The translations under genes were made by a program, and so were the position numbers. The notes beneath the pieces were generated by a model. It had not been told where the DNA came from, did no database searches, and saw only the letters and a list, made by a program, of their open reading frames with translations. A stretch of 64,000 nucleotides of DNA from Streptomyces sp. sk2.1 (GTDB lineage: Bacteria > Actinomycetota > Actinomycetes > Streptomycetales > Streptomycetaceae), in NCBI RefSeq assembly GCF_008120935.1, contig NZ_RDBO01000065.1, forward strand, positions 161,208 through 225,207. Reading direction: 5' to 3'. Positions 1 to 64,000 of the stretch are shown one piece after another. Each line of letters begins with the position of its first letter. The first letter of the stretch is position 1.

Positions 1-203
1 GCGGCCCTGGCGGACCAGTCGGGGTTCACGTAGGGGGTGGCGCCCGCGTAGGGGTTGTCGACCCGGGCCGCGGCCGACGCGGGCGGGGGAAGGGCGACCG
101 TCAGCGCCGCGCCCAGTGCGAGTGCGAGGAGCGCGGCCGGCCTCCGGCGTGAGGCGGCCGGCCTTCGGCGTGTCCCGTGCGAGGTGGTGCCTGTCCTTCT
201 CAT
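1..203 (-). CDS. Secreted glycoside hydrolase family 6 (cellulase/cellobiohydrolase), N-terminus only
   Basis: Only the first 67 or so codons lie in the window; the gene runs off the left edge. The ATG at 203 is preceded by GGAG with suitable spacing. The product starts with an Arg-rich n-region, a hydrophobic Leu/Ala stretch and an Ala-rich cleavage region, a typical Sec signal peptide of about 40 residues. The mature start reads RVDNPYAGATPYVNPDWSA, which I recognise as the conserved beginning of Streptomyces GH6 endoglucanases and cellobiohydrolases. A CebR box about 280 bp upstream supports a cellulose-induced enzyme acting outside the cell. The catalytic domain is not visible, so endo- versus exo-activity cannot be told. 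Confidence 0.75.
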   Translation of the reverse strand, partial: MRRTGTTSHGTRRRPAASRRRPAALLALALGAALTVALPPPASAAARVDNPYAGATPYVNPDWSARA

Positions 204-482
204 TGCGGCTCCATGTTTCTCTCGGGTGCCCGCGGGAGGTCGGCCCGCGGACCTGGGGGGTGTGCCGTACCGGGACAGCGGCTCGGGGTGCGCTGCCCCG
301 CACCGGACCCCGCCGGTGAGGGCGGTGGCCGTCGGTGCGTCGTGGGGGAGAGGTGCCGGAAGAGGAGCGGCGTACGGGGGGTGCGCGCGGTGCGGAATGG
401 GCCCGTGGGACGGTGGAACCTGGCGTGCGGGGGTGCTCCCTACGTCGGACGCACGGCCGTCGCCGTGTGCGATTCTTGATTG

Positions 483-496
483 TGGGAGCGCTCCCA
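483..496. promoter_or_regulatory. CebR operator box
   Basis: The perfect 14-bp palindrome TGGGAGCGCTCCCA is the operator of the LacI-type repressor CebR, which is released by cellobiose in Streptomyces. It lies directly downstream of the probable minus-strand promoter, where a bound repressor would block initiation at the GH6 gene ending at the left edge. Confidence 0.85.
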
Positions 497-524
497 AGGT
501 GGCGTGATGATGCGCACCTGTCAA
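496..524 (-). promoter_or_regulatory. Probable promoter of the GH6 cellulase gene
   Basis: On the minus strand TTGACA (524-519) is followed after 17 nt by CACCTT (501-496). The -35 is perfect and the -10 weak, as is common for vegetative Streptomyces promoters. The CebR box abuts the -10. The transcript would have a leader of about 280 nt. In the rest of 204-884 I see no convincing gene on either strand. Confidence 0.55.
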
Positions 525-884
525 GAGTTGAAGCGCAACCGCCTCGCGGTCCCGCGGTGGGCGGAAGTCGGACGAGAGCGACCCGACGGCGCGCAATCGC
601 AGGTGAAGGCCGGTGTCGCCGGGAACCGGAGAAGAGCGTTCCGCCCGTGCCCGGCCGACCGGCCCGGGAAACGGCGATCGCCCTCTTCGCCGACGGGTGA
701 AAGGGGCTATCGAACGGATGTGCCCCTGGGTGATGGGGAGGGGGACGCGGTCCCACGGCCTCGGGGGCCGACGGAACCGGGGCCGGTGCTGGGGCGATCG
801 CGGTCCTTGACCGGTTCGGGCTTCGCGCCCGACGCGATCGGCGCCGGCGGGATCGACGGAACAGCGGTCGGCGAGCGCGGGCTC

Positions 885-915
885 TTGACCCTCACGTGAC
901 GTCAGGCCGCATAGT
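885..915 (+). promoter_or_regulatory. Probable MerR-type promoter with 19-bp spacer
   Basis: TTGACC (885-890) and CATAGT (910-915) are separated by 19 bp, the over-long spacing typical of promoters that MerR proteins activate by twisting DNA. The palindrome TGACGTCA (897-904) lies in the spacer. The -10 ends 7 nt before the GTG at 923, so the message may be leaderless. This would make the next gene autoregulated (inference). Confidence 0.45.
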
Positions 916-922
916 CGGACCC

Positions 923-2038
923 GTGAAAGACCACTGGACCGTGGGGCGGGTGGCCGAGCTGGCCGGTGTGACCGTCCGCACGCTGCATCACTACGACGAG
1001 ATCGGACTCGTGCGTCCTTCGGCGCGGACCCCGGCCGGGTACCGGGCCTACTCGGCGCGTGACGTGGAGCGGCTCCGGGAGGTGCTGGCCTACCGGCGGC
1101 TGGGCTTCGGTCTGCGAGAGGTCGCGGAACTGGTCGGCGACCCGTCGACCGACGCGGTCGCGCACCTGCGCCGACTGCGCGGCCTGCTGCTGGAGCGGCG
1201 CGACCGCGCCGACGCCATGGTGGCGGCCATCGACGGGGAACTCGGGGCACGGGCGAAGGGACTGACAGTGACACCGGAGAAGCAACTGGAGATGCTCGGT
1301 GCGCGGCTGTACGACGCGATCGGCGGCGCCTACACCGCGACCCGGCGCACCGAGCCCCGGATCGCCGCACAGATCCTGGACGCGCTCGGGGACGCGCAGA
1401 GGGTGCTGAACGTCGGGGCCGGCACCGGTTCCTACGAGCCCGCCGGTCGTGACGTGACCGCGGTGGAGCCATCGGCGGTCATGCGGGGGCAGCGGCCCGC
1501 CGGCTCGGCGCCGTGCGTGGCCGCCGCCGCGGAGAGCCTGCCGTTCGAGGACCGGTCCTTCGACGTCGCGATGGCCGTCTCCACCGTTCACCACTGGGAG
1601 GACCCGCTGGCGGGGCTGCGCGAGATGCGGCGCGTGGCCCGCCGTGTGGTGGTGCTCACGTTCGACACCGACGAGCCCGGATGGCAGGACCGGTTCTGGC
1701 TCACCCGCGACTACCTGCCCGAGTTCGCCATCGTCCTCACGGGATTTCCCTCGCTTGCCGGGATGGCCGACGCGATCGGCGCCCGCGCCGAGCCGGTACC
1801 CGTCCCGTGGGACTGCGCCGACGGCCTGTTCGAGGCGTACTGGCGCCGACCCGGGGCGTATCTGGAGGATCAGGTGCGCCGTGCGACGTCGGTGTGGACG
1901 AGGGTCGGGCCGGAGGCCGAGCAGCGGGCGGTGCGAAGCCTCGGCGACGACCTCGACTCCGGCCGGTGGGCCGAGCGCAACAGCGACCTCGTGGACCTCG
2001 ACGCGGCAGACCTCGGCCTCCGCCTGCTCATTTCCTGA
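923..2038 (+). CDS. MerR-family regulator fused to a SAM-dependent methyltransferase
   Basis: The first 75 or so residues form a MerR winged helix (WTVGRVAELAGVTVRTLHHY, then EIGLVRPSART), followed by a helical linker. From about residue 150 there is a class I methyltransferase: VLNVGAGTGSYEP is the SAM-binding glycine loop and FDVAMAVSTVHHWEDP the later core strand of the Methyltransf_11 type. I chose the GTG at 923 (371 aa) because MerR homology begins there and a -10-like element sits 7 nt upstream; an in-frame start at 896 would add nine residues. MerR C-termini normally bind an effector, so here the methyltransferase may act as sensor or as an enzyme whose substrate is sensed. The substrate is unknown. 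Confidence 0.8.
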   Translation: MKDHWTVGRVAELAGVTVRTLHHYDEIGLVRPSARTPAGYRAYSARDVERLREVLAYRRLGFGLREVAELVGDPSTDAVAHLRRLRGLLLERRDRADAMVAAIDGELGARAKGLTVTPEKQLEMLGARLYDAIGGAYTATRRTEPRIAAQILDALGDAQRVLNVGAGTGSYEPAGRDVTAVEPSAVMRGQRPAGSAPCVAAAAESLPFEDRSFDVAMAVSTVHHWEDPLAGLREMRRVARRVVVLTFDTDEPGWQDRFWLTRDYLPEFAIVLTGFPSLAGMADAIGARAEPVPVPWDCADGLFEAYWRRPGAYLEDQVRRATSVWTRVGPEAEQRAVRSLGDDLDSGRWAERNSDLVDLDAADLGLRLLIS

Positions 2039-2074
2039 ACGGACACCGGCAGGCCGGCACCTCCCGAGGCCGTC

Positions 2075-2233
2075 TCAGGACTCGCGCGTCGCGGCCATCC
2101 CCAGAGTGATCAGGCCGAGCACGACCCAGCCGAACCAGAGCCAGCCGCTGCTCCCCAGCGCCACCGTGTACGCGGTGACCACCACCAGGGCTACCAGCGT
2201 GAGCACTCCCATGGTCTTCGTGGATCCGGACAT
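2075..2233 (-). CDS. Small membrane protein, 52 aa
   Basis: Two hydrophobic segments (about residues 9-27 and 31-46) with a short charged tail ending TRES make this a probable two-helix membrane protein. The ATG at 2233 is preceded by GAGGAGG at good spacing and third positions are mostly G or C. It lies about 67 bp downstream of the CtaG-like gene on the same strand, so it may be cotranscribed with it and involved in the same membrane process. I do not recognise a named family. Confidence 0.7.
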   Translation of the reverse strand: MSGSTKTMGVLTLVALVVVTAYTVALGSSGWLWFGWVVLGLITLGMAATRES

Positions 2234-2299
2234 GCCCGCACCCTCCTCGTCGGCCGCACGGCCGTGGGTGCCATCGTCACCCCTGAGGCGTGTCCACCG

Positions 2300-3250
2300 C
2301 TACCGTCCGCGCGCCTGCAAAGAGGCGAGATAGGCGTTGTACGCCTCCAGCTCCTGGTCACCGTTGCGCTCCGCCGCACGGTCGGAACGCTTCGCCGTCC
2401 GCTGCTCGGATCGGTACCACTGGAAGACCAGCGCGATCAGCACCAGCACCGACGGGATCTCGCTGAAGGCCCAGGCGATGCCGCCCGCCCAGTTCTGGTC
2501 GCTCAGCGCGTCGATGCCGAGCGAGGCCGGCGGATGCTGGTACGTCTCCACCATCGGGGTGGACGCCATCATCAGCGCGATGCCGAAGAACGCGTGGAAC
2601 GGCATCCCGGCGAACAGCTCCAGCATCCGCATGACGTAGCCGGGCCGGTGCGGCCCCGGGTCGACGCCCATGATCGGCCAGAAGAACACCAGGCCGACCG
2701 CGAGGAAGTGCACCATCATCGCGATGTGGCCGGTCTTCGAACCCATCAGGAAGTCGAAGAGCGGGGTGAAGTACAGCGCGTACAGGCTGGCGATGAAGAT
2801 CGGGATCGTGAAGGCCGGGTGCGTGATGACCCGCATGTACCGGCTGTGCAGCAGCATGAGCAGCAGCTCGCGCGGACCGGTGCGGCCGCGCCCGGCGACC
2901 GGCAGCGCGCGCAGGGCCAGGGTCACCGGGGCCCCCAGCAGCAGCAGGATCGGCGACAGCATGCTGATCACCATGTGCTGCACCATGTGCACGCTGAACA
3001 TGACCATGCCGTAGTCGTTCAGCTTGGTGCACATCACCAGGGCGATGCTCAGCACGCCGACGACGAAGAAGACGATCCGGCCGACCGGCCACTCGTCCCC
3101 GCGTCTGCGCAGCCGCACCACGGCGTACCCGTACAGGGCCAGGCCCAGCACACAGCCGATGAGGAAGAACGGGTCGGCGGAGAATTGAAGCCCCCGTCCC
3201 AGCGTGAACGGCGGCAGGTCCATGTTCATGCCGTGCCCGCTGTGGTCCAT
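2300..3250 (-). CDS. ctaG: Cytochrome c oxidase assembly protein, CtaG/caa3 type
   Basis: This 316-residue polytopic membrane protein has about seven hydrophobic segments and a His/Met-rich N-terminus (MDHSGHGMNMDLPPFTLGRG), typical of the caa3_CtaG family that helps insert copper into the terminal oxidase. Conserved features include HMVQHMVISMLSPILLLLGA near residue 105 and LFAGMPFHAFFGIALM near residue 215. The function is by family; the substrate oxidase is not in the window. Gene symbol by similarity only. Confidence 0.85.
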   Translation of the reverse strand: MDHSGHGMNMDLPPFTLGRGLQFSADPFFLIGCVLGLALYGYAVVRLRRRGDEWPVGRIVFFVVGVLSIALVMCTKLNDYGMVMFSVHMVQHMVISMLSPILLLLGAPVTLALRALPVAGRGRTGPRELLLMLLHSRYMRVITHPAFTIPIFIASLYALYFTPLFDFLMGSKTGHIAMMVHFLAVGLVFFWPIMGVDPGPHRPGYVMRMLELFAGMPFHAFFGIALMMASTPMVETYQHPPASLGIDALSDQNWAGGIAWAFSEIPSVLVLIALVFQWYRSEQRTAKRSDRAAERNGDQELEAYNAYLASLQARGR

Positions 3251-3308
3251 CTGTTCACTCCCGCTGGGGACATCCCCGTTTCGCGCCGGTTGTCCCGACC
3301 AGAGTAGA

Positions 3309-3342
3309 ACCGCCCCCGGCCGCGGTTGCGGCCGGGGGCGGT
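3309..3342 (-). terminator. Terminator hairpin after pfkA
   Basis: ACCGCCCCCGGCCGC (3309-3323), a GGTT loop, then its exact complement (3328-3342): a perfect 15-bp stem starting 20 bp past the pfkA stop. Confidence 0.8.
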
Positions 3343-3361
3343 CCCGGGGTCGGGAGGTCGC

Positions 3362-4390
3362 TCAGAGCACGCACTCCGCCTCGGCGTACCGCTCCGCCGG
3401 AACCGTCTTCAGGGTCTCCACGGCCTGGTTCAGCGGCACCATCACGATGTCCGTGCCGCGCAGCGCCGTCATCATGCCGAACTCCCCGCGGTGCGCGGCC
3501 TCCACCGCGTGCCAGCCGAAGCGGGTGGCGAGCACCCGGTCGTACGCGGTCGGCGTGCCGCCGCGCTGCACATGGCCGAGGATCACCGGGCGGGCCTCCT
3601 TGCCCAGGCGCTGCTCCAGCTCGGTGGAGAGCCGGGTGGCCATGCCGGCGAAGCGCTCGTGCCCGTAGATGTCCTTGGTGCCCTGCTCGACCTCCATGGA
3701 CGAGCCCGCGCGCGGCTTCGCGCCCTCGGCGACGACCACGATCGCGAACTTCTTCCCGGCCGAGAAGCGCTTGCCGACCACCTCGGTCAGCTCGTCTATG
3801 TCGAAGGGGCGCTCCGGCACCACGATGGCGTGCGCGCCGGCCGCCATGCCCGAATGCAGGGCGATCCAGCCGGTGTGGCGGCCCATGACCTCGACGATGA
3901 GCACCCGCTGGTGGGACTCGGCGGTGGTCTTGAGCCGGTCGAGCGCCTCGGTGGCGACACCGACGGCGGTGTCGAAGCCGAAGGTCACGTCGGTGGACGC
4001 GATGTCGTTGTCGATGGTCTTGGGCACACCGACGATCGGCAGGCCCGCCTCGGACAGCAGGTGGGCCGCCTTCAGCGTGCCCTCGCCGCCGATCGGGATG
4101 ATCGCGTCGAGGCCGAGGTCGGAGACATGGCCCCGGGCCTGCTCGACGCCGCCGCGCAGATGGGCGGGCTGGACCCGGGAGGAGCCGAGGATCGTGCCGC
4201 CGCGGGCCAGGATGCCGCCGACCGCGTCGAGATCGAGCCTGCGGTAGTCGCACTCCAGCAGGCCCTTCCACCCGTCGTGGAAGCCGATGACCTCGTCACC
4301 GTGGTCGACCACCGCGCGATGTACGACGGAACGGATGACGGCGTTGAGGCCGGGGCAGTCGCCGCCGGAGGTGAGAACACCAATTCGCAT
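3362..4390 (-). CDS. pfkA: ATP-dependent 6-phosphofructokinase
   Basis: Phosphorylates fructose 6-phosphate to fructose 1,6-bisphosphate in glycolysis. The 342-residue protein begins MRIGVLTSGGDCPGLNAVIR, the standard N-terminal nucleotide site; an in-frame extension to 4456 is rejected because homology starts at this Met. GGEGT occupies 101-105: Gly104 marks an ATP user (PPi enzymes have Asp), while Lys124 in PKTIDNDI is the residue found in PPi-type and actinobacterial group III enzymes. The sequence is therefore the mixed Gly104/Lys124 type seen in actinomycete ATP-PFKs, usually without bacterial allosteric control. Streptomyces often carry several paralogues. The gene is monocistronic, with hairpins on both sides. 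Confidence 0.93.
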   Translation of the reverse strand: MRIGVLTSGGDCPGLNAVIRSVVHRAVVDHGDEVIGFHDGWKGLLECDYRRLDLDAVGGILARGGTILGSSRVQPAHLRGGVEQARGHVSDLGLDAIIPIGGEGTLKAAHLLSEAGLPIVGVPKTIDNDIASTDVTFGFDTAVGVATEALDRLKTTAESHQRVLIVEVMGRHTGWIALHSGMAAGAHAIVVPERPFDIDELTEVVGKRFSAGKKFAIVVVAEGAKPRAGSSMEVEQGTKDIYGHERFAGMATRLSTELEQRLGKEARPVILGHVQRGGTPTAYDRVLATRFGWHAVEAAHRGEFGMMTALRGTDIVMVPLNQAVETLKTVPAERYAEAECVL

Positions 4391-4448
4391 TGCCCGGGAA
4401 ACCTTTGCAACGTGGGCCGACGACCGGACCCCGTCGTCCGGTTGGTTC

Positions 4449-4478
4449 CCCGCCACCCTACCGGCGCAGGGTGGCGGG
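4449..4478 (-). terminator. Terminator hairpin after the murT-gatD operon
   Basis: CCCGCCACCCT (4449-4459) pairs with AGGGTGGCGGG (4468-4478) over an 8-nt loop, 55 bp past the gatD stop and before the pfkA start. Confidence 0.65.
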
Positions 4479-4533
4479 ACCGAACCGGGCGTCCACCTGC
4501 TGGAATCTGCTCAGACGAGCGAATCCGACCTCA

Positions 4534-5262
4534 TCAGGCGGGCTGTGTCGCGGACGCGATGCGCTCGGCGCGCAGCGCCTCGTACCAGCGGTCGTCGGTC
4601 GGCGGCAGGGCGTTCACATCGAGGGCCAGCTTCAGCAGCAGGTCCGCGATCTGCGGGTTGCGCGCCATGACGGGGCCGTGCATGTACGTGCCGAAGACGG
4701 TGTCGTTGTACGCGCCCTCGGTGCCGTCGCCGGTGCCGTTGCCCCGGCCGAGCTTCACCCGGGCGAACGGCCGTGCCGTCGGGCCGAGATGGGTGACGCC
4801 CTGGTGGTTCTCGAAACCGGTCAGCGGCGGCAGGCCGAGGTTCGGGTCGATGTCGGCCAGCACGTCACCGACGCACCGGGCCCCCTCGCCGCGGGTGGAG
4901 ACCACGTCGAGCAGCCCGAGGCCGGGCTCGCGCTCGCCGAGGTCGTTGATGAACTCGTGCCCGAGGATCTGGTAGCCGGCGCAGACCGAGAAGATGATCG
5001 CGCCGTTGGACGCGGCCCGGCTGAGCCCGCCGTCGCGGCGCAGTCGTTCCGCGGCCAGGCGCTGCGGCCGGTCCTCGCCCCCGCCGATCAGGTAGATGTC
5101 GCCGGACGTCGGCACCGGCTGGTCGCTGCGCACGTCGACGCGCTGCACGTCGAGCCCGCGCTGCCGGGCCCGGCGCTCCACCACCAGCGCGTTGCCCTGG
5201 TCGCCGTAGGTGCTGAGGAGGTCGGGGTAGACCCAGACCAGACGCAGACCGTTGTTGCTCAT
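4534..5262 (-). CDS. gatD: Lipid II isoglutaminyl synthase, glutaminase subunit GatD
   Basis: GatD releases ammonia from glutamine for MurT, which amidates the D-Glu of lipid II to D-isoglutamine. The 242-aa protein is a class I (CobB/CobQ-like) amidotransferase: nucleophile Cys94 in FSVCAGYQILGHEF and catalytic His195 in TYMHGPVMARNP, with RVD and GGGEDRPQ motifs before them. The ATG at 5262 has GGAGAGGA upstream and fits the family N-terminus (LVWVYPDLLSTYGDQGN); an in-frame extension to 5310 would overlap murT. It lies 34 bp after murT in the same operon, the usual gene order. Confidence 0.92.
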   Translation of the reverse strand: MSNNGLRLVWVYPDLLSTYGDQGNALVVERRARQRGLDVQRVDVRSDQPVPTSGDIYLIGGGEDRPQRLAAERLRRDGGLSRAASNGAIIFSVCAGYQILGHEFINDLGEREPGLGLLDVVSTRGEGARCVGDVLADIDPNLGLPPLTGFENHQGVTHLGPTARPFARVKLGRGNGTGDGTEGAYNDTVFGTYMHGPVMARNPQIADLLLKLALDVNALPPTDDRWYEALRAERIASATQPA

Positions 5263-5296
5263 GCTTCGTCCTCTCCGGAGGTGGCCGGGGCCGGGG

Positions 5297-6535
5297 TCAG
5301 TTGCCGACACGACGGCGCAGATCCTGGAAGGCGGTGTAGTTGGCGATGACCTCGATGCGGCCGGGCGGGGCCTGCTGCACGGCCTCGTCGAGGGTCTCGC
5401 AGACCCGGAAGTCCAGACCGGCCACTTCGAGGCGGACCGCCAGGTCCAGCTTGCGGTCGCCGAGCACGAAGATCGGGTGACCGGCGAGCTGGGTGTAGTC
5501 CACGTCCCACAGCCAGGAGGTGTCCGTGCCGTCCGCGCCGCGGGCGTTGACGGAGAGGATCACCGGCGTCGGCGGCGGGTCGATCAGGGAGAACGTCTCC
5601 AGCCAGCCCGCCGGGTTCTTCGCCAGCAGCAGCCGCAGCTCGCGGCCGAGGAAGGTCACCACGTCGTAGCGGCCGGCGACGGCCTGCACCTGGTACATCC
5701 GCTCCAGTGCGACCTGCGGCGGCACGCCGAAGACGGCGGCCACGGCGGCGGAGCTGGTGGCGTTGGCCTTGTTGGCGCGGCCGGGCAGCTGGAGGTGGAT
5801 CGGCCAGGCCGAGCCGTGCGGGTCCAGCACGTAGTCGCCGTGCAGCACCCAGCTCGGCGCGGGGCGGCGGAATCCGCACTCGCCGCAGAACCAGTCGTCG
5901 CCCGGACGCTGCATCACACCGCCGCAGGCGGGGCAGGACCAGGCGTCGTCCTTCCACGCCTGACCGGCCGCCACCCACACCACGTTGGGGGAGGAGGAGG
6001 CCGCCCAGACAATCAGCGGGTCGTCGGCATTGGCGACGATCACGGCCTTGGAGCCGGACAGTCCCTCACGCCACTTCTCCGCCAGCATCCGGGTCTCCGC
6101 CGCGCGGTCCAGCTGGTCGCGGGAGAGGTTGAGCAGCGCGATCACCTTGGGCGTCGTGTCGCGGGCGACTCCGGCCAGGTACTTCTCGTCGACCTCGATC
6201 ACGCCGTACTGCGCGTCCGAGCCGCCGGCCAGCGCCGAGGTGATGCCCGCGGGCATGTTGGCGCCGAGCGCGTTCGACACGACCGGGCCGGCGGCCCGCA
6301 GTGCCTCGGCGATCAGCCGGGTGGTCGTCGTCTTGCCGTTCGTCGCCGACACGAGGATCACGTCCAGGTGCTGCGCCAGCCGCCCCAGCAGGTCGGGGTC
6401 GAGCTTGAGCGCCACCCGGCCGCCGATCACCGATCCGCTGCCGCGCCCCGCGGCGCGCGACACCGCCGCCGCGGCCCTGCCCGCCGTCACGGCCAGCTTG
6501 GCCCGTGGCGACAGCGGCTCCGTGTTGCCTGCCAT
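5297..6535 (-). CDS. murT: Lipid II isoglutaminyl synthase, Mur ligase subunit MurT
   Basis: MurT is the ATP-dependent ligase half of the lipid II amidation complex. The P-loop SATNGKTTTTRL is at about residues 63-74. A Cys4 zinc ribbon, CPACGG...FCGECGF, is inserted in the central domain, diagnostic of MurT against MurE/MurF. A C-terminal DUF1727 domain with DVDYTQLAG and CETLDEAVQQ carries residues that meet GatD. I start at the ATG 6535 (412 aa), placed after AAGGAGGATC; a start at 6556 would add seven residues. First gene of the murT-gatD operon; divergent from def. Confidence 0.92.
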   Translation of the reverse strand: MAGNTEPLSPRAKLAVTAGRAAAAVSRAAGRGSGSVIGGRVALKLDPDLLGRLAQHLDVILVSATNGKTTTTRLIAEALRAAGPVVSNALGANMPAGITSALAGGSDAQYGVIEVDEKYLAGVARDTTPKVIALLNLSRDQLDRAAETRMLAEKWREGLSGSKAVIVANADDPLIVWAASSSPNVVWVAAGQAWKDDAWSCPACGGVMQRPGDDWFCGECGFRRPAPSWVLHGDYVLDPHGSAWPIHLQLPGRANKANATSSAAVAAVFGVPPQVALERMYQVQAVAGRYDVVTFLGRELRLLLAKNPAGWLETFSLIDPPPTPVILSVNARGADGTDTSWLWDVDYTQLAGHPIFVLGDRKLDLAVRLEVAGLDFRVCETLDEAVQQAPPGRIEVIANYTAFQDLRRRVGN

Positions 6536-6649
6536 CGTCCTAGATCCTCCTTGCATCGGTCCGTGCCCAGCCTATCGATGTCCGGCGCGACGGCCGCACC
6601 CTGGCACCGCCGGAGAGGCCGTGGCCATGCGGAACGTACGATTGCGGCC

Positions 6650-7198
6650 ATGCGAAACCGCCCGATCCCCGGCAGTTCCGGCCTGATCCGCGCCATGAGT
6701 CTGCTCGGCGATCCGGTGCTGCACGGCGCCTGCGAACCCGTCACGGACTTCGGCCCCCCGCTCGCCCGGCTCGTCGAGGACATGTACGCCACCATGTACG
6801 CGGCCGAGGGGGTCGGCCTCGCGGCCAACCAGATCGGCGTTCCGCTGCGGGTGTTCGTCTACGACTGCCCGGACGACGAGGACGTCCGCCATCTCGGACA
6901 TCTCGTCAACCCGACGCTCGTCGAGGCGGACGGCATCACCGTACGCGGCCCGGAGGGCTGTCTGTCGCTGCCGGGGCTGGAGGCGGGCACCCCGCGCTTC
7001 GACCGCGCCGTCGTCGAGGGGTTCACGGTGGAGGGCGAGCCGGTGCGGGTCACCGGCACCGGCTTCTTCGCGCGCTGCCTCCAGCACGAGTGCGACCACC
7101 TCGAAGGCACCGTCTACACGGACCGGTTGACCGGACTGCGCCGCCGCAGGGCGCTGCGCGCGGCCCGCCGGGCGCCCTGGGCGCGCACCGCCGGCTGA
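6650..7198 (+). CDS. def: Peptide deformylase
   Basis: Removes the formyl group from nascent protein N-termini. All three family motifs are intact in 182 residues: GVGLAANQ (54-61), EGCLS (102-106) and HECDH (146-150), giving the metal ligands Cys104, His146, His150 and the catalytic Glu147. The tail after residue 160 is Arg-rich, as in several actinobacterial forms. Streptomyces have multiple deformylases; this copy is not next to fmt. It stands alone and converges on the TetR gene 17 bp away. Confidence 0.92.
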   Translation: MRNRPIPGSSGLIRAMSLLGDPVLHGACEPVTDFGPPLARLVEDMYATMYAAEGVGLAANQIGVPLRVFVYDCPDDEDVRHLGHLVNPTLVEADGITVRGPEGCLSLPGLEAGTPRFDRAVVEGFTVEGEPVRVTGTGFFARCLQHECDHLEGTVYTDRLTGLRRRRALRAARRAPWARTAG

Positions 7199-7215
7199 AC
7201 GCCCGTCGGCCGGCC

Positions 7216-7866
7216 TCAGAAGCCCGGCCCGCCGGGCCGGTCCTGCGCGGCGGACAGCCGGCCCCACAGCAGGTCCGCCAGGCTGCGCACCAACTGCTCG
7301 CGGGAGCAGGGGCGTTCGCCGAGCCACCAGTCGCCGGCCGCGTGCATCATGCCGACGATGCCGTGGCCCCAGATGCGGGCCGTGGCCTCGCTGTCCGGGC
7401 CGAGGTCCACCCGCTCGGCGATCACCAGGGCGAGTTCCTCGCCGAGTCGGCGCAGCAGCGGAGCCGAGTGCCGCCCGACGTCGAACCCCTGCTCCGTCGA
7501 GGGGGCCGCGTCGTCGGCGGGGTGCATCAGGAAGCGGTAGACCTGGGGGCGGGCCTCGATCGCCGCGAGGTAGGTGTCGAGCGTCGACTCGACGCGCTGC
7601 CGGCGCTCGGCGGGGGCGTCGAGCGCGGCGCGCAGGGCGATCAGCAGGGCGTCGGTGTGGCGCTTGGCCAGGGCGCGGTAGAGGCCGCCCTTGTCGCCGA
7701 AGTGCCGGTAGAGGATGGGCTTGGTGATCCCGGCCTCCGCCGCGATGGCGTTCATCGAGGCGCCGGGACCGTCCCTGAGCACCACGCGGTCGGCGGCTTC
7801 GAGCAGCTCGCGACGGCGGTTTTCGGCCGCCGTCCGCTGGCGCTCGGCCTGTCGTGTGGTCTCCAT
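7216..7866 (-). CDS. TetR-family repressor
   Basis: A 216-aa protein with an N-terminal TetR helix-turn-helix (RRRELLEAADRVVLRDG, then MNAIAAEAGITKPILYRHFG, about residues 18-65) and a helical ligand domain. The ATG at 7866 gives the standard N-terminus METTRQAERQRTAAENRR; longer in-frame reading into the operator is rejected. It is divergent from an acyl-CoA dehydrogenase gene, with an imperfect palindrome between them, so it probably represses that gene and perhaps itself in response to an acyl-CoA or fatty acid (inference). Confidence 0.88.
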   Translation of the reverse strand: METTRQAERQRTAAENRRRELLEAADRVVLRDGPGASMNAIAAEAGITKPILYRHFGDKGGLYRALAKRHTDALLIALRAALDAPAERRQRVESTLDTYLAAIEARPQVYRFLMHPADDAAPSTEQGFDVGRHSAPLLRRLGEELALVIAERVDLGPDSEATARIWGHGIVGMMHAAGDWWLGERPCSREQLVRSLADLLWGRLSAAQDRPGGPGF

Positions 7867-7957
7867 GTCGTTTCTCCCCGCCCTGGCCGTGCCCTGTACG
7901 TCCTGCCTGCGCAACGTAACACTCTGCCCAGGGGAGCGCGGATCGGAAGCGGTGTGG

Positions 7958-8003
7958 TTGACAGAGGCTACTTGTCGGTAACAGACTGCGGTTACCGCAA
8001 GTA
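7958..8003 (+). promoter_or_regulatory. TetR operator and -35 element upstream of the acyl-CoA dehydrogenase
   Basis: TACTTGTCGGTAAC (7969-7982) and GTTACCGCAAGTA (7991-8003) form an inverted repeat about an 8-bp centre, imperfect by one missing base. TTGACA at 7958-7963 is a candidate -35 facing the dehydrogenase, so the dyad would cover the -10 area. Size and position fit a TetR dimer site. Confidence 0.6.
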
Positions 8004-8038
8004 ACGAGTGGTTTTCACGGCAGTACGTGGAGGGGAAC

Positions 8039-9265
8039 ATGGCGGAGTTCACGCTCGAACTCAACGACGACCAGAAGCAGGTGCGTGACTGGCTTCACGG
8101 TTTCGCCGCGGACGTGATCCGGCCGGCGGCCTCGGAGTGGGACGAGCGTGAGGAGACTCCCTGGCCCGTCATCCAGGAGGCGGCCAAGGTCGGCATCTAC
8201 TCCCTCGACTTCTATGCCCAGCAGTTCTTCGACCCCACGGGTCTGGGCATCCCGATGGCGATGGAGGAGCTCTTCTGGGGCGACGCGGGCATCGCCCTGT
8301 CGATCGTCGGAACGGGCCTCGCGGCCGTGGGCGTCCTGGCCAACGGCACCGAGGAGCAGATAGGCACCTGGATCCCGCAGATGTACGGCGACCCCGACGA
8401 CGTCAAGGTCGCCGCCTTCTGCTCCTCCGAGCCGGACGCGGGCTCCGACGTGGCCTCGATGCGCACCCGCGCGGTGTACGACCAGGCCAAGGACGAGTGG
8501 GTGCTGAACGGCACGAAGACCTGGGCGACCAACGGCGGCATCGCCAACGTCCACGTGGTCGTCGCCGTGGTCGACCCGGAACTGGGCTCCAAGGGGCACG
8601 CCTCGTTCATCGTGCCGCCGAACACCCCCGGCCTCTCCCAGGGCCAGAAGTTCAAGAAGCACGGCATCCGCGCCTCGCACACCGCCGAGGTGGTCCTGGA
8701 GGACGTCCGCGTCCCCGGTCACTGCCTGCTCGGCGGCAAGGACAAGCTCGACCAGCGCCTGGCACGGGCCCGCGAGCGGGCCGCGTCCGGCGGCGAGCGG
8801 GTGAAGAACGCCGCGATGGCCACCTTCGAGGCGTCCCGCCCCGCGGTCGGTGCCATGGCCGTCGGCACCGCCCGCGCGGCGTACGAGGTCGCGCTGGACT
8901 ACGCGAAGACCCGCACCCAGTTCGGCCGGCCGATCATCGACAACCAGGGCGTCGCCTTCCAGCTCGCCGACATGCGGACGCAGATCGACGCGGCCCGGCT
9001 GCTGGTCTGGCGCGCCTCGTGGATGGCGACCACCGGGAAGCCGTTCACCTCGGCCGAGGGCTCCATGTCCAAGCTGTACGCGAGCGAGACGGCGAAGAAG
9101 GTCACCGCCCAGGCCGTCCAGATCCTCGGCGGCAACGGCTTCACCCGCGAGTACCCGGTGGAGCGGATGCACCGGGACGCGGCGATCTACACGATCTTCG
9201 AGGGCACGAGCGAGATCCAGCGCCTGGTCATCGCCCGCACCCTGTCGGGCATGCCGATCCGCTGA
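8039..9265 (+). CDS. Acyl-CoA dehydrogenase
   Basis: A flavoprotein catalysing alpha,beta-dehydrogenation of an acyl-CoA. The 408 residues show the N-terminal helical domain (FTLELNDDQKQVRDWLHGFA), the middle FAD/substrate sheet (FCSSEPDAGSDVASMRT, then KTWATNGG) and the C-terminal domain with RTQFGRPIIDNQ, QILGGNGFTREYPVERMHRD and the catalytic Glu in IFEGTSEIQ. GGAGGGG precedes the ATG at 8039. Chain-length preference cannot be read from the sequence. Under probable control of the divergent TetR protein. Confidence 0.93.
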   Translation: MAEFTLELNDDQKQVRDWLHGFAADVIRPAASEWDEREETPWPVIQEAAKVGIYSLDFYAQQFFDPTGLGIPMAMEELFWGDAGIALSIVGTGLAAVGVLANGTEEQIGTWIPQMYGDPDDVKVAAFCSSEPDAGSDVASMRTRAVYDQAKDEWVLNGTKTWATNGGIANVHVVVAVVDPELGSKGHASFIVPPNTPGLSQGQKFKKHGIRASHTAEVVLEDVRVPGHCLLGGKDKLDQRLARARERAASGGERVKNAAMATFEASRPAVGAMAVGTARAAYEVALDYAKTRTQFGRPIIDNQGVAFQLADMRTQIDAARLLVWRASWMATTGKPFTSAEGSMSKLYASETAKKVTAQAVQILGGNGFTREYPVERMHRDAAIYTIFEGTSEIQRLVIARTLSGMPIR

Positions 9266-9276
9266 CGCGGGACGGA

Positions 9277-9304
9277 ACGGGGCGGGGCGGACGCCCCGCC
9301 CCGT
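9277..9304 (+). terminator. Terminator hairpin after the acyl-CoA dehydrogenase
   Basis: ACGGGGCGGGGCG (9277-9289) and CGCCCCGCCCCGT (9292-9304) form a perfect 13-bp stem 12 bp past the stop. Confidence 0.7.
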
Positions 9305-9337
9305 CGTCGGCCGCCGGGGACGGGACGGCCGACGGAC

Positions 9338-9366
9338 GGGCCCGGCCGGGCTTCCCGGCCGGGCCC
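9338..9366 (-). terminator. Terminator hairpin after the glutathione peroxidase gene
   Basis: GGGCCCGGCCGGG, a 3-nt loop and CCCGGCCGGGCCC, a perfect 13-bp stem 14 bp past the minus-strand stop. It could work in both directions. Confidence 0.65.
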
Positions 9367-9379
9367 GCGACGCAACGGA

Positions 9380-9868
9380 TCAGGCGGGCAGCTGGGCCTC
9401 GATGGCGGCGATGAGCTCCGGGGCCTCCGGCTCCACGCGCGGGCGCAGCCGGGCGACCGGCACGCCCGCCGGCGAGATGAGGAACTTCTCGAAGTTCCAC
9501 TGGACGTCGCCCGCCTCGCCGTCCTCGTCCGCGAGGGCGGTCAGCCGGGTGTAGAGCGGGTGGCGCCCCTCACCGTTCACCTCGATCTTCTCCAGCAGCG
9601 GGAAGCTGACCCCGTACGTCGTCGAGCAGAAGGTCTGGATCTCCTCCGCACTCCCCGGCTCCTGGCCGGCGAACTGGTTGCACGGGACGCCGAGCACGGT
9701 GAAACCGCGGTCCCCGTACGTGTTCTGGAGCCGCTCCAGACCCGCGTACTGCGGGGTGAGCCCGCACTTCGACGCGACGTTCACCAGCAGGACCGCCCGC
9801 CCGTCGTAGTCGGCCAGGGAGGTGGGTTCGCCGGTGAGGGTGCGCAGGGGGATGTCGTGCAGCGTCAT
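9380..9868 (-). CDS. Glutathione peroxidase-family thiol peroxidase (Cys type)
   Basis: Reduces hydroperoxides. The 162-aa protein has the peroxidatic Cys35 in VNVASKCGLTPQY, where animal enzymes carry selenocysteine, then GVPCNQFAGQEPG and the conserved VQWNFEKFLI with the active-site Trp and Asn. Actinomycetes lack glutathione, so electrons probably come from thioredoxin or mycothiol (family knowledge). The ATG at 9868 matches the family N-terminus; an in-frame extension to 9964 has no homology. Single gene. Confidence 0.9.
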   Translation of the reverse strand: MTLHDIPLRTLTGEPTSLADYDGRAVLLVNVASKCGLTPQYAGLERLQNTYGDRGFTVLGVPCNQFAGQEPGSAEEIQTFCSTTYGVSFPLLEKIEVNGEGRHPLYTRLTALADEDGEAGDVQWNFEKFLISPAGVPVARLRPRVEPEAPELIAAIEAQLPA

Positions 9869-10085
9869 GAGGGCCTCCTCGTAGGTGTGGCTACCGGCGG
9901 TCATTGTCGCGCCCCCGACCGGCCGACACGAAACCGGTGGCGGAGCTGTTCGAATTCCGCACACGCCGCCGACCTGCGGGAGCCCGGTCCCGCACCGGAC
10001 GGGGCGTGACCCCGACGGGCGACCCGTGACCGGATACGGGCCGGGCCGCCGGACTCCCGTGCCCTGCCCGCCGGTTCGGTGCGGT

Positions 10086-10628
10086 CTACGCCGTCGCCCC
10101 CGGCCGGGCGGGGCCGATGGCCTTGTAGTAGAGCGTCGTCGGCTTCAGGACCCCGGCCGGGTCGCCCGCGTAGTCCGGGATCGAACCGCACCGCGTCCAG
10201 CCCGCCGAACGGTAGAGCCGCTCGGCGGGGCTGCCGCTCTCGGTGTCCAGGACCAGCAGCGTGACGCCGGACTCGGCGGCCGACCGCTCGGCGGTGTCGA
10301 GCAGCGACCGGCCGAGCCCCCGGCCGCGGGCCGACGAACGGACCATCAACTTGGCCACCTCCGCGCGGTGGCGGGCGTTGGGCAGCCGGGCCCGGGCCAG
10401 CGTGACGGTTCCGGCCACCCGCTCCGCGTCGAGGGCGATCCAGACCTGGAGGAGACCGGCGTCGACGGCCTCGGCCCGCTCCCGCCACCAGGCGGCGGCC
10501 ACGCCCCGGTCCAGCGGCGCGAGGAAACCCACCGACGAGCCGCCGTCCACGGCGTCCATCAGCAGTGCGGCCAACTCATCGGCGTAGGTGATCAGTTCGG
10601 GTCCGGACGCACGGACGATCCCGGTCAT
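10086..10628 (-). CDS. GNAT-family N-acetyltransferase
   Basis: A 180-residue single GNAT domain. The acetyl-CoA loop is KLMVRSSARGRGLGRSLL (about 93-110), followed by LLVLDTESGSPAERLYRSAGW, the usual beta5-alpha4 end. Substrate unknown. It lies 69 bp downstream of the XRE-cupin regulator on the same strand, a pairing common in actinomycetes, which suggests an operon regulated by that protein. Confidence 0.85.
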   Translation of the reverse strand: MTGIVRASGPELITYADELAALLMDAVDGGSSVGFLAPLDRGVAAAWWRERAEAVDAGLLQVWIALDAERVAGTVTLARARLPNARHRAEVAKLMVRSSARGRGLGRSLLDTAERSAAESGVTLLVLDTESGSPAERLYRSAGWTRCGSIPDYAGDPAGVLKPTTLYYKAIGPARPGATA

Positions 10629-10697
10629 GGGCGGAGTCCTTTCATGGGGTTCACGGATGCCGCGGTCCTCTTCCCGGCCGTCGGGGCCGTCGGGCCG

Positions 10698-11279
10698 TCA
10701 CGGCAGGACGATCATCAGCGCGTAGCGGACCGGCTCCGGCCCGGGACAGTGGAAGTGCGAGGGGCCGCGCAGCCGGAAGCGGAGGCAGTCGCCGCTGCGC
10801 ACCGTGTGCGCGGTGCCGTCGACGGTGATCTCGACCGTTCCCTCCAGTACCCAGACGTGCTGCTCCATCCCCGGCACGGGCGCGTCCTCGTAGGCGATGG
10901 CGGCCCCCGCGTCGAGGATGCCCTCGACGACCTCCGCGCGCAGACCGGCGTGCGGCGGCGAGACCGACCGGCGTACGAAGCCCGACGCATCGTCCCGCCA
11001 CACCGACTGCCGTGCCGCGGGGACGAGTTGCGGGGCCTCCGCCTCCACCTCCAGCAGCAGCCGGGACATCGTCCGCCCGTAGACCGTGCACAACCTGCCG
11101 AGCAGGGACGCCGTCGGGCTCAACTCGCCGCGCTCCAGCCGGGACAGCGTGGAACGGCTCACCCCGCTGCGCCGCGAGAGTTCGTCCAGCGACCAGCCGC
11201 GCTCGGCGCGCAGCCCGCCCAGCCGGGCGGCGAGCCGGGCATCGACGGAGTCGGGCTCCATCTCCTCGGGTTCTCCCAT
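10698..11279 (-). CDS. XRE-family regulator with C-terminal cupin domain
   Basis: A helix-turn-helix (RLGGLRAERGWSLDELSRRS, then GVSRSTLSRLERGELSPTAS, about 17-60) is followed by a cupin barrel (EQHVWVLEGTVEITVDGT, then SGDCLRFRLRGPSHFHCPG). This architecture is shared by regulators of small-molecule metabolism that sense a ligand in the cupin. The ATG at 11279 gives 193 aa; longer in-frame reading overlaps the divergent gene region without homology. Probably regulates itself and the GNAT gene behind it. Confidence 0.87.
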   Translation of the reverse strand: MGEPEEMEPDSVDARLAARLGGLRAERGWSLDELSRRSGVSRSTLSRLERGELSPTASLLGRLCTVYGRTMSRLLLEVEAEAPQLVPAARQSVWRDDASGFVRRSVSPPHAGLRAEVVEGILDAGAAIAYEDAPVPGMEQHVWVLEGTVEITVDGTAHTVRSGDCLRFRLRGPSHFHCPGPEPVRYALMIVLP

Positions 11280-11440
11280 GACGGAGACAATATCCCGGGC
11301 TTGAGACGGATCGGGCCGTGGCGACGCCGCACGCCCCGTCCGTTCTGCCGAACGGGTGGCGACGTGCCAGGCTTGTCCGGAGGAGGCCCCGGTGGCCCGA
11401 CCCGGGCCGCCGGACCGCTCTGCTACCCGAGGAGGCCGCA

Positions 11441-11875
11441 ATGGCCAGCACTGGTCACGCACCGGGAGCGGTGCCCAGCGCCACGAGTTCGCACCAGCCC
11501 TTCCGGTTCGGCTGGACCGCTTTCGCGGCGGTCCTGATGATCTTCGGCGGGGCGATGACGATCTTCGAGGGCATCGCCGCCATCGCCAAGGACGACGTGT
11601 TCGTCGTCGCACGCGACTACCTGTTCCGGTTCAACCTCACCGGCTGGGGCTGGATCCACCTCATCCTGGGCATCGTCATCCTCATCGCGGGTTGCGCGCT
11701 GTTCACCGGCGCCGCCTGGGCGCGCGTCGTCGGCATCGTGATCGCGGGACTGTCGGGACTCGCCAACTTCCTGTGGCTGCCCTACTACCCGTTCTGGGCG
11801 CTGGTGCTCATCGCCATCAACGTCTTCATCATCTGGGCCCTGTGCGCGGACCCGTACAAGGAGAGGGTCACCTAG
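11441..11875 (+). CDS. DUF7144-like four-helix membrane protein
   Basis: 144 residues, with hydrophobic segments at about 25-45, 68-88, 92-112 and 117-137. The pattern AIAKDDVFVVARDYLFRFNL, then TGWGWIHLILGIV, is the signature I know from the DUF7144 family of actinobacterial membrane proteins of unknown function. GAGGAGG lies 6 nt before the ATG at 11441, which settles the start. Confidence 0.8.
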   Translation: MASTGHAPGAVPSATSSHQPFRFGWTAFAAVLMIFGGAMTIFEGIAAIAKDDVFVVARDYLFRFNLTGWGWIHLILGIVILIAGCALFTGAAWARVVGIVIAGLSGLANFLWLPYYPFWALVLIAINVFIIWALCADPYKERVT

Positions 11876-11985
11876 GGTCTTCCGTTCGGGTCGGGCCGGG
11901 TCGGCGGGCGCGCGTGTCGGGGCACGCGAGCCCGGCATGATCCGAAGCGGGAGGCCCCGGGGCGGAGAAAGGCCGGCCGGGCGTC

Positions 11986-13431
11986 TCAGGACGCCTCGGC
12001 CGCCGGGAGCCGGCCCGCGCGCACCGCGTCGACGAGTGCCCGGTGGTCCCGCTCGTTGCGGTCGGCGTACTTCTCGGCGAAGCGCGCCACCGCCCGGTCG
12101 AACGCGGGCCCGCGACCCAGGTACGCGGCGATGGCGATCCGGTCCCCGGAACGCGCGTGGGCCCGTGCCAGCGTGGCGCCGCACACCTCGCCGAACACCC
12201 GCATGCCGGACGGCACCATCTCCTCCGGCTCGGCGATCCCCTTCCAGTCGCGCAACTGGCGCACGTAGAAGTCGCGGCGCCGGCCGTCCAGGCCCTCCAC
12301 CCGCTCCCAGCCGAGGAAGATGTCGCTCGCCGCCTGCATCATCCGCTGGCCCGAGACCACGCGCTCGCCCTGGTTGTCGCAGGAGGAGGCACCGACATGG
12401 GGCGCGAGGACCGAGACGTCGGCCTCCTTGGCCTGGAGGAGGAGCGGGTCGTCGCCGTCCCGGCCGAGCATGAGGATGATCCAGCAGCGCGTGCCGACGC
12501 TGCCGACGCCGACCACCTTGCGCGCCATGTCCACGAACCGGAAGTCCGAGAGCAGGGCCCGCCGGTCCGACGGCAGACTGTGTCCGTAGCGCGTGATCAG
12601 CCCGCGGAACAACTGCTGCACCGCGTCGCGCTCGACGTCCGGGAGCAGATCGGCCACCGGCACCAGCAGCGGCGGGTCCGCCGCGATGCGCGGCTGCCCG
12701 TCCACCGTCTCGGTGAGTCTGCCGAACGCCTGCAGACTGTCCCGGGTACGGGCCTTCGCCGCGACCCGGTCCAGCTGTCTGCGGCCGCGCTTCGCCAGCT
12801 GCCCGGCCGCCACCTCCTTGAGCCGGTCGATGTCGATCCGCGAGTACCAGACGTCGAGATTGCGCATGCCGGCGAACCGGTGCATCGACTCCCGGTACGA
12901 CCTCAGCGTGGTGAGCACGATGTCCGCGCGCTCCTTGTCCGTGAAGCCGTTCGCGCGGCCCGCGATGACGAAGCTGGTCGCCAGGCGCTTGACGTCCCAC
13001 TCCCAGGGGCCGGGCAGCGTCTCGTCGAAGTCGTTGATGTCGAACAGGAGGTTCCGTTCCGGCGACGCCAGCAGCCGGAAGTTCAGCAGATGGGCGTCCC
13101 CGCACAGCTGGGCCCTGATCCCGCTGTCCGGGGTGGTGGCCAGGTCGGAGGCCATGATCGCGGCGGCGCCCCGGTAGAAGCGGAACGGCGACTCGATCAT
13201 CCGCCCGTAGCGGATCGGTACGAGTTCGGGCAGCCTGGCGGCCGACTGGACCTCGAGGATGCCCAGCGGATCGGGCCGGTGGGCCGGTGGTTCGAATTCG
13301 GCGTGGCTCGAACGCGGGGTGTCCCGCCTGGCCGCCTTCCCGCGGGCCGCCCGCTGCTCGGGCGTCGCGTGCGGTGCGGTCCGGAGCAGCCGGTCCGGGT
13401 CCTGGGGCGTCGAGCCCGGGTCCTGGGACAT
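11986..13431 (-). CDS. DUF2252 family protein
   Basis: A 481-residue cytosolic protein of the DUF2252 family, distantly related to aminoglycoside/protein kinase-like folds. Recognisable blocks are RMIESPFRFYRGAAAIMASD, QLCGDAHLLNF (a catalytic-loop-like GDxHxxN), DINDFDETLPGPWEWDVKRL (a DFD metal-loop-like motif) and GVGSVGTRCWIILM. These hint at a phosphotransferase whose substrate is not established. The ATG at 13431 follows GGAGGG at 6-7 nt. Confidence 0.85.
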   Translation of the reverse strand: MSQDPGSTPQDPDRLLRTAPHATPEQRAARGKAARRDTPRSSHAEFEPPAHRPDPLGILEVQSAARLPELVPIRYGRMIESPFRFYRGAAAIMASDLATTPDSGIRAQLCGDAHLLNFRLLASPERNLLFDINDFDETLPGPWEWDVKRLATSFVIAGRANGFTDKERADIVLTTLRSYRESMHRFAGMRNLDVWYSRIDIDRLKEVAAGQLAKRGRRQLDRVAAKARTRDSLQAFGRLTETVDGQPRIAADPPLLVPVADLLPDVERDAVQQLFRGLITRYGHSLPSDRRALLSDFRFVDMARKVVGVGSVGTRCWIILMLGRDGDDPLLLQAKEADVSVLAPHVGASSCDNQGERVVSGQRMMQAASDIFLGWERVEGLDGRRRDFYVRQLRDWKGIAEPEEMVPSGMRVFGEVCGATLARAHARSGDRIAIAAYLGRGPAFDRAVARFAEKYADRNERDHRALVDAVRAGRLPAAEAS

Positions 13432-13633
13432 GGGGACCCTCCTGCCACTGTGCGGGCGCCGCGCCGTACGGCACCGGGAACGGGTCCGCGGGACGGGCGC
13501 CTTCCCGGCAGGTGCCCGCGGACCCCGAGTCCGATCATCGCGGCTCGACGGGCTTCCGGCATTCCGGGCCCCGGGCCCGGAACACCGCAAGCCCGGTCGG
13601 CGCGACGAGGTCGTCGGGGCGGCACGGCCCGGA

Positions 13634-14338
13634 TCAGTCCCGTTTGTCGTCCCAGGGCGTGCCCAGCCAGCTGTCGAAGGTGGGTATCAGCGCCGCCAGC
13701 GCGGCCGCCAGCCGCCAGTCGACCCAGGAGGCGTGGACGTGGATCTCGTTGCCGTCCGAGAGGAACTCCAGCGGAACCTCCCGGCCGGCCCGCCAGATGA
13801 TGCGACGCGGCCCGCGCGCCACGTCGCCGCCCCCGCTCAGGAGACTGCCCACGCCGATGGCCGTCTGGACGGGCAGCAGCAGCCACCACACGAACCACCA
13901 GAAGATCCGGCCCTTGAAGCCGACCGCCTCCGGGCAGCCGGGCTGCGCCACCGTCCACCGGGTCCGCAGCCCCTTGCCGGAGAGAGCCTTCTCCCGCACG
14001 AGCGTGCCGATCGTCTCGCCACCCGCGCCCAGCACCCGGTAGACGCAGACGCCGTCGGACGCGGACTCGGTGATCAGCGTGGCCAGCCGGTTGCGGCGCT
14101 CCGGGTCCGCCCACAGCACGAGGGAACGCGCCCCCGACTTGCGGGCCGCCAGATACGCGGGAACGCCGCCCGGAGGCAGCTCGCGCTCCACGTGCGCCAC
14201 CTCCCGGTGCAGGCCGTCGGTTCCGTCGGTCGCCTTGACGACATGACCGACGGGCGCGACCGCCCCCGGGACCGCTGTCTCTGCCCCGCGTCCCTTCTCG
14301 GGCCGCATCACCGGCTTCAGCGCCAGCACGTTGCTCAT
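13634..14338 (-). CDS. Conserved hypothetical protein with one hydrophobic segment
   Basis: A 234-residue protein I cannot assign. It is soluble-looking except for a Trp-rich hydrophobic stretch at about 145-167 (IFWWFVWWLLLPVQTAIGVG) in the middle of a beta-rich domain, perhaps a membrane-associated hairpin. The region from SGARSLVLWADPERRNRLAT onward resembles tubby/LURP-like folds only in a general way. It is downstream of, and divergent from, the DUF6011 gene. Confidence 0.65.
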   Translation of the reverse strand: MSNVLALKPVMRPEKGRGAETAVPGAVAPVGHVVKATDGTDGLHREVAHVERELPPGGVPAYLAARKSGARSLVLWADPERRNRLATLITESASDGVCVYRVLGAGGETIGTLVREKALSGKGLRTRWTVAQPGCPEAVGFKGRIFWWFVWWLLLPVQTAIGVGSLLSGGGDVARGPRRIIWRAGREVPLEFLSDGNEIHVHASWVDWRLAAALAALIPTFDSWLGTPWDDKRD

Positions 14339-14406
14339 CAGGGAGCCCCCTCCGTCGTGTGCTCGGAAGTCGCACAGTAGACGGCCGCTCTGGGAAGATC
14401 GATTCC

Positions 14407-14655
14407 GTGGTGTCCGCCGAACTCTTCCCCGAGCCCCTCCCCGCCCCGGCCCCCGGCGCCGAGCCCGCGCCCGGGGACGGCCCGGCCGCCCGGCGGCGGG
14501 TGGTGCGCTGCCGCCTGTGCGGCCGCCCGCTCACCGGCGCCGAGTCGCGCCGCACCGGCCTCGGCCCCGCCTGCGACGCCAAACTGCACCCCGCGCCCCC
14601 GGACATCCGCACCCGCCGCCACGAGGTCGAGCAGGACCCGCTGCCCGGCGTCTGA
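14407..14655 (+). CDS. Small Cys-rich protein, DUF6011-like
   Basis: About 82 residues from the GTG at 14407; in-frame GTGs at 14359 and 14410 are alternatives and none has a strong Shine-Dalgarno. A Pro/Ala-rich N-terminus precedes CRLCGRPLTGAESRRTGLGP and AC, a short zinc-ribbon-like DUF6011 pattern (Cys-x2-Cys plus a later Cys). The function is unknown; such modules often sit on nucleic-acid-associated proteins. Confidence 0.7.
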   Translation: MVSAELFPEPLPAPAPGAEPAPGDGPAARRRVVRCRLCGRPLTGAESRRTGLGPACDAKLHPAPPDIRTRRHEVEQDPLPGV

Positions 14656-14665
14656 AGAGGTACGG

Positions 14666-15538
14666 CTACGAGCCCAGGGCCCGGAACAACCCCTCCTGCA
14701 CCACGGACACCAGCAGATTGCCCCCGCGGTCGTAGATCCGGCCCCGGGCCAGCCCCCGGCCGCCGGTCGCGACCGGCGACTCCTGGTCGTACAGGAACCA
14801 CTCGTCGGCCCGGAACGGCCGGTGGAACCACATCGCGTGGTCCAGGGACGCCATGTCGAAACCGCGCGGTCCCCACAGCGGCTCCACCGGGATGCGGACC
14901 GCGTCCAGCAGCGTCATGTCACTCGCGTACGTCAGCGCGCAGGTGTGCACCAGGGGGTCGTCGCCCAGCGGGCCGACCGCCCGCATCCACACCGTGCTGC
15001 GCGGGTCGGAGCCCTTGACCTCCTCCTTCGTCCAGCGCAGCCGGTCGACGTACCGGATGTCGAAGGGCTGCCGCCGGGCCATCCGCTCCAGCGCCTCCGG
15101 CAGCACGCCCAGGTGCTCGCGCACCTCCTCGGCGACGGTCGGCAGGTCCTCCGGATCCGGGACCTCCCGGGCGGGCGGCAGCTGGTGCTCGAACCCCGCC
15201 TCCTCCGGCCGATGGAAGGACGCCGTCAGATTGAAGATCGTCCGGCCCTGCTGGACGGCCGTGACCCGGCGCGTGGTGAACGACCGGCCGTCCCGGACGC
15301 GCTCCACCTCGTAGACGATCGGCACCCCCGGCCGCCCCGGACGCAGGAAGTACGCGTGCAGCGAATGGACCGGGCGGTCGCCCTCGGTGGTCCGGCCTGC
15401 CGCGACCAGCGCCTGCCCGGCGACCTGTCCGCCGAAGACCCGTTGCAGGGACTCCTCGGGACTGCGCCCCCGGAAGATGTTGACCTCGATCCGCTCCAGG
15501 TCCAGCAGATCCACCAGGCGCTCGGCGGGGTTCGTCAT
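14666..15538 (-). CDS. tesB: Acyl-CoA thioesterase II (TesB)
   Basis: Hydrolyses acyl-CoA to free acid and CoA. 290 residues forming the TesB double hot dog: the N-terminal half has FRGRSPEESLQRVFGGQVAG, HSLHAYFLRPG and VTAVQQGRTIFNLTASFH; the C-terminal half has MASLDHAMWFHRPFRADEWF with the catalytic Asp, then GRIYDRGGNLLVSVVQEG. The ATG at 15538 has GGAG 9 nt upstream and is preferred to a GTG at 15553. It is 46 bp downstream of the helicase gene on the same strand, possibly one transcript. Confidence 0.92.
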   Translation of the reverse strand: MTNPAERLVDLLDLERIEVNIFRGRSPEESLQRVFGGQVAGQALVAAGRTTEGDRPVHSLHAYFLRPGRPGVPIVYEVERVRDGRSFTTRRVTAVQQGRTIFNLTASFHRPEEAGFEHQLPPAREVPDPEDLPTVAEEVREHLGVLPEALERMARRQPFDIRYVDRLRWTKEEVKGSDPRSTVWMRAVGPLGDDPLVHTCALTYASDMTLLDAVRIPVEPLWGPRGFDMASLDHAMWFHRPFRADEWFLYDQESPVATGGRGLARGRIYDRGGNLLVSVVQEGLFRALGS

Positions 15539-15584
15539 GCGGTTCGTCTCCACTCTCGCTGCGGTGTCCGCACGGCGGACGCCC

Positions 15585-18107
15585 TCACAACTGGCCCACG
15601 GAGGTGACCTTGACGACGGCCCGGCCCTCCTCGTCGGAAGCGGCCAGGTCGATCTCGGCGCTGATGCCCCAGTCGTGGTCGCCGTTCGGGTCGGCGAATG
15701 CCTGCCGGACCCGCCACACCCCGTGCGCCGCGTCCTCCTCGATCCTCAGCAGCTTCGGACCGCGGGCGTCCGGGCCGGTGCCCAGCTCGTCGTACTCGTC
15801 CCAGTAGGCGTCCATCGCCTCGCCCCAGGCGTCCTCGTCCCAGCCCGCGTCGCCGTCCAGCTCGCCGAGCTCGCCGACCCGGTCCAGCGCGGCCAGCTCC
15901 ACCCGGCGGAACATCGCGTTGCGCACCAGCACCCGGAAGGCGCGGGCGTTCGCCGTCACCGGCTTCACCTCGTCGGCCTTCTCCTGCGCCTGCTCGGCCG
16001 TCTCGATCTCCGGGTTGGCCAGCTGCTCCCACTCGTCCAGGAGACTGGAGTCCACCTGGCGCACCATCTCGCCGAGCCAGGCGATCAGGTCCTCCAGGTC
16101 CTCGGACTTGAGGTCGTCCGGAATGGTGTGCTCCAGCGCCTTGTACGCGCTCGCCAGATAGCGCAGCACGATGCCCTCGGTACGGGCCAGCTCGTAGTGC
16201 GAGGTGAACTCCGTGAACGTCATGGCGCGTTCGTACATGTCACGGATCACGGACTTCGGCGACACCGGGTGGTCGCCCACCCACGGGTGGCTCCTGCGGT
16301 ACACGTCGTACGCGTGCCACAACAGCTCGCTCAGCGGCTTCGGGTACGTGACCTCCTGGAGCAGCTCCATCCGCTCCTCGTACTCGACCCCGTCCGCCTT
16401 CATCTGCCCGACCGCCTCGCCGCGCGCCTTGTTCTGCTGCGCCGCGAGGATCTGCCGCGGGTCGTCCAGCGTCGACTCGACGACGGAGACCATGTCCAGC
16501 GCGTACGAGGGGGAGTCCGGGGCCAGCAGGTCGAACGCGGCCAGCGCGAAGGTGGACAGCGGCTGGTTGAGCGCGAAGTCCTGCTGGAGGTCGACGGTGA
16601 GCCGGACGATGCGGCCCTCCGCGTCCGGCTCGTCGAGCTGCTCCACCACGCCGCCGTCCAGCAGCGAGCGGTAGATCGCGATGGCCCGGCGGATGTGCCG
16701 CAACTGCGCCCGGCGCGGCTCGTGGTTGTCCTCCAGCAGCCGCCGCATCGCCTCGAAGGCGTTGCCGGGGCGCGCGATCACGGACAGCAGCATCGTGTGC
16801 GTGACCCGGAAGCGCGAGGTCAGCGGCTCCGGATCGGACTGGATCAGCTTGTCGAAGGTGGTCTCCGACCAGGCGACGAAGCCCTCGGGGGCCTTCTTGC
16901 GGACCACCTTGCGCTTCTTCTTCGGGTCGTCGCCCGCCTTCTTGACGGCCTTCTCGTTCTCGATGACGTGCTCGGGCGCCTGGGCCACCACGAAGCCCGC
17001 CGTGTCGAAACCGGCCCGGCCCGCCCGGCCCGCGATCTGGTGGAACTCCCGGGCCCGCAGTGTCCGCACCCGGGTCCCGTCGTACTTGGTGAGCGCCGTG
17101 AACAGCACCGTGCGGATGGGGACGTTGACGCCGACGCCGAGCGTGTCCGTACCGCAGATCACCTTCAGCAGACCCGCCTGGGCGAGCTTCTCCACCAGGC
17201 GCCGGTACTTCGGCAGCATGCCCGCGTGGTGCACCCCGATGCCGTGCCGCACATAGCGCGAGAGGTTCTTGCCGAACTTGGTGGTGAAGCGGAAGTTGCC
17301 GATCAGATCGGCGATCTTCTCCTTCTCCTCCTTGGTGCACATGTTGATGCTCATCAGCGACTGCGCCCGCTCGACGGCCGCGGCCTGGGTGAAGTGCACG
17401 ATGTAGACCGGCGACTGCCGGGTGTCCAGGAGCTCGGTGAGCGTCTCGGTGATCGGGGTCAGCCGGTACTCGTAGCTGAGCGGCACCGGCCGGGTCGCCG
17501 AGCGGATCACGGAGGTGGGACGGCCGGTGCGGCGGGTCAGGTCCTCCTCGAACATCCGGACGTCGCCGAGCGTGGCCGACATCAGGACGAACTGGGCCTG
17601 CGGAAGCTCCAGCAGCGGGATCTGCCAGGCCCAGCCGCGGTCCGGCTCGGCGTAGAAGTGGAACTCGTCCATCACGACCTGGCCGATGTCGGCGTACTTG
17701 CCGTCGCGCAGCGCGATGGAGGCCAGCACCTCGGCCGTGCAGCAGATCACCGGGGCGTCGGCGTTGACCGAGGCGTCGCCGGTGAGCATGCCGACGTTCT
17801 CCGTGCCGAACAGCTTGCACAGGTCGAAGAACTTCTCCGAGACCAGCGCCTTGATCGGCGCGGTGTAGAAGGTGACCTTGTCCTGGGCCAGCGCGGTGAA
17901 GTGCGCGCCCGCCGCGACCAGGCTCTTCCCGGAACCGGTCGGGGTGGACAGGATCACGTTCGCACCGGAGACCACCTCGATCAGCGCCTCCTCCTGGGCC
18001 GGATAGAGGGAGATGCCCCGGCTCTCGGTCCATGACGAGAAAGCCTCGAAGAGGGCGTCGGGGTCGTCGGTCGGGGGCAGCTGATCGATAAGGGTCACGC
18101 CCCCCAT
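15585..18107 (-). CDS. Ski2-like DEAD/DEAH-box RNA helicase with DUF3516
   Basis: An 840-residue superfamily 2 helicase. Motif I is STPTGSGKS (about residues 54-62), motif II is DEFH in VMDEFHFYAEPDRGWAWQ, motif III is LMSATLGD and motif VI is QIAGRAGRAGFD. The C-terminal half has a Lys-rich insertion (GDDPKKKRKVVRKKAPEG) and the DUF3516 domain typical of actinobacterial members. It probably unwinds structured RNA in decay or ribosome biogenesis. Start uncertain: ATG at 18107 or GTG at 18098. Confidence 0.92.
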   Translation of the reverse strand: MGGVTLIDQLPPTDDPDALFEAFSSWTESRGISLYPAQEEALIEVVSGANVILSTPTGSGKSLVAAGAHFTALAQDKVTFYTAPIKALVSEKFFDLCKLFGTENVGMLTGDASVNADAPVICCTAEVLASIALRDGKYADIGQVVMDEFHFYAEPDRGWAWQIPLLELPQAQFVLMSATLGDVRMFEEDLTRRTGRPTSVIRSATRPVPLSYEYRLTPITETLTELLDTRQSPVYIVHFTQAAAVERAQSLMSINMCTKEEKEKIADLIGNFRFTTKFGKNLSRYVRHGIGVHHAGMLPKYRRLVEKLAQAGLLKVICGTDTLGVGVNVPIRTVLFTALTKYDGTRVRTLRAREFHQIAGRAGRAGFDTAGFVVAQAPEHVIENEKAVKKAGDDPKKKRKVVRKKAPEGFVAWSETTFDKLIQSDPEPLTSRFRVTHTMLLSVIARPGNAFEAMRRLLEDNHEPRRAQLRHIRRAIAIYRSLLDGGVVEQLDEPDAEGRIVRLTVDLQQDFALNQPLSTFALAAFDLLAPDSPSYALDMVSVVESTLDDPRQILAAQQNKARGEAVGQMKADGVEYEERMELLQEVTYPKPLSELLWHAYDVYRRSHPWVGDHPVSPKSVIRDMYERAMTFTEFTSHYELARTEGIVLRYLASAYKALEHTIPDDLKSEDLEDLIAWLGEMVRQVDSSLLDEWEQLANPEIETAEQAQEKADEVKPVTANARAFRVLVRNAMFRRVELAALDRVGELGELDGDAGWDEDAWGEAMDAYWDEYDELGTGPDARGPKLLRIEEDAAHGVWRVRQAFADPNGDHDWGISAEIDLAASDEEGRAVVKVTSVGQL

Positions 18108-18237
18108 CTTGCCTGCCTTCCGCCCGGATGAGGGAACCGGACGACCGTATGAAGATCATGGGCGATACGCTGCCCACTCAACTCGGCCGTGCCACAACGG
18201 CAAACGGCGGCAGGACGATTTTGGGGGCGGAAGCACC

Positions 18238-19029
18238 ATGATGGGACCGGCACACTCGCTGTCAGGGGCGGCGGCCTGGCTGGGGGTGGGCGCCGCGGCC
18301 GCCGCCACGGGCCACGCGATGCCGTGGCCCGTCCTCGTCGTGGGCGCGCTCATCACCGCCGGAGCCGCGCTCGCCCCGGACCTCGACCACAAGTCCGCGA
18401 CCATCTCGCGCGCCTTCGGACCGGTCTCGCGCGGGCTCTGCGAGATCGTCGACAAGCTCTCGCACGCCGTCTACAAGGCGACCAGGATGCGCGGCGACTC
18501 GCAGCGCAACGGCGGTCACCGGACCCTGACGCACACCTGGGTCTGGGCCGTCCTGATCGGCGCCGGGGCCTCCGCCGCGGCGGTCACCGGCGGCCGCTGG
18601 GCGGTCCTGGGGATCCTCTTCGTCCACCTGGTGCTGGCCGTCGAAGGACTGCTGTGGCGGGCCGCCCGGATGTCCAGCGACGTCCTGGTCTGGCTGCTCG
18701 GCGCGACCAGCGCCTGGATACTGGCGGGCGTCCTGGACGAGCCGGGCAACGGCTCGGACTGGCTGTTCACCGCCCCCGGCCAGGAGTACCTGTGGCTCGG
18801 GCTGCCGATCGTGCTCGGCGCCCTCGTCCACGACATCGGTGACGCGCTGACCGTATCGGGCTGCCCGATCCTGTGGCCCATCCCGATCGGCCGCAAGCGC
18901 TGGTACCCGGTCGGCCCGCCGAAGGCCATGCGGTTCCGGGCCGGCAGCTGGGTGGAGCTGAAGGTGCTGATGCCGGCCTTCATGGTGCTCGGGGGAGTGG
19001 GCGGGGCGGCGGCGCTGAACATCATCTGA
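18238..19029 (+). CDS. YdjM-like membrane-bound metal-dependent hydrolase
   Basis: 263 residues with about six hydrophobic segments. MMGPAHSLSGAAAWLG supplies the N-terminal metal-binding His, APDLDHKSATISRAFGPVSR a DxDH motif, and HRTLTHTWVW two more His, matching the LexA-regulated inner-membrane hydrolase family (PF04307). The biochemical activity is unproven. ATG-ATG at 18238 and 18241 follow GGGGGCGGAAG. Divergent from the helicase gene. Confidence 0.85.
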   Translation: MMGPAHSLSGAAAWLGVGAAAAATGHAMPWPVLVVGALITAGAALAPDLDHKSATISRAFGPVSRGLCEIVDKLSHAVYKATRMRGDSQRNGGHRTLTHTWVWAVLIGAGASAAAVTGGRWAVLGILFVHLVLAVEGLLWRAARMSSDVLVWLLGATSAWILAGVLDEPGNGSDWLFTAPGQEYLWLGLPIVLGALVHDIGDALTVSGCPILWPIPIGRKRWYPVGPPKAMRFRAGSWVELKVLMPAFMVLGGVGGAAALNII

Positions 19030-19033
19030 CCAC

Positions 19034-19067
19034 CGGGGCCGGGGCACCGCACGGTGCCCCGGCCCCG
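19034..19067. terminator. Bidirectional terminator hairpin
   Basis: CGGGGCCGGGGCACCG (19034-19049) and its complement (19052-19067) form a near-perfect 16-bp stem between two convergent genes. Confidence 0.75.
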
Positions 19068-19148
19068 ACCGCCCCACAGGCCCCCGTCGGGACCGCACGC
19101 CTTCCGACCGGGGCTTTTCGTTGCCCCGGGACCGGGACCGGCCGTCCC

Positions 19149-20930
19149 TCAGCCGTGCCAGGACCGCCACAGCGCCGCGTACGCGCCGTCCGCCGCCACC
19201 AGTTCGTCGTGGTTGCCCAGTTCACTGATCCGGCCGCTCTCCACCACCGCGATCATGTCCGCGTCGTGCGCGGTGTGCAGCCGGTGGGCGATCGCCACGA
19301 CCGTGCGCCCCTCCAGCACCCGGGCCAGCGACCGCTCCAGGTTCCGGGCGGCCCGCGGATCCAGCAGCGACGTCGCCTCGTCCAGCACCAGCGTGTGCGG
19401 ATCGGCCAGGACCAGCCGGGCCAGGGCGATCTGCTGGGCCTGGGCCGGGGTCAGCGCCAGACCGCCGGAACCGACCTCGGTGTCCAGCCCCTCCTCCAGC
19501 GCCCTCGCCCAGCCGTCCGCGTCGACCGCCGCGAGCGCCGTCCACAGCTCCGCGTCCTCGGCACCCGCACGGGCCAGCAGGAGGTTGTCCCGCAGCGAAC
19601 CGACGAACACGTGGTGCTCCTGGTTGACCAGCGCCACGTGCGCACGCACCTGCTCCGCCCTCATCCGGGACAACTCCGCGCCGCCGAGCGTCACCTCACC
19701 CGCGCGCGGGGCGTAGATCCCGGCCAGCAACCGGCCCAGCGTGGACTTGCCGGCCCCCGACGGACCGACCAGCGCCAGCCGGGTGCCCGGCGCCACGTCC
19801 AGCGACACCCGGTGCAGGACGTCCAGCCCAGCCCGGTAGCCGAAGCGCACCTCGTCGGCCCGTACCTCCCGGCCGTCCGGGACCACCTCCGCGTCACCCG
19901 CGTCCGGCTCGACGTCCCGTACACCGACCAGCCGGGCCAGCGACACCTGGGCGACCTGCAACTCGTCGTACCAGCGCAGGATCAGGCCGATCGGATCGAC
20001 CATCATCTGCGCCAGCAGCGCACCCGTCGTCAGCTGCCCCACGGTCAGCCAGCCCTCCAGGACGAACCAGCCGCCGAGCAGCAGCACCGCGCCCAGGATC
20101 GTCACATAGGTGGCGTTGACGACCGGGAAGAGCACGGAACGCAGGAAGAGGGTGTACCGCTCCCACGCCGTCCACTCCTTGATCCGCCGGTCCGACAGCT
20201 CCACCCGGCGCGCGCCCAGCCGGTGTGCCTCCACGGTCCGCCCGGCGTCCACGGTCTCCGCGAGTGCCGCCGCGACCGCCGCGTAACCGGCGGCCTCCGA
20301 ACGGTACGCGGACGGGGCCCGCCGGAAGTACCAGCGGCAGCCGACGATCAGGACCGGCAGCGCGAGCAGCACCGAGAGCGCCAGCGGCGGGGCCGTCACG
20401 GCGAGCGCGCCCAGCAGCAGCCCCACCCACACCACACCGATCGCCAGCTGTGGCACGGCCTCGCGCATCGCGTTGGCCAGCCGGTCGACGTCCGTGGTGA
20501 TCCTGGAGAGCAGATCACCCGTCCCGGCCCGCTCCAGCACCCCCGGCGGCAGCCCCACCGACCGCACGAGGAAGTCCTCGCGCAGATCGGCCAGCATCTC
20601 CTCGCCGAGCATCGCGCTGCGCAGCCGCATCATCCGGGTGAACACGGTCTGCACCACCAGCGCGAGCGCGAACACCCCGGCCGTGCGTTCCAGATGCAGG
20701 TCCCGGACCCCGTCGGAGAGATCCTCGACCAGCCCGCCCAGCAGGTACGGGCCGACGATCGAGGCGATCACCGCGATGGCGTTGAACGAGATCAGCACGG
20801 TGAACGGCCCGCGATGGCGCCGCAACAGCTCCCGCACATAGCTCCGCACGGTGGCGGGAGTACCCACCGGCAGGGTCGTCGCCGATTCCGGCGCGGCCGG
20901 GTCGTACGCCGGTTCCGCGACGCCGATCAT
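19149..20930 (-). CDS. ABC exporter half-transporter (intact Walker A, degenerate signature)
   Basis: A 593-residue type I exporter half with six membrane helices in residues 30-320 and a nucleotide-binding domain after. Walker A VGPSGAGKSTLGRL and Walker B VLVLDEATS equivalents (HTLVLDEATSLLD) and the H-loop AIAHRLHT are intact, but the signature reads LTPAQ instead of LSGGQ. Its start overlaps the stop of the upstream transporter gene by 4 bp, so translation is coupled. The two subunits should pair as a heterodimer in which this Walker A faces the good LSGGQ of the partner, leaving one working and one degenerate ATP site. Cargo unknown. Confidence 0.88.
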   Translation of the reverse strand: MIGVAEPAYDPAAPESATTLPVGTPATVRSYVRELLRRHRGPFTVLISFNAIAVIASIVGPYLLGGLVEDLSDGVRDLHLERTAGVFALALVVQTVFTRMMRLRSAMLGEEMLADLREDFLVRSVGLPPGVLERAGTGDLLSRITTDVDRLANAMREAVPQLAIGVVWVGLLLGALAVTAPPLALSVLLALPVLIVGCRWYFRRAPSAYRSEAAGYAAVAAALAETVDAGRTVEAHRLGARRVELSDRRIKEWTAWERYTLFLRSVLFPVVNATYVTILGAVLLLGGWFVLEGWLTVGQLTTGALLAQMMVDPIGLILRWYDELQVAQVSLARLVGVRDVEPDAGDAEVVPDGREVRADEVRFGYRAGLDVLHRVSLDVAPGTRLALVGPSGAGKSTLGRLLAGIYAPRAGEVTLGGAELSRMRAEQVRAHVALVNQEHHVFVGSLRDNLLLARAGAEDAELWTALAAVDADGWARALEEGLDTEVGSGGLALTPAQAQQIALARLVLADPHTLVLDEATSLLDPRAARNLERSLARVLEGRTVVAIAHRLHTAHDADMIAVVESGRISELGNHDELVAADGAYAALWRSWHG

Positions 20931-22906
20931 GCCCGTTCCCCTATTTCCTCGATCGTCCTGAACGCGTCCCCGGCACCCGGGGCGGCGATCTCGTCGTCCG
21001 TCTCGCGCGTCACGACCGCCCGGTAGCGGGGCTCCGTGCGCAACAGCTCGCGGTGCGAACCGACCGCGACGACCGTGCCCCGGTGCGCCAGCACCACCCG
21101 GTCGGCCAGGTCGAGCAGCAGCGGCGACGAGGCGAGCACCACGGTGGTGCGTCCCCGGCGCAGTTCCTTGATCCCGGCGGCCACCCGGGACTCCGTGTGC
21201 GAGTCGACGGCGGAGGTCGGCTCGTCGAGAACCAGCACCTCCGGGTCGGCCACCAACGAGCGGGCCAGGGCCAGGCGCTGGCGCTGGCCGCCCGAGAGCG
21301 AACGGCCGCGTTCGGTGATGCGCGTGGTCATCGGATCGCCGCTCGCGTCGGCGGACGCCTGCGCCAACGCGTCCAGCACGTCACCGCACCGGGCGGCGGC
21401 CAGCGCGTCCTCGGCGGCCACCAGGCCGGACGACGGCACGTCCAGCAACTCGCCCAGCGTGCCGGAGAGCAGCACCGGGTCCTTGTCCTGGACGAGCACG
21501 GCGGTCCGGGCGGTGTCCAGCGGGAGTTCGTCCAGCGGGACGCCGCCGAGCAGGACGGACGGGACCGTTTCCGGCTTCGGCACGGCTTCGGGCGCCCCGT
21601 CCTTCGCCGCGTCCCCGTTCCCGCCCGCGTCCCCGTTCCCGTCGAGGTCCGCGAGGCCGCGGTGCACAGTGCGCGGATGTGGTCGTTGATCTCGGCGATC
21701 CAGGTGCTGCTGCCCGGCGTGCTGCTCATCTCGCTGGTCGTGTACGGGGCGGCGCTGGCCCGGGACGGCCGGATCGAGGTCGGCCAGCCGTCCCGCCTCG
21801 TCCGGGTCGCCGCAGACCACCGCGGTGAACAGGCCCGCCGGGGCCATCAGCCCGGTGACCGGGTCGTACAGATCACCGGTGGGCGCGGTGTCGAGGCTCG
21901 CCGGCCGGTCCGCGCGGCCCAGCGACAGGACCCGCACCGCGCGCCTGGCGGAGGGCCGGGAGAAGGAGTACGCCATCGCGATCTCCTCGAAGTGCCGCAG
22001 CGGGAACAGCAGCAGCGCCGCCGCGCTGTACACCGTGACCAGCTGGCCGACCTCGATCCGGCCGTCCCGGGCCAGCGCCGCCCCGTACACGACCAGCGAG
22101 ATGAGCAGCACGCCGGGCAGCAGCACCTGGATCGCCGAGATCAACGACCACATCCGCGCACTGTGCACCGCGGCCTCGCGGACCTCCTGCGAGGCACGCC
22201 GGTAGCGGCCGAGGAACAGCTCCTCGCCGCCGATCCCGCGCAGCACCCGCAGCCCGGCGACGGTGTCCGAGGCCAGCTCGGTCGCCCGGCCCGCCTTCTC
22301 CCGCTGGAGGTCGGCGCGCCGGGTGGCCCGGGGGAGCAGCGGCAGCACCGCCAGGGCCAGCAGGGGCACGGAGAGGGTCACCAGGAGGCCCAGCGACGGC
22401 AGATAGAGCAGGAGCCCCGTGCAGATCAGCACGAGGGCGGCGGCGGCCGAGGCGAAGCGGGAGAGCGCCTCGACGAACCAGCCGATCTTCTCGACGTCGC
22501 CGGTGGACACGGCGACGACCTCGCCCGCGGCGACCCGGCGGGTCAGTGCGGAGCCGAGCTCGGCGGTCTTGCGCGCCAGCAGCTGCTGCACGCGCGCCGC
22601 GGCGGTGATCCAGTTGGTGATGGCGGTGCGGTGGAGCATGGTGTCGCCCAGGGCGATCAGCACGCCCAGGACCACGATCAGACCGCCCGCCCATGCGAGC
22701 CGGTTGCCGGAACGGTCCACGACGGCCTGCACGGCGAGACCCGCGGCGAGGGGGAGACCGGCCAGCGAACACTGGTGCAGCAGGCCCCAGGCCATCGATT
22801 TGAGCTGCCCGCGGAGCTGGTTGCGGCCGAGCCAGAGCAGAAAGCGTGGGCCCGACCGGATATCGGGGTCGCCGGGATCCGAGTACGGAAGATCGCGAAT
22901 CTGCAT
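20927..22906 (-). CDS. ABC exporter half-transporter (no Walker A; contains an inverted duplication)
   Basis: A 659-residue partner of the following gene, from the ATG at 22906 (MQIRDLPYSDPGDPDI). Six helices come first. The nucleotide-binding domain has signature LSGGQRQRLALARSL and Walker B VLVLDEPTSAVD, but Walker A is replaced by VVCGDPDEAGRLAD and the H-loop His by Ser (VLASSPLLL), so it should contribute only the signature to the working site. Straight after the Walker A position a low-similarity stretch of about 48 residues rich in Gln, His and Arg is encoded by a 145-bp inverted copy of DNA from the same gene's membrane domain. Reading frame is kept. Whether this is real or an assembly fault is open. 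Confidence 0.82.
   Translation of the reverse strand: MQIRDLPYSDPGDPDIRSGPRFLLWLGRNQLRGQLKSMAWGLLHQCSLAGLPLAAGLAVQAVVDRSGNRLAWAGGLIVVLGVLIALGDTMLHRTAITNWITAAARVQQLLARKTAELGSALTRRVAAGEVVAVSTGDVEKIGWFVEALSRFASAAAALVLICTGLLLYLPSLGLLVTLSVPLLALAVLPLLPRATRRADLQREKAGRATELASDTVAGLRVLRGIGGEELFLGRYRRASQEVREAAVHSARMWSLISAIQVLLPGVLLISLVVYGAALARDGRIEVGQLVTVYSAAALLLFPLRHFEEIAMAYSFSRPSARRAVRVLSLGRADRPASLDTAPTGDLYDPVTGLMAPAGLFTAVVCGDPDEAGRLADLDPAVPGQRRPVHDQRDEQHAGQQHLDRRDQRPHPRTVHRGLADLDGNGDAGGNGDAAKDGAPEAVPKPETVPSVLLGGVPLDELPLDTARTAVLVQDKDPVLLSGTLGELLDVPSSGLVAAEDALAAARCGDVLDALAQASADASGDPMTTRITERGRSLSGGQRQRLALARSLVADPEVLVLDEPTSAVDSHTESRVAAGIKELRRGRTTVVLASSPLLLDLADRVVLAHRGTVVAVGSHRELLRTEPRYRAVVTRETDDEIAAPGAGDAFRTIEEIGERA
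21644..22186. repeat. 145-bp perfect inverted repeat inside an ABC transporter gene
   Basis: Bases 21644-21788 are the exact reverse complement of 22042-22186, with 253 bp between the arms. The right arm encodes the fifth to sixth helix region (MWSLISAIQVLLPGVLLISL); the left arm is a displaced, inverted copy within the nucleotide-binding domain. Next to the left arm is a short tandem repeat of CCCGTTCCCGC type (about 21611-21642). Confidence 0.95.
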
Positions 22907-23077
22907 GACGTCCCATGGTTCGATGTGCCGGTTCGTGCAGCGAATGCCGCGAACCGTCCCAGGTTCGCCCCGGAACGTCAGTCGGAGCAATTGATTTTCT
23001 GGACGTTCCGGACGGGGCCGCAGTGTCCGGAACGGCTCGGCCGAGCAGCACCGGACCCACGGCCCCGACCTGGGACG

Positions 23078-24532
23078 TCAGGCCTTCTCCGGGTCCTCCG
23101 AGTCCATTCCGGAACGGGCCTTCTTCCACTCGCCGCGGGTGAAGTCGGGGATCTGCTGCGGCGCGCCCTTCGCCTTGATCGACAGGTGGCTGAGCGGCAC
23201 GGGCGCCGTCCACGTCGCCGCGTCGTACACGTCGAAGTCGGGGACGAGACCGAGCCGCATGCACTGCATCAGCCGGAACACCAGCATGTAGTCCATGCCG
23301 CCGTGACCACCGGGCGGGTTGGCGTGCTCCTTCCACAGCCAGTGGTCCCAGTCCTGGTACTTGGAGAAGTCGCCCCAGCTGTCGTTCGTGTGGTCGGGCT
23401 CGATGTAGATGCGCGCGGGGTAGTCCTCGAAGACGCCCTTCGTCCCGCCGAGGCTGTTGATCCGGGAGTAGGGGTGCGGGGTGGACACGTCGTGCTCCAG
23501 CCGGATGACCCGTCCCTTGGCGGTCTGGACGAGACTGATCGTCCGGTCGGACTCGATGTAGGTCTCCTTCCAGCTCGGGTCACCGGCCGGCATGTGCTTC
23601 TCGCGGTACTCGGCGAGTCCGAGCGCCGGGGAACCGACACTGGTGATGCTCACCGCGCGGTCACCGCGGTTGATGTCCATGTAGTTGGCGACCGGACCGA
23701 AACCGTGGTTGGGGTAGAGGTCGCCGCGCAGCCGGGTGTGCCACAGCCTGCGCCAGGGCCCCTCGTAGTAGTCAGGGTCGAACATCAGGCCGCGCAGATC
23801 GTGGTTGTACGCGCCCGCGCCGTGCAGGAGGTCGCCGAAGAGCCCGGCGTGCGCCATGCGCAGCACCCGCATCTCGTTCCGCCCGTAACAGCAGTTCTCC
23901 AACTGCATGCAGTGGCGTCTGGTGCGCTCGGAGAGGTCGACCAGCTCCCAGAGCTGATCGAGTTGGAGCGCGATCGGGCACTCCACGCCGACGTGCTTGC
24001 CGTTCAGCATGGCGGTCTTCGCCATCTGGAAGTGGAAGTCCCAGGGCGTCGCCACATAGACGAAGTCGATGTCCCCGCGCCTGCAGAGGTTCTCGTAGTC
24101 GTCCTCGCCGTTGGTGTAGACGGCGGGCGCCGGCTGGCCCGCCGCGGTCACCTTCGCCGCGGCCCGCTGCGCCTTGTCCTTGACCGGGTCGCAGACGGCG
24201 ACGACCTGCACACCGCTGACGGCGAGGAAGAGGTCGATCATGCTGCCACCGCGGTTGCCGAGGCCGACGATGCCGACCCGGACGGTGGAGCGCCGGTCGA
24301 ACGGCACCCCCGCCATGGTGCGCCCCTGGCGCCTGGGGACGGACGTCTGTTCCGCGGCGGTGTCCTCGGGGCTCCGGGCAGGGGTGGCGGCGGACGCGGT
24401 ACCACCGGCGAGGGCGCCGAGCCCGAGCCCGGCACCGGCCACACCGGCGGTCGTGCGCAGGACCGAGCGACGGCTCATCGAGCCCTCGTCGCCGCCCTGA
24501 GTGCCGTCGTCCTGCTGTGCTGCGTCGTTCAT
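23078..24532 (-). CDS. Tat-exported Gfo/Idh/MocA protein, GH109 alpha-N-acetylgalactosaminidase-like
   Basis: 484 residues. A twin-arginine signal [16 protein letters not shown] starts at residue 20, so the folded, cofactor-loaded protein is exported. The NAD-binding loop [12 protein letters not shown] is at 87-97, and [38 protein letters not shown] and [20 protein letters not shown] follow the GH109 pattern, in which a tightly bound NAD drives glycosidic cleavage by oxidation and elimination. Substrate (alpha-GalNAc or another sugar) is inferred from family. GGAGG stands 4 nt before the ATG at 24532; an internal Met just before the RR motif is an alternative start. Confidence 0.82.
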
Positions 24533-24816
24533 CGATCCTCCGGAAGGGGGTCTGACGTGCGCGGCTTCTGAATGAACCTCGGTAAGGACCTTGGTAGTTG
24601 GCACTGCTGGTGCGCAAGGGGAGCGATTGGACTCCTGCTTTGAAACCATGGACTTTTGTGCGCGCGGGAAGGACTTTTCGTGCACGTGCGAACTTTCGTG
24701 CGCGCGTGCGCTTCCAGGTACGCGCACGTGCGGTGTGTGCGAACCTGCTGCACACGCGAACGTGCCGCGTCCGCGGGTCCGCCCTGCGAACTCCTCGCGC
24801 GCACGGGCACGGAAAA
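24533..24816. other. Upstream region of the GH109 gene with repeats
   Basis: No gene seen. The stretch 24650-24770 is full of alternating CG/CA/TG dinucleotides and three related 15-bp units (next entry). It is the promoter region of the minus-strand GH109 gene. Confidence 0.5.
24652..24707. repeat. Three direct repeats at about 20-bp spacing
   Basis: ACTTTTGTGCGCGCG (24652), ACTTTTCGTGCACGTG (24673) and ACTTTCGTGCGCGCG (24692) recur 21 and 19 bp apart, that is on one face of the helix every two turns. They lie 120-175 bp upstream of the GH109 start and look like a multi-site operator. No known regulator consensus recognised. Confidence 0.55.
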
Positions 24817-24850
24817 GCCGGACGGGCCCGAGGGTTCGGGCCCGTCCGGC
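24817..24850 (-). terminator. Intrinsic terminator after the FAD/Fe-S dehydrogenase
   Basis: GCCGGACGGGCCCGA and its complement form a perfect 15-bp stem with a 4-nt loop, followed on the minus strand by TTTTCC, 50 bp past the stop at 24900. Confidence 0.82.
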
Positions 24851-24899
24851 GGGTCGGTCCGCGGGGCCGCCGTCTACCGCTGCCCGGGGGACGAGGGCG

Positions 24900-27851
24900 T
24901 CACCGCCCGACCGGTCCCGGTCGCGTCGCCCGTTCCAGCTCCATCAGGACCGAGTAGTACGAACGGCCCGTGGCCCGGTCCATCCCGATCTCGCACATCC
25001 GGTTGGCCGAGAGATGGGCGTCGTACTCCCGTTGCCTCACCTCGGCGGCCTCCTTCGCCGTGGCGGACTGCGTCAACTCCTTGTGCAGCATGCCGCGGTC
25101 GCCCGCGAAGGCGCAGCATCCGGCGTCGTCGGGGATCACGACCTCCTCCGCGCACGCCTCGGCGACCGCGCGCAACTGCTCCACATCGCCCAGGTGCTGC
25201 ATGGAGCACGTCGGGTGCAGCACCGCCGAACCGGTCTTCCGCAGCACGGTCAGCTCCGGGAGCAGTTCGTCGGCCGCCCAGACGAGGGAGTCGACGACGG
25301 TCAGCTCCCGGTGCAGTTCGAGGTTGTCCTCGGTGAGGTACGGCACCACCTCGTGGGCGATGCCCAGGGTGCACGAGGAGGCGTCCACGACCAGCGGCAG
25401 TTTTCCGCCCGCCGTCCAGCCCCAGGCGGCCTCCACGATGCGGTTGGCCATCACGGTGTTGCCTTCGTCGTACCCCTTGGAGTGCCAGATCGTCGCGCAG
25501 CAGGTCCCCGCGACGTCGTCCGGGATCCACACCGGCTTTCCGGCACGGGCGGAGACCGCGACGACCGCCTCCGGCAGCGACGGGCCGCGATGCCCCTCGG
25601 GCCCGCCGAAGATGCGGTTCACGCACGCCGGGTAGTAGACGGCGCTCGCTCCGGTACGGGAGGTACGGGGCAGCTGCCGGGCGGCGGCGCCGGGGATCTC
25701 GGGCAGCCATTCGGGCACCAGGTCGGGGCGCACGGCCCGGCGGGCGAGCCCGGTGATGGTCTCCAGCGGCCCGTCGCCGATGCGGTCGCCGATCCGGTCG
25801 GCCGCGGCGATCGCGAGCCGGGCCGCGGCCTCCACCGCCTTGAAGTTCTTCGCGGTGAGCGCCGCGATCCGCTCCTCGCGGGGCGAATGCCGCCGATGGC
25901 GGAAGTCCTTCATCATGGCGCCGGTGTCGATGCCCACCGGGCAGGCGAGCTTGCAGGTCGAATCGCCGGCGCAGGTGTCGACGGCGTCGTAGCCGTACGA
26001 GTCGAGCAGCTGCGTCTGCACGGGGGAGCCGTCCGGCTGCCGCATCATCTCCCGGCGCAGCACGATCCGTTGGCGCGGCGAGGTCGTCAGGTCGTGGCTG
26101 GGGCAGGTGGGTTCGCAGAAACCGCACTCGATGCAGGGGTCGGCGACCGGCTCGACCTCGGGAATGGTCTTCAGCCCGCGCAGATGGGCCCTCGGGTCGC
26201 GGTCGAGGACGATGCGGGGGGCCAGCACCCCGTCGGGGTCGATGACCTGCTTGGTGCGCCACATCAGCTCGGTCGCCTTCGGACCCCACTCCAGCTCCAG
26301 GAAGGGGGCGATGTTGCGGCCGGTGGCGTGCTCGGCCTTCAACGAGCCGTCGAAGCGCTCCACCGTCAGCCGGCAGAAGTCGTCCATGAACGCGGCGTAG
26401 CGCTCGACGTCGGACGGCTTCGCCGCGTCGAAGGCGAGCAGGAAGTGCAGATTGCCGTGCGCCGCGTGGCCCGCCACGGCGGCGTCGAAGCCGTGTTCCT
26501 CCTGGAGTGCGAGCAGGGCCTCGCAGGCGTCGGCCAGCCTGGAGGGCGGCACCGCGAAGTCCTCCGTGATCAGCGTCGTGCCCGAGGGCCGGGAGCCGCC
26601 GACCGCGGTGACGAACGCCTTGCGGGCCTTCCAGTAGCCCGCGATGGTCCCGGCGTCACGGGTGAAGCCATTGGTCACCGACGCCACCGGGGCGACCAGG
26701 TCGAGCTCCTCGACGACGGCCGCGGCCGCCCGCTCGTACGCCTCCTGGCCCGCCTCGTCGGGGGCCCGGAACTCCACCAGCAGGGCCGCGGTCTCCTTGG
26801 GCAGCCCGGCCCAGTCCGCGGGCACGCCCCGGACGCTCACCGACGCGCGCAGCGTGTTGCCGTCCATCAGCTCGACGGCGATCGCCCCCGCCTCGTTGAA
26901 ACGGGGCACGGCCGCCGCGGCGGCGGTCAGGGACGGGAAGAACAGCAGGGCCGTCGAGACGTGGCGGTCGAGCGGCAGGGTGTCGAAGACGACCTCGGAG
27001 ATGAAACCGAAGGTGCCCTCGGAACCGACCATCAGACCGCGCAGGATCTGTACGGGCGTGGCGCCGTCCAGGAAGGCGTCGAGCCGGTAGCCGTTGGTGT
27101 TCTTGATCTCGTACTTGGCGCGGATCCGGGCGGTGAGTCCGGCGTCCGCCTCGATCTCCGCCTTCAGCGCCATCAGCGCCTCGCACAGCCGCGGCTCGGC
27201 GTGGGCCAGGTCCTCGTCCGCCGCCGGGTCGCCGGTGTCGACGACGGTGCCGCTCGGCAGCACGAAGGTGAGGGAGGAGACCGTGCGGTAGGAATTGCGG
27301 GTCGTGCCCGCGGTCATCCCGGAGGCGTTGTTGGCGACGACTCCGCCGATCGTGCAGGCGATGGCGCTGGCCGGGTCGGGGCCCAGCAGCCGGCCGTACC
27401 GGGCGAGGGTGGCGTTGGCCCGCAGGACCGTCGTCCCCGGGCGGATGCGGGCCCGCGCGCCGTCGTCCAGGACCTCGATGCCCGCCCAGTGGTGGCGCAC
27501 GTCGACGAGGATGTCCTCGCCCTGGGCCTGCCCGTTCAGACTGGTGCCGGCGGCCCGGAAGACCACTTCGCGGCCCCTGCCGTGCGCGTACGACAGGATC
27601 GCGGAGACGTCGTCGATGTCCTCCGGGACCACGACGACCTGGGGGACGAACCGGTAGGGACTGGCGTCGGAGGCGTACTTCACCAGGTCGGAGACCTTCC
27701 ACAGCACCTTCTCCGGCCCGAGCAGGGCGACCAGTTCGTCGCGCAGCGCATCGGGGGTGCCCGGAGCCTGGCGGGCGGGAACCCTGTCCACGGAGGGCGT
27801 GCGCGGCACCTCGGGGCGGAGTGCTTCCGGCTTCGGCTCCAGCAGTGGCAT
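24900..27851 (-). CDS. FAD-linked oxidase fused to Fe-S/CCG domains (D-lactate/2-hydroxyacid dehydrogenase-like)
   Basis: 983 residues joining three parts. An N-terminal PCMH-type FAD domain (about 60-240) has [18 protein letters not shown] and [15 protein letters not shown]; an FAD-oxidase C domain runs to about 540; a ferredoxin-like part has [13 protein letters not shown] (near 571) and [14 protein letters not shown] (near 624), followed by two CCG-type repeats ([10 protein letters not shown] near 783, CCAFAGDRG near 914). This resembles GlcD plus GlpC/LutA in one chain, a membrane-peripheral dehydrogenase feeding electrons from a 2-hydroxyacid such as D-lactate to the quinone pool. The ATG at 27851 follows GAGGAG; upstream in-frame sequence would run over the MarR gene. 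MarR lies 78 bp upstream in the same direction. Confidence 0.88.
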
Positions 27852-27928
27852 GTCGGGTTCTCCTCGGCGGTTCGGTCGGTACGGCGGCGGACACGCCCGC
27901 GCCCGTCGGGCGGAGCGCGGCCGCGCGT

Positions 27929-28372
27929 CTAACAGCGGCGCTCCGGCATTCCGTTGACCAGGGCGGTCAGCAGTCCGCCGAGCACCTCGCGCTGTTCGAC
28001 GGTCAATGGAGCCAGGATCTCCTCCGCGGCCGCCCGGCGCGCGTCGCGCAGCGACCGGAGGGTGGCGCGGCCCTCCTCGGTCATCTCGATCCGGACCACC
28101 CGGCGGTTGTCCGGATCGGGGGCGCGACGCACCCGGCCGCTCGCCTCCAGGCCGTCGACCAGGCTCGTCACGGCACGCGGGACCACGTCCAGGCGCTGGG
28201 CCAGATCCGCCATCCGGGGCGGGCCGTCGTAGTGCGCGACGGTGCGGAGCAGGCGGAACTGCGCGGGGGTGATGCCGATCGGCTCCAGCTGGCGGCTCTG
28301 GATCCGCTGGAGCCTGCGGGTGACCCGCAACAGCTGCTCGGCGAGGACGCCGTCGGCGTCGGAGGAGTCCAT
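27929..28372 (-). CDS. MarR-family regulator
   Basis: 147 residues with the winged helix at about 40-105: ITPAQFRLLRTVAHYDGPPR, MADLAQRLDVVPRAVTSLVD, then the wing RRAPDPDNRRVVRIEMTEEG. It is divergent from an ABC exporter with only 144 bp between starts and a palindrome in the gap, the classic layout of a drug-responsive repressor controlling an efflux pump. It may also affect the dehydrogenase gene downstream. Confidence 0.9.
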   Translation of the reverse strand: MDSSDADGVLAEQLLRVTRRLQRIQSRQLEPIGITPAQFRLLRTVAHYDGPPRMADLAQRLDVVPRAVTSLVDGLEASGRVRRAPDPDNRRVVRIEMTEEGRATLRSLRDARRAAAEEILAPLTVEQREVLGGLLTALVNGMPERRC

Positions 28373-28397
28373 GGGGGAACAATATCAGGACCTTGTA

Positions 28398-28420
28398 CAT
28401 TGTGAGTATAGGTAACAATG
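28398..28420. promoter_or_regulatory. MarR operator
   Basis: CATTGT (28398-28403) and ACAATG (28415-28420) are perfect half-sites 11 bp apart, next to the MarR start and over the exporter promoter. Confidence 0.6.
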
Positions 28421-28429
28421 AGCTATGCT
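28400..28429 (+). promoter_or_regulatory. Probable promoter of the ABC exporter
   Basis: TTGTGA (28400-28405), 18 bp, TATGCT (28424-28429). It lies within the dyad, so MarR binding would block it. It also places the transcript start after the ATG at 28418, ruling that codon out as the translation start. Confidence 0.45.
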
Positions 28430-28516
28430 CCCAAAAGTCCTGACCGGTCGATCCCTCAGGGTCGAGCCGCCGCTGCCGCACGGCCGACGGCTCTCGCACG
28501 CCCGACGAAGGAGCCC

Positions 28517-30322
28517 ATGAAACCCGACGAAATCAACTGGACGCCCCCGCCGCGGGACGAGGAGCGCCCGCCCGCCGAGGTGCGACGCATCCTGCGCCTC
28601 TTCCGCCCCTACCGCGGCCGGCTCGCGCTGGTCGGACTGCTCGTCGGCGCCTCGTCGCTGGTGTCGGTCGCCTCGCCGTTCCTGCTGCGCGAGATCCTGG
28701 ACACGGCCATTCCCCAGGGGCGTACGGGACTGCTGTCGCTGCTCGCCCTCGGCATGATCCTCACCGCCGTGATGAACAGCGTCTTCGGAGTCCTGCAGAC
28801 CCTGATCTCCACCACGGTCGGCCAGCGCGTCATGCACGATCTGCGCACCGCGGTCTACGCCCAGTTGCAGCGGATGTCGCTCGCCTTCTTCACCCGGACC
28901 CGCACCGGTGAGGTGCAGTCCCGCATCGCCAACGACATCGGCGGCATGCAGGCGACCGTCACCTCCACCGCGACGTCGCTGGTCTCCAACCTCACCGCCG
29001 TCGTCGCCACGGTCGTCGCCATGCTGGCGCTCGACTGGCGGCTCACCCTGGTCTCGCTGCTCCTGCTGCCGGTCTTCGTGTGGATCAGCCGCCGGGTCGG
29101 CCGGGAACGCAAGAGGATCACCACCCGGCGCCAGAAGCAGATGGCCGCCATGGCGGCCACGGTCACCGAGTCGCTCTCCGTCAGCGGCATCCTGCTCGGC
29201 CGGACGATGGGCCGCTCGGACTCCCTCGTCAAGAACTTCGCCGAGGAGTCCGAGAAGCTCGTCGACCTCGAAGTGCGCTCCAACATGGCCGGGCGGTGGC
29301 GGATGTCGACGATCGGCATCGTCATGGCCGCCATGCCCGCCGTCATCTACTGGGCGGCGGGGATCGCCCTGCAGTCCGGCGGACCGGCGGTCTCCATCGG
29401 CACGCTCGTCGCCTTCGTCTCGCTCCAGCAGGGCCTCTTCCGGCCCGCCGTGAGCCTGCTCTCCACCGGGGTGCAGATGCAGACGTCCCTCGCGCTCTTC
29501 CAGCGGATCTTCGAGTACCTGGACCTCGACGTCGACATCACCGAGCCCGAGAACCCCGTCCGGCCCACGGAGATCCGCGGCGAGATCCGCTTCGAGGACG
29601 TCGACTTCGGCTACGACGACAAGAGCGGGCCGACGCTCGGCGGCATCGACCTCACCGTCCCGGCCGGCAGCAGCCTGGCGGTCGTCGGACCGACCGGATC
29701 GGGCAAGTCCACCCTCGGCCACCTGGTGCCCAGGCTCTACGACGTCACCGGCGGCAGGGTCACGCTCGACGGCGTCGACGTGCGCGACCTGGACTTCGAC
29801 ACCCTGGCGAGGGCCGTGGGAGTGGTCTCCCAGGAGACGTACCTCTTCCACGCCTCGGTCGCCGACAACCTGCGCTTCGCCAAGCCGGACGCCACCGACG
29901 AGGAGATCGAGACGGCGGCCCGCGCGGCGCAGATCCACGACCACATCGCCTCGCTCCCCGACGGCTACGACACCCTCGTCGGCGAGCGCGGCCACCGCTT
30001 CTCGGGAGGCGAGAAGCAGCGCCTCGCCATCGCCCGTACGATCCTGCGGGACCCGCCCGTGCTCGTGCTCGACGAGGCGACGAGCGCCCTGGACACCCGC
30101 ACGGAGTTCGCCGTGCAGGAGGCGATCGACGCGCTTTCCGAGGGCCGCACCACCATCACCATCGCGCACCGGCTCTCCACCGTCCGCGACGCGGACCAGA
30201 TCGTCGTCCTGGACGGCGGCCGGATCGCCGAGCGCGGCACCCATGAGGAACTCCTGGCGCGGGAAGGCCGCTATGCCGCCCTGGTCCGCCGGGACACCCG
30301 ACTCGCCCCTGTCACGGGGTGA
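28517..30322 (+). CDS. ABC exporter, full-site homodimer type
   Basis: A 601-residue type I exporter half: six helices (about 25-310), Walker A VGPTGSGKSTLGHL, signature FSGGEKQRLAIART, Walker B VLVLDEATSALD and H-loop IAHRLS, all intact, so it should work as a homodimer. I start at ATG 28517 (MKPDEINWTPPPRDEERPP) with AAGGAG just upstream, because the earlier in-frame ATG at 28418 lies inside the promoter/operator. Probably a drug or lipid exporter repressed by the divergent MarR protein. Confidence 0.9.
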   Translation: MKPDEINWTPPPRDEERPPAEVRRILRLFRPYRGRLALVGLLVGASSLVSVASPFLLREILDTAIPQGRTGLLSLLALGMILTAVMNSVFGVLQTLISTTVGQRVMHDLRTAVYAQLQRMSLAFFTRTRTGEVQSRIANDIGGMQATVTSTATSLVSNLTAVVATVVAMLALDWRLTLVSLLLLPVFVWISRRVGRERKRITTRRQKQMAAMAATVTESLSVSGILLGRTMGRSDSLVKNFAEESEKLVDLEVRSNMAGRWRMSTIGIVMAAMPAVIYWAAGIALQSGGPAVSIGTLVAFVSLQQGLFRPAVSLLSTGVQMQTSLALFQRIFEYLDLDVDITEPENPVRPTEIRGEIRFEDVDFGYDDKSGPTLGGIDLTVPAGSSLAVVGPTGSGKSTLGHLVPRLYDVTGGRVTLDGVDVRDLDFDTLARAVGVVSQETYLFHASVADNLRFAKPDATDEEIETAARAAQIHDHIASLPDGYDTLVGERGHRFSGGEKQRLAIARTILRDPPVLVLDEATSALDTRTEFAVQEAIDALSEGRTTITIAHRLSTVRDADQIVVLDGGRIAERGTHEELLAREGRYAALVRRDTRLAPVTG

Positions 30323-30419
30323 TCGGGGACGGGGCGGCTTTGCTCCTGCTTGCTCGGTCCGCCCCGCCCGCACGCGCCCGGTTCCGCCGGTCCCGATTGC
30401 GATCCGTCCGGAAAAGCGG

Positions 30420-30459
30420 CGACGCCGCCGCTCCCGTGGGACGGGGAGCGACGGCGTCG
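30420..30459. terminator. Terminator hairpin between the ABC exporter and a micro-gene
   Basis: CGACGCCGCCGCTCCC (30420-30435) pairs with GGGGAGCGACGGCGTCG (30443-30459) with one mismatch over a short loop. It serves both convergent genes. Confidence 0.75.
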
Positions 30460-30472
30460 GGCGGGGCGATGG

Positions 30473-30532
30473 TCAGACGAGCCAACCCACGAAGTGGACG
30501 ATGCCGGCGAGCAGGTTGGTGATGACGTTCAT
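30473..30532 (-). CDS. 19-residue hydrophobic micropeptide
   Basis: The minus strand encodes MNVITNLLAGIVHFVGWLV and a stop. AAGGAG stands 9 nt before the ATG, ideal spacing, and the strong hairpin at 30420-30459 starts 13 bp past the stop, so the unit has its own start and terminator. The peptide would be a single short hydrophobic helix with a Trp near the C-terminus, suited to lie in or on the membrane. No gene follows on the same strand, so it is not an obvious leader. I believe near-identical micro-ORFs occur in other Streptomyces, but this is from memory. Confidence 0.7.
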   Translation of the reverse strand: MNVITNLLAGIVHFVGWLV

Positions 30533-30769
30533 TCGGTGTTTCTCCTTGTGCGATGCATATGTGGGACAGCACAGTCGCGGTCTGCAGCCCGTCGCTTGCG
30601 CCCTGTAATCATCATGCGTCGCAGGTGCCTCGGGCAACGAATGGCGAAACGATCACGCGTTCCAGCGAACACCCGATCCCTTGTTCGTGTGTTCTGTTTT
30701 CCGGAGTGGGGCATGCGGCCCCGGCTCGCAGGGGCCAGGGCTCGTGCCGTTCGGGGGCGTGTCGTCCCC

Positions 30770-31894
30770 TCACGATGTGACGGGTGCGAATTCCTCGTCG
30801 GTCCGTGCCGTGGCGTCCCGCCCCTCCAGCAGCCGGGCGATCTCGTGCACCGCGGCCCGCCCCGCCCGGTTGGCGCCGATCGTGCTGGCGGACGGCCCGT
30901 AGCCGACAAGATGGACACGGGGGTCCCGCACCGCCCGTGTGCCCTCGACCCGGATGCCGCCGCCCGGCTCGCGCAGCTTCAGCGGTGCGAGGTGGTCGAT
31001 GGCGGCCCGGAAGCCGGTCGCCCAGAGGATGACGTCCGCCTCGACCGTCCGGCCGTCGTCCCAGGCGACCCCGTCGGGCGTGATGCGGTCGAACATCGGC
31101 AGCCGGTCGAGCACCCCCTGTTCGCGGGCGCGCCGGACGGCGTCGGTGAGCGGCAGCCCGGTCACGCTCACCACGCTCTGCGGCGGCAGCCCTCGCCTGA
31201 CCCGTTCCTCCACCATCGCCACCGCGGCCCGACCCCGGTCCGCGTCGAACGGGCCTTCCCGGAAGACCGGCGGCCGACGCGTCACCCAGTACGTCTCGGC
31301 CGCCACGTCGGCGATCTCCATCAGGTGCTGCGTGCCGGAGGCGCCCCCGCCGACCACCACCACGCGCTGTCCGGCGAACTCGGCCGGGCCCGGGTAGTTC
31401 GCGGTGTGCAACTGCCGCCCCCGGAAGCTCTCCTGGCCCGGGTAGCGCGGCCAGAACGGCCGGTCCCAGGTGCCGGTGGCGTTGATGAGGGCGCGGGTGG
31501 CGTACGTGCCCTCGGACGTCTCGACGAGCAGCCGTCCGTCCCCGCCCTCGCGCACCGCGCTCACCTCGACGGGGCGGTGGACCCGCAGGTCGAAGGCGTG
31601 CTCGTACCGCTCGAAGTACTCGCCGATGACCTCGGAGGAGGGGCGGTCGTCATCGGCCCCGGTGAGCTCCATGCCCGGCAGCGCGTGCATGCCGTGGACC
31701 TTGCCGTAGGTCAGCGAGGGCCAGCGGAACTGCCAGGCGCCGCCGGGGCGCGGGGCGTGGTCGAGCACGACGAAGTCGCGATCGGGTTCCAGGCCGGTGC
31801 GCCGCAGATGGTGGGCGCCGGACAGGCCCGCCTGTCCGGCGCCGATCACGACGACATCGACCGTACGGGCCGCAGCCACCCCAAAATTGTTCAC
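30770..31894 (-). CDS. Flavin-containing monooxygenase (NAD(P)/FAD)
   Basis: 374 residues from the GTG at 31894 (a GTG at 31879 is also possible; neither has a clear Shine-Dalgarno). The FAD loop VVVIGAGQAGLSGAHHL is near the N-terminus, the NADPH loop VVVVGGGASGTQHL in the middle, and ILWATGFRAAIDHL gives the ATG signature. The short motif set fits CzcO/TrkA-like group B monooxygenases, often acting on small hydrophobic molecules. Substrate unknown. Longer in-frame reading upstream to 33232 is antisense to nothing conserved and is rejected. Confidence 0.85.
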   Translation of the reverse strand: MNNFGVAAARTVDVVVIGAGQAGLSGAHHLRRTGLEPDRDFVVLDHAPRPGGAWQFRWPSLTYGKVHGMHALPGMELTGADDDRPSSEVIGEYFERYEHAFDLRVHRPVEVSAVREGGDGRLLVETSEGTYATRALINATGTWDRPFWPRYPGQESFRGRQLHTANYPGPAEFAGQRVVVVGGGASGTQHLMEIADVAAETYWVTRRPPVFREGPFDADRGRAAVAMVEERVRRGLPPQSVVSVTGLPLTDAVRRAREQGVLDRLPMFDRITPDGVAWDDGRTVEADVILWATGFRAAIDHLAPLKLREPGGGIRVEGTRAVRDPRVHLVGYGPSASTIGANRAGRAAVHEIARLLEGRDATARTDEEFAPVTS

Positions 31895-32115
31895 GCTTCT
31901 ACTAACTGTCGCGGGGGTGAGGATCTTCCCGGGACGGCGCGGGGGAGGGCCAGGGACCCGGGGGAGCGCCCCGGCCCGGATCATCGGCTCCGGTCCCGGC
32001 CCTCCGGCTCCTGCTCCTCCTGCCCCCGGACTCACCCGGTGCGGCGGTGATCTCGCAAACCATGGGATCGCATACGGCCTCGGGGCATCGGTACGGCCGA
32101 TGGGGCCGAGAGCGA

Positions 32116-32385
32116 TCATGCCCCTGGGGGCGAGTGTCCGGGCGGGCCCGCGGGCGTGGTTCCGTCCGGGGCCGGCGGCTCGGTCGGGTGCTTCCCGTCC
32201 GGTCCGGAGGAGGAGACGAGCCGCAGGGCAGGGCGCTCCGGTGCGAACTCGCCGAGTTCGAGCGCCGTCTCGCGCCATTCGGCGGCGAGCTGAAGCAGAC
32301 GTTCGCCGTCCTGGCGGAAGCCGGGCAGTGGGGCGTCGGGGGCGTCGGGCCGCAGGATGGTGGCGGCGAACCGGACCGTGCGCAT
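32116..32385 (-). CDS. Small hypothetical protein, 89 aa
   Basis: The first 57 residues look like a folded helical domain (GFRQDGERLLQLAAEWRETA, LELGEFAPERPALRLV); the rest is Pro/Gly-rich and disordered. Third codon positions are almost all G or C, as in real genes here. No good Shine-Dalgarno; it is 90 bp downstream of the GyrB-like gene on the same strand and may be cotranscribed. Not recognised. Confidence 0.5.
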   Translation of the reverse strand: MRTVRFAATILRPDAPDAPLPGFRQDGERLLQLAAEWRETALELGEFAPERPALRLVSSSGPDGKHPTEPPAPDGTTPAGPPGHSPPGA

Positions 32386-32475
32386 GGCCGCGGTGGCAGG
32401 GGGTTCGAGGGCTCCGCCTTCCCCGACGCCCCGCCGGCCCCGTCTTTCCGGACCGGCAGGGCGCTTCGTCGTGGG

Positions 32476-33639
32476 TCAGTCCCGGCGGACCCCCCGGGCG
32501 ATCCGATCGATGACGGCTGCGGCCCGCTCCGGGCCTTCCTCCAGCCACCTGCCGAGGTGGTCCCGGACGGCCTGTCCGACGCAGTCGCGTACTTCGGCGT
32601 TGCCCAGCACGCCCCGCGTGGAGCCCTTGAACTCGGGACGGTCCAGCTTCACCGACACGACCGCCGTCAGTCCCTCGCCGATCCGCCCGGTGCCGAAGCC
32701 GGGGTCCGTGGCTGTCAGCAGCCCCTGTTCCCGCGCGTACGCGGTGATCGCGGCCGTCATTCCGTCGCGGAAACCCACCGCGTGCGTGCCGTCGACGGTG
32801 GGCCGGCTGTTGGCGAAGGTCCGGACCCGCTCCCCGGGGCGGTCGCACCAGCGGAAGGCCACCTCCATCGTCCCCGCCATCCGGGGGTCCTCGTGCTCGA
32901 AGGCGATGGTGTCCATGGGGGCGGACGCCGCCGTGCGGCCGTCGAGGAAGGCGACGAAGTCCCGCGCCCCGTCCGGGAAGCGGAGCCGCACCGACCGGGG
33001 CTCGTCCGGGCGACGCAGGTCGGTCAGGGAGATGTCCAGGCCCTGGTTCAGGAAGGCCAGTTCCCGGAATCGCTCCTCCAGCCCGTCGAACGAGAACTCC
33101 GCGGCTCCGAAGATGTCGGCGTCGGGCCAGAAGGCGATGGTGGTCCCGCTTCCAGCTGCCGTACCCGCTTCGGTGATCGGGGTGGTGGCCATGCCGCGCG
33201 CGTACTCCTGTACCCAGCGGGCTCCCTCGCACCGCACCTCGGCCGTCATCCGTCGCGACAGGGCATTGACGACGGCGGGCCCCACGCCGCAGAAGCCCTG
33301 CGTCACGTTGTGGCGGCCTTCGGCTCCCGTCCCGGTCCGCATCTGGGTGAGCAGGGCTTCGAGCCCGGGGCCGCCGACGGCTCCCGTCCCGTCGAGGGCA
33401 ATGCCCGGCCCGTCGTCGGTGACACGGACGCCGCCGTCGGGCGTGAGGGTGACGTCGACGGAGGCGGCACGGCCGTCCAGAACCTCGTTCACCGCCCGGT
33501 CCGCGACCTCGAACACCATGTGGCGCAGGCCGCGTTCACCTGTCGAGCCGATGTACATTCCGGGCCGTTTCCGAACGGCTTCCCACCCCTCCAGTACCTG
33601 GATGTCGCTGGCGTCGTACCTGGTGGCTTCCTCGTCCAC
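32476..33639 (-). CDS. GyrB-like ATPase/transducer fragment without TOPRIM
   Basis: 387 residues aligned by eye with the N-terminal half of DNA gyrase B: LEGWEAVRKRPGMYIGSTGE, then the GHKL ATPase and the transducer fold ending with a GyrB-like KLDRPEFKGSTRGVLGNAEV. The TOPRIM and GyrA-binding parts are missing because the ORF stops there, not because of a frameshift. Glu44 (E. coli Glu42) is kept, but the Mg-binding Asn46 equivalent is Arg48 and the next Asp is Asn51 (EVADRAVNEVLDG against EVVDNSVDEALAG). DDGPGIAL remains. ATP turnover is doubtful. It cannot cut DNA alone. The GTG at 33639 starts the conserved region. It may be a gyrase modulator or a decayed resistance copy. Confidence 0.8.
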   Translation of the reverse strand: MDEEATRYDASDIQVLEGWEAVRKRPGMYIGSTGERGLRHMVFEVADRAVNEVLDGRAASVDVTLTPDGGVRVTDDGPGIALDGTGAVGGPGLEALLTQMRTGTGAEGRHNVTQGFCGVGPAVVNALSRRMTAEVRCEGARWVQEYARGMATTPITEAGTAAGSGTTIAFWPDADIFGAAEFSFDGLEERFRELAFLNQGLDISLTDLRRPDEPRSVRLRFPDGARDFVAFLDGRTAASAPMDTIAFEHEDPRMAGTMEVAFRWCDRPGERVRTFANSRPTVDGTHAVGFRDGMTAAITAYAREQGLLTATDPGFGTGRIGEGLTAVVSVKLDRPEFKGSTRGVLGNAEVRDCVGQAVRDHLGRWLEEGPERAAAVIDRIARGVRRD

Positions 33640-33927
33640 GATGCCCCGTCCGATGGTGTCCGGCAGAACTCCCCAGAGTAGGAGAATCCCAGGAAAATGC
33701 CAGGTCAGGGCCTTTTCCTCGATGTCGTGGGCGGGCGTGTGAGCGGCTGTCCGGAAGCGGTCGGCCCAGGGGTGGCGAATCATCGCCGGAGTGCCGCCAC
33801 GGCCCCGTCGAGGGCGTGAACGGCACCCTTGTCGGCGGCCCCGAGGCCGGTAAACGAGGTGCCGGGTCCCATGCGCCGCCCGGCGATGCGTCCGGGGCCG
33901 TGGCCGCTCCTGTCGTCGGTGGAGCCG

Positions 33928-35160
33928 CTACCGGGCGACCGGCCGCAGCCGAACGGGCAGGGTCACGTGTCCGTTGCTGATCAGGGTCGGCAGCGGCCGC
34001 AGTTCTTCGGCGGGCACCGCGAGCCGGGCGTCGGGAAAGCGTGTGAACAACTGACGCAGGACGGTGGCGACTTCGAGGCGGGCGAGAGGGGCGCCGAGGC
34101 AGTAGTGGACGCCGTGCCCGAAAGCCAGGTGGTCCTTGGCGGCCCGGGTGGCGTCGAAGAGGTCGGCGTCCCGGCCGTGCCAGTCCGGGTGGCGGTTGGC
34201 GGCCGCGTAGGAGGCGAGGATCGCCTCCCCGGCCCGGATCGTCCGTCCGTCGGGCAGGGGGATGTCCTCCAGCGCGTAGCGCAGGGGCAGGTGCTTGATG
34301 GCCGGCTCGTGGCGCAGCGTCTCCTCGACGACGTCGTTCCAGTCGCACCGGCCCGCGCGGACGTGGGCCAGTTGCTCCGGATCGGTCAGCAGGGAAGCGA
34401 TGGCCTGGTCGATGACGTTGAGGGTCGTCTCGTACCCCGCGCTGATCATCAGCACGAGGGTGCCGCGCAGTTCGGCGTGGCCGAGGGCGCTGCCGTCGCC
34501 CTCCTCGTCGCGGGTGGCGATCAGGAGGGAGGTCATGTCGTCGCCGGGCGAGGACTGCTTCACGGCGATCAACTCGTCGAGGAGCCGGTAGAGGGTGGTC
34601 GTGTTCGCGACGGCCTCGTCGGCGGAGAGGGTCGTGTCGAACACCCGGTCCACCACGGTACGGAGCCCGTTCAGCCGGACGGGGGAAAGACCCAGCATCC
34701 GGCCGATGACCGCGATCGGCAGCGGATGGGCCAGGCGCTCGCGCAGGTCGACGACTTCACCGGCCGGGAGGGCGTCCAGGTCGTCGAGGATGCCGGTGAC
34801 GAGGTCCTCGACGACGGGCGTCAGGGCGGCGACGCGGCGGGCCGAGAAGGCCGGGGCGACCAGACGGCGCAGACGGCGGTGGTCGCTGCCGTAAGCGGTG
34901 AACATGTTGTCGACCGTCACCCAGAGAGCGAGTGGCCAGGTGGGGACGGTGTCGGCGAAGGCGGGCCAGTGCGCTCGGGCGTCCTTGGAGACGCACGCAC
35001 GCGTCAGGAGACGCTTCAGGAGGCCGGGATCGGATATGGACCACGCGGTCACCCCGAGGATGTCGACGAGCGTGGCCGCCCCGCGGGCGCGCAGGCTTCG
35101 GTCCTCGGCGTGGTGGTCGGCACCGGTGGGGTCGAGGACGAGCGGCTGGTCATCGGTCAT
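33928..35160 (-). CDS. Cytochrome P450
   Basis: 410 residues, a soluble class I bacterial P450. The I-helix oxygen-binding motif is ISAGYETTLNVI, the K-helix ExxR is ETLR, and the heme loop FGHGVHYCLGAPLARLE places the axial Cys at 354. The ATG at 35160 follows AAAGGA. Family resembles CYP105/107-type enzymes of secondary metabolism; substrate unknown and no ferredoxin gene is adjacent. Long in-frame sequence upstream to 35901 has no homology and is rejected. Confidence 0.92.
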   Translation of the reverse strand: MTDDQPLVLDPTGADHHAEDRSLRARGAATLVDILGVTAWSISDPGLLKRLLTRACVSKDARAHWPAFADTVPTWPLALWVTVDNMFTAYGSDHRRLRRLVAPAFSARRVAALTPVVEDLVTGILDDLDALPAGEVVDLRERLAHPLPIAVIGRMLGLSPVRLNGLRTVVDRVFDTTLSADEAVANTTTLYRLLDELIAVKQSSPGDDMTSLLIATRDEEGDGSALGHAELRGTLVLMISAGYETTLNVIDQAIASLLTDPEQLAHVRAGRCDWNDVVEETLRHEPAIKHLPLRYALEDIPLPDGRTIRAGEAILASYAAANRHPDWHGRDADLFDATRAAKDHLAFGHGVHYCLGAPLARLEVATVLRQLFTRFPDARLAVPAEELRPLPTLISNGHVTLPVRLRPVAR

Positions 35161-35630
35161 GTCCGGAGTTCCTTTCTGGCAGGTGCGCACGATTCCTGAC
35201 GGAGCGGGTGGCACGTGCTGCGAGTGGTGATGACGCCGGAGGCCCGGGGAGAGGAAACCCGCCCTCCGGCCGATGCCGTCACCCCATGGACCGGGCAGCC
35301 GGTGGATCTGTGACACGCACGAGGCCCTGTTCCTCGACGAGTGCTCCGCGGACGGAACCGGGAGGGGCGATGACTGTGGCGGCAGCACACGTCCATGCCC
35401 CACCTCGACGTGGTTCCTGGTCACACAGTGCTCGGGGAGCATGAAGCCATCACACCGCCGACGGCCCGGACCCGATGCGGTGCCGCGCGAGAAACCGCCC
35501 GGGGGACGAGCAGCGCGACGCCGCCGACCGGGTGGCGGCTCCGCGCACTGTCCGTACGGCAGAACCTCGTTGCCCGCTGTCGGGCTCCGTGGGAGCATCG
35601 CGGATCTCGACGGTCCGTCTCCTTTCCTTT
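35161..35630. other. Gene-free stretch upstream of the P450
   Basis: 470 bp without a convincing gene, RNA or repeat. It must hold the P450 promoter on the minus strand, but I could not pick out clear -35/-10 elements. Confidence 0.4.
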
Positions 35631-35695
35631 GAGCTCGTAACACGATCTTGTTGAGGCTTCCTGGTCGGGGTGACCAGTGCGACGATTCGGCAGTT
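35631..35695 (+). repeat. Solo IS end related to the right end of the nearby IS5-like element
   Basis: GAGCTCGTAACACGATCTT (35631-35649) is the exact inverse of 37147-37165, and similarity to the inward sequence of that end goes on for about 45 bp more (CCTGGT, GTGAC, GTG, GA, GAT matching at the same spacing). The transposase part that should follow is absent; a lipoprotein gene follows instead. Confidence 0.75.
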
Positions 35696-35731
35696 CGATA
35701 CGCTGGGGCCGTGATGATCAGGGGGGACAGG

Positions 35732-36121
35732 ATGATCAGGGGGATAGTCGGACGGTGGTCCGTCGCTGTACTGGCCGCTTCTTCGGCACTCATCTCAGGG
35801 TGTGCGTACTCGGTCGACCCCGACGAGCTTCCCGGCGTGTACCGCAACGGCAAGACCGGCGGCGAGATCACGCTCGATTCCGACGGCACATTCACCGCCA
35901 CTGATCTGTCGACAGACGAGCAGTCCGACCCCGCCGATTTCCACGGCCAATGGGAGTTCGTCGACAGCAGCGGCAGCGACTTCGTCTACCTGGACATCGA
36001 TGAGCGTGGCATCGGTGAGGTCTCCGGTGTCCAGCTCTACGCGCGCGGCGGAGGGAAGGTGGAGTTCAGCCTTCCGGATGGGTCGTGGTCCCTGGTGCTC
36101 ACCAAGGTGTCCGCCCAGTAG
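35732..36121 (+). CDS. Small secreted lipoprotein
   Basis: 129 residues from the ATG at 35732, which has GGGGGGAC upstream; GTG 35711 and ATG 35714 are in frame. A short signal peptide ends in the lipobox LISGC, so the mature protein is anchored at Cys on the outer face of the membrane. The remaining 105 or so residues are beta-rich (VYRNGKTGGEITLDSDGTFT, WEFVDSSGSDFVYLDIDERG), like a small lipocalin-type barrel. Function unknown. It stands between a solo IS end and an IS element, i.e. inside a pair of perfect 19-bp inverted repeats. Confidence 0.75.
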   Translation: MIRGIVGRWSVAVLAASSALISGCAYSVDPDELPGVYRNGKTGGEITLDSDGTFTATDLSTDEQSDPADFHGQWEFVDSSGSDFVYLDIDERGIGEVSGVQLYARGGGKVEFSLPDGSWSLVLTKVSAQ

Positions 36122-36141
36122 ATCAGTGTGCCCGGTCCGGC

Positions 36142-36158
36142 GTGTGGTGGCACCACAC
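36142..36158 (+). terminator. Hairpin after the lipoprotein gene
   Basis: GTGTGGT, 3 nt, ACCACAC: a perfect 7-bp stem 20 bp past the stop. Small, so only a possible terminator. Confidence 0.4.
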
Positions 36159-36252
36159 CCGGCGGCGGCCGATCCGTGAGCGGCAGCTCCGGGTGGCGAC
36201 CAATGCGTTGATGAATCTGCGAGGCTGCCTCAAGCTCCGAACTGCGTCGGGT

Positions 36253-37165
36253 GAGCCTGAAACACGATCATGGTTGGGGTTTCTTGAGCCGGCGCCGGCG
36301 GATGAGGCTGCATGCCAACGCGATGAAGGTGTTGTGGAGTTCGAGGTGTCTTTCCCAGCGCACGGCGAGGCGTTTGAACTGGTGGAGCAGGGCGAAGGTC
36401 TGCTCCACAACGTAGCGGAGCTTGCCCGGGCCCTTGATGTTCGGGGCGCCCCTGCGGGAGATCACCGGCATGATGCGTCGGCGTCGCCACTCGCGGCGCA
36501 CAGCCGTCGAGTCGTACGCCTTGTCGCCCAGGACGGATTCGGGGCGCCGCCGCGGGTGTCCAGGCCGTCCGGCCACCGGCTGGATGCCGTCGACCGGGCT
36601 GAGCGTCTGCGTGATGTCGTTGACATTCGCCGCAGTGGTGATGACGTGGAGCGGTGTTCCCTTCCCGTCACAGATCAAGTGGTGTTCGCTGCCCGCCTTC
36701 CGCCGGTCGACCGGCGACGGACCGGTCGCGGCGCCCCCTTTTTCGCGCGGACGTGGGAGCCGTCCACGCACGCGCGAGTCCAGTCGAGTTCGTCGGCCGC
36801 GTTCAGCTGGGCGAGCAGCAGCCGGTGGAGCTGGTCGAAGACTCCGCCCTGCTGCCAGCGGTCCAGCCATCGCCAGCAGGTCTGACCGGATCCGAACCCC
36901 AGTTCCAGCGGCCGGAGTTGCCAGGCCACATCGTTGAACAGAACGTACAAGATCCCCTGCAAACAGAGCCTGTCCGGTACCGGCCTGGGGCCTGGAGAAC
37001 GCTCTGGCCACGGGACAGCCCTCAGGGTGGCAGCAGCGGTTCGATCAGCGCCCACAAGTCATCGTCCACGATCCACGGCCGAGTGCTCACTCCCTCACCA
37101 ACGCCAGGATCATCACACCAGTCACGCTCTACCAGGGTGCTACAAAAAGATCGTGTTACGAGCTC
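36253..37165 (-). mobile_element. IS5-family (IS427-like) insertion sequence, about 913 bp
   Basis: The left end GAGCCTGAAACACGATCAT (36253-36271) and the right end, read inward GAGCTCGTAACACGATCTT, are imperfect inverted repeats sharing AACACGATC. The transposase stop lies inside the left end, as is usual in this compact group. I could not find a clear target duplication. The stretch 36165-36240 just outside the left end reads like a short truncated coding fragment (RERQLRVATNALMNLRGCLK on the plus strand), perhaps a gene broken by the insertion. Confidence 0.75.
36268..37090 (-). pseudogene. IS5-family DDE transposase, frameshifted
   Basis: Three frames are needed. The GTG at 37090 starts STRPWIVDDDLWALIEPLLP and stops at 37022. 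A second frame continues with PWPERSPGPRPVPDRLCLQG through LDWTRACVDGSHVRAKKG (first Asp of the DDE triad in VDGSH). At AAAAAGGGGG (36743-36734) it must slip by -1 into the third frame, GPSPVDRRKAGSEHHLICD, with the later Asp in LGDKAYDS and Glu in YVVEQTFALLHQF. The -1 slip on an A/G run is probably programmed in this family. The first break is not: about 14 nt (37008-37021) separate LLPP from WPERSPG in what I remember as a continuous sequence, which suggests a dead transposase. Confidence 0.75.
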
Positions 37166-37192
37166 TTTGCGCTGTGCAACGCAAAAGGAAGA

Positions 37193-38512
37193 GTGCGGAC
37201 CATTACCATGTCCGAGGTTTTGGGAAATTCATCAAGGTCTGTGAACGGCGGGTGCTGTTTGATGTACGCGACAGAGTCGGCAGAAGCCCGCATCGAGGAT
37301 TCGGGCAACGTCCTGGTCGCGCCTTCGGCGTTGCAGGACGACGAACTGGGAAGGGACTTCGACGAACTGGTCGGGGACTTCTTCGGGGCCGTGATCACGC
37401 CGGAGGAACTTGCCTCAGGTTCGCCCGACCTCACGCGGAAGACCGTCTACCTGTGCGGTGACATGTCCGGGATCAGCGGTCGCCAACTGCGCGATGCCGC
37501 CCGGGTGTTCGTCGTCCGGGAGCTGTCGCACGGCTACCACGGGCATGCCCACGGCCCCTGGACCCTCGTCGATCTCGGCCGGGTTCCCATCCGCGTACAC
37601 GGCGTCGGCGTGTACTACCGCCGGTTTTTCGGACTCGACGCCGACCACTTCGGACGGATCCGTGCGGAGCACGCGTTCCAGTCCCTGACGGAGTCCACCA
37701 AGCCCGGGACGGCCCGTCGCAGCGGAATCTATCTGACGCCCGTCACGCGAAACGGCGACGAACTGCATTTCCGCCTGCTCCGGTGCTCCACGAATCTCTC
37801 GGGGCCGACCGAGAGCTTTCGCCCGACCGACACGGGCATCGTCGAGGAATTGAACCGCGAGGCCGTCACCGTCTTCCGGAATCATGCACCGCTGAATCAC
37901 GTCCTTGCCCAGACCTATCACAACACCCTTGCCACGGCCGAGCGCAAGCAGTCCAAGGCCAAGATCTCGGCCCACGCCGACAAGACCAAGGACATGCCCG
38001 TCAACGGCATCATGGCCTTCTGCACTTTCTATGACGGGCTCGAAAGGCTGCGGCCCCTGGCCGAAGACGCCTTCGATCACGGCGTGAAGAAGGCCAGCGG
38101 GCTGACCAGGCTTCAGTTCCGCCTCAAGGAGTCGGCCGTGGAACACGGCGGGGCCGGGCTCCCGCCGAAGTTCGCCCTGACCCTCTATCCCGGTTCCGTG
38201 TTCTTCATGCCGCTGTCCACCAACCGCTTGTATACGCACGAAATCCGGCCGTCGACGTTGGACGCCGATCTGCTTCCGACCCGCCTGGGATACGTGGTGC
38301 GCTGTTCGAGCACCGAAGCCGTTCACAAGGACGGCCAGACATTCCTCAAGAGGGCCGGAGGTCTGGTGGAGCTGGAGCCGCCCACGCCGGACGGAATGGA
38401 CGATCTGCGCAGGCTGTACGCCGAGGAGAACAGAACCTCGTCCTTCGTCGATTACGGCGAAAAATTTCTCTTCAGCATGAACTCGGGAGACTACAGTGCC
38501 CCTCGGATCTAG
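37193..38512 (+). CDS. AlkB-like Fe(II)/2-oxoglutarate-dependent oxygenase with long N-terminal region
   Basis: 439 residues from a GTG at 37193 preceded by AAGGAAGA; ATGs at 37208 and 37262 are alternatives. The C-terminal half carries an AlkB-type double-stranded beta helix: His261-x-Asp263 in SAHADKTKDMPVNGIMAFC, the strand LYPGSVFFMPLSTNRLYTHE with His349, and Arg364-x5-Arg370 in RLGYVVR, which keeps the AlkB spacing for 2-oxoglutarate binding. The first 240 residues are unassigned. It overlaps the next gene, a second enzyme of the same fold, by 17 bp. Codons contain more A/T than neighbours, and an IS lies 28 bp upstream, so recent acquisition is likely. The substrate could be nucleic acid, protein or a small molecule; nothing here decides. 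Confidence 0.75.
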   Translation: MRTITMSEVLGNSSRSVNGGCCLMYATESAEARIEDSGNVLVAPSALQDDELGRDFDELVGDFFGAVITPEELASGSPDLTRKTVYLCGDMSGISGRQLRDAARVFVVRELSHGYHGHAHGPWTLVDLGRVPIRVHGVGVYYRRFFGLDADHFGRIRAEHAFQSLTESTKPGTARRSGIYLTPVTRNGDELHFRLLRCSTNLSGPTESFRPTDTGIVEELNREAVTVFRNHAPLNHVLAQTYHNTLATAERKQSKAKISAHADKTKDMPVNGIMAFCTFYDGLERLRPLAEDAFDHGVKKASGLTRLQFRLKESAVEHGGAGLPPKFALTLYPGSVFFMPLSTNRLYTHEIRPSTLDADLLPTRLGYVVRCSSTEAVHKDGQTFLKRAGGLVELEPPTPDGMDDLRRLYAEENRTSSFVDYGEKFLFSMNSGDYSAPRI

Positions 38513-39266
38513 GATTTCGGACGAGATCCTCTCCTGCGTTTTTCCGGCCGAGGAGAACCTCTTCGCGGAACTGTCCGCATCGGCTCGTCTGGAAGACGTG
38601 GGGAAAGGCCGGCGAGGTGCCGTACTCACCAGGACCGACGAGGCGGGCGGTGTGCCTCTCGTACGCACCACCACCCGATACGGCGACCCTGCGCAGCGCT
38701 TCCGGACGGTGCACGAACGGCTGGCGCAGCGGATCCAGGAACGCGCGGCGCTTCCGGTCGGCTTCAACAACGCTCTCGTCGAGAGCTATACGAACGCTTA
38801 CGCGACCATGGGCAGCCATTCCGATCAGGCCCTCGATCTGGCCGACGGATCGTTCATCGCCGTCTTCTCCTGCTACCGGCATCCCGAGGCCGGCCCGCCG
38901 AGGAAGCTGATCTTCGAATCGAAGGAGTCCGGGGGCGAGAAAATCGAGATTCCCCTTGCCCACAACAGCGTCGTCGCGTTTTCTGTCGAATCCAATCGAC
39001 GGCTCAAGCATAAAATCGTGTTGGAGGCGAGTGCTCGGGCAGTGGAAAATCAATGGCTGGGCATGACCTTTCGTACGTCGAAGACCCTCGTTCGGTTTCG
39101 CGACGGACACGTGTACCTCCCGCAGGGCGCGCGCCTCATGTCGGCCGACGACGAGCAGAGAAGCGAGTTCTACCGACTGCGACGCCGTGAGAACAACGAA
39201 ACGGACTTCGCCTATCCCCCGCTGGCGTACACCATCAGCGAGAGTGATCTGATGCCGCCCGTCTGA
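38496..39266 (+). CDS. Second AlkB-like Fe(II)/2-oxoglutarate-dependent oxygenase
   Basis: 256 residues. His108-x-Asp110 in MGSHSDQALDLADGSFIAVF, His172 in RRLKHKIVLEAS and Arg193 in WLGMTFRTSKT match the Fe(II) and 2-oxoglutarate ligands at the same order and spacing as in the upstream protein, but the first Arg of the AlkB Arg-x5-Arg pair is Trp187. The strand IPLAHNSVVAFSVESN corresponds to the AlkB substrate-side hairpin. Start at ATG 38496 overlaps the previous stop by 17 bp, so the two are translationally coupled and may act as a complex or in successive steps. No homologue named. Confidence 0.72.
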   Translation: MPLGSRISDEILSCVFPAEENLFAELSASARLEDVGKGRRGAVLTRTDEAGGVPLVRTTTRYGDPAQRFRTVHERLAQRIQERAALPVGFNNALVESYTNAYATMGSHSDQALDLADGSFIAVFSCYRHPEAGPPRKLIFESKESGGEKIEIPLAHNSVVAFSVESNRRLKHKIVLEASARAVENQWLGMTFRTSKTLVRFRDGHVYLPQGARLMSADDEQRSEFYRLRRRENNETDFAYPPLAYTISESDLMPPV

Positions 39267-39496
39267 CCCCGAAGGCTCGGGACGAAGTGGGCCGGCCGCG
39301 GAGGCGCGCCCGACGGCCCGCCGCGGGCCTTTCCCCGGCCGCAGCCGTGTGCCGGTGTCCTTGCGGGCGGTCCCCGGAGCGATGCCGCGGGCGGGGAGCG
39401 GCGCGAGCACCTGTCGTGGCCGTGGTGACCCCGATCGGGGAACACCCGTCCGACAAAAGCCGTGTGACGGATCGCCACTTCGGGTTTACTCGCGTC

Positions 39497-40288
39497 ATGA
39501 ACGAGCGAACAGCCCCAGCGCACAGCACCGGCCTGCTGACCGGCAGGACCGTGATGATCACCGGAGCGTCGAGCGGCATAGGCGAGGCCGCGGCGCGGCT
39601 CTTCGCCTCCGAGGGCGCGGCCGTCGTCCTCATGGCACGCCGGGAGGACCGGCTCAAGGACCTCGTCCATGAGATCGAGGCATCCGGTGGACGGGCGGCC
39701 CACAGCGTCGGCGACGTGACGCTGACCGACGACGTCGAGCGCGCCGTCGCGACGGCCGTCGAACGCTTCGGCGGCCTCGACGGCGCCTTCAACAACGCCG
39801 GTTACGCCGGTTCCACCTTCGGCCGGTCGCACGAGCTGCCGGAAGAGGATTTCGACCGCGTCATGGATGTCAACGTACGCGGGACGTGGAACTGCCTGCG
39901 CCGTCAGATCCCCGTCATGCTGGACGCCGGCCGCGGGGCGATCGTCAACACCGCCAGTTCGGCGGGGCTCATCGCCACCGGCGCGCCATCCCCCTACGTC
40001 GCGGCGAAGCACGCCGTCCTGGGCCTGACGAAGGCCGCGGCCGCCGAATACGGGGCGTCCGGCATCCGCGTCAACTCCTTGATCGTGGGCACCACCCGGA
40101 CGGAAATGATCAACGCGGCGGTGACGGCCGATCCGGCTCTGGAGGAGGCGTTCGTCGCGCGCCAGATCCAGAAGCGGATGGCCGAGCCGCGAGAGGTGGC
40201 GGAAGCGGCCCTGTGGCTGTTGAGCGACCGCTCCTCATTCGCCACCGGCAGCCATGTGGCGGTGGACGGCGGCATTCTGGCCGTCTGA
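39497..40288 (+). CDS. Short-chain dehydrogenase/reductase
   Basis: 263 residues of the classical SDR family: cofactor loop TGASSGIG (22-29), NNAG, catalytic Ser in NTASSAGL, Tyr167 and Lys171 in YVAAK, and C-terminal GSHVAVDGGILAV. Arg at the end of beta2 (MARRED) favours NADP(H). No Shine-Dalgarno is visible before the ATG at 39497, and the mRNA may be leaderless. It is 230 bp after the oxygenase pair on the same strand; whether they form one pathway is unknown. Confidence 0.9.
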   Translation: MNERTAPAHSTGLLTGRTVMITGASSGIGEAAARLFASEGAAVVLMARREDRLKDLVHEIEASGGRAAHSVGDVTLTDDVERAVATAVERFGGLDGAFNNAGYAGSTFGRSHELPEEDFDRVMDVNVRGTWNCLRRQIPVMLDAGRGAIVNTASSAGLIATGAPSPYVAAKHAVLGLTKAAAAEYGASGIRVNSLIVGTTRTEMINAAVTADPALEEAFVARQIQKRMAEPREVAEAALWLLSDRSSFATGSHVAVDGGILAV

Positions 40289-40401
40289 GCGGACAGGGGC
40301 CCGGGACGGCCGGCGCCGCCGGGCCCCACGCGCGAGCGTTGCCGGGTTCCACGCGCGAGCGCCACCGGCGCCCATGCGTGGGTGCTGCCGGTGCCGGGGC
40401 G

Positions 40402-40806
40402 TCACCGGGACGGCCCGACCACCTGGTCGCGGAACTGCTGGAAGGCGTGCCAGCCCGACGGCCGCCCCGGAGCGAGCAGCTCCCCGTCGGTGCAGTCGAG
40501 CGCCCCGCACCGCAGGGACCCGGCCAGACGGAAGACGGGCGTCAACACGTCGTCGCCGGAGCCCCGGATGTGGAGCATGATCGAGTCCACCGGGTCCTTC
40601 GAGCCGATGTTGAGTTCGATCGACCACGTGGGGCCGGAAAGGGTGCCCCAGCCGGGGTCCGAGAGATCGGCTCCGGGAACGGCCCGGGCGACAGCCGCGA
40701 GTACGTCGTGCCGCGGGCCGAGCGGGGCCGGGGCGTGGTCGGCGGGAATCTCCTGCACCGACGTGATGTCGTCGGGCAGGCGGAGGAGGAGCACGTCCCA
40801 GCTCAT
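40402..40806 (-). CDS. Hypothetical protein, 134 aa
   Basis: A compact protein beginning MSWDVLLLRLPDDITSVQEI with later blocks WSIELNIGSKDPVDSIMLHI and GRPSGWHAFQQFRDQVVG. It looks complete and cytosolic, and GGAAGG precedes the ATG at 40806. I recall similar uncharacterised proteins in actinomycetes, some beside immunity-type genes, but cannot name a family. Confidence 0.7.
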   Translation of the reverse strand: MSWDVLLLRLPDDITSVQEIPADHAPAPLGPRHDVLAAVARAVPGADLSDPGWGTLSGPTWSIELNIGSKDPVDSIMLHIRGSGDDVLTPVFRLAGSLRCGALDCTDGELLAPGRPSGWHAFQQFRDQVVGPSR

Positions 40807-41264
40807 GGTGGCCTTCCGGGCAGGGGTCGTTGTCGACCGGGGCATCCTGACAGAGGCCACTGACAGCAGCCGCGAAGGCCGGGGAGACGCCCGTGCGCAC
40901 CTCGGGAGGCGGGTCCCGGGGAGGGAGTTCGGACGGTCCCGGCCGTCGGCCCTCCGGGCGCCTCGCGGAGCCGGGCGAGCCCGACGAGCAGTACGGGGGA
41001 CATACCCGTCGCGACGGGCGGTTCGGCGATCGGTCGTGCCCCTTTCGGGTGCGTCGGGCGCCGACGGAGCCGTCCACCTGCTGAGACCCGTGGACGAGAA
41101 GCCGCCGCAGCCCGCCGGACAGGCCCGGACACCAGGTGGGGGCGGCCCCGGCGTCGACGTCACCCGCTTTGCTCCGCCCCACTGCCCTGCGGCTAGTTTG
41201 TGTGCAGGAAAGATAGGCAGGCCCGTGGCGACAGAGGCGCACGGGGGACTGGAGGTCGGGAAGA
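40807..41264. other. Gene-free stretch before the kinase gene
   Basis: 458 bp with no gene that has both a ribosome site and good codon bias. It holds the promoters of the two divergent genes; no clear elements picked out. Confidence 0.4.
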
Positions 41265-43526
41265 GTGTCGCTGCGCGGAGGTGATCCGACCGAGATCGGC
41301 GGCTACCCGCTTGAGGCTCGGCTCGGCTCGGGTGGCATGGGCACGGTCTTCCTGGCCCGTACGAGTTCGGGGCGGCCCGTCGCGATCAAGCTGATCCACC
41401 AGCAGTTCGCGGGGGACGACGAGTTCCGCATCCGCTTCCGGCAGGAGGTGTCGGCGGCGCGGCGGGTGAGCGGCGCGTTCACCGCCGCCGTGGTCGACGC
41501 CGACCCCGAGGCCGATCAGCCGTGGATGGCGACGGCCTACATCGAGGGGCACACGCTCACCCAGCACATCGCCATGAAGGGTCCGCTGGACGGGGCGGAG
41601 CTGAGGAGGCTCGCCATCGGGCTGGCCGAGGCGCTGCGCGACATCCACCGGGTGGGGGTCGTCCACCGTGATCTGAAGCCCTCGAACGTCGTGCTCTCGC
41701 CCGAGGGCCCGCGCGTCATCGACTTCGGCATTTCGCGCGCCGCGGACCAGGAGACGCTGACGATGACCGGTCGGGTCATCGGCACGCCGCCCTTCATGTC
41801 GCCGGAGCAGCTGCAGGCGCCGCGCGGCGTGGGGCCGAGGTCCGACGTCTTCTCACTGGGGACACTGCTGGTGTACTCGGCGACGGGCCGCGGCCCCTTC
41901 GACGCGGACAGCCCCTACATGACGGCGTACCAGGTACTGCACGAGGAGCCGTCGCTGGACGCCGTGCCGGTGGCGCTGCGCGCGGTCGTCGAACTGTGCC
42001 TGGACAAGGAGCCCGACAAGCGCCCCTCGGCGGACGAACTCCTCGTGCTGCTGCGGGACCTGCCGGCCGACCTCGGAGGGGTCGACGCGGGCGGGGCCGA
42101 CGCGGGCCGTACCCGCGACGTGGCCACCGAGCACGACTTCGCGGCGCGGGACACCCCGGCGCCGACGGCCCCGGTCGTCACCCCGGCCGGTCCCGACACG
42201 GGAGGCACCGGTGTGGGAACCACCGGTACTCCCGCCGGCCGCCGTCCGGGGCGCCGGTGGCGGCCCGTGCTCGCGGCCGCGGTCGCGGTGGCTGCGATCG
42301 GCGGGGGCGTGGCCGTGCTGAAGGTGGCCGGCCCCGGGGGCAACGACGGCAGCGGTGGCGGCGGTGACAGCGTCGCGACGCCGGGCGCCGCGCTTCCGGC
42401 CGGTTTCGAGCCGTGGCACACGACCGTGCGGGGCGGTCGCCCGGAAATTCCCGACGAGCTGCGCTGCGTCGCGCGGGACGAGGCGCTGTTCTGCGGGGGC
42501 GGCAGCGTCGTCGCGACCCGTATCGAGGTCACGGACGGCTCGTCGAAGTGGACGGTGAAGAGCCCGGGCGTCCCCGTCCGGGGCATGCACCTGGTGGGCG
42601 CCACCGACGACACGGTGCTCGGCTACCGCTTCGCCGCCGAGAACTTCCCGCAGGACCCTCCCAGCGAGGTGGTGGCCATCGACGCGAACAGCGGCCGGGA
42701 GCTGTGGTCCGCACCGTCCGGCGCCCAGTCGCAGGCCGTCACGGGCCGGACCCAGGACGCCCTGGTGCTCGGCTCCGCCGTCGTGACGGTCGACGCCTTC
42801 AACTCCCGCCTGGAGTCCCGGGACGCGCACAGCGGTGAGGTCGCCTGGACGACACCGTTCCCCGCGGACGCGCAGTGCGCCCCCGTCCCGGTGGGCCCTC
42901 GACTCTTCGCGATGTGCGCGCCGAACGCGGAGGTGGACTCCGTGGAGGTGCGCCACTCCACCCTGTACCCGGTCGACCGCGCCTCGGGGGCGCTGGGCAG
43001 GCCCATCGCGGTCGACGGCCCCGTCGTGCCGATGGGCGTCGCCGACGGTGAGCTCGTACTCCTCCGGGTGCACTTGGAGGGACCGGAACTGACCGGTTAC
43101 GACGGGGTGGCGCGGGTCGACCCGGCCTCGCGGAAGGTCACGTACTCCCGACTGGCCAAGACGTACGAGGGGACGCCCGGCATGGCGGACGGCACCCTCT
43201 ACGTGAGCGGGCAGACCGGTCTCGTCACGGCGCTCGACCCGGCGACCGGCAGGGCGAAGTGGTCGCGGCAGACGAGCGTGGAGGGTGCGTCGGGTCCCGC
43301 CGCGGGCGGCGACGCGCTGTACTTCAGCTCGGCCACCGGCCGGGTGGTCGCGCTGTCGTCGCGCGACGGCAGGATCCTGTGGACGACCGACCCGAGGGCC
43401 GATGGCCTGACGGGCGAGATCGGCGCAAGTCCGCGTGTGACCGTCGCGGGCGGTGCGGTGGTCGTGGCCGCGGCCAAGAACACGCTGTTCGCCTTCGACG
43501 CGCAGAAGCCGCCGAAGCCGAGCTGA
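41265..43526 (+). CDS. Membrane Ser/Thr protein kinase with extracellular PQQ-like beta-propeller
   Basis: 753 residues from a GTG with GGAGGT and GGAAGA upstream. The kinase domain (about 10-270) has GSGGMG, Lys42, HRDLKPSN (134-141) and DFG (153-155). A Pro/Thr/Gly linker leads to one transmembrane helix (about 335-353, RPVLAAAVAVAAIGGGVAVL). Outside the cell is a PQQ/WD-like propeller with repeated blades such as VAIDANSGRELWSAPSG, YVSGQTGLVTALDPATGRAKW and VVALSSRDGRILWTT. This is the Hanks-type receptor kinase design of actinomycetes: the propeller probably senses a ligand and the kinase signals inside. Monocistronic as far as seen. Confidence 0.93.
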   Translation: MSLRGGDPTEIGGYPLEARLGSGGMGTVFLARTSSGRPVAIKLIHQQFAGDDEFRIRFRQEVSAARRVSGAFTAAVVDADPEADQPWMATAYIEGHTLTQHIAMKGPLDGAELRRLAIGLAEALRDIHRVGVVHRDLKPSNVVLSPEGPRVIDFGISRAADQETLTMTGRVIGTPPFMSPEQLQAPRGVGPRSDVFSLGTLLVYSATGRGPFDADSPYMTAYQVLHEEPSLDAVPVALRAVVELCLDKEPDKRPSADELLVLLRDLPADLGGVDAGGADAGRTRDVATEHDFAARDTPAPTAPVVTPAGPDTGGTGVGTTGTPAGRRPGRRWRPVLAAAVAVAAIGGGVAVLKVAGPGGNDGSGGGGDSVATPGAALPAGFEPWHTTVRGGRPEIPDELRCVARDEALFCGGGSVVATRIEVTDGSSKWTVKSPGVPVRGMHLVGATDDTVLGYRFAAENFPQDPPSEVVAIDANSGRELWSAPSGAQSQAVTGRTQDALVLGSAVVTVDAFNSRLESRDAHSGEVAWTTPFPADAQCAPVPVGPRLFAMCAPNAEVDSVEVRHSTLYPVDRASGALGRPIAVDGPVVPMGVADGELVLLRVHLEGPELTGYDGVARVDPASRKVTYSRLAKTYEGTPGMADGTLYVSGQTGLVTALDPATGRAKWSRQTSVEGASGPAAGGDALYFSSATGRVVALSSRDGRILWTTDPRADGLTGEIGASPRVTVAGGAVVVAAAKNTLFAFDAQKPPKPS

Positions 43527-43699
43527 TCCGGGCCGGGCCCCGCCGCCCGCCGAGGCCACCGAGGAGGGAAGGGCCGTACCGAGGCCCTCGTCGCCCCCGT
43601 ACGGCCCCGGCGCGAATCCGGCGGGAGGTCTCGCCGCTCGGGCGCTGCCCTTCCGGATCGGTTCCCGGGCACCACCCGTCGGCGCGGACCGTCGTCCGT

Positions 43700-43834
43700 G
43701 TGGACAACGTCGTGTTCACCGTCGGTTACGACGTCGACGTCGCCCAGGAGGACGAGGAGACGTACGCGCGCCTCGCCGAGGTCACACAGGAGCCGGCGGG
43801 CACCGTCGTGGAGCGGCTGGGGACCGCCCCGTGA
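43700..43834 (+). CDS. Possible small acidic protein, 44 aa
   Basis: From a GTG the strand encodes DNVVFTVGYDVDVAQEDEET followed by an acidic tail ending ERLGTAP. Almost every third base is G or C, which supports coding, but there is no ribosome site and no recognised family. It may be a leaderless small gene or a leftover fragment. Confidence 0.35.
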   Translation: MDNVVFTVGYDVDVAQEDEETYARLAEVTQEPAGTVVERLGTAP

Positions 43835-43942
43835 TTCCCGGCGCCGGCAGCGGTCACCGCCACGGCCGGGGCCGCGCCGCGTGATCTGCGACGGGCCCGC
43901 CCGCCGCCTCCGCGCGCCCGTTCGAAGGGCCGGTGAAATCGC

Positions 43943-43971
43943 TGGAGACGTCGATCCGGGCGGCTTATATT
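43943..43971 (+). promoter_or_regulatory. Probable promoter of the leader ORF and methyltransferase
   Basis: TGGAGA (43943-43948), 17 bp, TATATT (43966-43971). TATATT is an unusually A/T-rich -10 for this DNA. Confidence 0.45.
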
Positions 43972-44012
43972 TGCCGCGTTCAAGATCCGTGCGTCCGGAA
44001 GAGGTGCTTTTG

Positions 44013-44129
44013 ATGACGGTCCGAGCAGCGGCGGTCGACTCCGGTCGGCTGTCCTCCGTAAACGCCATGACCTCATCGAACCCAAGGAACACCTCTCGTG
44101 GATCTTCCTCGCATCTTCACCATTCGTGA
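44013..44129 (+). CDS. Possible 38-aa leader ORF overlapping the methyltransferase start
   Basis: AAGAGG at 43999-44004 stands 8 nt before the ATG. The peptide (MTVRAAAVDSGRLSSVNAMT and a Ser/Asn/His-rich tail) ends 32 nt inside the next gene in another frame. Codon bias is weak, so its product may not matter; translation through it could control access to the methyltransferase start. Confidence 0.35.
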   Translation: MTVRAAAVDSGRLSSVNAMTSSNPRNTSRGSSSHLHHS

Positions 44130-44844
44130 AAGCAGCCACCGCATCCACAACCCGTTCACCCCGGGAAAGCTCGCCGCCCTGGGGCGGGCGCTGCGTTTGG
44201 CGCCCGGGACCCGCGTGCTCGACCTCGCCAGCGGATCGGGCGAGATGCTGTGCACCTGGGCCCGTGACCACCACATCACCGGGACCGGGGTGGACATCAG
44301 CACGGTGTTCACCGAGAAGGCCCGCGCCCGCGCCGTCGAACTCGGTGTCGCCGACCGGGTCGCCTTCGTGCACGGCGACGCCTCCGGCCACGTCTCGGAC
44401 GAACCGGTCGACCTCGCCGCCTGCGTCGGCGCCACCTGGATCGGGAACGGCGTGGCCGGCACCGTCGAGCTGCTGGGCAGCAGTCTCCGCCCCGGCGGTC
44501 TGATGCTGATCGGCGAGCCGTACTGGCGCCGGGAAGTGCCGGACCAGGAAACCGCCGAGGCCTGCCTCGCCGGTGGCAAGGACGACTTCCTGATGCTGCC
44601 GGAGCTGATCGAGCAGTTCGGCGGCCTCGGGTACGACGTCGTGGAAATGGTGCTGGCCGATCAGGACAGCTGGGACCGGTACCAGGCGGCGCAGTGGCTC
44701 AACCTCCGCCGCTGGCTCGACGAGAATCCCGATGACGAGCTGGCCGCCGAGGTGCGGGCCGAACTCACCACCGAGCCCGCCCGCTACACGCGTTACCAGC
44801 GTGAATACCTCGGCTGGGGGGTCTTCGCACTGATGGGCCGCTGA
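44098..44844 (+). CDS. SAM-dependent methyltransferase
   Basis: 248 residues, a class I methyltransferase. The SAM loop is VLDLASGSGEMLCTWA (about 41-56), the acidic end of beta2 is GVDIS, and the next motif is VHGDASGHVSDEPVDLAACV. LLGSSLRPGGLMLIGEPYWR is the conserved later strand of small-molecule methyltransferases. The GTG at 44098 has AAGGAA 9 nt upstream. Substrate unknown; an isolated gene. Confidence 0.85.
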   Translation: MDLPRIFTIRESSHRIHNPFTPGKLAALGRALRLAPGTRVLDLASGSGEMLCTWARDHHITGTGVDISTVFTEKARARAVELGVADRVAFVHGDASGHVSDEPVDLAACVGATWIGNGVAGTVELLGSSLRPGGLMLIGEPYWRREVPDQETAEACLAGGKDDFLMLPELIEQFGGLGYDVVEMVLADQDSWDRYQAAQWLNLRRWLDENPDDELAAEVRAELTTEPARYTRYQREYLGWGVFALMGR

Positions 44845-44856
44845 CGGTCCCACCGG

Positions 44857-44890
44857 CGCGGTTCCGGGCGGCGTGCTGCCCGGAACCGCG
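44857..44890 (+). terminator. Terminator hairpin after the methyltransferase
   Basis: CGCGGTTCCGGGC and GCCCGGAACCGCG, a perfect 13-bp stem with an 8-nt loop, 12 bp past the stop. The rest of 44891-45180 shows no gene. Confidence 0.75.
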
Positions 44891-45180
44891 CGCGTTCCCA
44901 CAGCCGTGAACCGGGCCGTCGGCGTTCCACCGGGGCCGGGCCGGGTCCGGCCCGGGTCTCTGCCGGAGGGGCGGGTTCCGTGATCGTCCCGGAAGCCCCG
45001 GCACCCCGTTTGTCAGTGGTGGTCGCCATCATGGGGACATGACCGGTCCGGGCCCGGACACCGGTGGAACCCGACGGGGCCCGGCGGTGTCCCAGCACGA
45101 TGACCGGGAGAGGGCGGCACGGCCGATCGTGTCCGGTCGCGGAACGTACGCTCGCCGGGCGAGCGGCCAGGGAGGGCGCA

Positions 45181-46212
45181 GTGGGACATTTCGAGGGCTT
45201 CGACATGGCCGGGTTCTGGGACGACTCGGCGTACGCGCTGAAGGAGTACGTGGAGGAGGTCCCGCCCACGCGGGAGCTGATCGCGTCGGTGGAGGAGGAA
45301 ATCGGCGGGTACCGGCTGCCCGACTCCTACATCGCGCTGATGACCGCGCAGAACGGCGGCGTTCCGAACCGGGACCACTTCCCCATGACCGAGCCGACCT
45401 CCTGGGCCGACGACCACATCGTGATCAACGGCATCAGGGGCGTGGGACGGACCAGGCCGCAGTCGCTCGTCGGCGAGTTCGGCAGCCGGTTCTGGATCGA
45501 GATGTGGGAGTACCCGGACATCGGGGTCTACTTCGCCGACACGCCGTCGGCCGGCCACGACATGCTCGCCCTCGACTACCGCGCGTGCGGCAGAGACGGC
45601 GAACCGGCCGTGGTGCATGTCGACCAGGAGGACGACTTCGCGATCACCCCGGTCGCGGAGAGCTTCGAGGCCTTCGTCAGGGGCCTGGTCGACGAGTCCG
45701 TCTACGACACCTCGGAACAGGACCTGATCGACGCCCTGGAAACGGTGCGCGACGGCAGCTTCTCCCCGGTGCTGGTACGGGCCTTCCGCGAGGTCGCCGA
45801 CGTCCTGCCCGACGCGGACCGGCGGATGCGGGCCCTCGCGGAGGCCGTCGTGCACGACAAGGGGTTCTTCGCGCTGCACGCCGACGCGCGGTCCACGCTG
45901 ATGTACGACTACCTGTTCTGGCTGTTCACCGGTTTCAACCGGGTCGAATCCTTCGACCGGTACCTGAAGGCGCCCGCGGGGCAGGAGCGTTCCTACGCGG
46001 CGCCGGACTACGAACTCATGATCGTCTTCGGTCTCGTGGCCGAGCCCTACGGGTTCAGGACCGGCGGGTACGCCCCCGGCTTCCTCGAGGACTGGTGGGA
46101 GTCCCGGGTCGCCTCGGGGCGCATCGCCGAGACCGCCGACGGCTACCGGATGACCGATGCCGCCGTCGCCGCCCTGCTCGACGAGCTCGCCGCCGCGGTG
46201 GGCGACCGGTAG
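45181..46212 (+). CDS. SMI1/KNR4 (SUKH) domain protein with C-terminal extension
   Basis: 343 residues from a GTG at 45181 with GGGAGGG 5 nt upstream. Residues 15-180 match the SUKH fold (IASVEEEIGGYRLPDSYIAL, NGGVPNRDHFP, then FWIEMWEYPDIGVYFADTPS). SUKH proteins are often immunity proteins against polymorphic toxins. The last 150 residues are helical and unassigned (SEQDLIDALETVRDGSFSPV). No toxin gene is adjacent, so it may be an orphan immunity or a housekeeping SUKH protein. Confidence 0.8.
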   Translation: MGHFEGFDMAGFWDDSAYALKEYVEEVPPTRELIASVEEEIGGYRLPDSYIALMTAQNGGVPNRDHFPMTEPTSWADDHIVINGIRGVGRTRPQSLVGEFGSRFWIEMWEYPDIGVYFADTPSAGHDMLALDYRACGRDGEPAVVHVDQEDDFAITPVAESFEAFVRGLVDESVYDTSEQDLIDALETVRDGSFSPVLVRAFREVADVLPDADRRMRALAEAVVHDKGFFALHADARSTLMYDYLFWLFTGFNRVESFDRYLKAPAGQERSYAAPDYELMIVFGLVAEPYGFRTGGYAPGFLEDWWESRVASGRIAETADGYRMTDAAVAALLDELAAAVGDR

Positions 46213-46351
46213 CCGCGCCCGCCACCGGACCGGAGGAGAGGGGGCCGCCGTGTCCGGAGATTCGGTGCCCGGTCGGGCCCGGAGGCGCCCAGGGGTGGCG
46301 AGCCGAGGCTCTGATAGGTTCCAGGTTTTGATCCATCGGTGAGGGGGCTCC

Positions 46352-47611
46352 ATGGACCGGGTGCCGTCATGGCTGCGCAAGCCGCTGTTCATAGGGGTGC
46401 CGCTCGTGGCGGTGGTCGCCGGGGCGCTGTTCTTCCGCGGCGCCGACCGGGCGGACGACGGTGGGCATTCGGCGGCGAACCGGGCGCAGTTGAAGCGTGC
46501 CTGTGCGGGGCTGCTGCCGTACGAGGAACTGCGGGACCGGGTGCCGGACGAGGTCGCCGGTGCGGTGCGTCAGTACGGCACCGTGCTCGATCCCGGTGAG
46601 GAGAGCCGCTCCCTGGTGAACTGCTCCGTCACCTGGCCGGGGCACGGGTCGGTGCGGGTGCGGGCCGTCGCGCTCGTCTACCGGATACCGATGACGGTGC
46701 GGGCCGAGGACATCCTGCCCGGCGGTGGCGAAGAGGGTTACGAGGCGCCCGGAATCACCGGCCGGGCGGGCAGGGGCGGGCGGGCCTGGGTGGTCGCCGA
46801 GTGCCCCGGCGGGCTGGAGGGGCGGTTCCGCGAGGCGCCCGGGATGTATGTGACGGCCGATGTCGACCTGCCCGGGCCCGACAAGGGCAAGAAGGCCGGA
46901 TACCTCGCCGATTTCCGTACCGCCGTCCGGGTCGCCAACGGGATCACCGCCGCGCAGAAGTGCGGTGGCTCCCCACTGAAGATGCCCACCCGGATCATCG
47001 ACACCTACGAGGCCCATGTCACCGCGGACGAGGACGGGGCCAACATGGAGGTCGAGAGGATCGACGAGCCGGGTCTGGGCGTGAAGAAGTGCCGGGGGCT
47101 CGGCACGCGGGCGGGCTTCCCCGGCAAGTGGACCGCCAGTGGTGATCTGCAGGACTCACGGCTGTTGAGTGTCTGCGACGCCACCGTCCTGGACCGCGAG
47201 GACCCGATGGCCACCGATCCGGAACCGTCCGACGGCGCGGTGGTGGAGGTCTCGGCGGCGAGTTGGGCCGGGCCGCTCGGCGAGTCGGTCAACGACCAGT
47301 ACGACCGCACCGGTGACAGCTTCGGCTTCCGCGAGGGGGAGCGGACGAGGGTCATCCCCGAATCGAAGCCGCACGAACTCGCCCTGTGGGCGCGGTCGGA
47401 GTGCGCCGCGGGCGCCACCTACCACCGGGTCACCGTCCGCACGGAGACCTCCGTCATCGACGCGCGCACGCTCGACGAGGCCGAACGCACCGAATTCTCC
47501 GGGAACGTCCGCAAACTGATGGACAGTTACCTCGCCGACCCCGACGGCTGGCCCCGACAGCAGCGGTGTCATGACACCGAGATCCTGGGAGAGGTGGAGG
47601 GATGGCGATGA
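46352..47611 (+). CDS. Membrane-anchored exported protein, first of a pair
   Basis: 419 residues with one N-terminal membrane helix (about 11-28, LFIGVPLVAVVAGALFF) and a large extracytoplasmic part containing spaced Cys (RACAGLLP, VNCSVTWPG, AECPGG, QKCGGSP, KKCRGLG, SVCDATV, SECAAGA, QRCHDTE), so probably several disulfides. Two tandem domains of similar pattern seem present. GAGGGGG precedes the ATG. Its end overlaps the next gene by 10 bp. Function unknown. Confidence 0.78.
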   Translation: MDRVPSWLRKPLFIGVPLVAVVAGALFFRGADRADDGGHSAANRAQLKRACAGLLPYEELRDRVPDEVAGAVRQYGTVLDPGEESRSLVNCSVTWPGHGSVRVRAVALVYRIPMTVRAEDILPGGGEEGYEAPGITGRAGRGGRAWVVAECPGGLEGRFREAPGMYVTADVDLPGPDKGKKAGYLADFRTAVRVANGITAAQKCGGSPLKMPTRIIDTYEAHVTADEDGANMEVERIDEPGLGVKKCRGLGTRAGFPGKWTASGDLQDSRLLSVCDATVLDREDPMATDPEPSDGAVVEVSAASWAGPLGESVNDQYDRTGDSFGFREGERTRVIPESKPHELALWARSECAAGATYHRVTVRTETSVIDARTLDEAERTEFSGNVRKLMDSYLADPDGWPRQQRCHDTEILGEVEGWR

Positions 47612-48762
47612 GGCGGATCGTTCTGGGAGCGGTCGCGGCCGTGGTCGCGACGGCCGTCGCCGTCGCCGGTTATCTCCTGGTGCACGGCGACTTCCAGCGC
47701 TGGAGCGACGAGGCGGCGCTCGACGGAGCCTGCGACGGCCTGCTCGACCGGAACGTGGTGCGCGACGTCCTCGGGCCGGGAACCGTCGAGGTCGAGGACC
47801 CGATCCACGCCCTGGACAGGAAAGCCGCCGAGGCGAGCGGTACGGACCTGGTGGGCTGCAGGGTGAGTGTCCAGGACGGCGGATCCGCCGAGATCCGGGT
47901 CCTCGACACCACCCGCGCCGTACAGGACCTGGACAACCTCTACTACAGGGGTACGTCGGACGAGCTCGCCGTGCCGGTCGGCCACGGCTGGACGGGGCTC
48001 TTCGGCGCGATCCCGGCCCGCTTCGGAACGGAGGACCCCTTCGAGGCCGGCGAGGACGAGGAGGTGACCATGAGCCTGGTCCTCCGGTGTGCCCGGGGGA
48101 GCGGTCCCGAAAGCCTGTCCGTCACTGTCGGGACCATCCTCGACGAGTCCCCGGACGACCCGGCCGTACGACCGGAGTTCGCCAGGATCGCCACCTCCAC
48201 CGCGGCCAGGGTCTCGAAGGCCCGGCACTGCGGGGCCGAGCTCGGGAAGCCCGTCGGCAGCCTCGACCTGCCGGTGCGCGAGGACGAGTACGAGCCGCTC
48301 GGCACGGCCGACGGGACCTGCTCCGGCATTCCCGCCGCACGGGGCGTGACGACCGCCACCGAGACCGCTCGCGGAGGAGCACCCCACGAGATGTGCCGGC
48401 TCGGTGACGCCGACCGCACGACACGCTACGAACTCGAAGCGGACTACGGTCCCTATGCGCGGGAGCGGTTGTACGGCTACGAGGAGCACCGGCGGCGGCT
48501 CGGCAGCGAGGAGGCCGCACCGGGCAGCGACACCCCCGCGCACCACCGGGACCGGTACGGCCGGATGAGCTGGACCACGGCCATGTGCGAGGACGGCCGG
48601 GCCCTGTTCGTCCTGCGTCCCTTGGACGAGAGGTACGAAAAGGGGAAGCGCCTGGGGCCTCCGAGCGGCGAGGCGGACCTCGCGTACGAACGTGCCGTGC
48701 TGAAGGCCTTCGCCGAGCGCTCGGCGAAGGCCCGTGGATGCTCGGCCCCGGCCACTTCCTGA
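47602..48762 (+). CDS. Membrane-anchored exported protein, second of a pair
   Basis: 386 residues with the same plan as the upstream protein: an N-terminal helix (IVLGAVAAVVATAVAVAGYL), then an exported part starting DGACDGLLDRNVVRDVLGPG, closely parallel to KRACAGLLPYEELRDRVPDE of its neighbour, and later Cys at matching intervals (LVGCRVSV, LRCARG, RHCGAE, GTCSGI, EMCRLG). It is a diverged paralogue translated by coupling; ATG 47602 follows GGAGGG, ATG 47608 is possible. The two may form a heteromer on the cell surface. Confidence 0.78.
   Translation: MAMRRIVLGAVAAVVATAVAVAGYLLVHGDFQRWSDEAALDGACDGLLDRNVVRDVLGPGTVEVEDPIHALDRKAAEASGTDLVGCRVSVQDGGSAEIRVLDTTRAVQDLDNLYYRGTSDELAVPVGHGWTGLFGAIPARFGTEDPFEAGEDEEVTMSLVLRCARGSGPESLSVTVGTILDESPDDPAVRPEFARIATSTAARVSKARHCGAELGKPVGSLDLPVREDEYEPLGTADGTCSGIPAARGVTTATETARGGAPHEMCRLGDADRTTRYELEADYGPYARERLYGYEEHRRRLGSEEAAPGSDTPAHHRDRYGRMSWTTAMCEDGRALFVLRPLDERYEKGKRLGPPSGEADLAYERAVLKAFAERSAKARGCSAPATS
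48705..48732. repeat. 28-bp perfect palindrome in the 3' end of a gene
   Basis: GGCCTTCGCCGAGC followed at once by its reverse complement, encoding KAFAERSAKA. No loop, so a hairpin would need to open at the centre. Confidence 0.9.
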
Positions 48763-48788
48763 GACCGTTCCGGTCGAGGAGCCACGCA

Positions 48789-48821
48789 CCGGGTCCGTGA
48801 GCGCCGCGCTCACGGACCCGG
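48789..48821 (+). terminator. Terminator hairpin after the paired exported-protein genes
   Basis: CCGGGTCCGTGAGCGC and its complement, a 16-bp stem, 26 bp past the stop. Confidence 0.78.
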
Positions 48822-49013
48822 GGAGGCCCGCGGCCGTCCTCCGAGTGCACGCCCCGGAGCCGGGCGGTAACGTCGGTATCACCTGACGTCAGCAGCGGGG
48901 CAGCGGCAACGACACCGTCGCCCCCGAAACCGGTGTCGCCGTCATGTACGGCCGCGATACCGCCGCCGCCCCGTCGCGGCGGTATCGCGGGGCGAGGGGC
49001 ACGGGCCGGGGGC

Positions 49014-49676
49014 TCATGAGGCGTCCCGGTGCCGACCCCGCTCACGGGCACCCAGGCGCAGCCACACGTATCCGGCGACCGCCGCCAGGACCATGACGAG
49101 AACGGCCTTGGACAGGACCCCCACATAGGTCTCCACCAGGTCCCAGCGGTCGCCGAGCCAGTACCCGGCCATCACCAGCACCGTGTTCCACAACAGGCTG
49201 CCCACGGCGGTCAGCGACACGAAGAGCGGCAGCCGCATGCGCTCCACCCCGGCCGGCACGGAGATGAGGCTCCGGAAGATCGGCACCATGCGGCCGAGGA
49301 GGACGGCCTTGGTGCCGTGTCTGGCGAACCACCGCTCCGTACGCTCCAGATCGGATGCCTTCACCAGTGGCAGCCTCGCCCAGATCGCGTGCATCCGGTC
49401 GCGGCCGAAGAGCATCCCGAGCCAGTACAGGGCCACCGCGCCCACCACGGAACCGAGCGTGGTCCACAGGAGCGCGGAGGCCAGGGAGATGACGCCCCGC
49501 CCCGCCGCGAAACCGGTCAGCGGGAGGATGACCTCGCTGGGCAGCGGTGGAAAGAGGTTCTCCAGGGCGATGGCGAGGCCGGCTCCCGGACCTCCCATGG
49601 CGTCGACGAGATCGGCGGCCCAGCCCGCGACGCCTCCCGCGGGTTCCTGGGGAAGGCTCGACTGCACGAAATCCAT
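49014..49676 (-). CDS. DedA-family membrane protein
   Basis: 220 residues of the DedA/VTT family, thought to flip or transport lipid carriers such as undecaprenyl phosphate or phosphatidylethanolamine. Family signatures are ENLFPPLPSEVILPLTGFAA with the conserved Glu, LFGRDR, ARHGTKAVLLGRMVPIFRSL with the two essential Arg, and SVPAGVERM. Four to five hydrophobic segments. Monocistronic. Confidence 0.92.
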   Translation of the reverse strand: MDFVQSSLPQEPAGGVAGWAADLVDAMGGPGAGLAIALENLFPPLPSEVILPLTGFAAGRGVISLASALLWTTLGSVVGAVALYWLGMLFGRDRMHAIWARLPLVKASDLERTERWFARHGTKAVLLGRMVPIFRSLISVPAGVERMRLPLFVSLTAVGSLLWNTVLVMAGYWLGDRWDLVETYVGVLSKAVLVMVLAAVAGYVWLRLGARERGRHRDAS

Positions 49677-49931
49677 GACCTGACTCCCGGCCGGTGGTGA
49701 CGGGCGCGAGAAGTCCGTCGCGCCTCACCGGCAACGCTAGGAATCGGCGGTCGGCACCGGTACGAGGATCGCCCCCGAACCGGGTGCGGTCCTCCGCACC
49801 GGCCACCCTGCGGTTTTCCTCAACCGCGAGGCCACGGGGCCACGGTGTCACGAGGTCATGGGGTCACGGTGCCGCGCGGACGCGACGGCCGGGGGAGTCA
49901 TCGGCCGGGATCCCGGCCGGGCAGAAGCGGT

Positions 49932-49957
49932 CCGCCGCCCCCGGCCGGGGGCGGCGG
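49932..49957 (-). terminator. Terminator palindrome after the 31-aa micro-ORF
   Basis: CCGCCGCCCCCGG and its reverse complement form a perfect 26-bp palindrome, 17 bp past the micro-ORF stop. Elsewhere in 49677-49931 I see no gene. Confidence 0.65.
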
Positions 49958-49973
49958 TGTGCCGGGCCCGTAC

Positions 49974-50069
49974 TCAGTACGGCAGCGGGCGGCCGGACGG
50001 AGTCCGCAGATCGAGGGGCGCCGGCCGGGCCGGCGGTTGTGGACGTCGGACGATCCTGATGCGGCCCAT
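49974..50069 (-). CDS. 31-residue Arg/Pro-rich micropeptide
   Basis: A near-perfect Shine-Dalgarno, AGGAGG, stands 8 nt before the ATG at 50069 (an in-frame ATG at 50075 is too close to it). The peptide begins MGRIRIVRRPQPPARPAPLD and ends PLPY: strongly cationic, Pro-rich, with no hydrophobic run. A 26-bp GC palindrome follows the stop. It is divergent from the XRE regulator gene 300 bp away. Such Pro/Arg-rich peptides can bind ribosomes or acidic partners; this is only analogy. Confidence 0.55.
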   Translation of the reverse strand: MGRIRIVRRPQPPARPAPLDLRTPSGRPLPY

Positions 50070-50393
50070 TGCCATCACCTCCTGATCGGTAACCCGTCAT
50101 ATGCCCGGTGCGCGACCCACTCATGCGGATCTTCCGGGACTCTTCGAAGCGGGACGGCGCATCCGCCCTTCGCGACCCATCACGCGTGCACCGGAGGGAA
50201 CATGACGCCCCGTCCGTCACCGGCCGCGCCCCGGCGCCGTCGCGTCGTACGCGGGACGGAACGGGAGGCAACGGGAAGACGCCATCTTTACCTCGCACAG
50301 GGGACAGCGGGCGCGCGTGCTCGCTATTCTCCCGACCATGAGCCATGAGCGTGGCACGGGTGGGGAGTTCGACGGGGTCGCGCGGAGTTCCGG

Positions 50394-51845
50394 GTGATCA
50401 CCGAGGGCATGGGCCCTCTGCCGGACGCCCGTACCGCAGAGGTGTGGCAGGACTTCGGGACCAGACTGCGGCAGTGGCGCAGGCGCGCCGGGCTCACCCA
50501 GGCCCAGGTGGGTGCCCGTGTCGGGTACGACCACACCGCCATCAGCAAACTGGAGCACGGCACCCGCAGGACGCCGCTGCCGCTGGCCCGCAGACTGGAC
50601 GAACTCATGGCGGCGGGCGGCGACCTCCTCGCCGCCTGCGAGGCCGCGGCACGGGCCGAGAGCGCGGCGGGCCAGGGCGAGGAGGCCGGGGGAGCACCGC
50701 CCGCACCGGCCCCCGCCCGGACCGGCCCGCTGCCCGGGGAACCCGCCGGCGGCTCCCTGCTCGCCATGCTGCCGCCGGACACCGAACTGCCCCGGAGCCT
50801 GCCCACCTACGGGCTGGTGTGCCCGCTGCACGGCCGCGACGGGTGCGCCGTTCCCGCGCTCGACGACGTGGTCGCCCTGCACACGGCCTTCTGCGCGCTG
50901 GACCCGGCCACCGCGTCCCGCCCCGCGCTGGACACCGACACGGTGCACGCCCTGACGGCGCTGCTCGCCGTCTGCCTGCGGGCCGACGAGGAACGGGCCT
51001 GGCCCGGAGCGACCGTCGTGGTCGAGCGCACCCTGCACGCGATGCTCCGCTGGATGGCCCTGCCCGCGGCGCCCTACCAGCGCCAACTGGCGCCGCTGGC
51101 GGCCGAGTACGCGCAGTCGGCCGGTTGTCTGAGGCTGCTGTGGGGCCGCAACGCGACGGCGATGGCCTGGCTCGACCGGTCACTGGTCTGGGCCGGACTG
51201 GCCGGGCACATCGGGACGGAGGTGGCCGCACTCGGCGACATGAGCACCCTGGCCCGGCTGGAGGGCGACGGCCCGTCCGCCCTCGCCTACGGGGGCGCGA
51301 TCCGGCAGGTGGCCGCCGGCCGCTACTGGGCGGGTGCCATGAGCGACCTGTACCAGGCCCGCGGCCACGCCGTCCGCGGCGACGCGCGACGGACCCTGGA
51401 CCACATCGAACACGCCTGGTCGGAGCTGGACCGGGTCGGCGAACGGGACGAGACCGAGGCGCCCTGGCTGTCCGTCGCCTCCGTGCGCCTGCGGGTGGAG
51501 TCCGGCGCCGCGGGGGCGCTGCGGGACCTCGCCGCGGCGACCGGCGACCGCCGGCTGGCGCTGCGCGCGGTCGGGGCGTCCCGCGCCGCGCTGAACCTGC
51601 TCCCGCCCGGGATGCACTCGGCGCGGAAGCTGTTCCTGGTCCGCATGGCGGACGCCCACGCCTGCGCCCAGGACCCGCAGGCGGCCATTGCCATCGCCCG
51701 GCCCGTGCTCGACACCACCGAGATCACCGCCTCGACCCTGCTCGGACAGGAACTGCGCGGACTGCACGGCAGACTGGCGTCCCGGCGGGACGACCGGTCG
51801 GAGACCGAGGACTTCCTCCGCCGGCTGGCCGCCGTCGTGCGCTGA
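50394..51845 (+). CDS. XRE-family regulator with long helical C-terminus
   Basis: 483 residues. An N-terminal helix-turn-helix (FGTRLRQWRRRAGLTQAQVG, ARVGYDHTAISKLEHGTRRT, about 20-70) is followed by a Pro/Ala-rich linker and a helical, TPR-like domain (AEYAQSAGCLRLLWGRNATA, LARLEGDGPSALAYGGAIRQ, LYQARGHAVRGDARRTLDHI). This plan is widespread in Streptomyces, where the TPR part may bind a peptide or protein partner. GTG 50394 and ATG 50409 are both possible. Only the divergent micropeptide is nearby as a candidate target. Confidence 0.85.
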   Translation: MITEGMGPLPDARTAEVWQDFGTRLRQWRRRAGLTQAQVGARVGYDHTAISKLEHGTRRTPLPLARRLDELMAAGGDLLAACEAAARAESAAGQGEEAGGAPPAPAPARTGPLPGEPAGGSLLAMLPPDTELPRSLPTYGLVCPLHGRDGCAVPALDDVVALHTAFCALDPATASRPALDTDTVHALTALLAVCLRADEERAWPGATVVVERTLHAMLRWMALPAAPYQRQLAPLAAEYAQSAGCLRLLWGRNATAMAWLDRSLVWAGLAGHIGTEVAALGDMSTLARLEGDGPSALAYGGAIRQVAAGRYWAGAMSDLYQARGHAVRGDARRTLDHIEHAWSELDRVGERDETEAPWLSVASVRLRVESGAAGALRDLAAATGDRRLALRAVGASRAALNLLPPGMHSARKLFLVRMADAHACAQDPQAAIAIARPVLDTTEITASTLLGQELRGLHGRLASRRDDRSETEDFLRRLAAVVR

Positions 51846-51854
51846 GACGGCGGA

Positions 51855-51884
51855 GGGCGGGACGCGCGCACGCACGTCCCGCCC
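51855..51884. terminator. Bidirectional terminator hairpin
   Basis: GGGCGGGACG and CGTCCCGCCC, a 10-bp stem, between two convergent genes. Confidence 0.65.
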
Positions 51885-51905
51885 CGGTGGTTCACCGACG
51901 GATGA

Positions 51906-54900
51906 TCAGCCGGCGTTCAGCTCGACGTCGTCCACGACGAAGCTGGTCTGCAGGTAGGCGTCCTCGTTGCTGGTGAAACCGAGGGTGACCGTCTGGCCGG
52001 CGAACTCGCCGACGTCGAAGGTCCGCTGGACGTAGGAGCCCGTGGCGTCCGTGTTGGAGTACATCGCGAGCGTCTTGGTGCCCAGCTTGACGGTGAACGT
52101 GTCGTACGCCGTCGGATCGCCCGCCGACTCGTCGGTGTCGGTGCGCAGGTGGAACGACAGCTTGTAGGCCGAGCAGCCCGACGGGACGGTCAGCGACTGC
52201 GAGACCGTGTCCGAGTGGGCGGAGCCCCAGCCGCCGAGCCACGCCGTGTACGAGCCGCTGTGCGCGGGCTTCTCGGACGTCCGGTTGTTGATCACACCGT
52301 CCGTCTGCGTCCAGGGGGTCACCCCGTTCTCGAAGCCGCCGTTGACGACGACCTGCCGGGCCTGGCAGCTGCCGCCGCCACCGACGACGAGGGAGTACGT
52401 GGTGGTGTGGGCGGCCTTGCCGGTCCCGGTCACCGTGATGGTGTAGGTGCCCGCCGCGGTCTGCGCCCCGGCGGAGACGGTCATCGTCGAGGAGGAGCCC
52501 GACTGCACGGACGCCGGGTCGAACGAGACGGTGACACCGCTCGGCGCGCCGGAGGCGGACAGCTTCACGGACTGCGCGGAGCCGCTGGTGGTCGCGGTCG
52601 ACACGGTCGCGGTGACCGAGGCGCCCGGCTGCACGTTGCCGGTGACCGGCTTCACCGAGACGGAGAAGTCGTCGCCGGGCGCGGTGGTGCCGACGGACGT
52701 CTTCCAGAGCGTGTGGGCGACGCCGTCCGCGCTGCGGTCGAGCGCGGTCGCGTTGATGTTGGCCGTGGTGTCGCAGGACGAGTGGTAGCACGGGTCGTAG
52801 GAACGGCCCGCCGTACCGCCCCACTTGGCGGCCTGCGCCGACGTCTTCGTGTCGCTGGCGCCGGTGGCGTAGCCCGAGGTGGGGATGCCGCCCTGCTGGA
52901 AGGAGTAGTCGTCCGACCGCCCCTGGCCCTCGATGTTCTCCTCCGGAGAGAGGTTCAGCGAGTCCCAGTACTCCTTCATCGGGGCGGACGCGGCCGAGTT
53001 GAGGTTGTTGATGAAGTAGCCGCCGTTGGTCGAGGCGACCATGTCGAAGTTGTAGTACGCCTTGATGGCGCCGCGCTGGGCGGAGGTGAGCTGGCCGACG
53101 TAGTACTCCGACCCCTGCATGCCCTGCTCCTCGCCGTTCCACCAGGCGAAGCGGACGTGCTTGGTCATGGTCGGGTTGCGCTGGGCCAGGGCGAGCGCGT
53201 TCTCCAGCAGGGTGGCCGAACCGGAGCCGTTGTCGTTCATGCCGGGGCCGGCCGAGACGCCGTCCAGGTGGGCGCCGAACATGATGGTCTGGTCGGACGG
53301 GCCGCCCGGCCAGTCGGCGATCAGGTTGTTGCCGCGGTAGGTGCAGCCGGTGCAGGTCTGCTCGGTGACGGTGTACCCGGCGGCCTGCAGCTTGCTCTTC
53401 ACATAGGCGACCGAGGCCGTGTAACCGGCGCTGCCCGCCCGGCGGTTGCCGCCGTTCTGCGAGGCGATGGTGTTGAGCTGCGTGAGGTGCGCCTGCACGT
53501 TGGCGACGCTGATGTCGGGCGCGTCACCGCCCGGGGTGCCGCCGCCTCCGACGGTCAGGGTGTACTGCGCGGTGTGGCTCTGGGTTCCCTGGCCCTTGAC
53601 GGTGAAGGTGTACGAGCCGGGCGCGGCGCCGGAGGACGCCGAAACCGTCATCGTCGAGGACGCGCCGGACTGCACCGACGACGGGCTGAACGAGGCGGTG
53701 ACCCCGTTCGGCAGACCGCTCGCCGTCAGCGCGACGGCCTCCGCGCTTCCGGAGCTGACCGAGGTGCGCACCGCGGCCGTCACCGAACTGCCCGGCTGCA
53801 CCGAGCCCGACGACGGGTCGAGGGAGATCGAGAAGTCGTTGTTCCCGCTGGGCGTGCAGGTCGGGTCGCCGCTCTGCGCCGGGACGCTGATGGCGTCCCA
53901 CGCGGCCCTGGTGCGGTCGAAGAGCGTGCACCCGGCGTCGAGGTTCTTGGCGGCGGTGAGCGTGGCCGTGCGGTAGCGCTTGTACGTCATCCCGCTCGTC
54001 TTGAGCAGCATGCCGCCGTAGAAGACCTTGCCGGCGCTCTGGATGCCCACGCCGGTGAGCGAGGAGTTGTTGCACGTGGGGCTGGACGGCTTGCCGCCGC
54101 CCGGGTTGGAGCCCTCGGCCAGCAGGTAGAACCAGTGGTTCAGCGGGCCGGCCGCCGCGTGCTCCTCGGTGTTGGGTATGGAGGAGCTGTAGCAGTTCGG
54201 GTCCCCGGTCCGCGAGGGGTCGTACATGACCCGGATCGGCCCGTTGCCGACCAGGTCGATCTTCTCGCCGACCGTGTAGTCGGGGTCGTCGTACGGGGCG
54301 GGCTCATTGGTGTACGCCTCGGTCAGGGCGCCCATGATGTCGCCGGTGGCCTCGCCGAGCCCCGACTCGTTGTTGGCGCCGCCCGGCGTGTACTGGTCGA
54401 TGCCGTGGCCGAACTCGTGGCCCACCACGTCCATCGCGCCGATCCACTGGTTGGCGTTGTTGTGGCCGATGGAGACCGACGAGCCGTCCCAGTAGGCGTT
54501 GACGTCGTTGAGCCCCACCTTCACCGGCCAGCTGCGGCCGTTGCCGTCGTGCCCGTTGCGGCCCAGCCAGTCCTTGAGCATGTTCCACTCGTGCTGCGCC
54601 CCCCACATGACGTCGACGCAGCCGGTCTCCTTGCTGGTGGCGCTGCCGTTGCCCCAGGAGTCGCTCGACTTGCTGAAGACGCTGCCCGTGCTGTAGTCGG
54701 CACAGCTCAGGCCGGGCCGGTTCGGGTCGCGCAGCGAGAAGCTGCTGCCCGACGCGGTGGTGTCGATGGCCAGCGGGGACGGGCCGTTCCACTGGCTGTT
54801 GCCGGTGCCCGACTTGACGTCGTCGTAGCTGTCGAGGACCTTGCCGGTGCCCGCGTCCACGAAGACGTGCAGCTTGCTGGGGGCCTTGGCGGTGCGTCCG

Positions 54901-55400
54901 GAGAGCACCGTCTCCCATGCCAGCCGGGAGGTCTTCTCGGTGGCGCGCACCACCAGGCGCTGCGATTCGACCCGCCGCACCGTACGCAGCTCCTTGCGGG
55001 CGGTGGCCTCGGCCTTCTTCGCGGAGACGGTCGGGGCGGTCGGCACGTTGATCCGCCGGGAGACCGCCGACTGGGTGCCGCGGACCCGGCCCTTGGAGTC
55101 GGCCACCACGACGGCGTCCCCGCCGACGACGGGCAGGCCGCGATAGGTGCGCTGGTACGCGACGGAGTACAGACCCTTGACCCACGGGGTCACCATCTGC
55201 CGCTCGTACCGCTCCTCGGGCCCCTTGGCCAGGGTGTCGAGGCCGCTGGCGGCGGCCCGGTCGGCGGCGGACACCGCGGCCGAGAGGTCGGACGGGGCGG
55301 GCGGGGACGGTTCGGCGGACGCCGACTGGCCGCTGGTGACCACCAGCATTCCGGCGAGGACGGCCAGGGTGGTCCCGGCCGTCAACGGTCTGCGTTTCAT
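51906..55400 (-). CDS. Secreted bifunctional metalloprotease: M4 endopeptidase fused to M28 aminopeptidase
   Basis: 1,164 residues from ATG 55400 with AAGGAG 6 nt upstream. In order: a signal peptide ending near SASA; a FTP/PepSY-like propeptide ([20 protein letters not shown]); an M4 thermolysin-like domain with zinc motif HEFGH (328-332) and the third ligand Glu350 in GLGEATGDI; an Ig-like repeat ([20 protein letters not shown]); an M28 domain with His711-x-Asp713 in GAHLDGV, Asp723 in [22 protein letters not shown] and NFDMV; a second, similar Ig-like repeat ([20 protein letters not shown]); and a C-terminal beta-sandwich ([13 protein letters not shown]). The endoprotease could cut proteins and the aminopeptidase trim the products. 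No frameshift or internal start separates the halves. Confidence 0.88.
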
Positions 55401-55580
55401 CGAGGCTCCTTGTGTAGGGGGTCCTCGATCGCGGACAGCAGCGCACGAAGACGCGACGGCGGCGGCCGCCGGTTTCCGGCGCCCGTGATCGAGCGACCGA
55501 ACACTCACACGTCGCCATGAACTCGTCAATGAACTGCGTCGGCCGTCGGGGGACTTGGCAAGTTTGGTCAAGCCGCGGTG

Positions 55581-55592
55581 GTGCGATCGCAC
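55581..55592. promoter_or_regulatory. Palindrome upstream of the protease gene
   Basis: GTGCGATCGCAC, a perfect 12-bp palindrome 181 bp before the start codon. A possible operator; no known consensus. Confidence 0.3.
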
Positions 55593-55610
55593 GACAGCCG
55601 GAAACGGCAA

Positions 55611-55638
55611 CGGGGCCGGGGCGGTCGCCCCGGCCCCG
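55611..55638 (-). terminator. Terminator hairpin after the second kinase
   Basis: CGGGGCCGGGGCG, 2 nt, and its complement: a 13-bp stem 40 bp past the stop. Confidence 0.7.
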
Positions 55639-55677
55639 ACGTGCGGCCGCTCTGCCCGGATCCGGGCCGACGCCCGG

Positions 55678-56910
55678 TCAGGGAGCCGGTGCCGCGGGCC
55701 CGGTGGTCGCGGTCGAACCGGTCTCGGGGGTGCCGTCCGGCCCGTCGTCCGGGGAGAACAGGGTCATTCCCAGGTACACCGCCGCGATGAAGGCGATCGT
55801 GCCGGCGATGGCGCTCGCCACCCGCGGGCGCCGTCTGATCGCCTCGCGCGTACCGGTGAGCGGACGGTCCGGCGCGGCCCGCCGGCCGGACGCCGGACGC
55901 TCGGCCGCGCGCCGCCGGTGGCCACCGCTCTGCTGCGGCAGGCGGTACGTCGCCGGGCCCCCGGCCTGCGGGTCGGAGCCGGGAGCGGGCGCGAACGCGG
56001 GCGCCGGGGGATGAGGGGCGCCCGCGCCCGGCGGCGCGGTGCGGGGGGCGCCGGTCGCCGCCGGGGGCGCGGGGGAGTACATCGGGAGCGGCTCGGGCTG
56101 TCCCCGCCAGGCACCGCTCTGGAACCAGTCGGCGACCTGCTGCGCGCCGGGCCGGTCCTCGGGCTGCTTCGCCAGCAGCCCCAGCAGATAGGAGTCGAAG
56201 GCCGGGGACAGCTCGACGCCCTGCTGGCGCAGCGGCACCGGCGCGGTGTCGACATGTTGATAGAGCGTCGCGGTCGCCGTGTCCGAACGGAACGGCGGCC
56301 GCCCCAGCAGGAGCTGGTAGATCACGCAGCCGAGGGAGTACATGTCGGACGCCGAGCCGGCCGTGCGGCCCAGGGCCCGCTCCGGGGCGAGATAGAGACT
56401 GGTGCCGACGATCTGCCCCGTGGTGGTCAGCGCGGCCGAGGGGTCGTCGACGAACTGGGCGATGCCGAAGTCACCGATCTTGACGGACCCTTCGGCGTCC
56501 AGCATCAGGTTCCCGGGCTTGATGTCGCGGTGCACGATGCCCTGACGGTGGGCGGCGGCGAGCCCGGCGGCCGCCTGCCCCGCGATCCGGGCGACCTGTT
56601 CGGCGCCGAGCCGCTCCTCGGCCGCGAGCAGATCGCCCAGGCTCCTGCCCTCGACGAGCTCCATCACGAGGAAGAAACGGTCCTCCCAGGCGCCGAAGTC
56701 GAACACGGCCACCAGGTGGGGGTGGCTCAGCCGGGCCGCGGTCTGCGCCTCCAGGCGGAACCGGGCGGTGGCCGACTCGTCGGCGTGGTCGCCCAGCAAC
56801 AGCTTCACCGCGACCGCCCTGCCGAGCACTTCGTCGGCGGCGCGCCACACCTCCCCCATGCCGCCGCGGCCGATGGGGGATATCAACCGGTACCGACCAG
56901 CTACCAGCAC
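55678..56910 (-). CDS. Ser/Thr protein kinase with a single membrane helix
   Basis: About 410 residues from a GTG at 56910 that opens [17 protein letters not shown]; no strong ribosome site, and a longer in-frame N-terminus is Arg-rich and unlikely. The kinase domain has GRGGMGEV, Lys36, HRDIKPGN (127-134), DFG and APERALG. A Pro/Ala/Gly-rich linker of about 100 residues follows, then one membrane helix (about 373-393, [20 protein letters not shown]) and a short outside tail of about 20 residues without a sensor domain. It probably acts as a membrane-tethered regulatory kinase; targets unknown. Confidence 0.9.
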
Positions 56911-57106
56911 CTGTGCACCAATTTCGGATCGTGGGCCGCTTCTGCTGCCACGGCGGCGACCCGACGGGATCGGGTCGAGGTGGGGGGCGCGCGGCAAGAT
57001 CAGGATATCGGTCCGCCGAACCCCGTCCCGCCCCGTCCCGTACCGTCGGCGGACAGCCGGCCGGCCGACCGGTGGCCCCGAGCCCCTCGGCACGCCGGAC
57101 CGGCGA

Positions 57107-57592
57107 TCACTTCCGGCCACCGGCCGTCGCGCGCCCCACCGACTCGACGAGCGGCAGCAGCCGGTGCGCGACCCGCTCGCGCAGCGCCACCTCGGTACGG
57201 GTCCTGACCACGCCCGGCAGCCGGATCAGCCGCTGGATCACGTCCTCCAGATGCCCGTTGTCCCGGGCCACCACCCGCGCCAGCAGATCGCCGCCCCCCG
57301 TCGTCGAGAACGCCTCGACGATCTCCGGCACCGCGGCGAGCGCCTCGCCCACCTCGTCCAGATGCCCCTGGGTGACCTCCAGATGGACGAAGGCCAGGAC
57401 GGGGTGCCCCAGCGCGGCGGGGGACAGCACCGGTCCCGTGCCCGTGATCACCCCGTCCCGCTCCAGCCGGTCGATCCGGGCCTGGAGGGTGCCCCGGGCG
57501 ATCGAGAGGATGCGCGCGTACTCGCGGACGCTGGTGCGCGGCTGCTCGATGAGCAACCGCAGGATGCGGGTGTCGAGGGCGTCCACCGCCAT
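57107..57592 (-). CDS. Lrp/AsnC-family regulator
   Basis: 161 residues: helix-turn-helix LDTRILRLLIEQPRTSVREY, ILSIARGTLQARIDRLERDG, then the RAM effector domain (LAFVHLEVTQGHLDEVGEAL, EAFSTTGGGDLLARVVARDN, RTRTEVAL). I start at ATG 57592 (MAVDALDTRI); a longer in-frame start at 57643 would run over the palindrome upstream. Divergent from the hydrolase operon; the usual autoregulation is likely. Probably responds to an amino acid. Confidence 0.88.
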   Translation of the reverse strand: MAVDALDTRILRLLIEQPRTSVREYARILSIARGTLQARIDRLERDGVITGTGPVLSPAALGHPVLAFVHLEVTQGHLDEVGEALAAVPEIVEAFSTTGGGDLLARVVARDNGHLEDVIQRLIRLPGVVRTRTEVALRERVAHRLLPLVESVGRATAGGRK

Positions 57593-57636
57593 GGTTCCGT
57601 CGGTCTCTTCCTGGTGAATCGGTCGGGGCTGCGAAT

Positions 57637-57649
57637 GTACCAACGGTAC
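57637..57649. promoter_or_regulatory. Probable Lrp/AsnC operator
   Basis: GTACC, AAC, GGTAC: a short perfect dyad 45 bp before the regulator start. In 57650-57843 there is also CCCGTAGTC (57701-57709) with its inverse GACTACGGG (57751-57759). Confidence 0.4.
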
Positions 57650-57843
57650 GAAAGGCGGGCCTGACGGACATGTCCGGCCCGGCTCGATGCCGCCTCATAC
57701 CCGTAGTCCCTCAGAGCTACGAGGAAGGTTCACACCCCGGTGGGACGCCGACTACGGGGCGCCGTCCATAACTTCTGTACCCGAAGCCCCCGGCCACCCG
57801 GCACGGGAGGCCCCGGTCGACCCGGTACGGAAGGAACACCCTC

Positions 57844-58848
57844 ATGCCGTCCCATCCGCGCGGAACCCGACTGCGCCACGGCCTGTTCGCCGCGCTGGTG
57901 GCCGCCTCGGTGGCCGTGCCGGTCTCGGGCGCGGCGGTTCCCTCGGCCGTGCCCGCGCCCGCCCCGGCCGCGCACGCACCGCTGCGCACCGCCGACCCCG
58001 GTGCCCTCGCCGAGCGGTACGCCGCGACCCGTGCCGACATCGACGCGGCCGGGCGGGCGGCGACCCGGCACAAGGACCACGGACGGGCCGGGGCGCTGCG
58101 CGAGATGGCCGGACCCGGCCGCCACTTCCTCTCCTTCGACGGACGCGACGGGGGCCGCGGCGTCGAGGTCGTCGGCGACCTGTCCCGCGCCGAGCGGATC
58201 GCCGTGCTGGTCCCGGGAGCGGGCGTCGACCTCGACCACTACTGGCGGCTGCGCAAGGGAGCGCTCGCGCTGCGCGAGGAACTGGGCGGACGGTCGGCCG
58301 TGATCGCCTGGCTCGGCTACCGGACGCCGACCACGGTGAGCACGACCTCGCTGACCTCGGGTCGGGCCGCCGAGGCGGCCCCCGGACTGCGTTCGTTCAT
58401 CGGGGAGTTGAGAAGACTGAAACCCACGGCCAGAACCACCCTGCTCTGCCATTCCTACGGCTCCGTCGTCTGCGCGCGGGCCGCGCACGGTCTGCGGGTC
58501 GCCGACATCGTCCTGTACGGCAGCCCCGGCACCGGCTACGGGAACGCCGCGGCCCTGAACACCCGGGCCACCGTCTGGGCGGGCCGCGGCAGCGGCGACT
58601 GGATCGCCGACGTGCCCCATGTGAGGCTCCGACTGCCTTTCACGGACATCGGGTTCGGGACGGACCCGGTCTCGCCCGGGTTCGGCGCCGAGATCTTCGC
58701 GGCGGGCTCCGCCGGCCACAGCGACTACCTGCGGAGCGGCTCCGAATCGCTGAGGAGCATGGCCCGGATCGTGACCGGGGAGAACCGCGCGGACGGCGGG
58801 GCCGCGGACGCGGCGCCCGCCCCGGCCCCGGGAGGACGCCGTGCGTGA
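57844..58848 (+). CDS. Secreted alpha/beta hydrolase (DUF1023/PF06259 type)
   Basis: 334 residues with a Sec signal peptide (LRHGLFAALVAASVAVPVSG, Ala-rich site). The nucleophile Ser lies in LLCHSYGSVV, preceded by the strand RIAVLVPGAGVDLDHYWRLR and followed by DIVLYGSPGTG; a late GHSDYL offers the catalytic His. It looks like an exported esterase or lipase of the actinobacterial PF06259 family. The last codons overlap the acyltransferase gene by 8 bp, the first of four linked genes. Confidence 0.87.
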   Translation: MPSHPRGTRLRHGLFAALVAASVAVPVSGAAVPSAVPAPAPAAHAPLRTADPGALAERYAATRADIDAAGRAATRHKDHGRAGALREMAGPGRHFLSFDGRDGGRGVEVVGDLSRAERIAVLVPGAGVDLDHYWRLRKGALALREELGGRSAVIAWLGYRTPTTVSTTSLTSGRAAEAAPGLRSFIGELRRLKPTARTTLLCHSYGSVVCARAAHGLRVADIVLYGSPGTGYGNAAALNTRATVWAGRGSGDWIADVPHVRLRLPFTDIGFGTDPVSPGFGAEIFAAGSAGHSDYLRSGSESLRSMARIVTGENRADGGAADAAPAPAPGGRRA

Positions 58849-60001
58849 CCTCGTCCGGCGGATCGACGCCGCCACCCCCGCCGACCGCGACCGGGCCGTC
58901 GACGCCCTGCGCGCCGTCGCCATCCTCGGAGTCGTCCTCGGCCACTGGCTGGTGACCGCCCTGGTCGCGGACAGCGGCACCCTGCACGGCGCCAGCCCGC
59001 TCCAGCACCTGCCCGGACTCGTACCGGCCTCCTGGGTCCTCCAGACCCTCGCGCTCTTCTTCCTGGTCGGCGGACAGGTCGCGGCCAGGAGCCACGCCAA
59101 CGCCATGGCCCACGGCGAAAGGTACGGCCAGTGGCTTCGCGCCCGCATGACCAGGCTGCTGCGCCCGGTGGTCGTCGTACTGGCCGTGTGGACCGCGGCG
59201 GCGTGCGCGATGCTGGTCTCCGGAACGGACCAGGAAACCGTGCGGACCCTGTGCAAACTGGTCTGGTCCCCGCTGTGGTTCCTGGCGGTCTTCGCGGCGC
59301 TGACGGCGGCCACCCCGCTGGTGGCGAGGCTGCACCCGCTCTGGCCGTTCGCCGTCGTCCTCGTCGTCGACCTCTACCGGTTCGGCCTGGACACGCCCAC
59401 CGCGTTCGCCTCGGTCAACGTGGCGGCCGGCTGGCTGGTGCCGTACTGCCTGGGCGCGGCGTGGGCACGCGGTGAGCTGCGAAGTCGCCGGACCGGCTGG
59501 ACCCTGCTGCTCGGCGGGGCCGCGGCCACCGCCGGACTGGTCGGCTGGGGCGGCTACCCCGCCGCCATGGTCGGCGTGCCCGGCACGGAGGTCTCCAACC
59601 TCGACCCGCCGACCCTCGCCGTGGTCACCTTCGGCCTCGCGCAGTGCGGCGCGGCGCTGCTGCTGCTCGGCCCGCTGCGCCGGGTGCTGCGACGTCCCGC
59701 CGTCTGGGCGGTGGTGGCGGTGCTCAACCTCTCCGCGATGACGGTGTTCCTGTGGCACCAGACCGCGATGATCGCGGTCACCGCGCTCGGCCTGTCGGCG
59801 GGCGGGGCCCTGACGGGACTGCACACCGTCCCCGACCATCCCGGCTGGGTGCTCGCCCGGCTGGCCTGGCTGCCCGTGTTCGCCCTCGCGCTGGCGGTCT
59901 GCTGGGCGGCGTTCCGGGGCCACGAGCAGGGACGGTCGCGGAGGAAGAGCCTGGTCGTCCGCGAAGGGCACCCCGGACGGGCGGCGGCACGACGTGCATA
60001 A
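58841..60001 (+). CDS. Acyltransferase 3-family membrane protein
   Basis: 386 residues with about ten hydrophobic segments. VDALRAVAILGVVLGHWLVT carries the family His/Trp motif in the first helix, and RMTRLLRPVVVVLAVWTAA the conserved Arg-rich loop. NLSAMTVFLWHQTAMIAVTA is a later signature. Members move acyl groups onto sugars, peptidoglycan or lipids from the membrane. Its start overlaps the hydrolase stop by 8 bp, so the pair may add and remove acyl groups on a surface polymer (inference). Confidence 0.87.
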   Translation: MRDLVRRIDAATPADRDRAVDALRAVAILGVVLGHWLVTALVADSGTLHGASPLQHLPGLVPASWVLQTLALFFLVGGQVAARSHANAMAHGERYGQWLRARMTRLLRPVVVVLAVWTAAACAMLVSGTDQETVRTLCKLVWSPLWFLAVFAALTAATPLVARLHPLWPFAVVLVVDLYRFGLDTPTAFASVNVAAGWLVPYCLGAAWARGELRSRRTGWTLLLGGAAATAGLVGWGGYPAAMVGVPGTEVSNLDPPTLAVVTFGLAQCGAALLLLGPLRRVLRRPAVWAVVAVLNLSAMTVFLWHQTAMIAVTALGLSAGGALTGLHTVPDHPGWVLARLAWLPVFALALAVCWAAFRGHEQGRSRRKSLVVREGHPGRAAARRA

Positions 60002-60026
60002 GGTGCGACCTGTGAACCGGGGAGAC

Positions 60027-61376
60027 ATGACGAAGCGGGCGGCGCGGGTGCTGCGGGAGTTGCCCCGCACCCTGCACAAGGACCTCATGACATCGGCCAC
60101 CGACCCGAACGGGCGGTACGGGCAGCCGCGTTGGCTGGACTGGCGACCGGTGATCATGGTGCCGCTGGTGCTGCTCGCGGTGTTCCTGCTCGTCGCCAAC
60201 ACCAACCAGTACACCTTCGAACTCGGGACGGGCCTCCTGCTCGGCCTCCTGTTCGCCGGGATCCAGGCGGTGGCGCTCGTCGTCACCCTGTACCGCCCGG
60301 TCCCGGCCTGGTGGACATCGGTGCTCGTCATGGTGGTCGTCACCCCGTTCGCCGCGAACGCCGGTTCCGGTCAGATGGTGTTCCCCCGGGAGGGGATCAC
60401 CGTCCCCGACCGGGTGGCGTTCCCCTGGAACGGGGCCGGCATCGCGGTGCAGGCCGGTGTGCTGTTCCTGCTCGCCCTGCGGGTGCGCCCCCGGATCACC
60501 GCCGAGGCGCTGACGATCACCGTGCTGGTGGGATTCGCCTGCGGCGCGGCCGTCCCCTGGGACGACGGCCCCGGCCCCGGAGTCGCCGCCGCCGTCCTGC
60601 TGGTCGCCGCGGTGATGGGCGCCGCCCTGCGCGGCCTGGCCGTGGCCCGTACCCGACTCGTCGTGCAGGAGGAGCTCACCGCCGAGGAACGCGCCCGGCG
60701 CACCCTGCTGGAGGAGCGCAACCGTATCGCCCGGGAACTGCACGACGTGGTCGCCCACCACATGTCGGTCATCTCCATCCAGGCGCAGGTCGTCCCGCAC
60801 CTGGTCGACAACCCGTCCGACGAACTGCGGGAGAACGTCGAGGGCATCCGCCGCAACGCGGTCGACGCCCTCACCGAACTGCGCCGCGTCCTGGGCGTAC
60901 TGCGCTCCGAGGATCCCCTCCCGCAGGCGGCCAGGCACGCCCCGCAGCCCACCCTCGACCGGCTGGACGAACTCATCGGCAACGCGCGGGGCGCCGGGGT
61001 CGAGGTCACCGCCGGGACCACCGGGAAGCCGCGCCCGCTGTCCCCGGGCGTCGAACTGTCCGCCTTCCGCATCGTGCAGGAGGCACTCAGCAACGCGATG
61101 CGGCACGCACCGGGCGCCCGGGTACGGGTGGAGATCGGCCACGGTGCGTCCGAGGTCACCGTACGGGTCACCAACACCGCCCCCGGCCGGGCGGTGCCGC
61201 CCTCGCCGGGCGCGGGCCACGGCCTGCTCGGCATGCGCGAGCGCGCCGCGATGCTGGGCGGCGAGATCGTCACCGGGCCCACCCCCGACGGCGGCTACGA
61301 AGTCGCTGCGATACTGCCCGCACAGCCCCCAGCGGGGCACACCGCCCCCGCCGACCCTGCCGAGGACCACCGATGA
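60027..61376 (+). CDS. Sensor histidine kinase (NarL-type, HisKA_3)
   Basis: About 449 residues from ATG 60027 with GGGGAG just before; GTGs at 59994 and 60012 are in frame and would overlap or touch the previous gene. Five or six hydrophobic segments (about 40-205) with little outside sequence suggest sensing within the membrane. His239 in ARELHDVVAHHMSVIS is the phosphorylation site, and the C-terminal HATPase has NAMRHAPGARVRV and GHGLLGMRERAAMLGG. Its last codons overlap the response regulator start as ATGA. Confidence 0.9.
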   Translation: MTKRAARVLRELPRTLHKDLMTSATDPNGRYGQPRWLDWRPVIMVPLVLLAVFLLVANTNQYTFELGTGLLLGLLFAGIQAVALVVTLYRPVPAWWTSVLVMVVVTPFAANAGSGQMVFPREGITVPDRVAFPWNGAGIAVQAGVLFLLALRVRPRITAEALTITVLVGFACGAAVPWDDGPGPGVAAAVLLVAAVMGAALRGLAVARTRLVVQEELTAEERARRTLLEERNRIARELHDVVAHHMSVISIQAQVVPHLVDNPSDELRENVEGIRRNAVDALTELRRVLGVLRSEDPLPQAARHAPQPTLDRLDELIGNARGAGVEVTAGTTGKPRPLSPGVELSAFRIVQEALSNAMRHAPGARVRVEIGHGASEVTVRVTNTAPGRAVPPSPGAGHGLLGMRERAAMLGGEIVTGPTPDGGYEVAAILPAQPPAGHTAPADPAEDHR

Positions 61377-62044
61377 CGGCCATTCGCGTTCTGATCGCCG
61401 ACGACCAGATGATGGTCCGGCAGGGCTTCACGGTGCTGCTGAACGCCGAACCCGGCATCGAGGTCGTCGGCCAGGCGGTGGACGGCGTCGACGCCGTCGA
61501 GAAGGTGGCCGAACTCGACCCGGACGTGGTCCTGATGGACATCCGCATGCCCCGGCTCGGCGGGATCGAGGCGACCCGCACCATCACCGGACGCGACGGT
61601 GCCACCGTCAAGGTCCTCGTCCTCACCACCTTCGACCTCGACGAGTACGTCTACGAGGCACTGCGCGCGGGCGCGTCCGGCTTCCTCCTGAAGGACGCGT
61701 CGGCCGACGAACTCGCCCACGCGGTACGGGTGGTGGCGGCCGGCGAGGCCCTGCTCGCCCCGAACATCACCAAGCGGCTGATCGCCGAGTTCGCCCGGGT
61801 GAGCGCCGCGCCGCGCCCCCCGGCGAAGGGCCGCACGGGCGATCTGACGGAACGTGAGACCGAGGTCCTCTCCCTGATCGCGCAGGGCCTGTCCAACACC
61901 GAGATCGCCGTACGCCTGGTGGTCGCCGAGCAGACCGTGAAGACCCATGTGGGCCGGATACTGCTCAAGTTGGGGCTGCGCGACCGGACCCAGGCCGCGG
62001 TCCACGCCTACGAGACGGGACTGGTGCGCCCGACCGGTTACTGA
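61373..62044 (+). CDS. NarL/LuxR-family response regulator
   Basis: 223 residues. Receiver domain with VLIADDQMMVRQG, phospho-acceptor Asp56 in VLMDIRMPRLGG, Thr in VLVLTTFDLD and Lys in GFLLKDASADE; LuxR-type helix-turn-helix TERETEVLSLIAQGLSNTEI with VAEQTVKTHVGRIL after it. Start ATG overlaps the kinase stop (ATGA), so the pair is coupled. It is the last gene of the hydrolase-acyltransferase-kinase-regulator operon. Confidence 0.93.
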   Translation: MTAIRVLIADDQMMVRQGFTVLLNAEPGIEVVGQAVDGVDAVEKVAELDPDVVLMDIRMPRLGGIEATRTITGRDGATVKVLVLTTFDLDEYVYEALRAGASGFLLKDASADELAHAVRVVAAGEALLAPNITKRLIAEFARVSAAPRPPAKGRTGDLTERETEVLSLIAQGLSNTEIAVRLVVAEQTVKTHVGRILLKLGLRDRTQAAVHAYETGLVRPTGY

Positions 62045-62312
62045 TCCGGCGCCGCCGCCCGCCCGGCACCACCACTACCACCACCCGCACGCGCCGTCCG
62101 TTTCCGCCTGCCCGGAAACGGGCGCCCGGAGACATCCGCCTGCCCGAGAACGGCCGTGCGGCACCGACCCGTGCCGTACGGACCGCGCCGCGCCGCCCCG
62201 TTCCGCCACGCCGTCACGGTGCGAAACCACGCGACCACGGTGCGGAACCGCGCCCGCCCCCGCTTCCCCGCGGACCGACCGATCCCGTCCAACCGAAGGA
62301 ACCGATACGCCC

Positions 62313-63455
62313 ATGGGCTCCACCCTCGTCATCACCAACGACTTCCCGCCCCGCCAGGGCGGCATCGAGACCTTCGTCCACGCGATGGCCACCCGCGTGC
62401 CCGACGACGACGTGGTCGTCTACACCTCGCACGAGCCCGGCGACACCGCCTACGACGCGCGGCTCCCGTTCCCCGTCGTGCGGGACCGCAGCCGCGTGCT
62501 GCTGCCGACCCGCCGGGCGACCCGCAGGGCCGTCGAGATAGCCCGGAGCCACGGCTGCGACCGGGTCTGGTTCGGGGCCGCCGCCCCCCTGGCCCTGATG
62601 GCACCGGCCCTGCGCCGCGGCGGCGTGCGGCGCATCGTGGCCACCACGCACGGCCACGAGATCTGGTGGGCCCGGACCCCCGGCGCGCGCGGGCTCATGC
62701 GCCGGATGGGCCGCGGCGTCGATGTCGTCACCTACCTGGGGCAGTACACGCGCGACCGGATCGAGCCCGCCCTCGGCCCGGGGGTGCACATGAGCCGGCT
62801 GGTGCCCGGCGTCGACGCCGAGGCGTACCGGCCGCCCGCCGGCGCCGCGGCGGACCTGCGGGCCGGACTCGGCCCCGACGGGGCGCGCATCATTCTGTGC
62901 GTCGCCAGGCTCGTCCCCCGCAAGGGGCAGGACATGCTGATCCGGGCCATGCCGCTGATCCGGAGCAAGGTGCCCGACGCGGTGCTGGTGGTGGTCGGTC
63001 AGGGCCCCGACGAGGCCCGGCTGCGCAAACTGGCCGAACGCCACGGCGGGGGAGCCGTCCGCTTCGTGGGCGGTGTCTCGCACACCGACACGCCCCCCTA
63101 CTACGCCGCGGCGGACGTCTTCGCGATGCCGTGCCGCACCCGCAGGGCCGGACTGGAGGCCGAAGGGCTCGGGATCGTGTTCCTGGAGGCGGCGGCGAGC
63201 GGGCTGCCGGTGGTCGTCGGCGACTCGGGCGGCGCCCCGGACACCGTGCTCGACGGCAGGACCGGCCGGATCGTGGACGGCACCGACCACACGGCCGTCG
63301 CCGAGGCGCTGACCCGCGTACTCCTCGACCCCGGCCGGGCCGCGATGGGCGCCGCGGGCCGCGCCTGGGTCGAGGAGACCTGGTCCTGGGAGGCGTCGGC
63401 CCGCCATCTGACCCACCTCCTGACCCCCGCCGGGGAACGGGCGCCGACACGCTGA
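62313..63455 (+). CDS. GT4 glycosyltransferase, PimB-like mannosyltransferase
   Basis: 380 residues of the GT-B fold. The N-terminal acceptor domain opens TLVITNDFPPRQGGIETFVH, followed by TTHGHEIWW. The GDP-sugar domain has ILCVARLVPRKGQD, VVVGQGPDEARLRKLAERHG and the EX7E motif region EAEGLGIVFLEAAASGLPVV. The pattern is that of PimB, which adds the second mannose to phosphatidylinositol mannoside, or of MgtA. In Streptomyces such enzymes make PIM-type glycolipids. Start ATG 62313; AAGGA lies about 13 nt upstream. In the preceding 62045-62312 I see no other gene. Confidence 0.85.
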   Translation: MGSTLVITNDFPPRQGGIETFVHAMATRVPDDDVVVYTSHEPGDTAYDARLPFPVVRDRSRVLLPTRRATRRAVEIARSHGCDRVWFGAAAPLALMAPALRRGGVRRIVATTHGHEIWWARTPGARGLMRRMGRGVDVVTYLGQYTRDRIEPALGPGVHMSRLVPGVDAEAYRPPAGAAADLRAGLGPDGARIILCVARLVPRKGQDMLIRAMPLIRSKVPDAVLVVVGQGPDEARLRKLAERHGGGAVRFVGGVSHTDTPPYYAAADVFAMPCRTRRAGLEAEGLGIVFLEAAASGLPVVVGDSGGAPDTVLDGRTGRIVDGTDHTAVAEALTRVLLDPGRAAMGAAGRAWVEETWSWEASARHLTHLLTPAGERAPTR

Positions 63456-63480
63456 GAGGCACGGTTCCCGCTGCGGGAGC

Positions 63481-63520
63481 GCCGTCCCGTCGCCGCCGGT
63501 CCACGGGGCGACGGGACGGC
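63481..63520 (+). terminator. Terminator hairpin after the glycosyltransferase
   Basis: GCCGTCCCGTCGCC (63481-63494) and its exact complement (63507-63520), a 14-bp stem, 26 bp past the stop. Confidence 0.75.
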
Positions 63521-63726
63521 CCGGACGCGGTGCGCGGCCGGTCCGTTGGCTTACCCGTGGTGCGCCGGACGGGCGGTTCACTGTGCCAATGGCCCATCGC
63601 TTTCGCACCGAGTTGAGCCATGATTCGGAAAGATGTTGTGATGTACCCGTCGATGGCGCTGCGGATCTCCGCGGCGCCTTTTTCATGCCGGTGCACGGAG
63701 CCGGTGCGCTGAAGCGGGAGCATGCG

Positions 63727-64000
63727 GTGCTGAAGAGGATGTTCGTTTCCCCGGATCCGGGCCGGGCGCGGCTGCGCGGCGCCCTCCGGGCCGTCCTCGG
63801 CATCGGAGCGGCCGTCGCGCTGTGCGGACTGGCCGGCCACTCGCTCGTCGCGGCCATCACCGGCGGGCTCGCCGCGCTGCTGGCCATGTTCACGGTGCTG
63901 GACACCACGGTGCGGGGCCAGGCGGTCACGACGGCCCTGCTGCCCGTCGCCGGTTTCCCCGTGCTCGCCCTCGCCGCGGGGCTGCACGACCACCCGGTGG
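63727..64000 (+). CDS. FUSC-family membrane protein, N-terminus only
   Basis: The gene runs off the right edge. From a GTG at 63727, with GGGAG 6 nt upstream (ATGs at 63685 and 63739 are in frame), it reads LKRMFVSPDPGRARLRGALR, then closely packed hydrophobic segments (VLGIGAAVALCGLAGHSLVA, AALLAMFTVLDTTVRGQAV, LPVAGFPVLALAAGL). This fits the start of FUSC/aromatic acid exporter-like proteins. The identity is tentative with 91 codons in view. Confidence 0.6.
   Translation, partial: MLKRMFVSPDPGRARLRGALRAVLGIGAAVALCGLAGHSLVAAITGGLAALLAMFTVLDTTVRGQAVTTALLPVAGFPVLALAAGLHDHPV

Follow-up and report, generated by a model that had tools for sequence, protein, structure and literature searches.

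Two paralogous AlkB-like proteins encoded by an accessory gene pair in Streptomyces are candidate subunits of one oxygenase

To our knowledge, AlkB-type enzymes work as single catalytic chains, and the 9.7 Mb genome of Streptomyces sp. sk2.1 raises the question of what two different AlkB-like proteins, encoded by overlapping genes, might be doing side by side. The genes, here called A and B, correspond to two open reading frames (37193-38512 and 38496-39266) on the plus strand of the window, by which we mean the whole 64,000-nucleotide stretch of DNA that was analysed. We asked whether the genes form a true unit, how far each protein retains the properties of AlkB, and whether the pair is better read as one enzyme or as two. 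The argument refers to these features:

35570..35631, plus strand: 5′ part of a leader, with the first hairpin arm; placed visually by comparison with the leaders of other loci, and ending at the insertion sequence (IS)
35632..37164, strand not assigned: IS, with 35-nt inverted repeats (86%) and CTTTG on both sides
37165..37261, plus strand: 3′ part of the leader, with the second hairpin arm; the window row from -96 to +3 matches the leader consensus
37262..38512, plus strand: gene A, 416 amino acids from the corrected start; an N-terminal part of about 107 residues without known relatives, then an AlkB-like oxygenase part (about 108-350), then a C-terminal extension that is also present in B
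38496..38512, plus strand: overlap of A and B, 17 nt
38496..39266, plus strand: gene B, 256 amino acids; predicted AlkB-fold protein with W187 at the position of the first Arg of the RX5R motif

A genome collection contained 165 relatives of A. The best 80 of these were retrieved, so that distant relatives are under-represented in the loci described here. In all 80 fetched loci B lies directly after A, which argues that the pairing is not due to chance, and neither reading frame is broken in any of them. These loci come from Streptomyces, Kitasatospora, Embleya, Streptacidiphilus, Actinomadura, Actinocorallia and Catenulispora. Among 295 Streptomyces genomes A is present in 25, and B is present in the same 25. 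Where sampled, A and B are thus an obligate pair, and two expectations of the original prediction, that homologues would recur together and that they would form a two-component module, are borne out by these counts, which also show the presence of the module to be patchy. Within the family of the window's genome, A occurs in 29 of 150 genomes and 5 of 17 genera; a phylum-wide draw of 396 genomes yielded A in only two, both from the window's genus, with B in the same two. Median dN/dS between close pairs is 0.29 for A (79 pairs) and 0.26 for B (46 pairs), and both genes are under purifying selection. Two unusual arrangements were noticed in passing: genome G704 carries a second, partial A (C3:5608557-5608991, profile positions 1-146) besides a full copy elsewhere, and in genome G782 A is divided between two contigs.

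The way in which the two genes are joined is also nearly fixed. The overlap, already recognized in the original prediction, is 17 nt in 75 of the 80 loci, 29 nt in four and 8 nt in one, and this arrangement suggests translational coupling. B starts with TTG in 58 loci, GTG in 14, ATG in five and another codon in three. The start of A is most likely ATG 37262 rather than GTG 37193, since about ten of 25 loci have an in-frame stop shortly 5′ of the codon matching this ATG, and the sequence preceding that position is not generally conserved in the 25 loci. In composition, A (64.0% G+C) and B (62.4%) lie below the whole window (71.7%), and in 80/80 loci, again the best 80 of the 165 relatives, the cassette has a lower G+C content than its flanks, by 6.6 points on average. 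TTA codons are found in the cassette of one of the 80 loci and are missing from the window copy.

We then compared each protein with known families and folds. B matches Pfam PF13532 with 37.1 bits (E 5e-9), above the curated cut-off of 31.2, and its predicted structure (pLDDT 89.7) retrieves human ABH2 (ALKBH2) in Foldseek at E 7.2e-10, superposing on it with Z 17.4 and an rmsd of 2.5 over 176 residues. B is thus confidently predicted to have the AlkB-type double-stranded beta-helix fold. The case of A is less clear-cut. If the longer start at GTG 37193 is used, Pfam has no match for A at E up to 10; with the corrected start A matches PF13532 at 13.8 bits (E 0.07), below the same cut-off, and 19 of 27 A members match this family at E up to 1, the best at 1.8e-4. 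The predicted model of A is poor (pLDDT 52.1), probably as a result of little diversity in the alignment. The best fold matches of this low-confidence model are ALKBH3 and ABH2, with a best Z of 8.7 and an rmsd of 3.9 over 148 residues, spanning about 108-350; this score lies near the level of common arrangements, and carries weight only in combination with the motifs and the relationship of A to B. Solved structures gave no match to A above chance level. A predicted AlkB-type fold is therefore weakly supported for A, so that the double-stranded beta helix proposed for both proteins is secure as a prediction for B (pLDDT 89.7, Z 17.4) and weak for A.

Homology between A and B provides a second line of evidence. 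The two are related by tblastn within loci and by comparison of their profiles (E 2.2e-8, 216 or 201 columns), in an alignment that begins at A residue 137 or 153 and extends into the common C-terminal extension. The original prediction had given A an N-terminus of 240 residues without relatives; with the AlkB-like part at about 108-350 in the low-confidence model, and the A/B alignment running from 137 or 153, this region shrinks to about 107 residues. Median pI is 9.0 for the AlkB-like part of A, compared with 4.6 and 4.9 for the two extensions of this protein.

Residues of the active site were followed through 81 alignment rows for each protein, from which the Nonomuraea copy described below was excluded. 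Positions in A were mapped to B by the profile comparison, and B was mapped to ABH2 by sequence alignment for the first half and, distally, from the end of the fold alignment, which places residue 197 at 258; a MAFFT alignment with two canonical AlkB proteins, in which the second half is misplaced, was left out of the mapping. As had been read from the window alone, both proteins have HxD...H in AlkB order: the Fe triad (HxDxnH) is H238, D240 and H326 in A and H108, D110 and H172 in B, each in 81/81 rows. A also has both arginines of RX5R (R341 and R347), as well as Q217 and Y219, in every row. B retains the second Arg (R193, 81/81) and Y98 (80 rows), and has E96 at the position of A Q217 in 81/81 rows. 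The first Arg of the pair, which the original prediction had found absent from one protein, is the one missing from B, where W187 stands at the position of A R341 in all 81 rows. Since RX5R is thereby replaced by W187 and R193, we rank B as a relative with the AlkB fold rather than as a canonical member of the family.

These substitutions can be set against what is established for AlkB. PMC7467159 describes a salt bridge between AlkB Arg204 and the C5 carboxylate of 2-oxoglutarate, and PMC4051686 gives RX5R as a motif characteristic of the AlkB family. The spacing of Arg204 to Arg210 identifies it as the first Arg of RX5R, the residue that is W187 in B. B could nevertheless hold 2-oxoglutarate by another anchor, R136 (81/81 rows) and K137 (79/81) being candidates, and would then be active; it could also be active with another oxidant. 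AlkB N120 and N206 are presumably further 2-oxoglutarate contacts, and their counterparts in A, Q217 and G343, are not exact matches. With regard to the substrate, PMC8508711 states that AlkB Asp135 binds positively charged damaged bases and that Lys127 and Ser129 hold the 5′ phosphate. By motif position, Asp135 corresponds to T242 in A and A112 in B (81/81 rows each, with no acid), and Lys127 and Ser129 correspond in A to K/R234 (81/81) and S236 (80/81). K241 of A is found in 81/81 rows.

The AlkB/ALKBH family (PF13532; nearest solved members human ALKBH2/ABH2 and ALKBH3) thus shares with the cassette the fold of B, the HxDxnH triad and second Arg of both proteins, and the full RX5R of A. The cassette differs in consisting of two paralogous genes that are always together, in the W that replaces the first Arg in B, in the extra N-terminal part of A and the C-terminal extension of both proteins, and in lacking the acid at the D135 position in A and B alike. 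A canonical AlkB coexists with the cassette in the window's genome (G000:C285:97580-98176, PF13532 E 3.2e-45). It has the superfamily and the Fe triad in common with the cassette proteins, but is encoded by a single gene and has both RX5R and the acid at the D135 position (HQDRDE).

Such coexistence is the rule. A PF13532 match is found in 287 of the 295 Streptomyces genomes, and 24 of the 25 cassette-bearing genomes hold one at 2.1e-36 or better; the other, G209, has a single match at 9.5e-13. The genes around the cassette vary, the largest recurring neighbour family lying beside it in 10 of 80 loci, and the largest family that does not overlap A and B being found in 5 of the first 28 loci. 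Given the lack of a neighbour family recurring in more than 10 of 80 loci, the low G+C content in 80/80 loci and the strong AlkB match in 24/25 genomes, the cassette is accessory, and is mostly added to a housekeeping AlkB.

We also examined the flanks for a defence-island or biosynthetic-cluster setting, which had been raised as a possibility. Among the matches listed for 150 of 308 selected flanking proteins (loci L053-L091), the Pfam families were mixed and no defence or biosynthetic pattern emerged. The commonest PADLOC model among these 150 proteins matched five of them, and we judge the PADLOC models in the flanks (25 of 50 listed) to reflect common domains rather than a defence island. 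In the window itself, the neighbours are a cytochrome P450 (33928-35901, minus strand), a short-chain dehydrogenase (39287-40288, plus strand) and a Ser/Thr kinase with PQQ-type repeats (41265-43526, plus strand), none of which is conserved at the cassette in other loci. Searches with the proteins themselves returned no PADLOC-DB 2.0.0 family for A or B at E up to 10, no NCBIfam match for either, and in PHROGs a match for B only (E 0.27); Rfam over 35000-40500 gave nothing at E up to 1. Among the matches listed from the open-licence PMC literature, no paper deals with such a pair; van den Born et al. 2009, reportedly a survey of bacterial AlkB groups, may mention one. Within the literature and databases searched, the view that this system has no described counterpart therefore stands.

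As for how the cassette spread, seven of the contigs that carry it exceed 7 Mb, and in six of these it is no more than about 1 Mb from a contig end. On a tree of A and B, Actinomadura (two changes) and Catenulispora (one) cluster and Kitasatospora (six) does not, and Streptomyces requires 14 changes, compared with 22.6 after shuffling; strong support is limited to 12 of the 78 inner branches. A simple transfer story is not upheld by this mixed clustering and the few well-supported branches, and the history of the cassette is compatible both with descent accompanied by losses and with some transfer. A phage or plasmid origin was likewise rejected: phage records gave no match to A or B, no match in viral contigs was confirmed, and in the plasmid set the cassette was found only on three large replicons (two Embleya, one Nonomuraea). 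In the copy on the Nonomuraea gerenzanensis replicon (L028), A extends to 517 amino acids and ends in unrelated sequence, and B lacks the usual start codon; either the sequence contains a frameshift or the copy is decaying.

Upstream of the genes, the cassette appears to possess a leader of its own. In 22 of 80 loci, the roughly 130 nt 5′ of A match a single consensus over almost their full length; this set was picked by similarity to the hairpin-holding consensus and is therefore biased towards pairing, and three further partial matches (L068, L074 and L101) were left out of the hairpin counts. In these 22 other loci the hairpin has 23 pairs, with 90.8% of cells paired (shuffled, 88.8%). Nine pairs are changed on both sides, compared with 4.0 in shuffles (2/500 reach nine), and the covariation score is 0.210, compared with 0.161 (0/500). 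RNAalifold predicts 17 pairs in the leader, seven of them with compensatory changes. Because related sequences may beat such shuffles without any structure, the covariation is good but not final evidence for a structured RNA. A U-G wobble retained in 17 of 22 leader rows is easier to explain with an RNA than with a DNA palindrome.

In the window, the IS sits inside this hairpin, and the window copy of the cassette may therefore be expressed abnormally. The element encodes an IS4/5-type transposase in two frames on the minus strand (DUF4096, 2.9e-14; DDE_Tnp_1, 1.1e-15). The original prediction took the IS next to the genes as one sign of a mobile module. Its position does not support a mobile unit that includes the element: it splits the cassette's own leader, and the leader is intact in other loci. 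It does not look like the carrier of the cassette, and we regard it as incidental and outside the cassette proper. The left inverted repeat of the IS also recurs further in, at 36253-36269, and between the outer and inner copies lies an open reading frame (35648-36121, plus strand) that looks lipoprotein-like by eye and has no Pfam match; the element is possibly passenger-bearing.

Our tentative explanation, to which we give somewhat less than an even chance, is that the accessory cassette encodes one heteromeric AlkB-type oxygenase with A as its catalytic subunit and B as a partner. It builds on four observations: paralogues that were not found apart in the genomes sampled, a near-fixed overlap, the AlkB hallmarks in A, and the combination of an altered anchor with intact metal ligands in B. 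After a duplication, A would have stayed the catalytic subunit, with the Fe triad, both arginines of RX5R (the first for the C5 carboxylate of 2-oxoglutarate) and basic and Ser residues at the AlkB 5′-phosphate site. B would have kept the metal triad and lost the 2-oxoglutarate anchor, and might serve as a partner for stability, or for recognition or positioning of the substrate, while the gene overlap would hold the synthesis of A and B in step. We infer the physical association from the gene pairing, which by itself is no proof of a complex. A useful analogy is METTL3-METTL14, a proven complex of a catalytic subunit and a homologous partner with a degenerate cofactor site. The likeness goes no further than analogy, as those proteins are methyltransferases of an unrelated fold and their complex is proven, whereas that of A and B would follow from gene pairing.

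With less weight, we infer a nucleic acid or nucleotide as the target. It would probably be something other than the cationic lesions of AlkB, given the Thr in A and Ala in B that replace the D135 acid. Several points count against the two-subunit explanation or its substrate: the poor model of A, the inexact counterparts of N120 and N206, the possible alternative anchor or oxidant of B, and the near-neutral median pI of whole A (6.1) and whole B (6.2), which lends no support to the binding of nucleic acid by either protein as a whole. The fuller proposal, of an obligate heteromeric AlkB oxygenase with a partner whose 2-oxoglutarate site is degenerate, encoded by overlapping genes that follow a structured leader RNA, and installing or removing a nucleic acid modification in filamentous actinomycetes, is more doubtful.

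Alternatively, A and B could be separate oxygenases that catalyse successive steps on one small molecule (an amino acid, nucleoside or other metabolite), forming a minimal two-step pathway. Many actinomycete 2-oxoglutarate oxygenases serve metabolite pathways, which makes such a role plausible in general terms, and it would accommodate both the missing lesion-binding acid and a B that holds 2-oxoglutarate in another way. However, there is no conserved pathway neighbour (10/80 loci for the largest family, and mixed Pfam families in the 150 of 308 flanking proteins), and enzymes that act freely would have no need of one fixed overlap; we consider this explanation rather unlikely. A supplementary role in the repair of alkylation damage, perhaps inflicted by alkylating natural products in soil, would fit the patchy, accessory presence of the cassette and the fact that the nearest solved folds are those of the repair enzymes ALKBH2 and ALKBH3. 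We nevertheless regard it as improbable, as nearly all cassette genomes (24/25) already have a strong PF13532 match, the acid for cationic lesions is replaced in both proteins, and B lacks the first Arg of RX5R. Least probable of all is a module of phage defence or of a mobile element, acting by modification or demodification of nucleic acid. The patchy presence (25/295 genomes), low G+C content and position near contig ends would speak for such a module, but it is opposed by the lack of a PADLOC match for A or B, the common domains behind the flanking PADLOC models and the fact that no nuclease or toxin domain was seen.

If the heteromeric, two-subunit explanation holds, the cassette would be an oxidising counterpart of METTL3-METTL14, and would provide a natural two-subunit AlkB oxygenase in which the effects of a partner on specificity could be tested. 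The cassette may also lead to a new nucleic acid or metabolite modification in Streptomyces.
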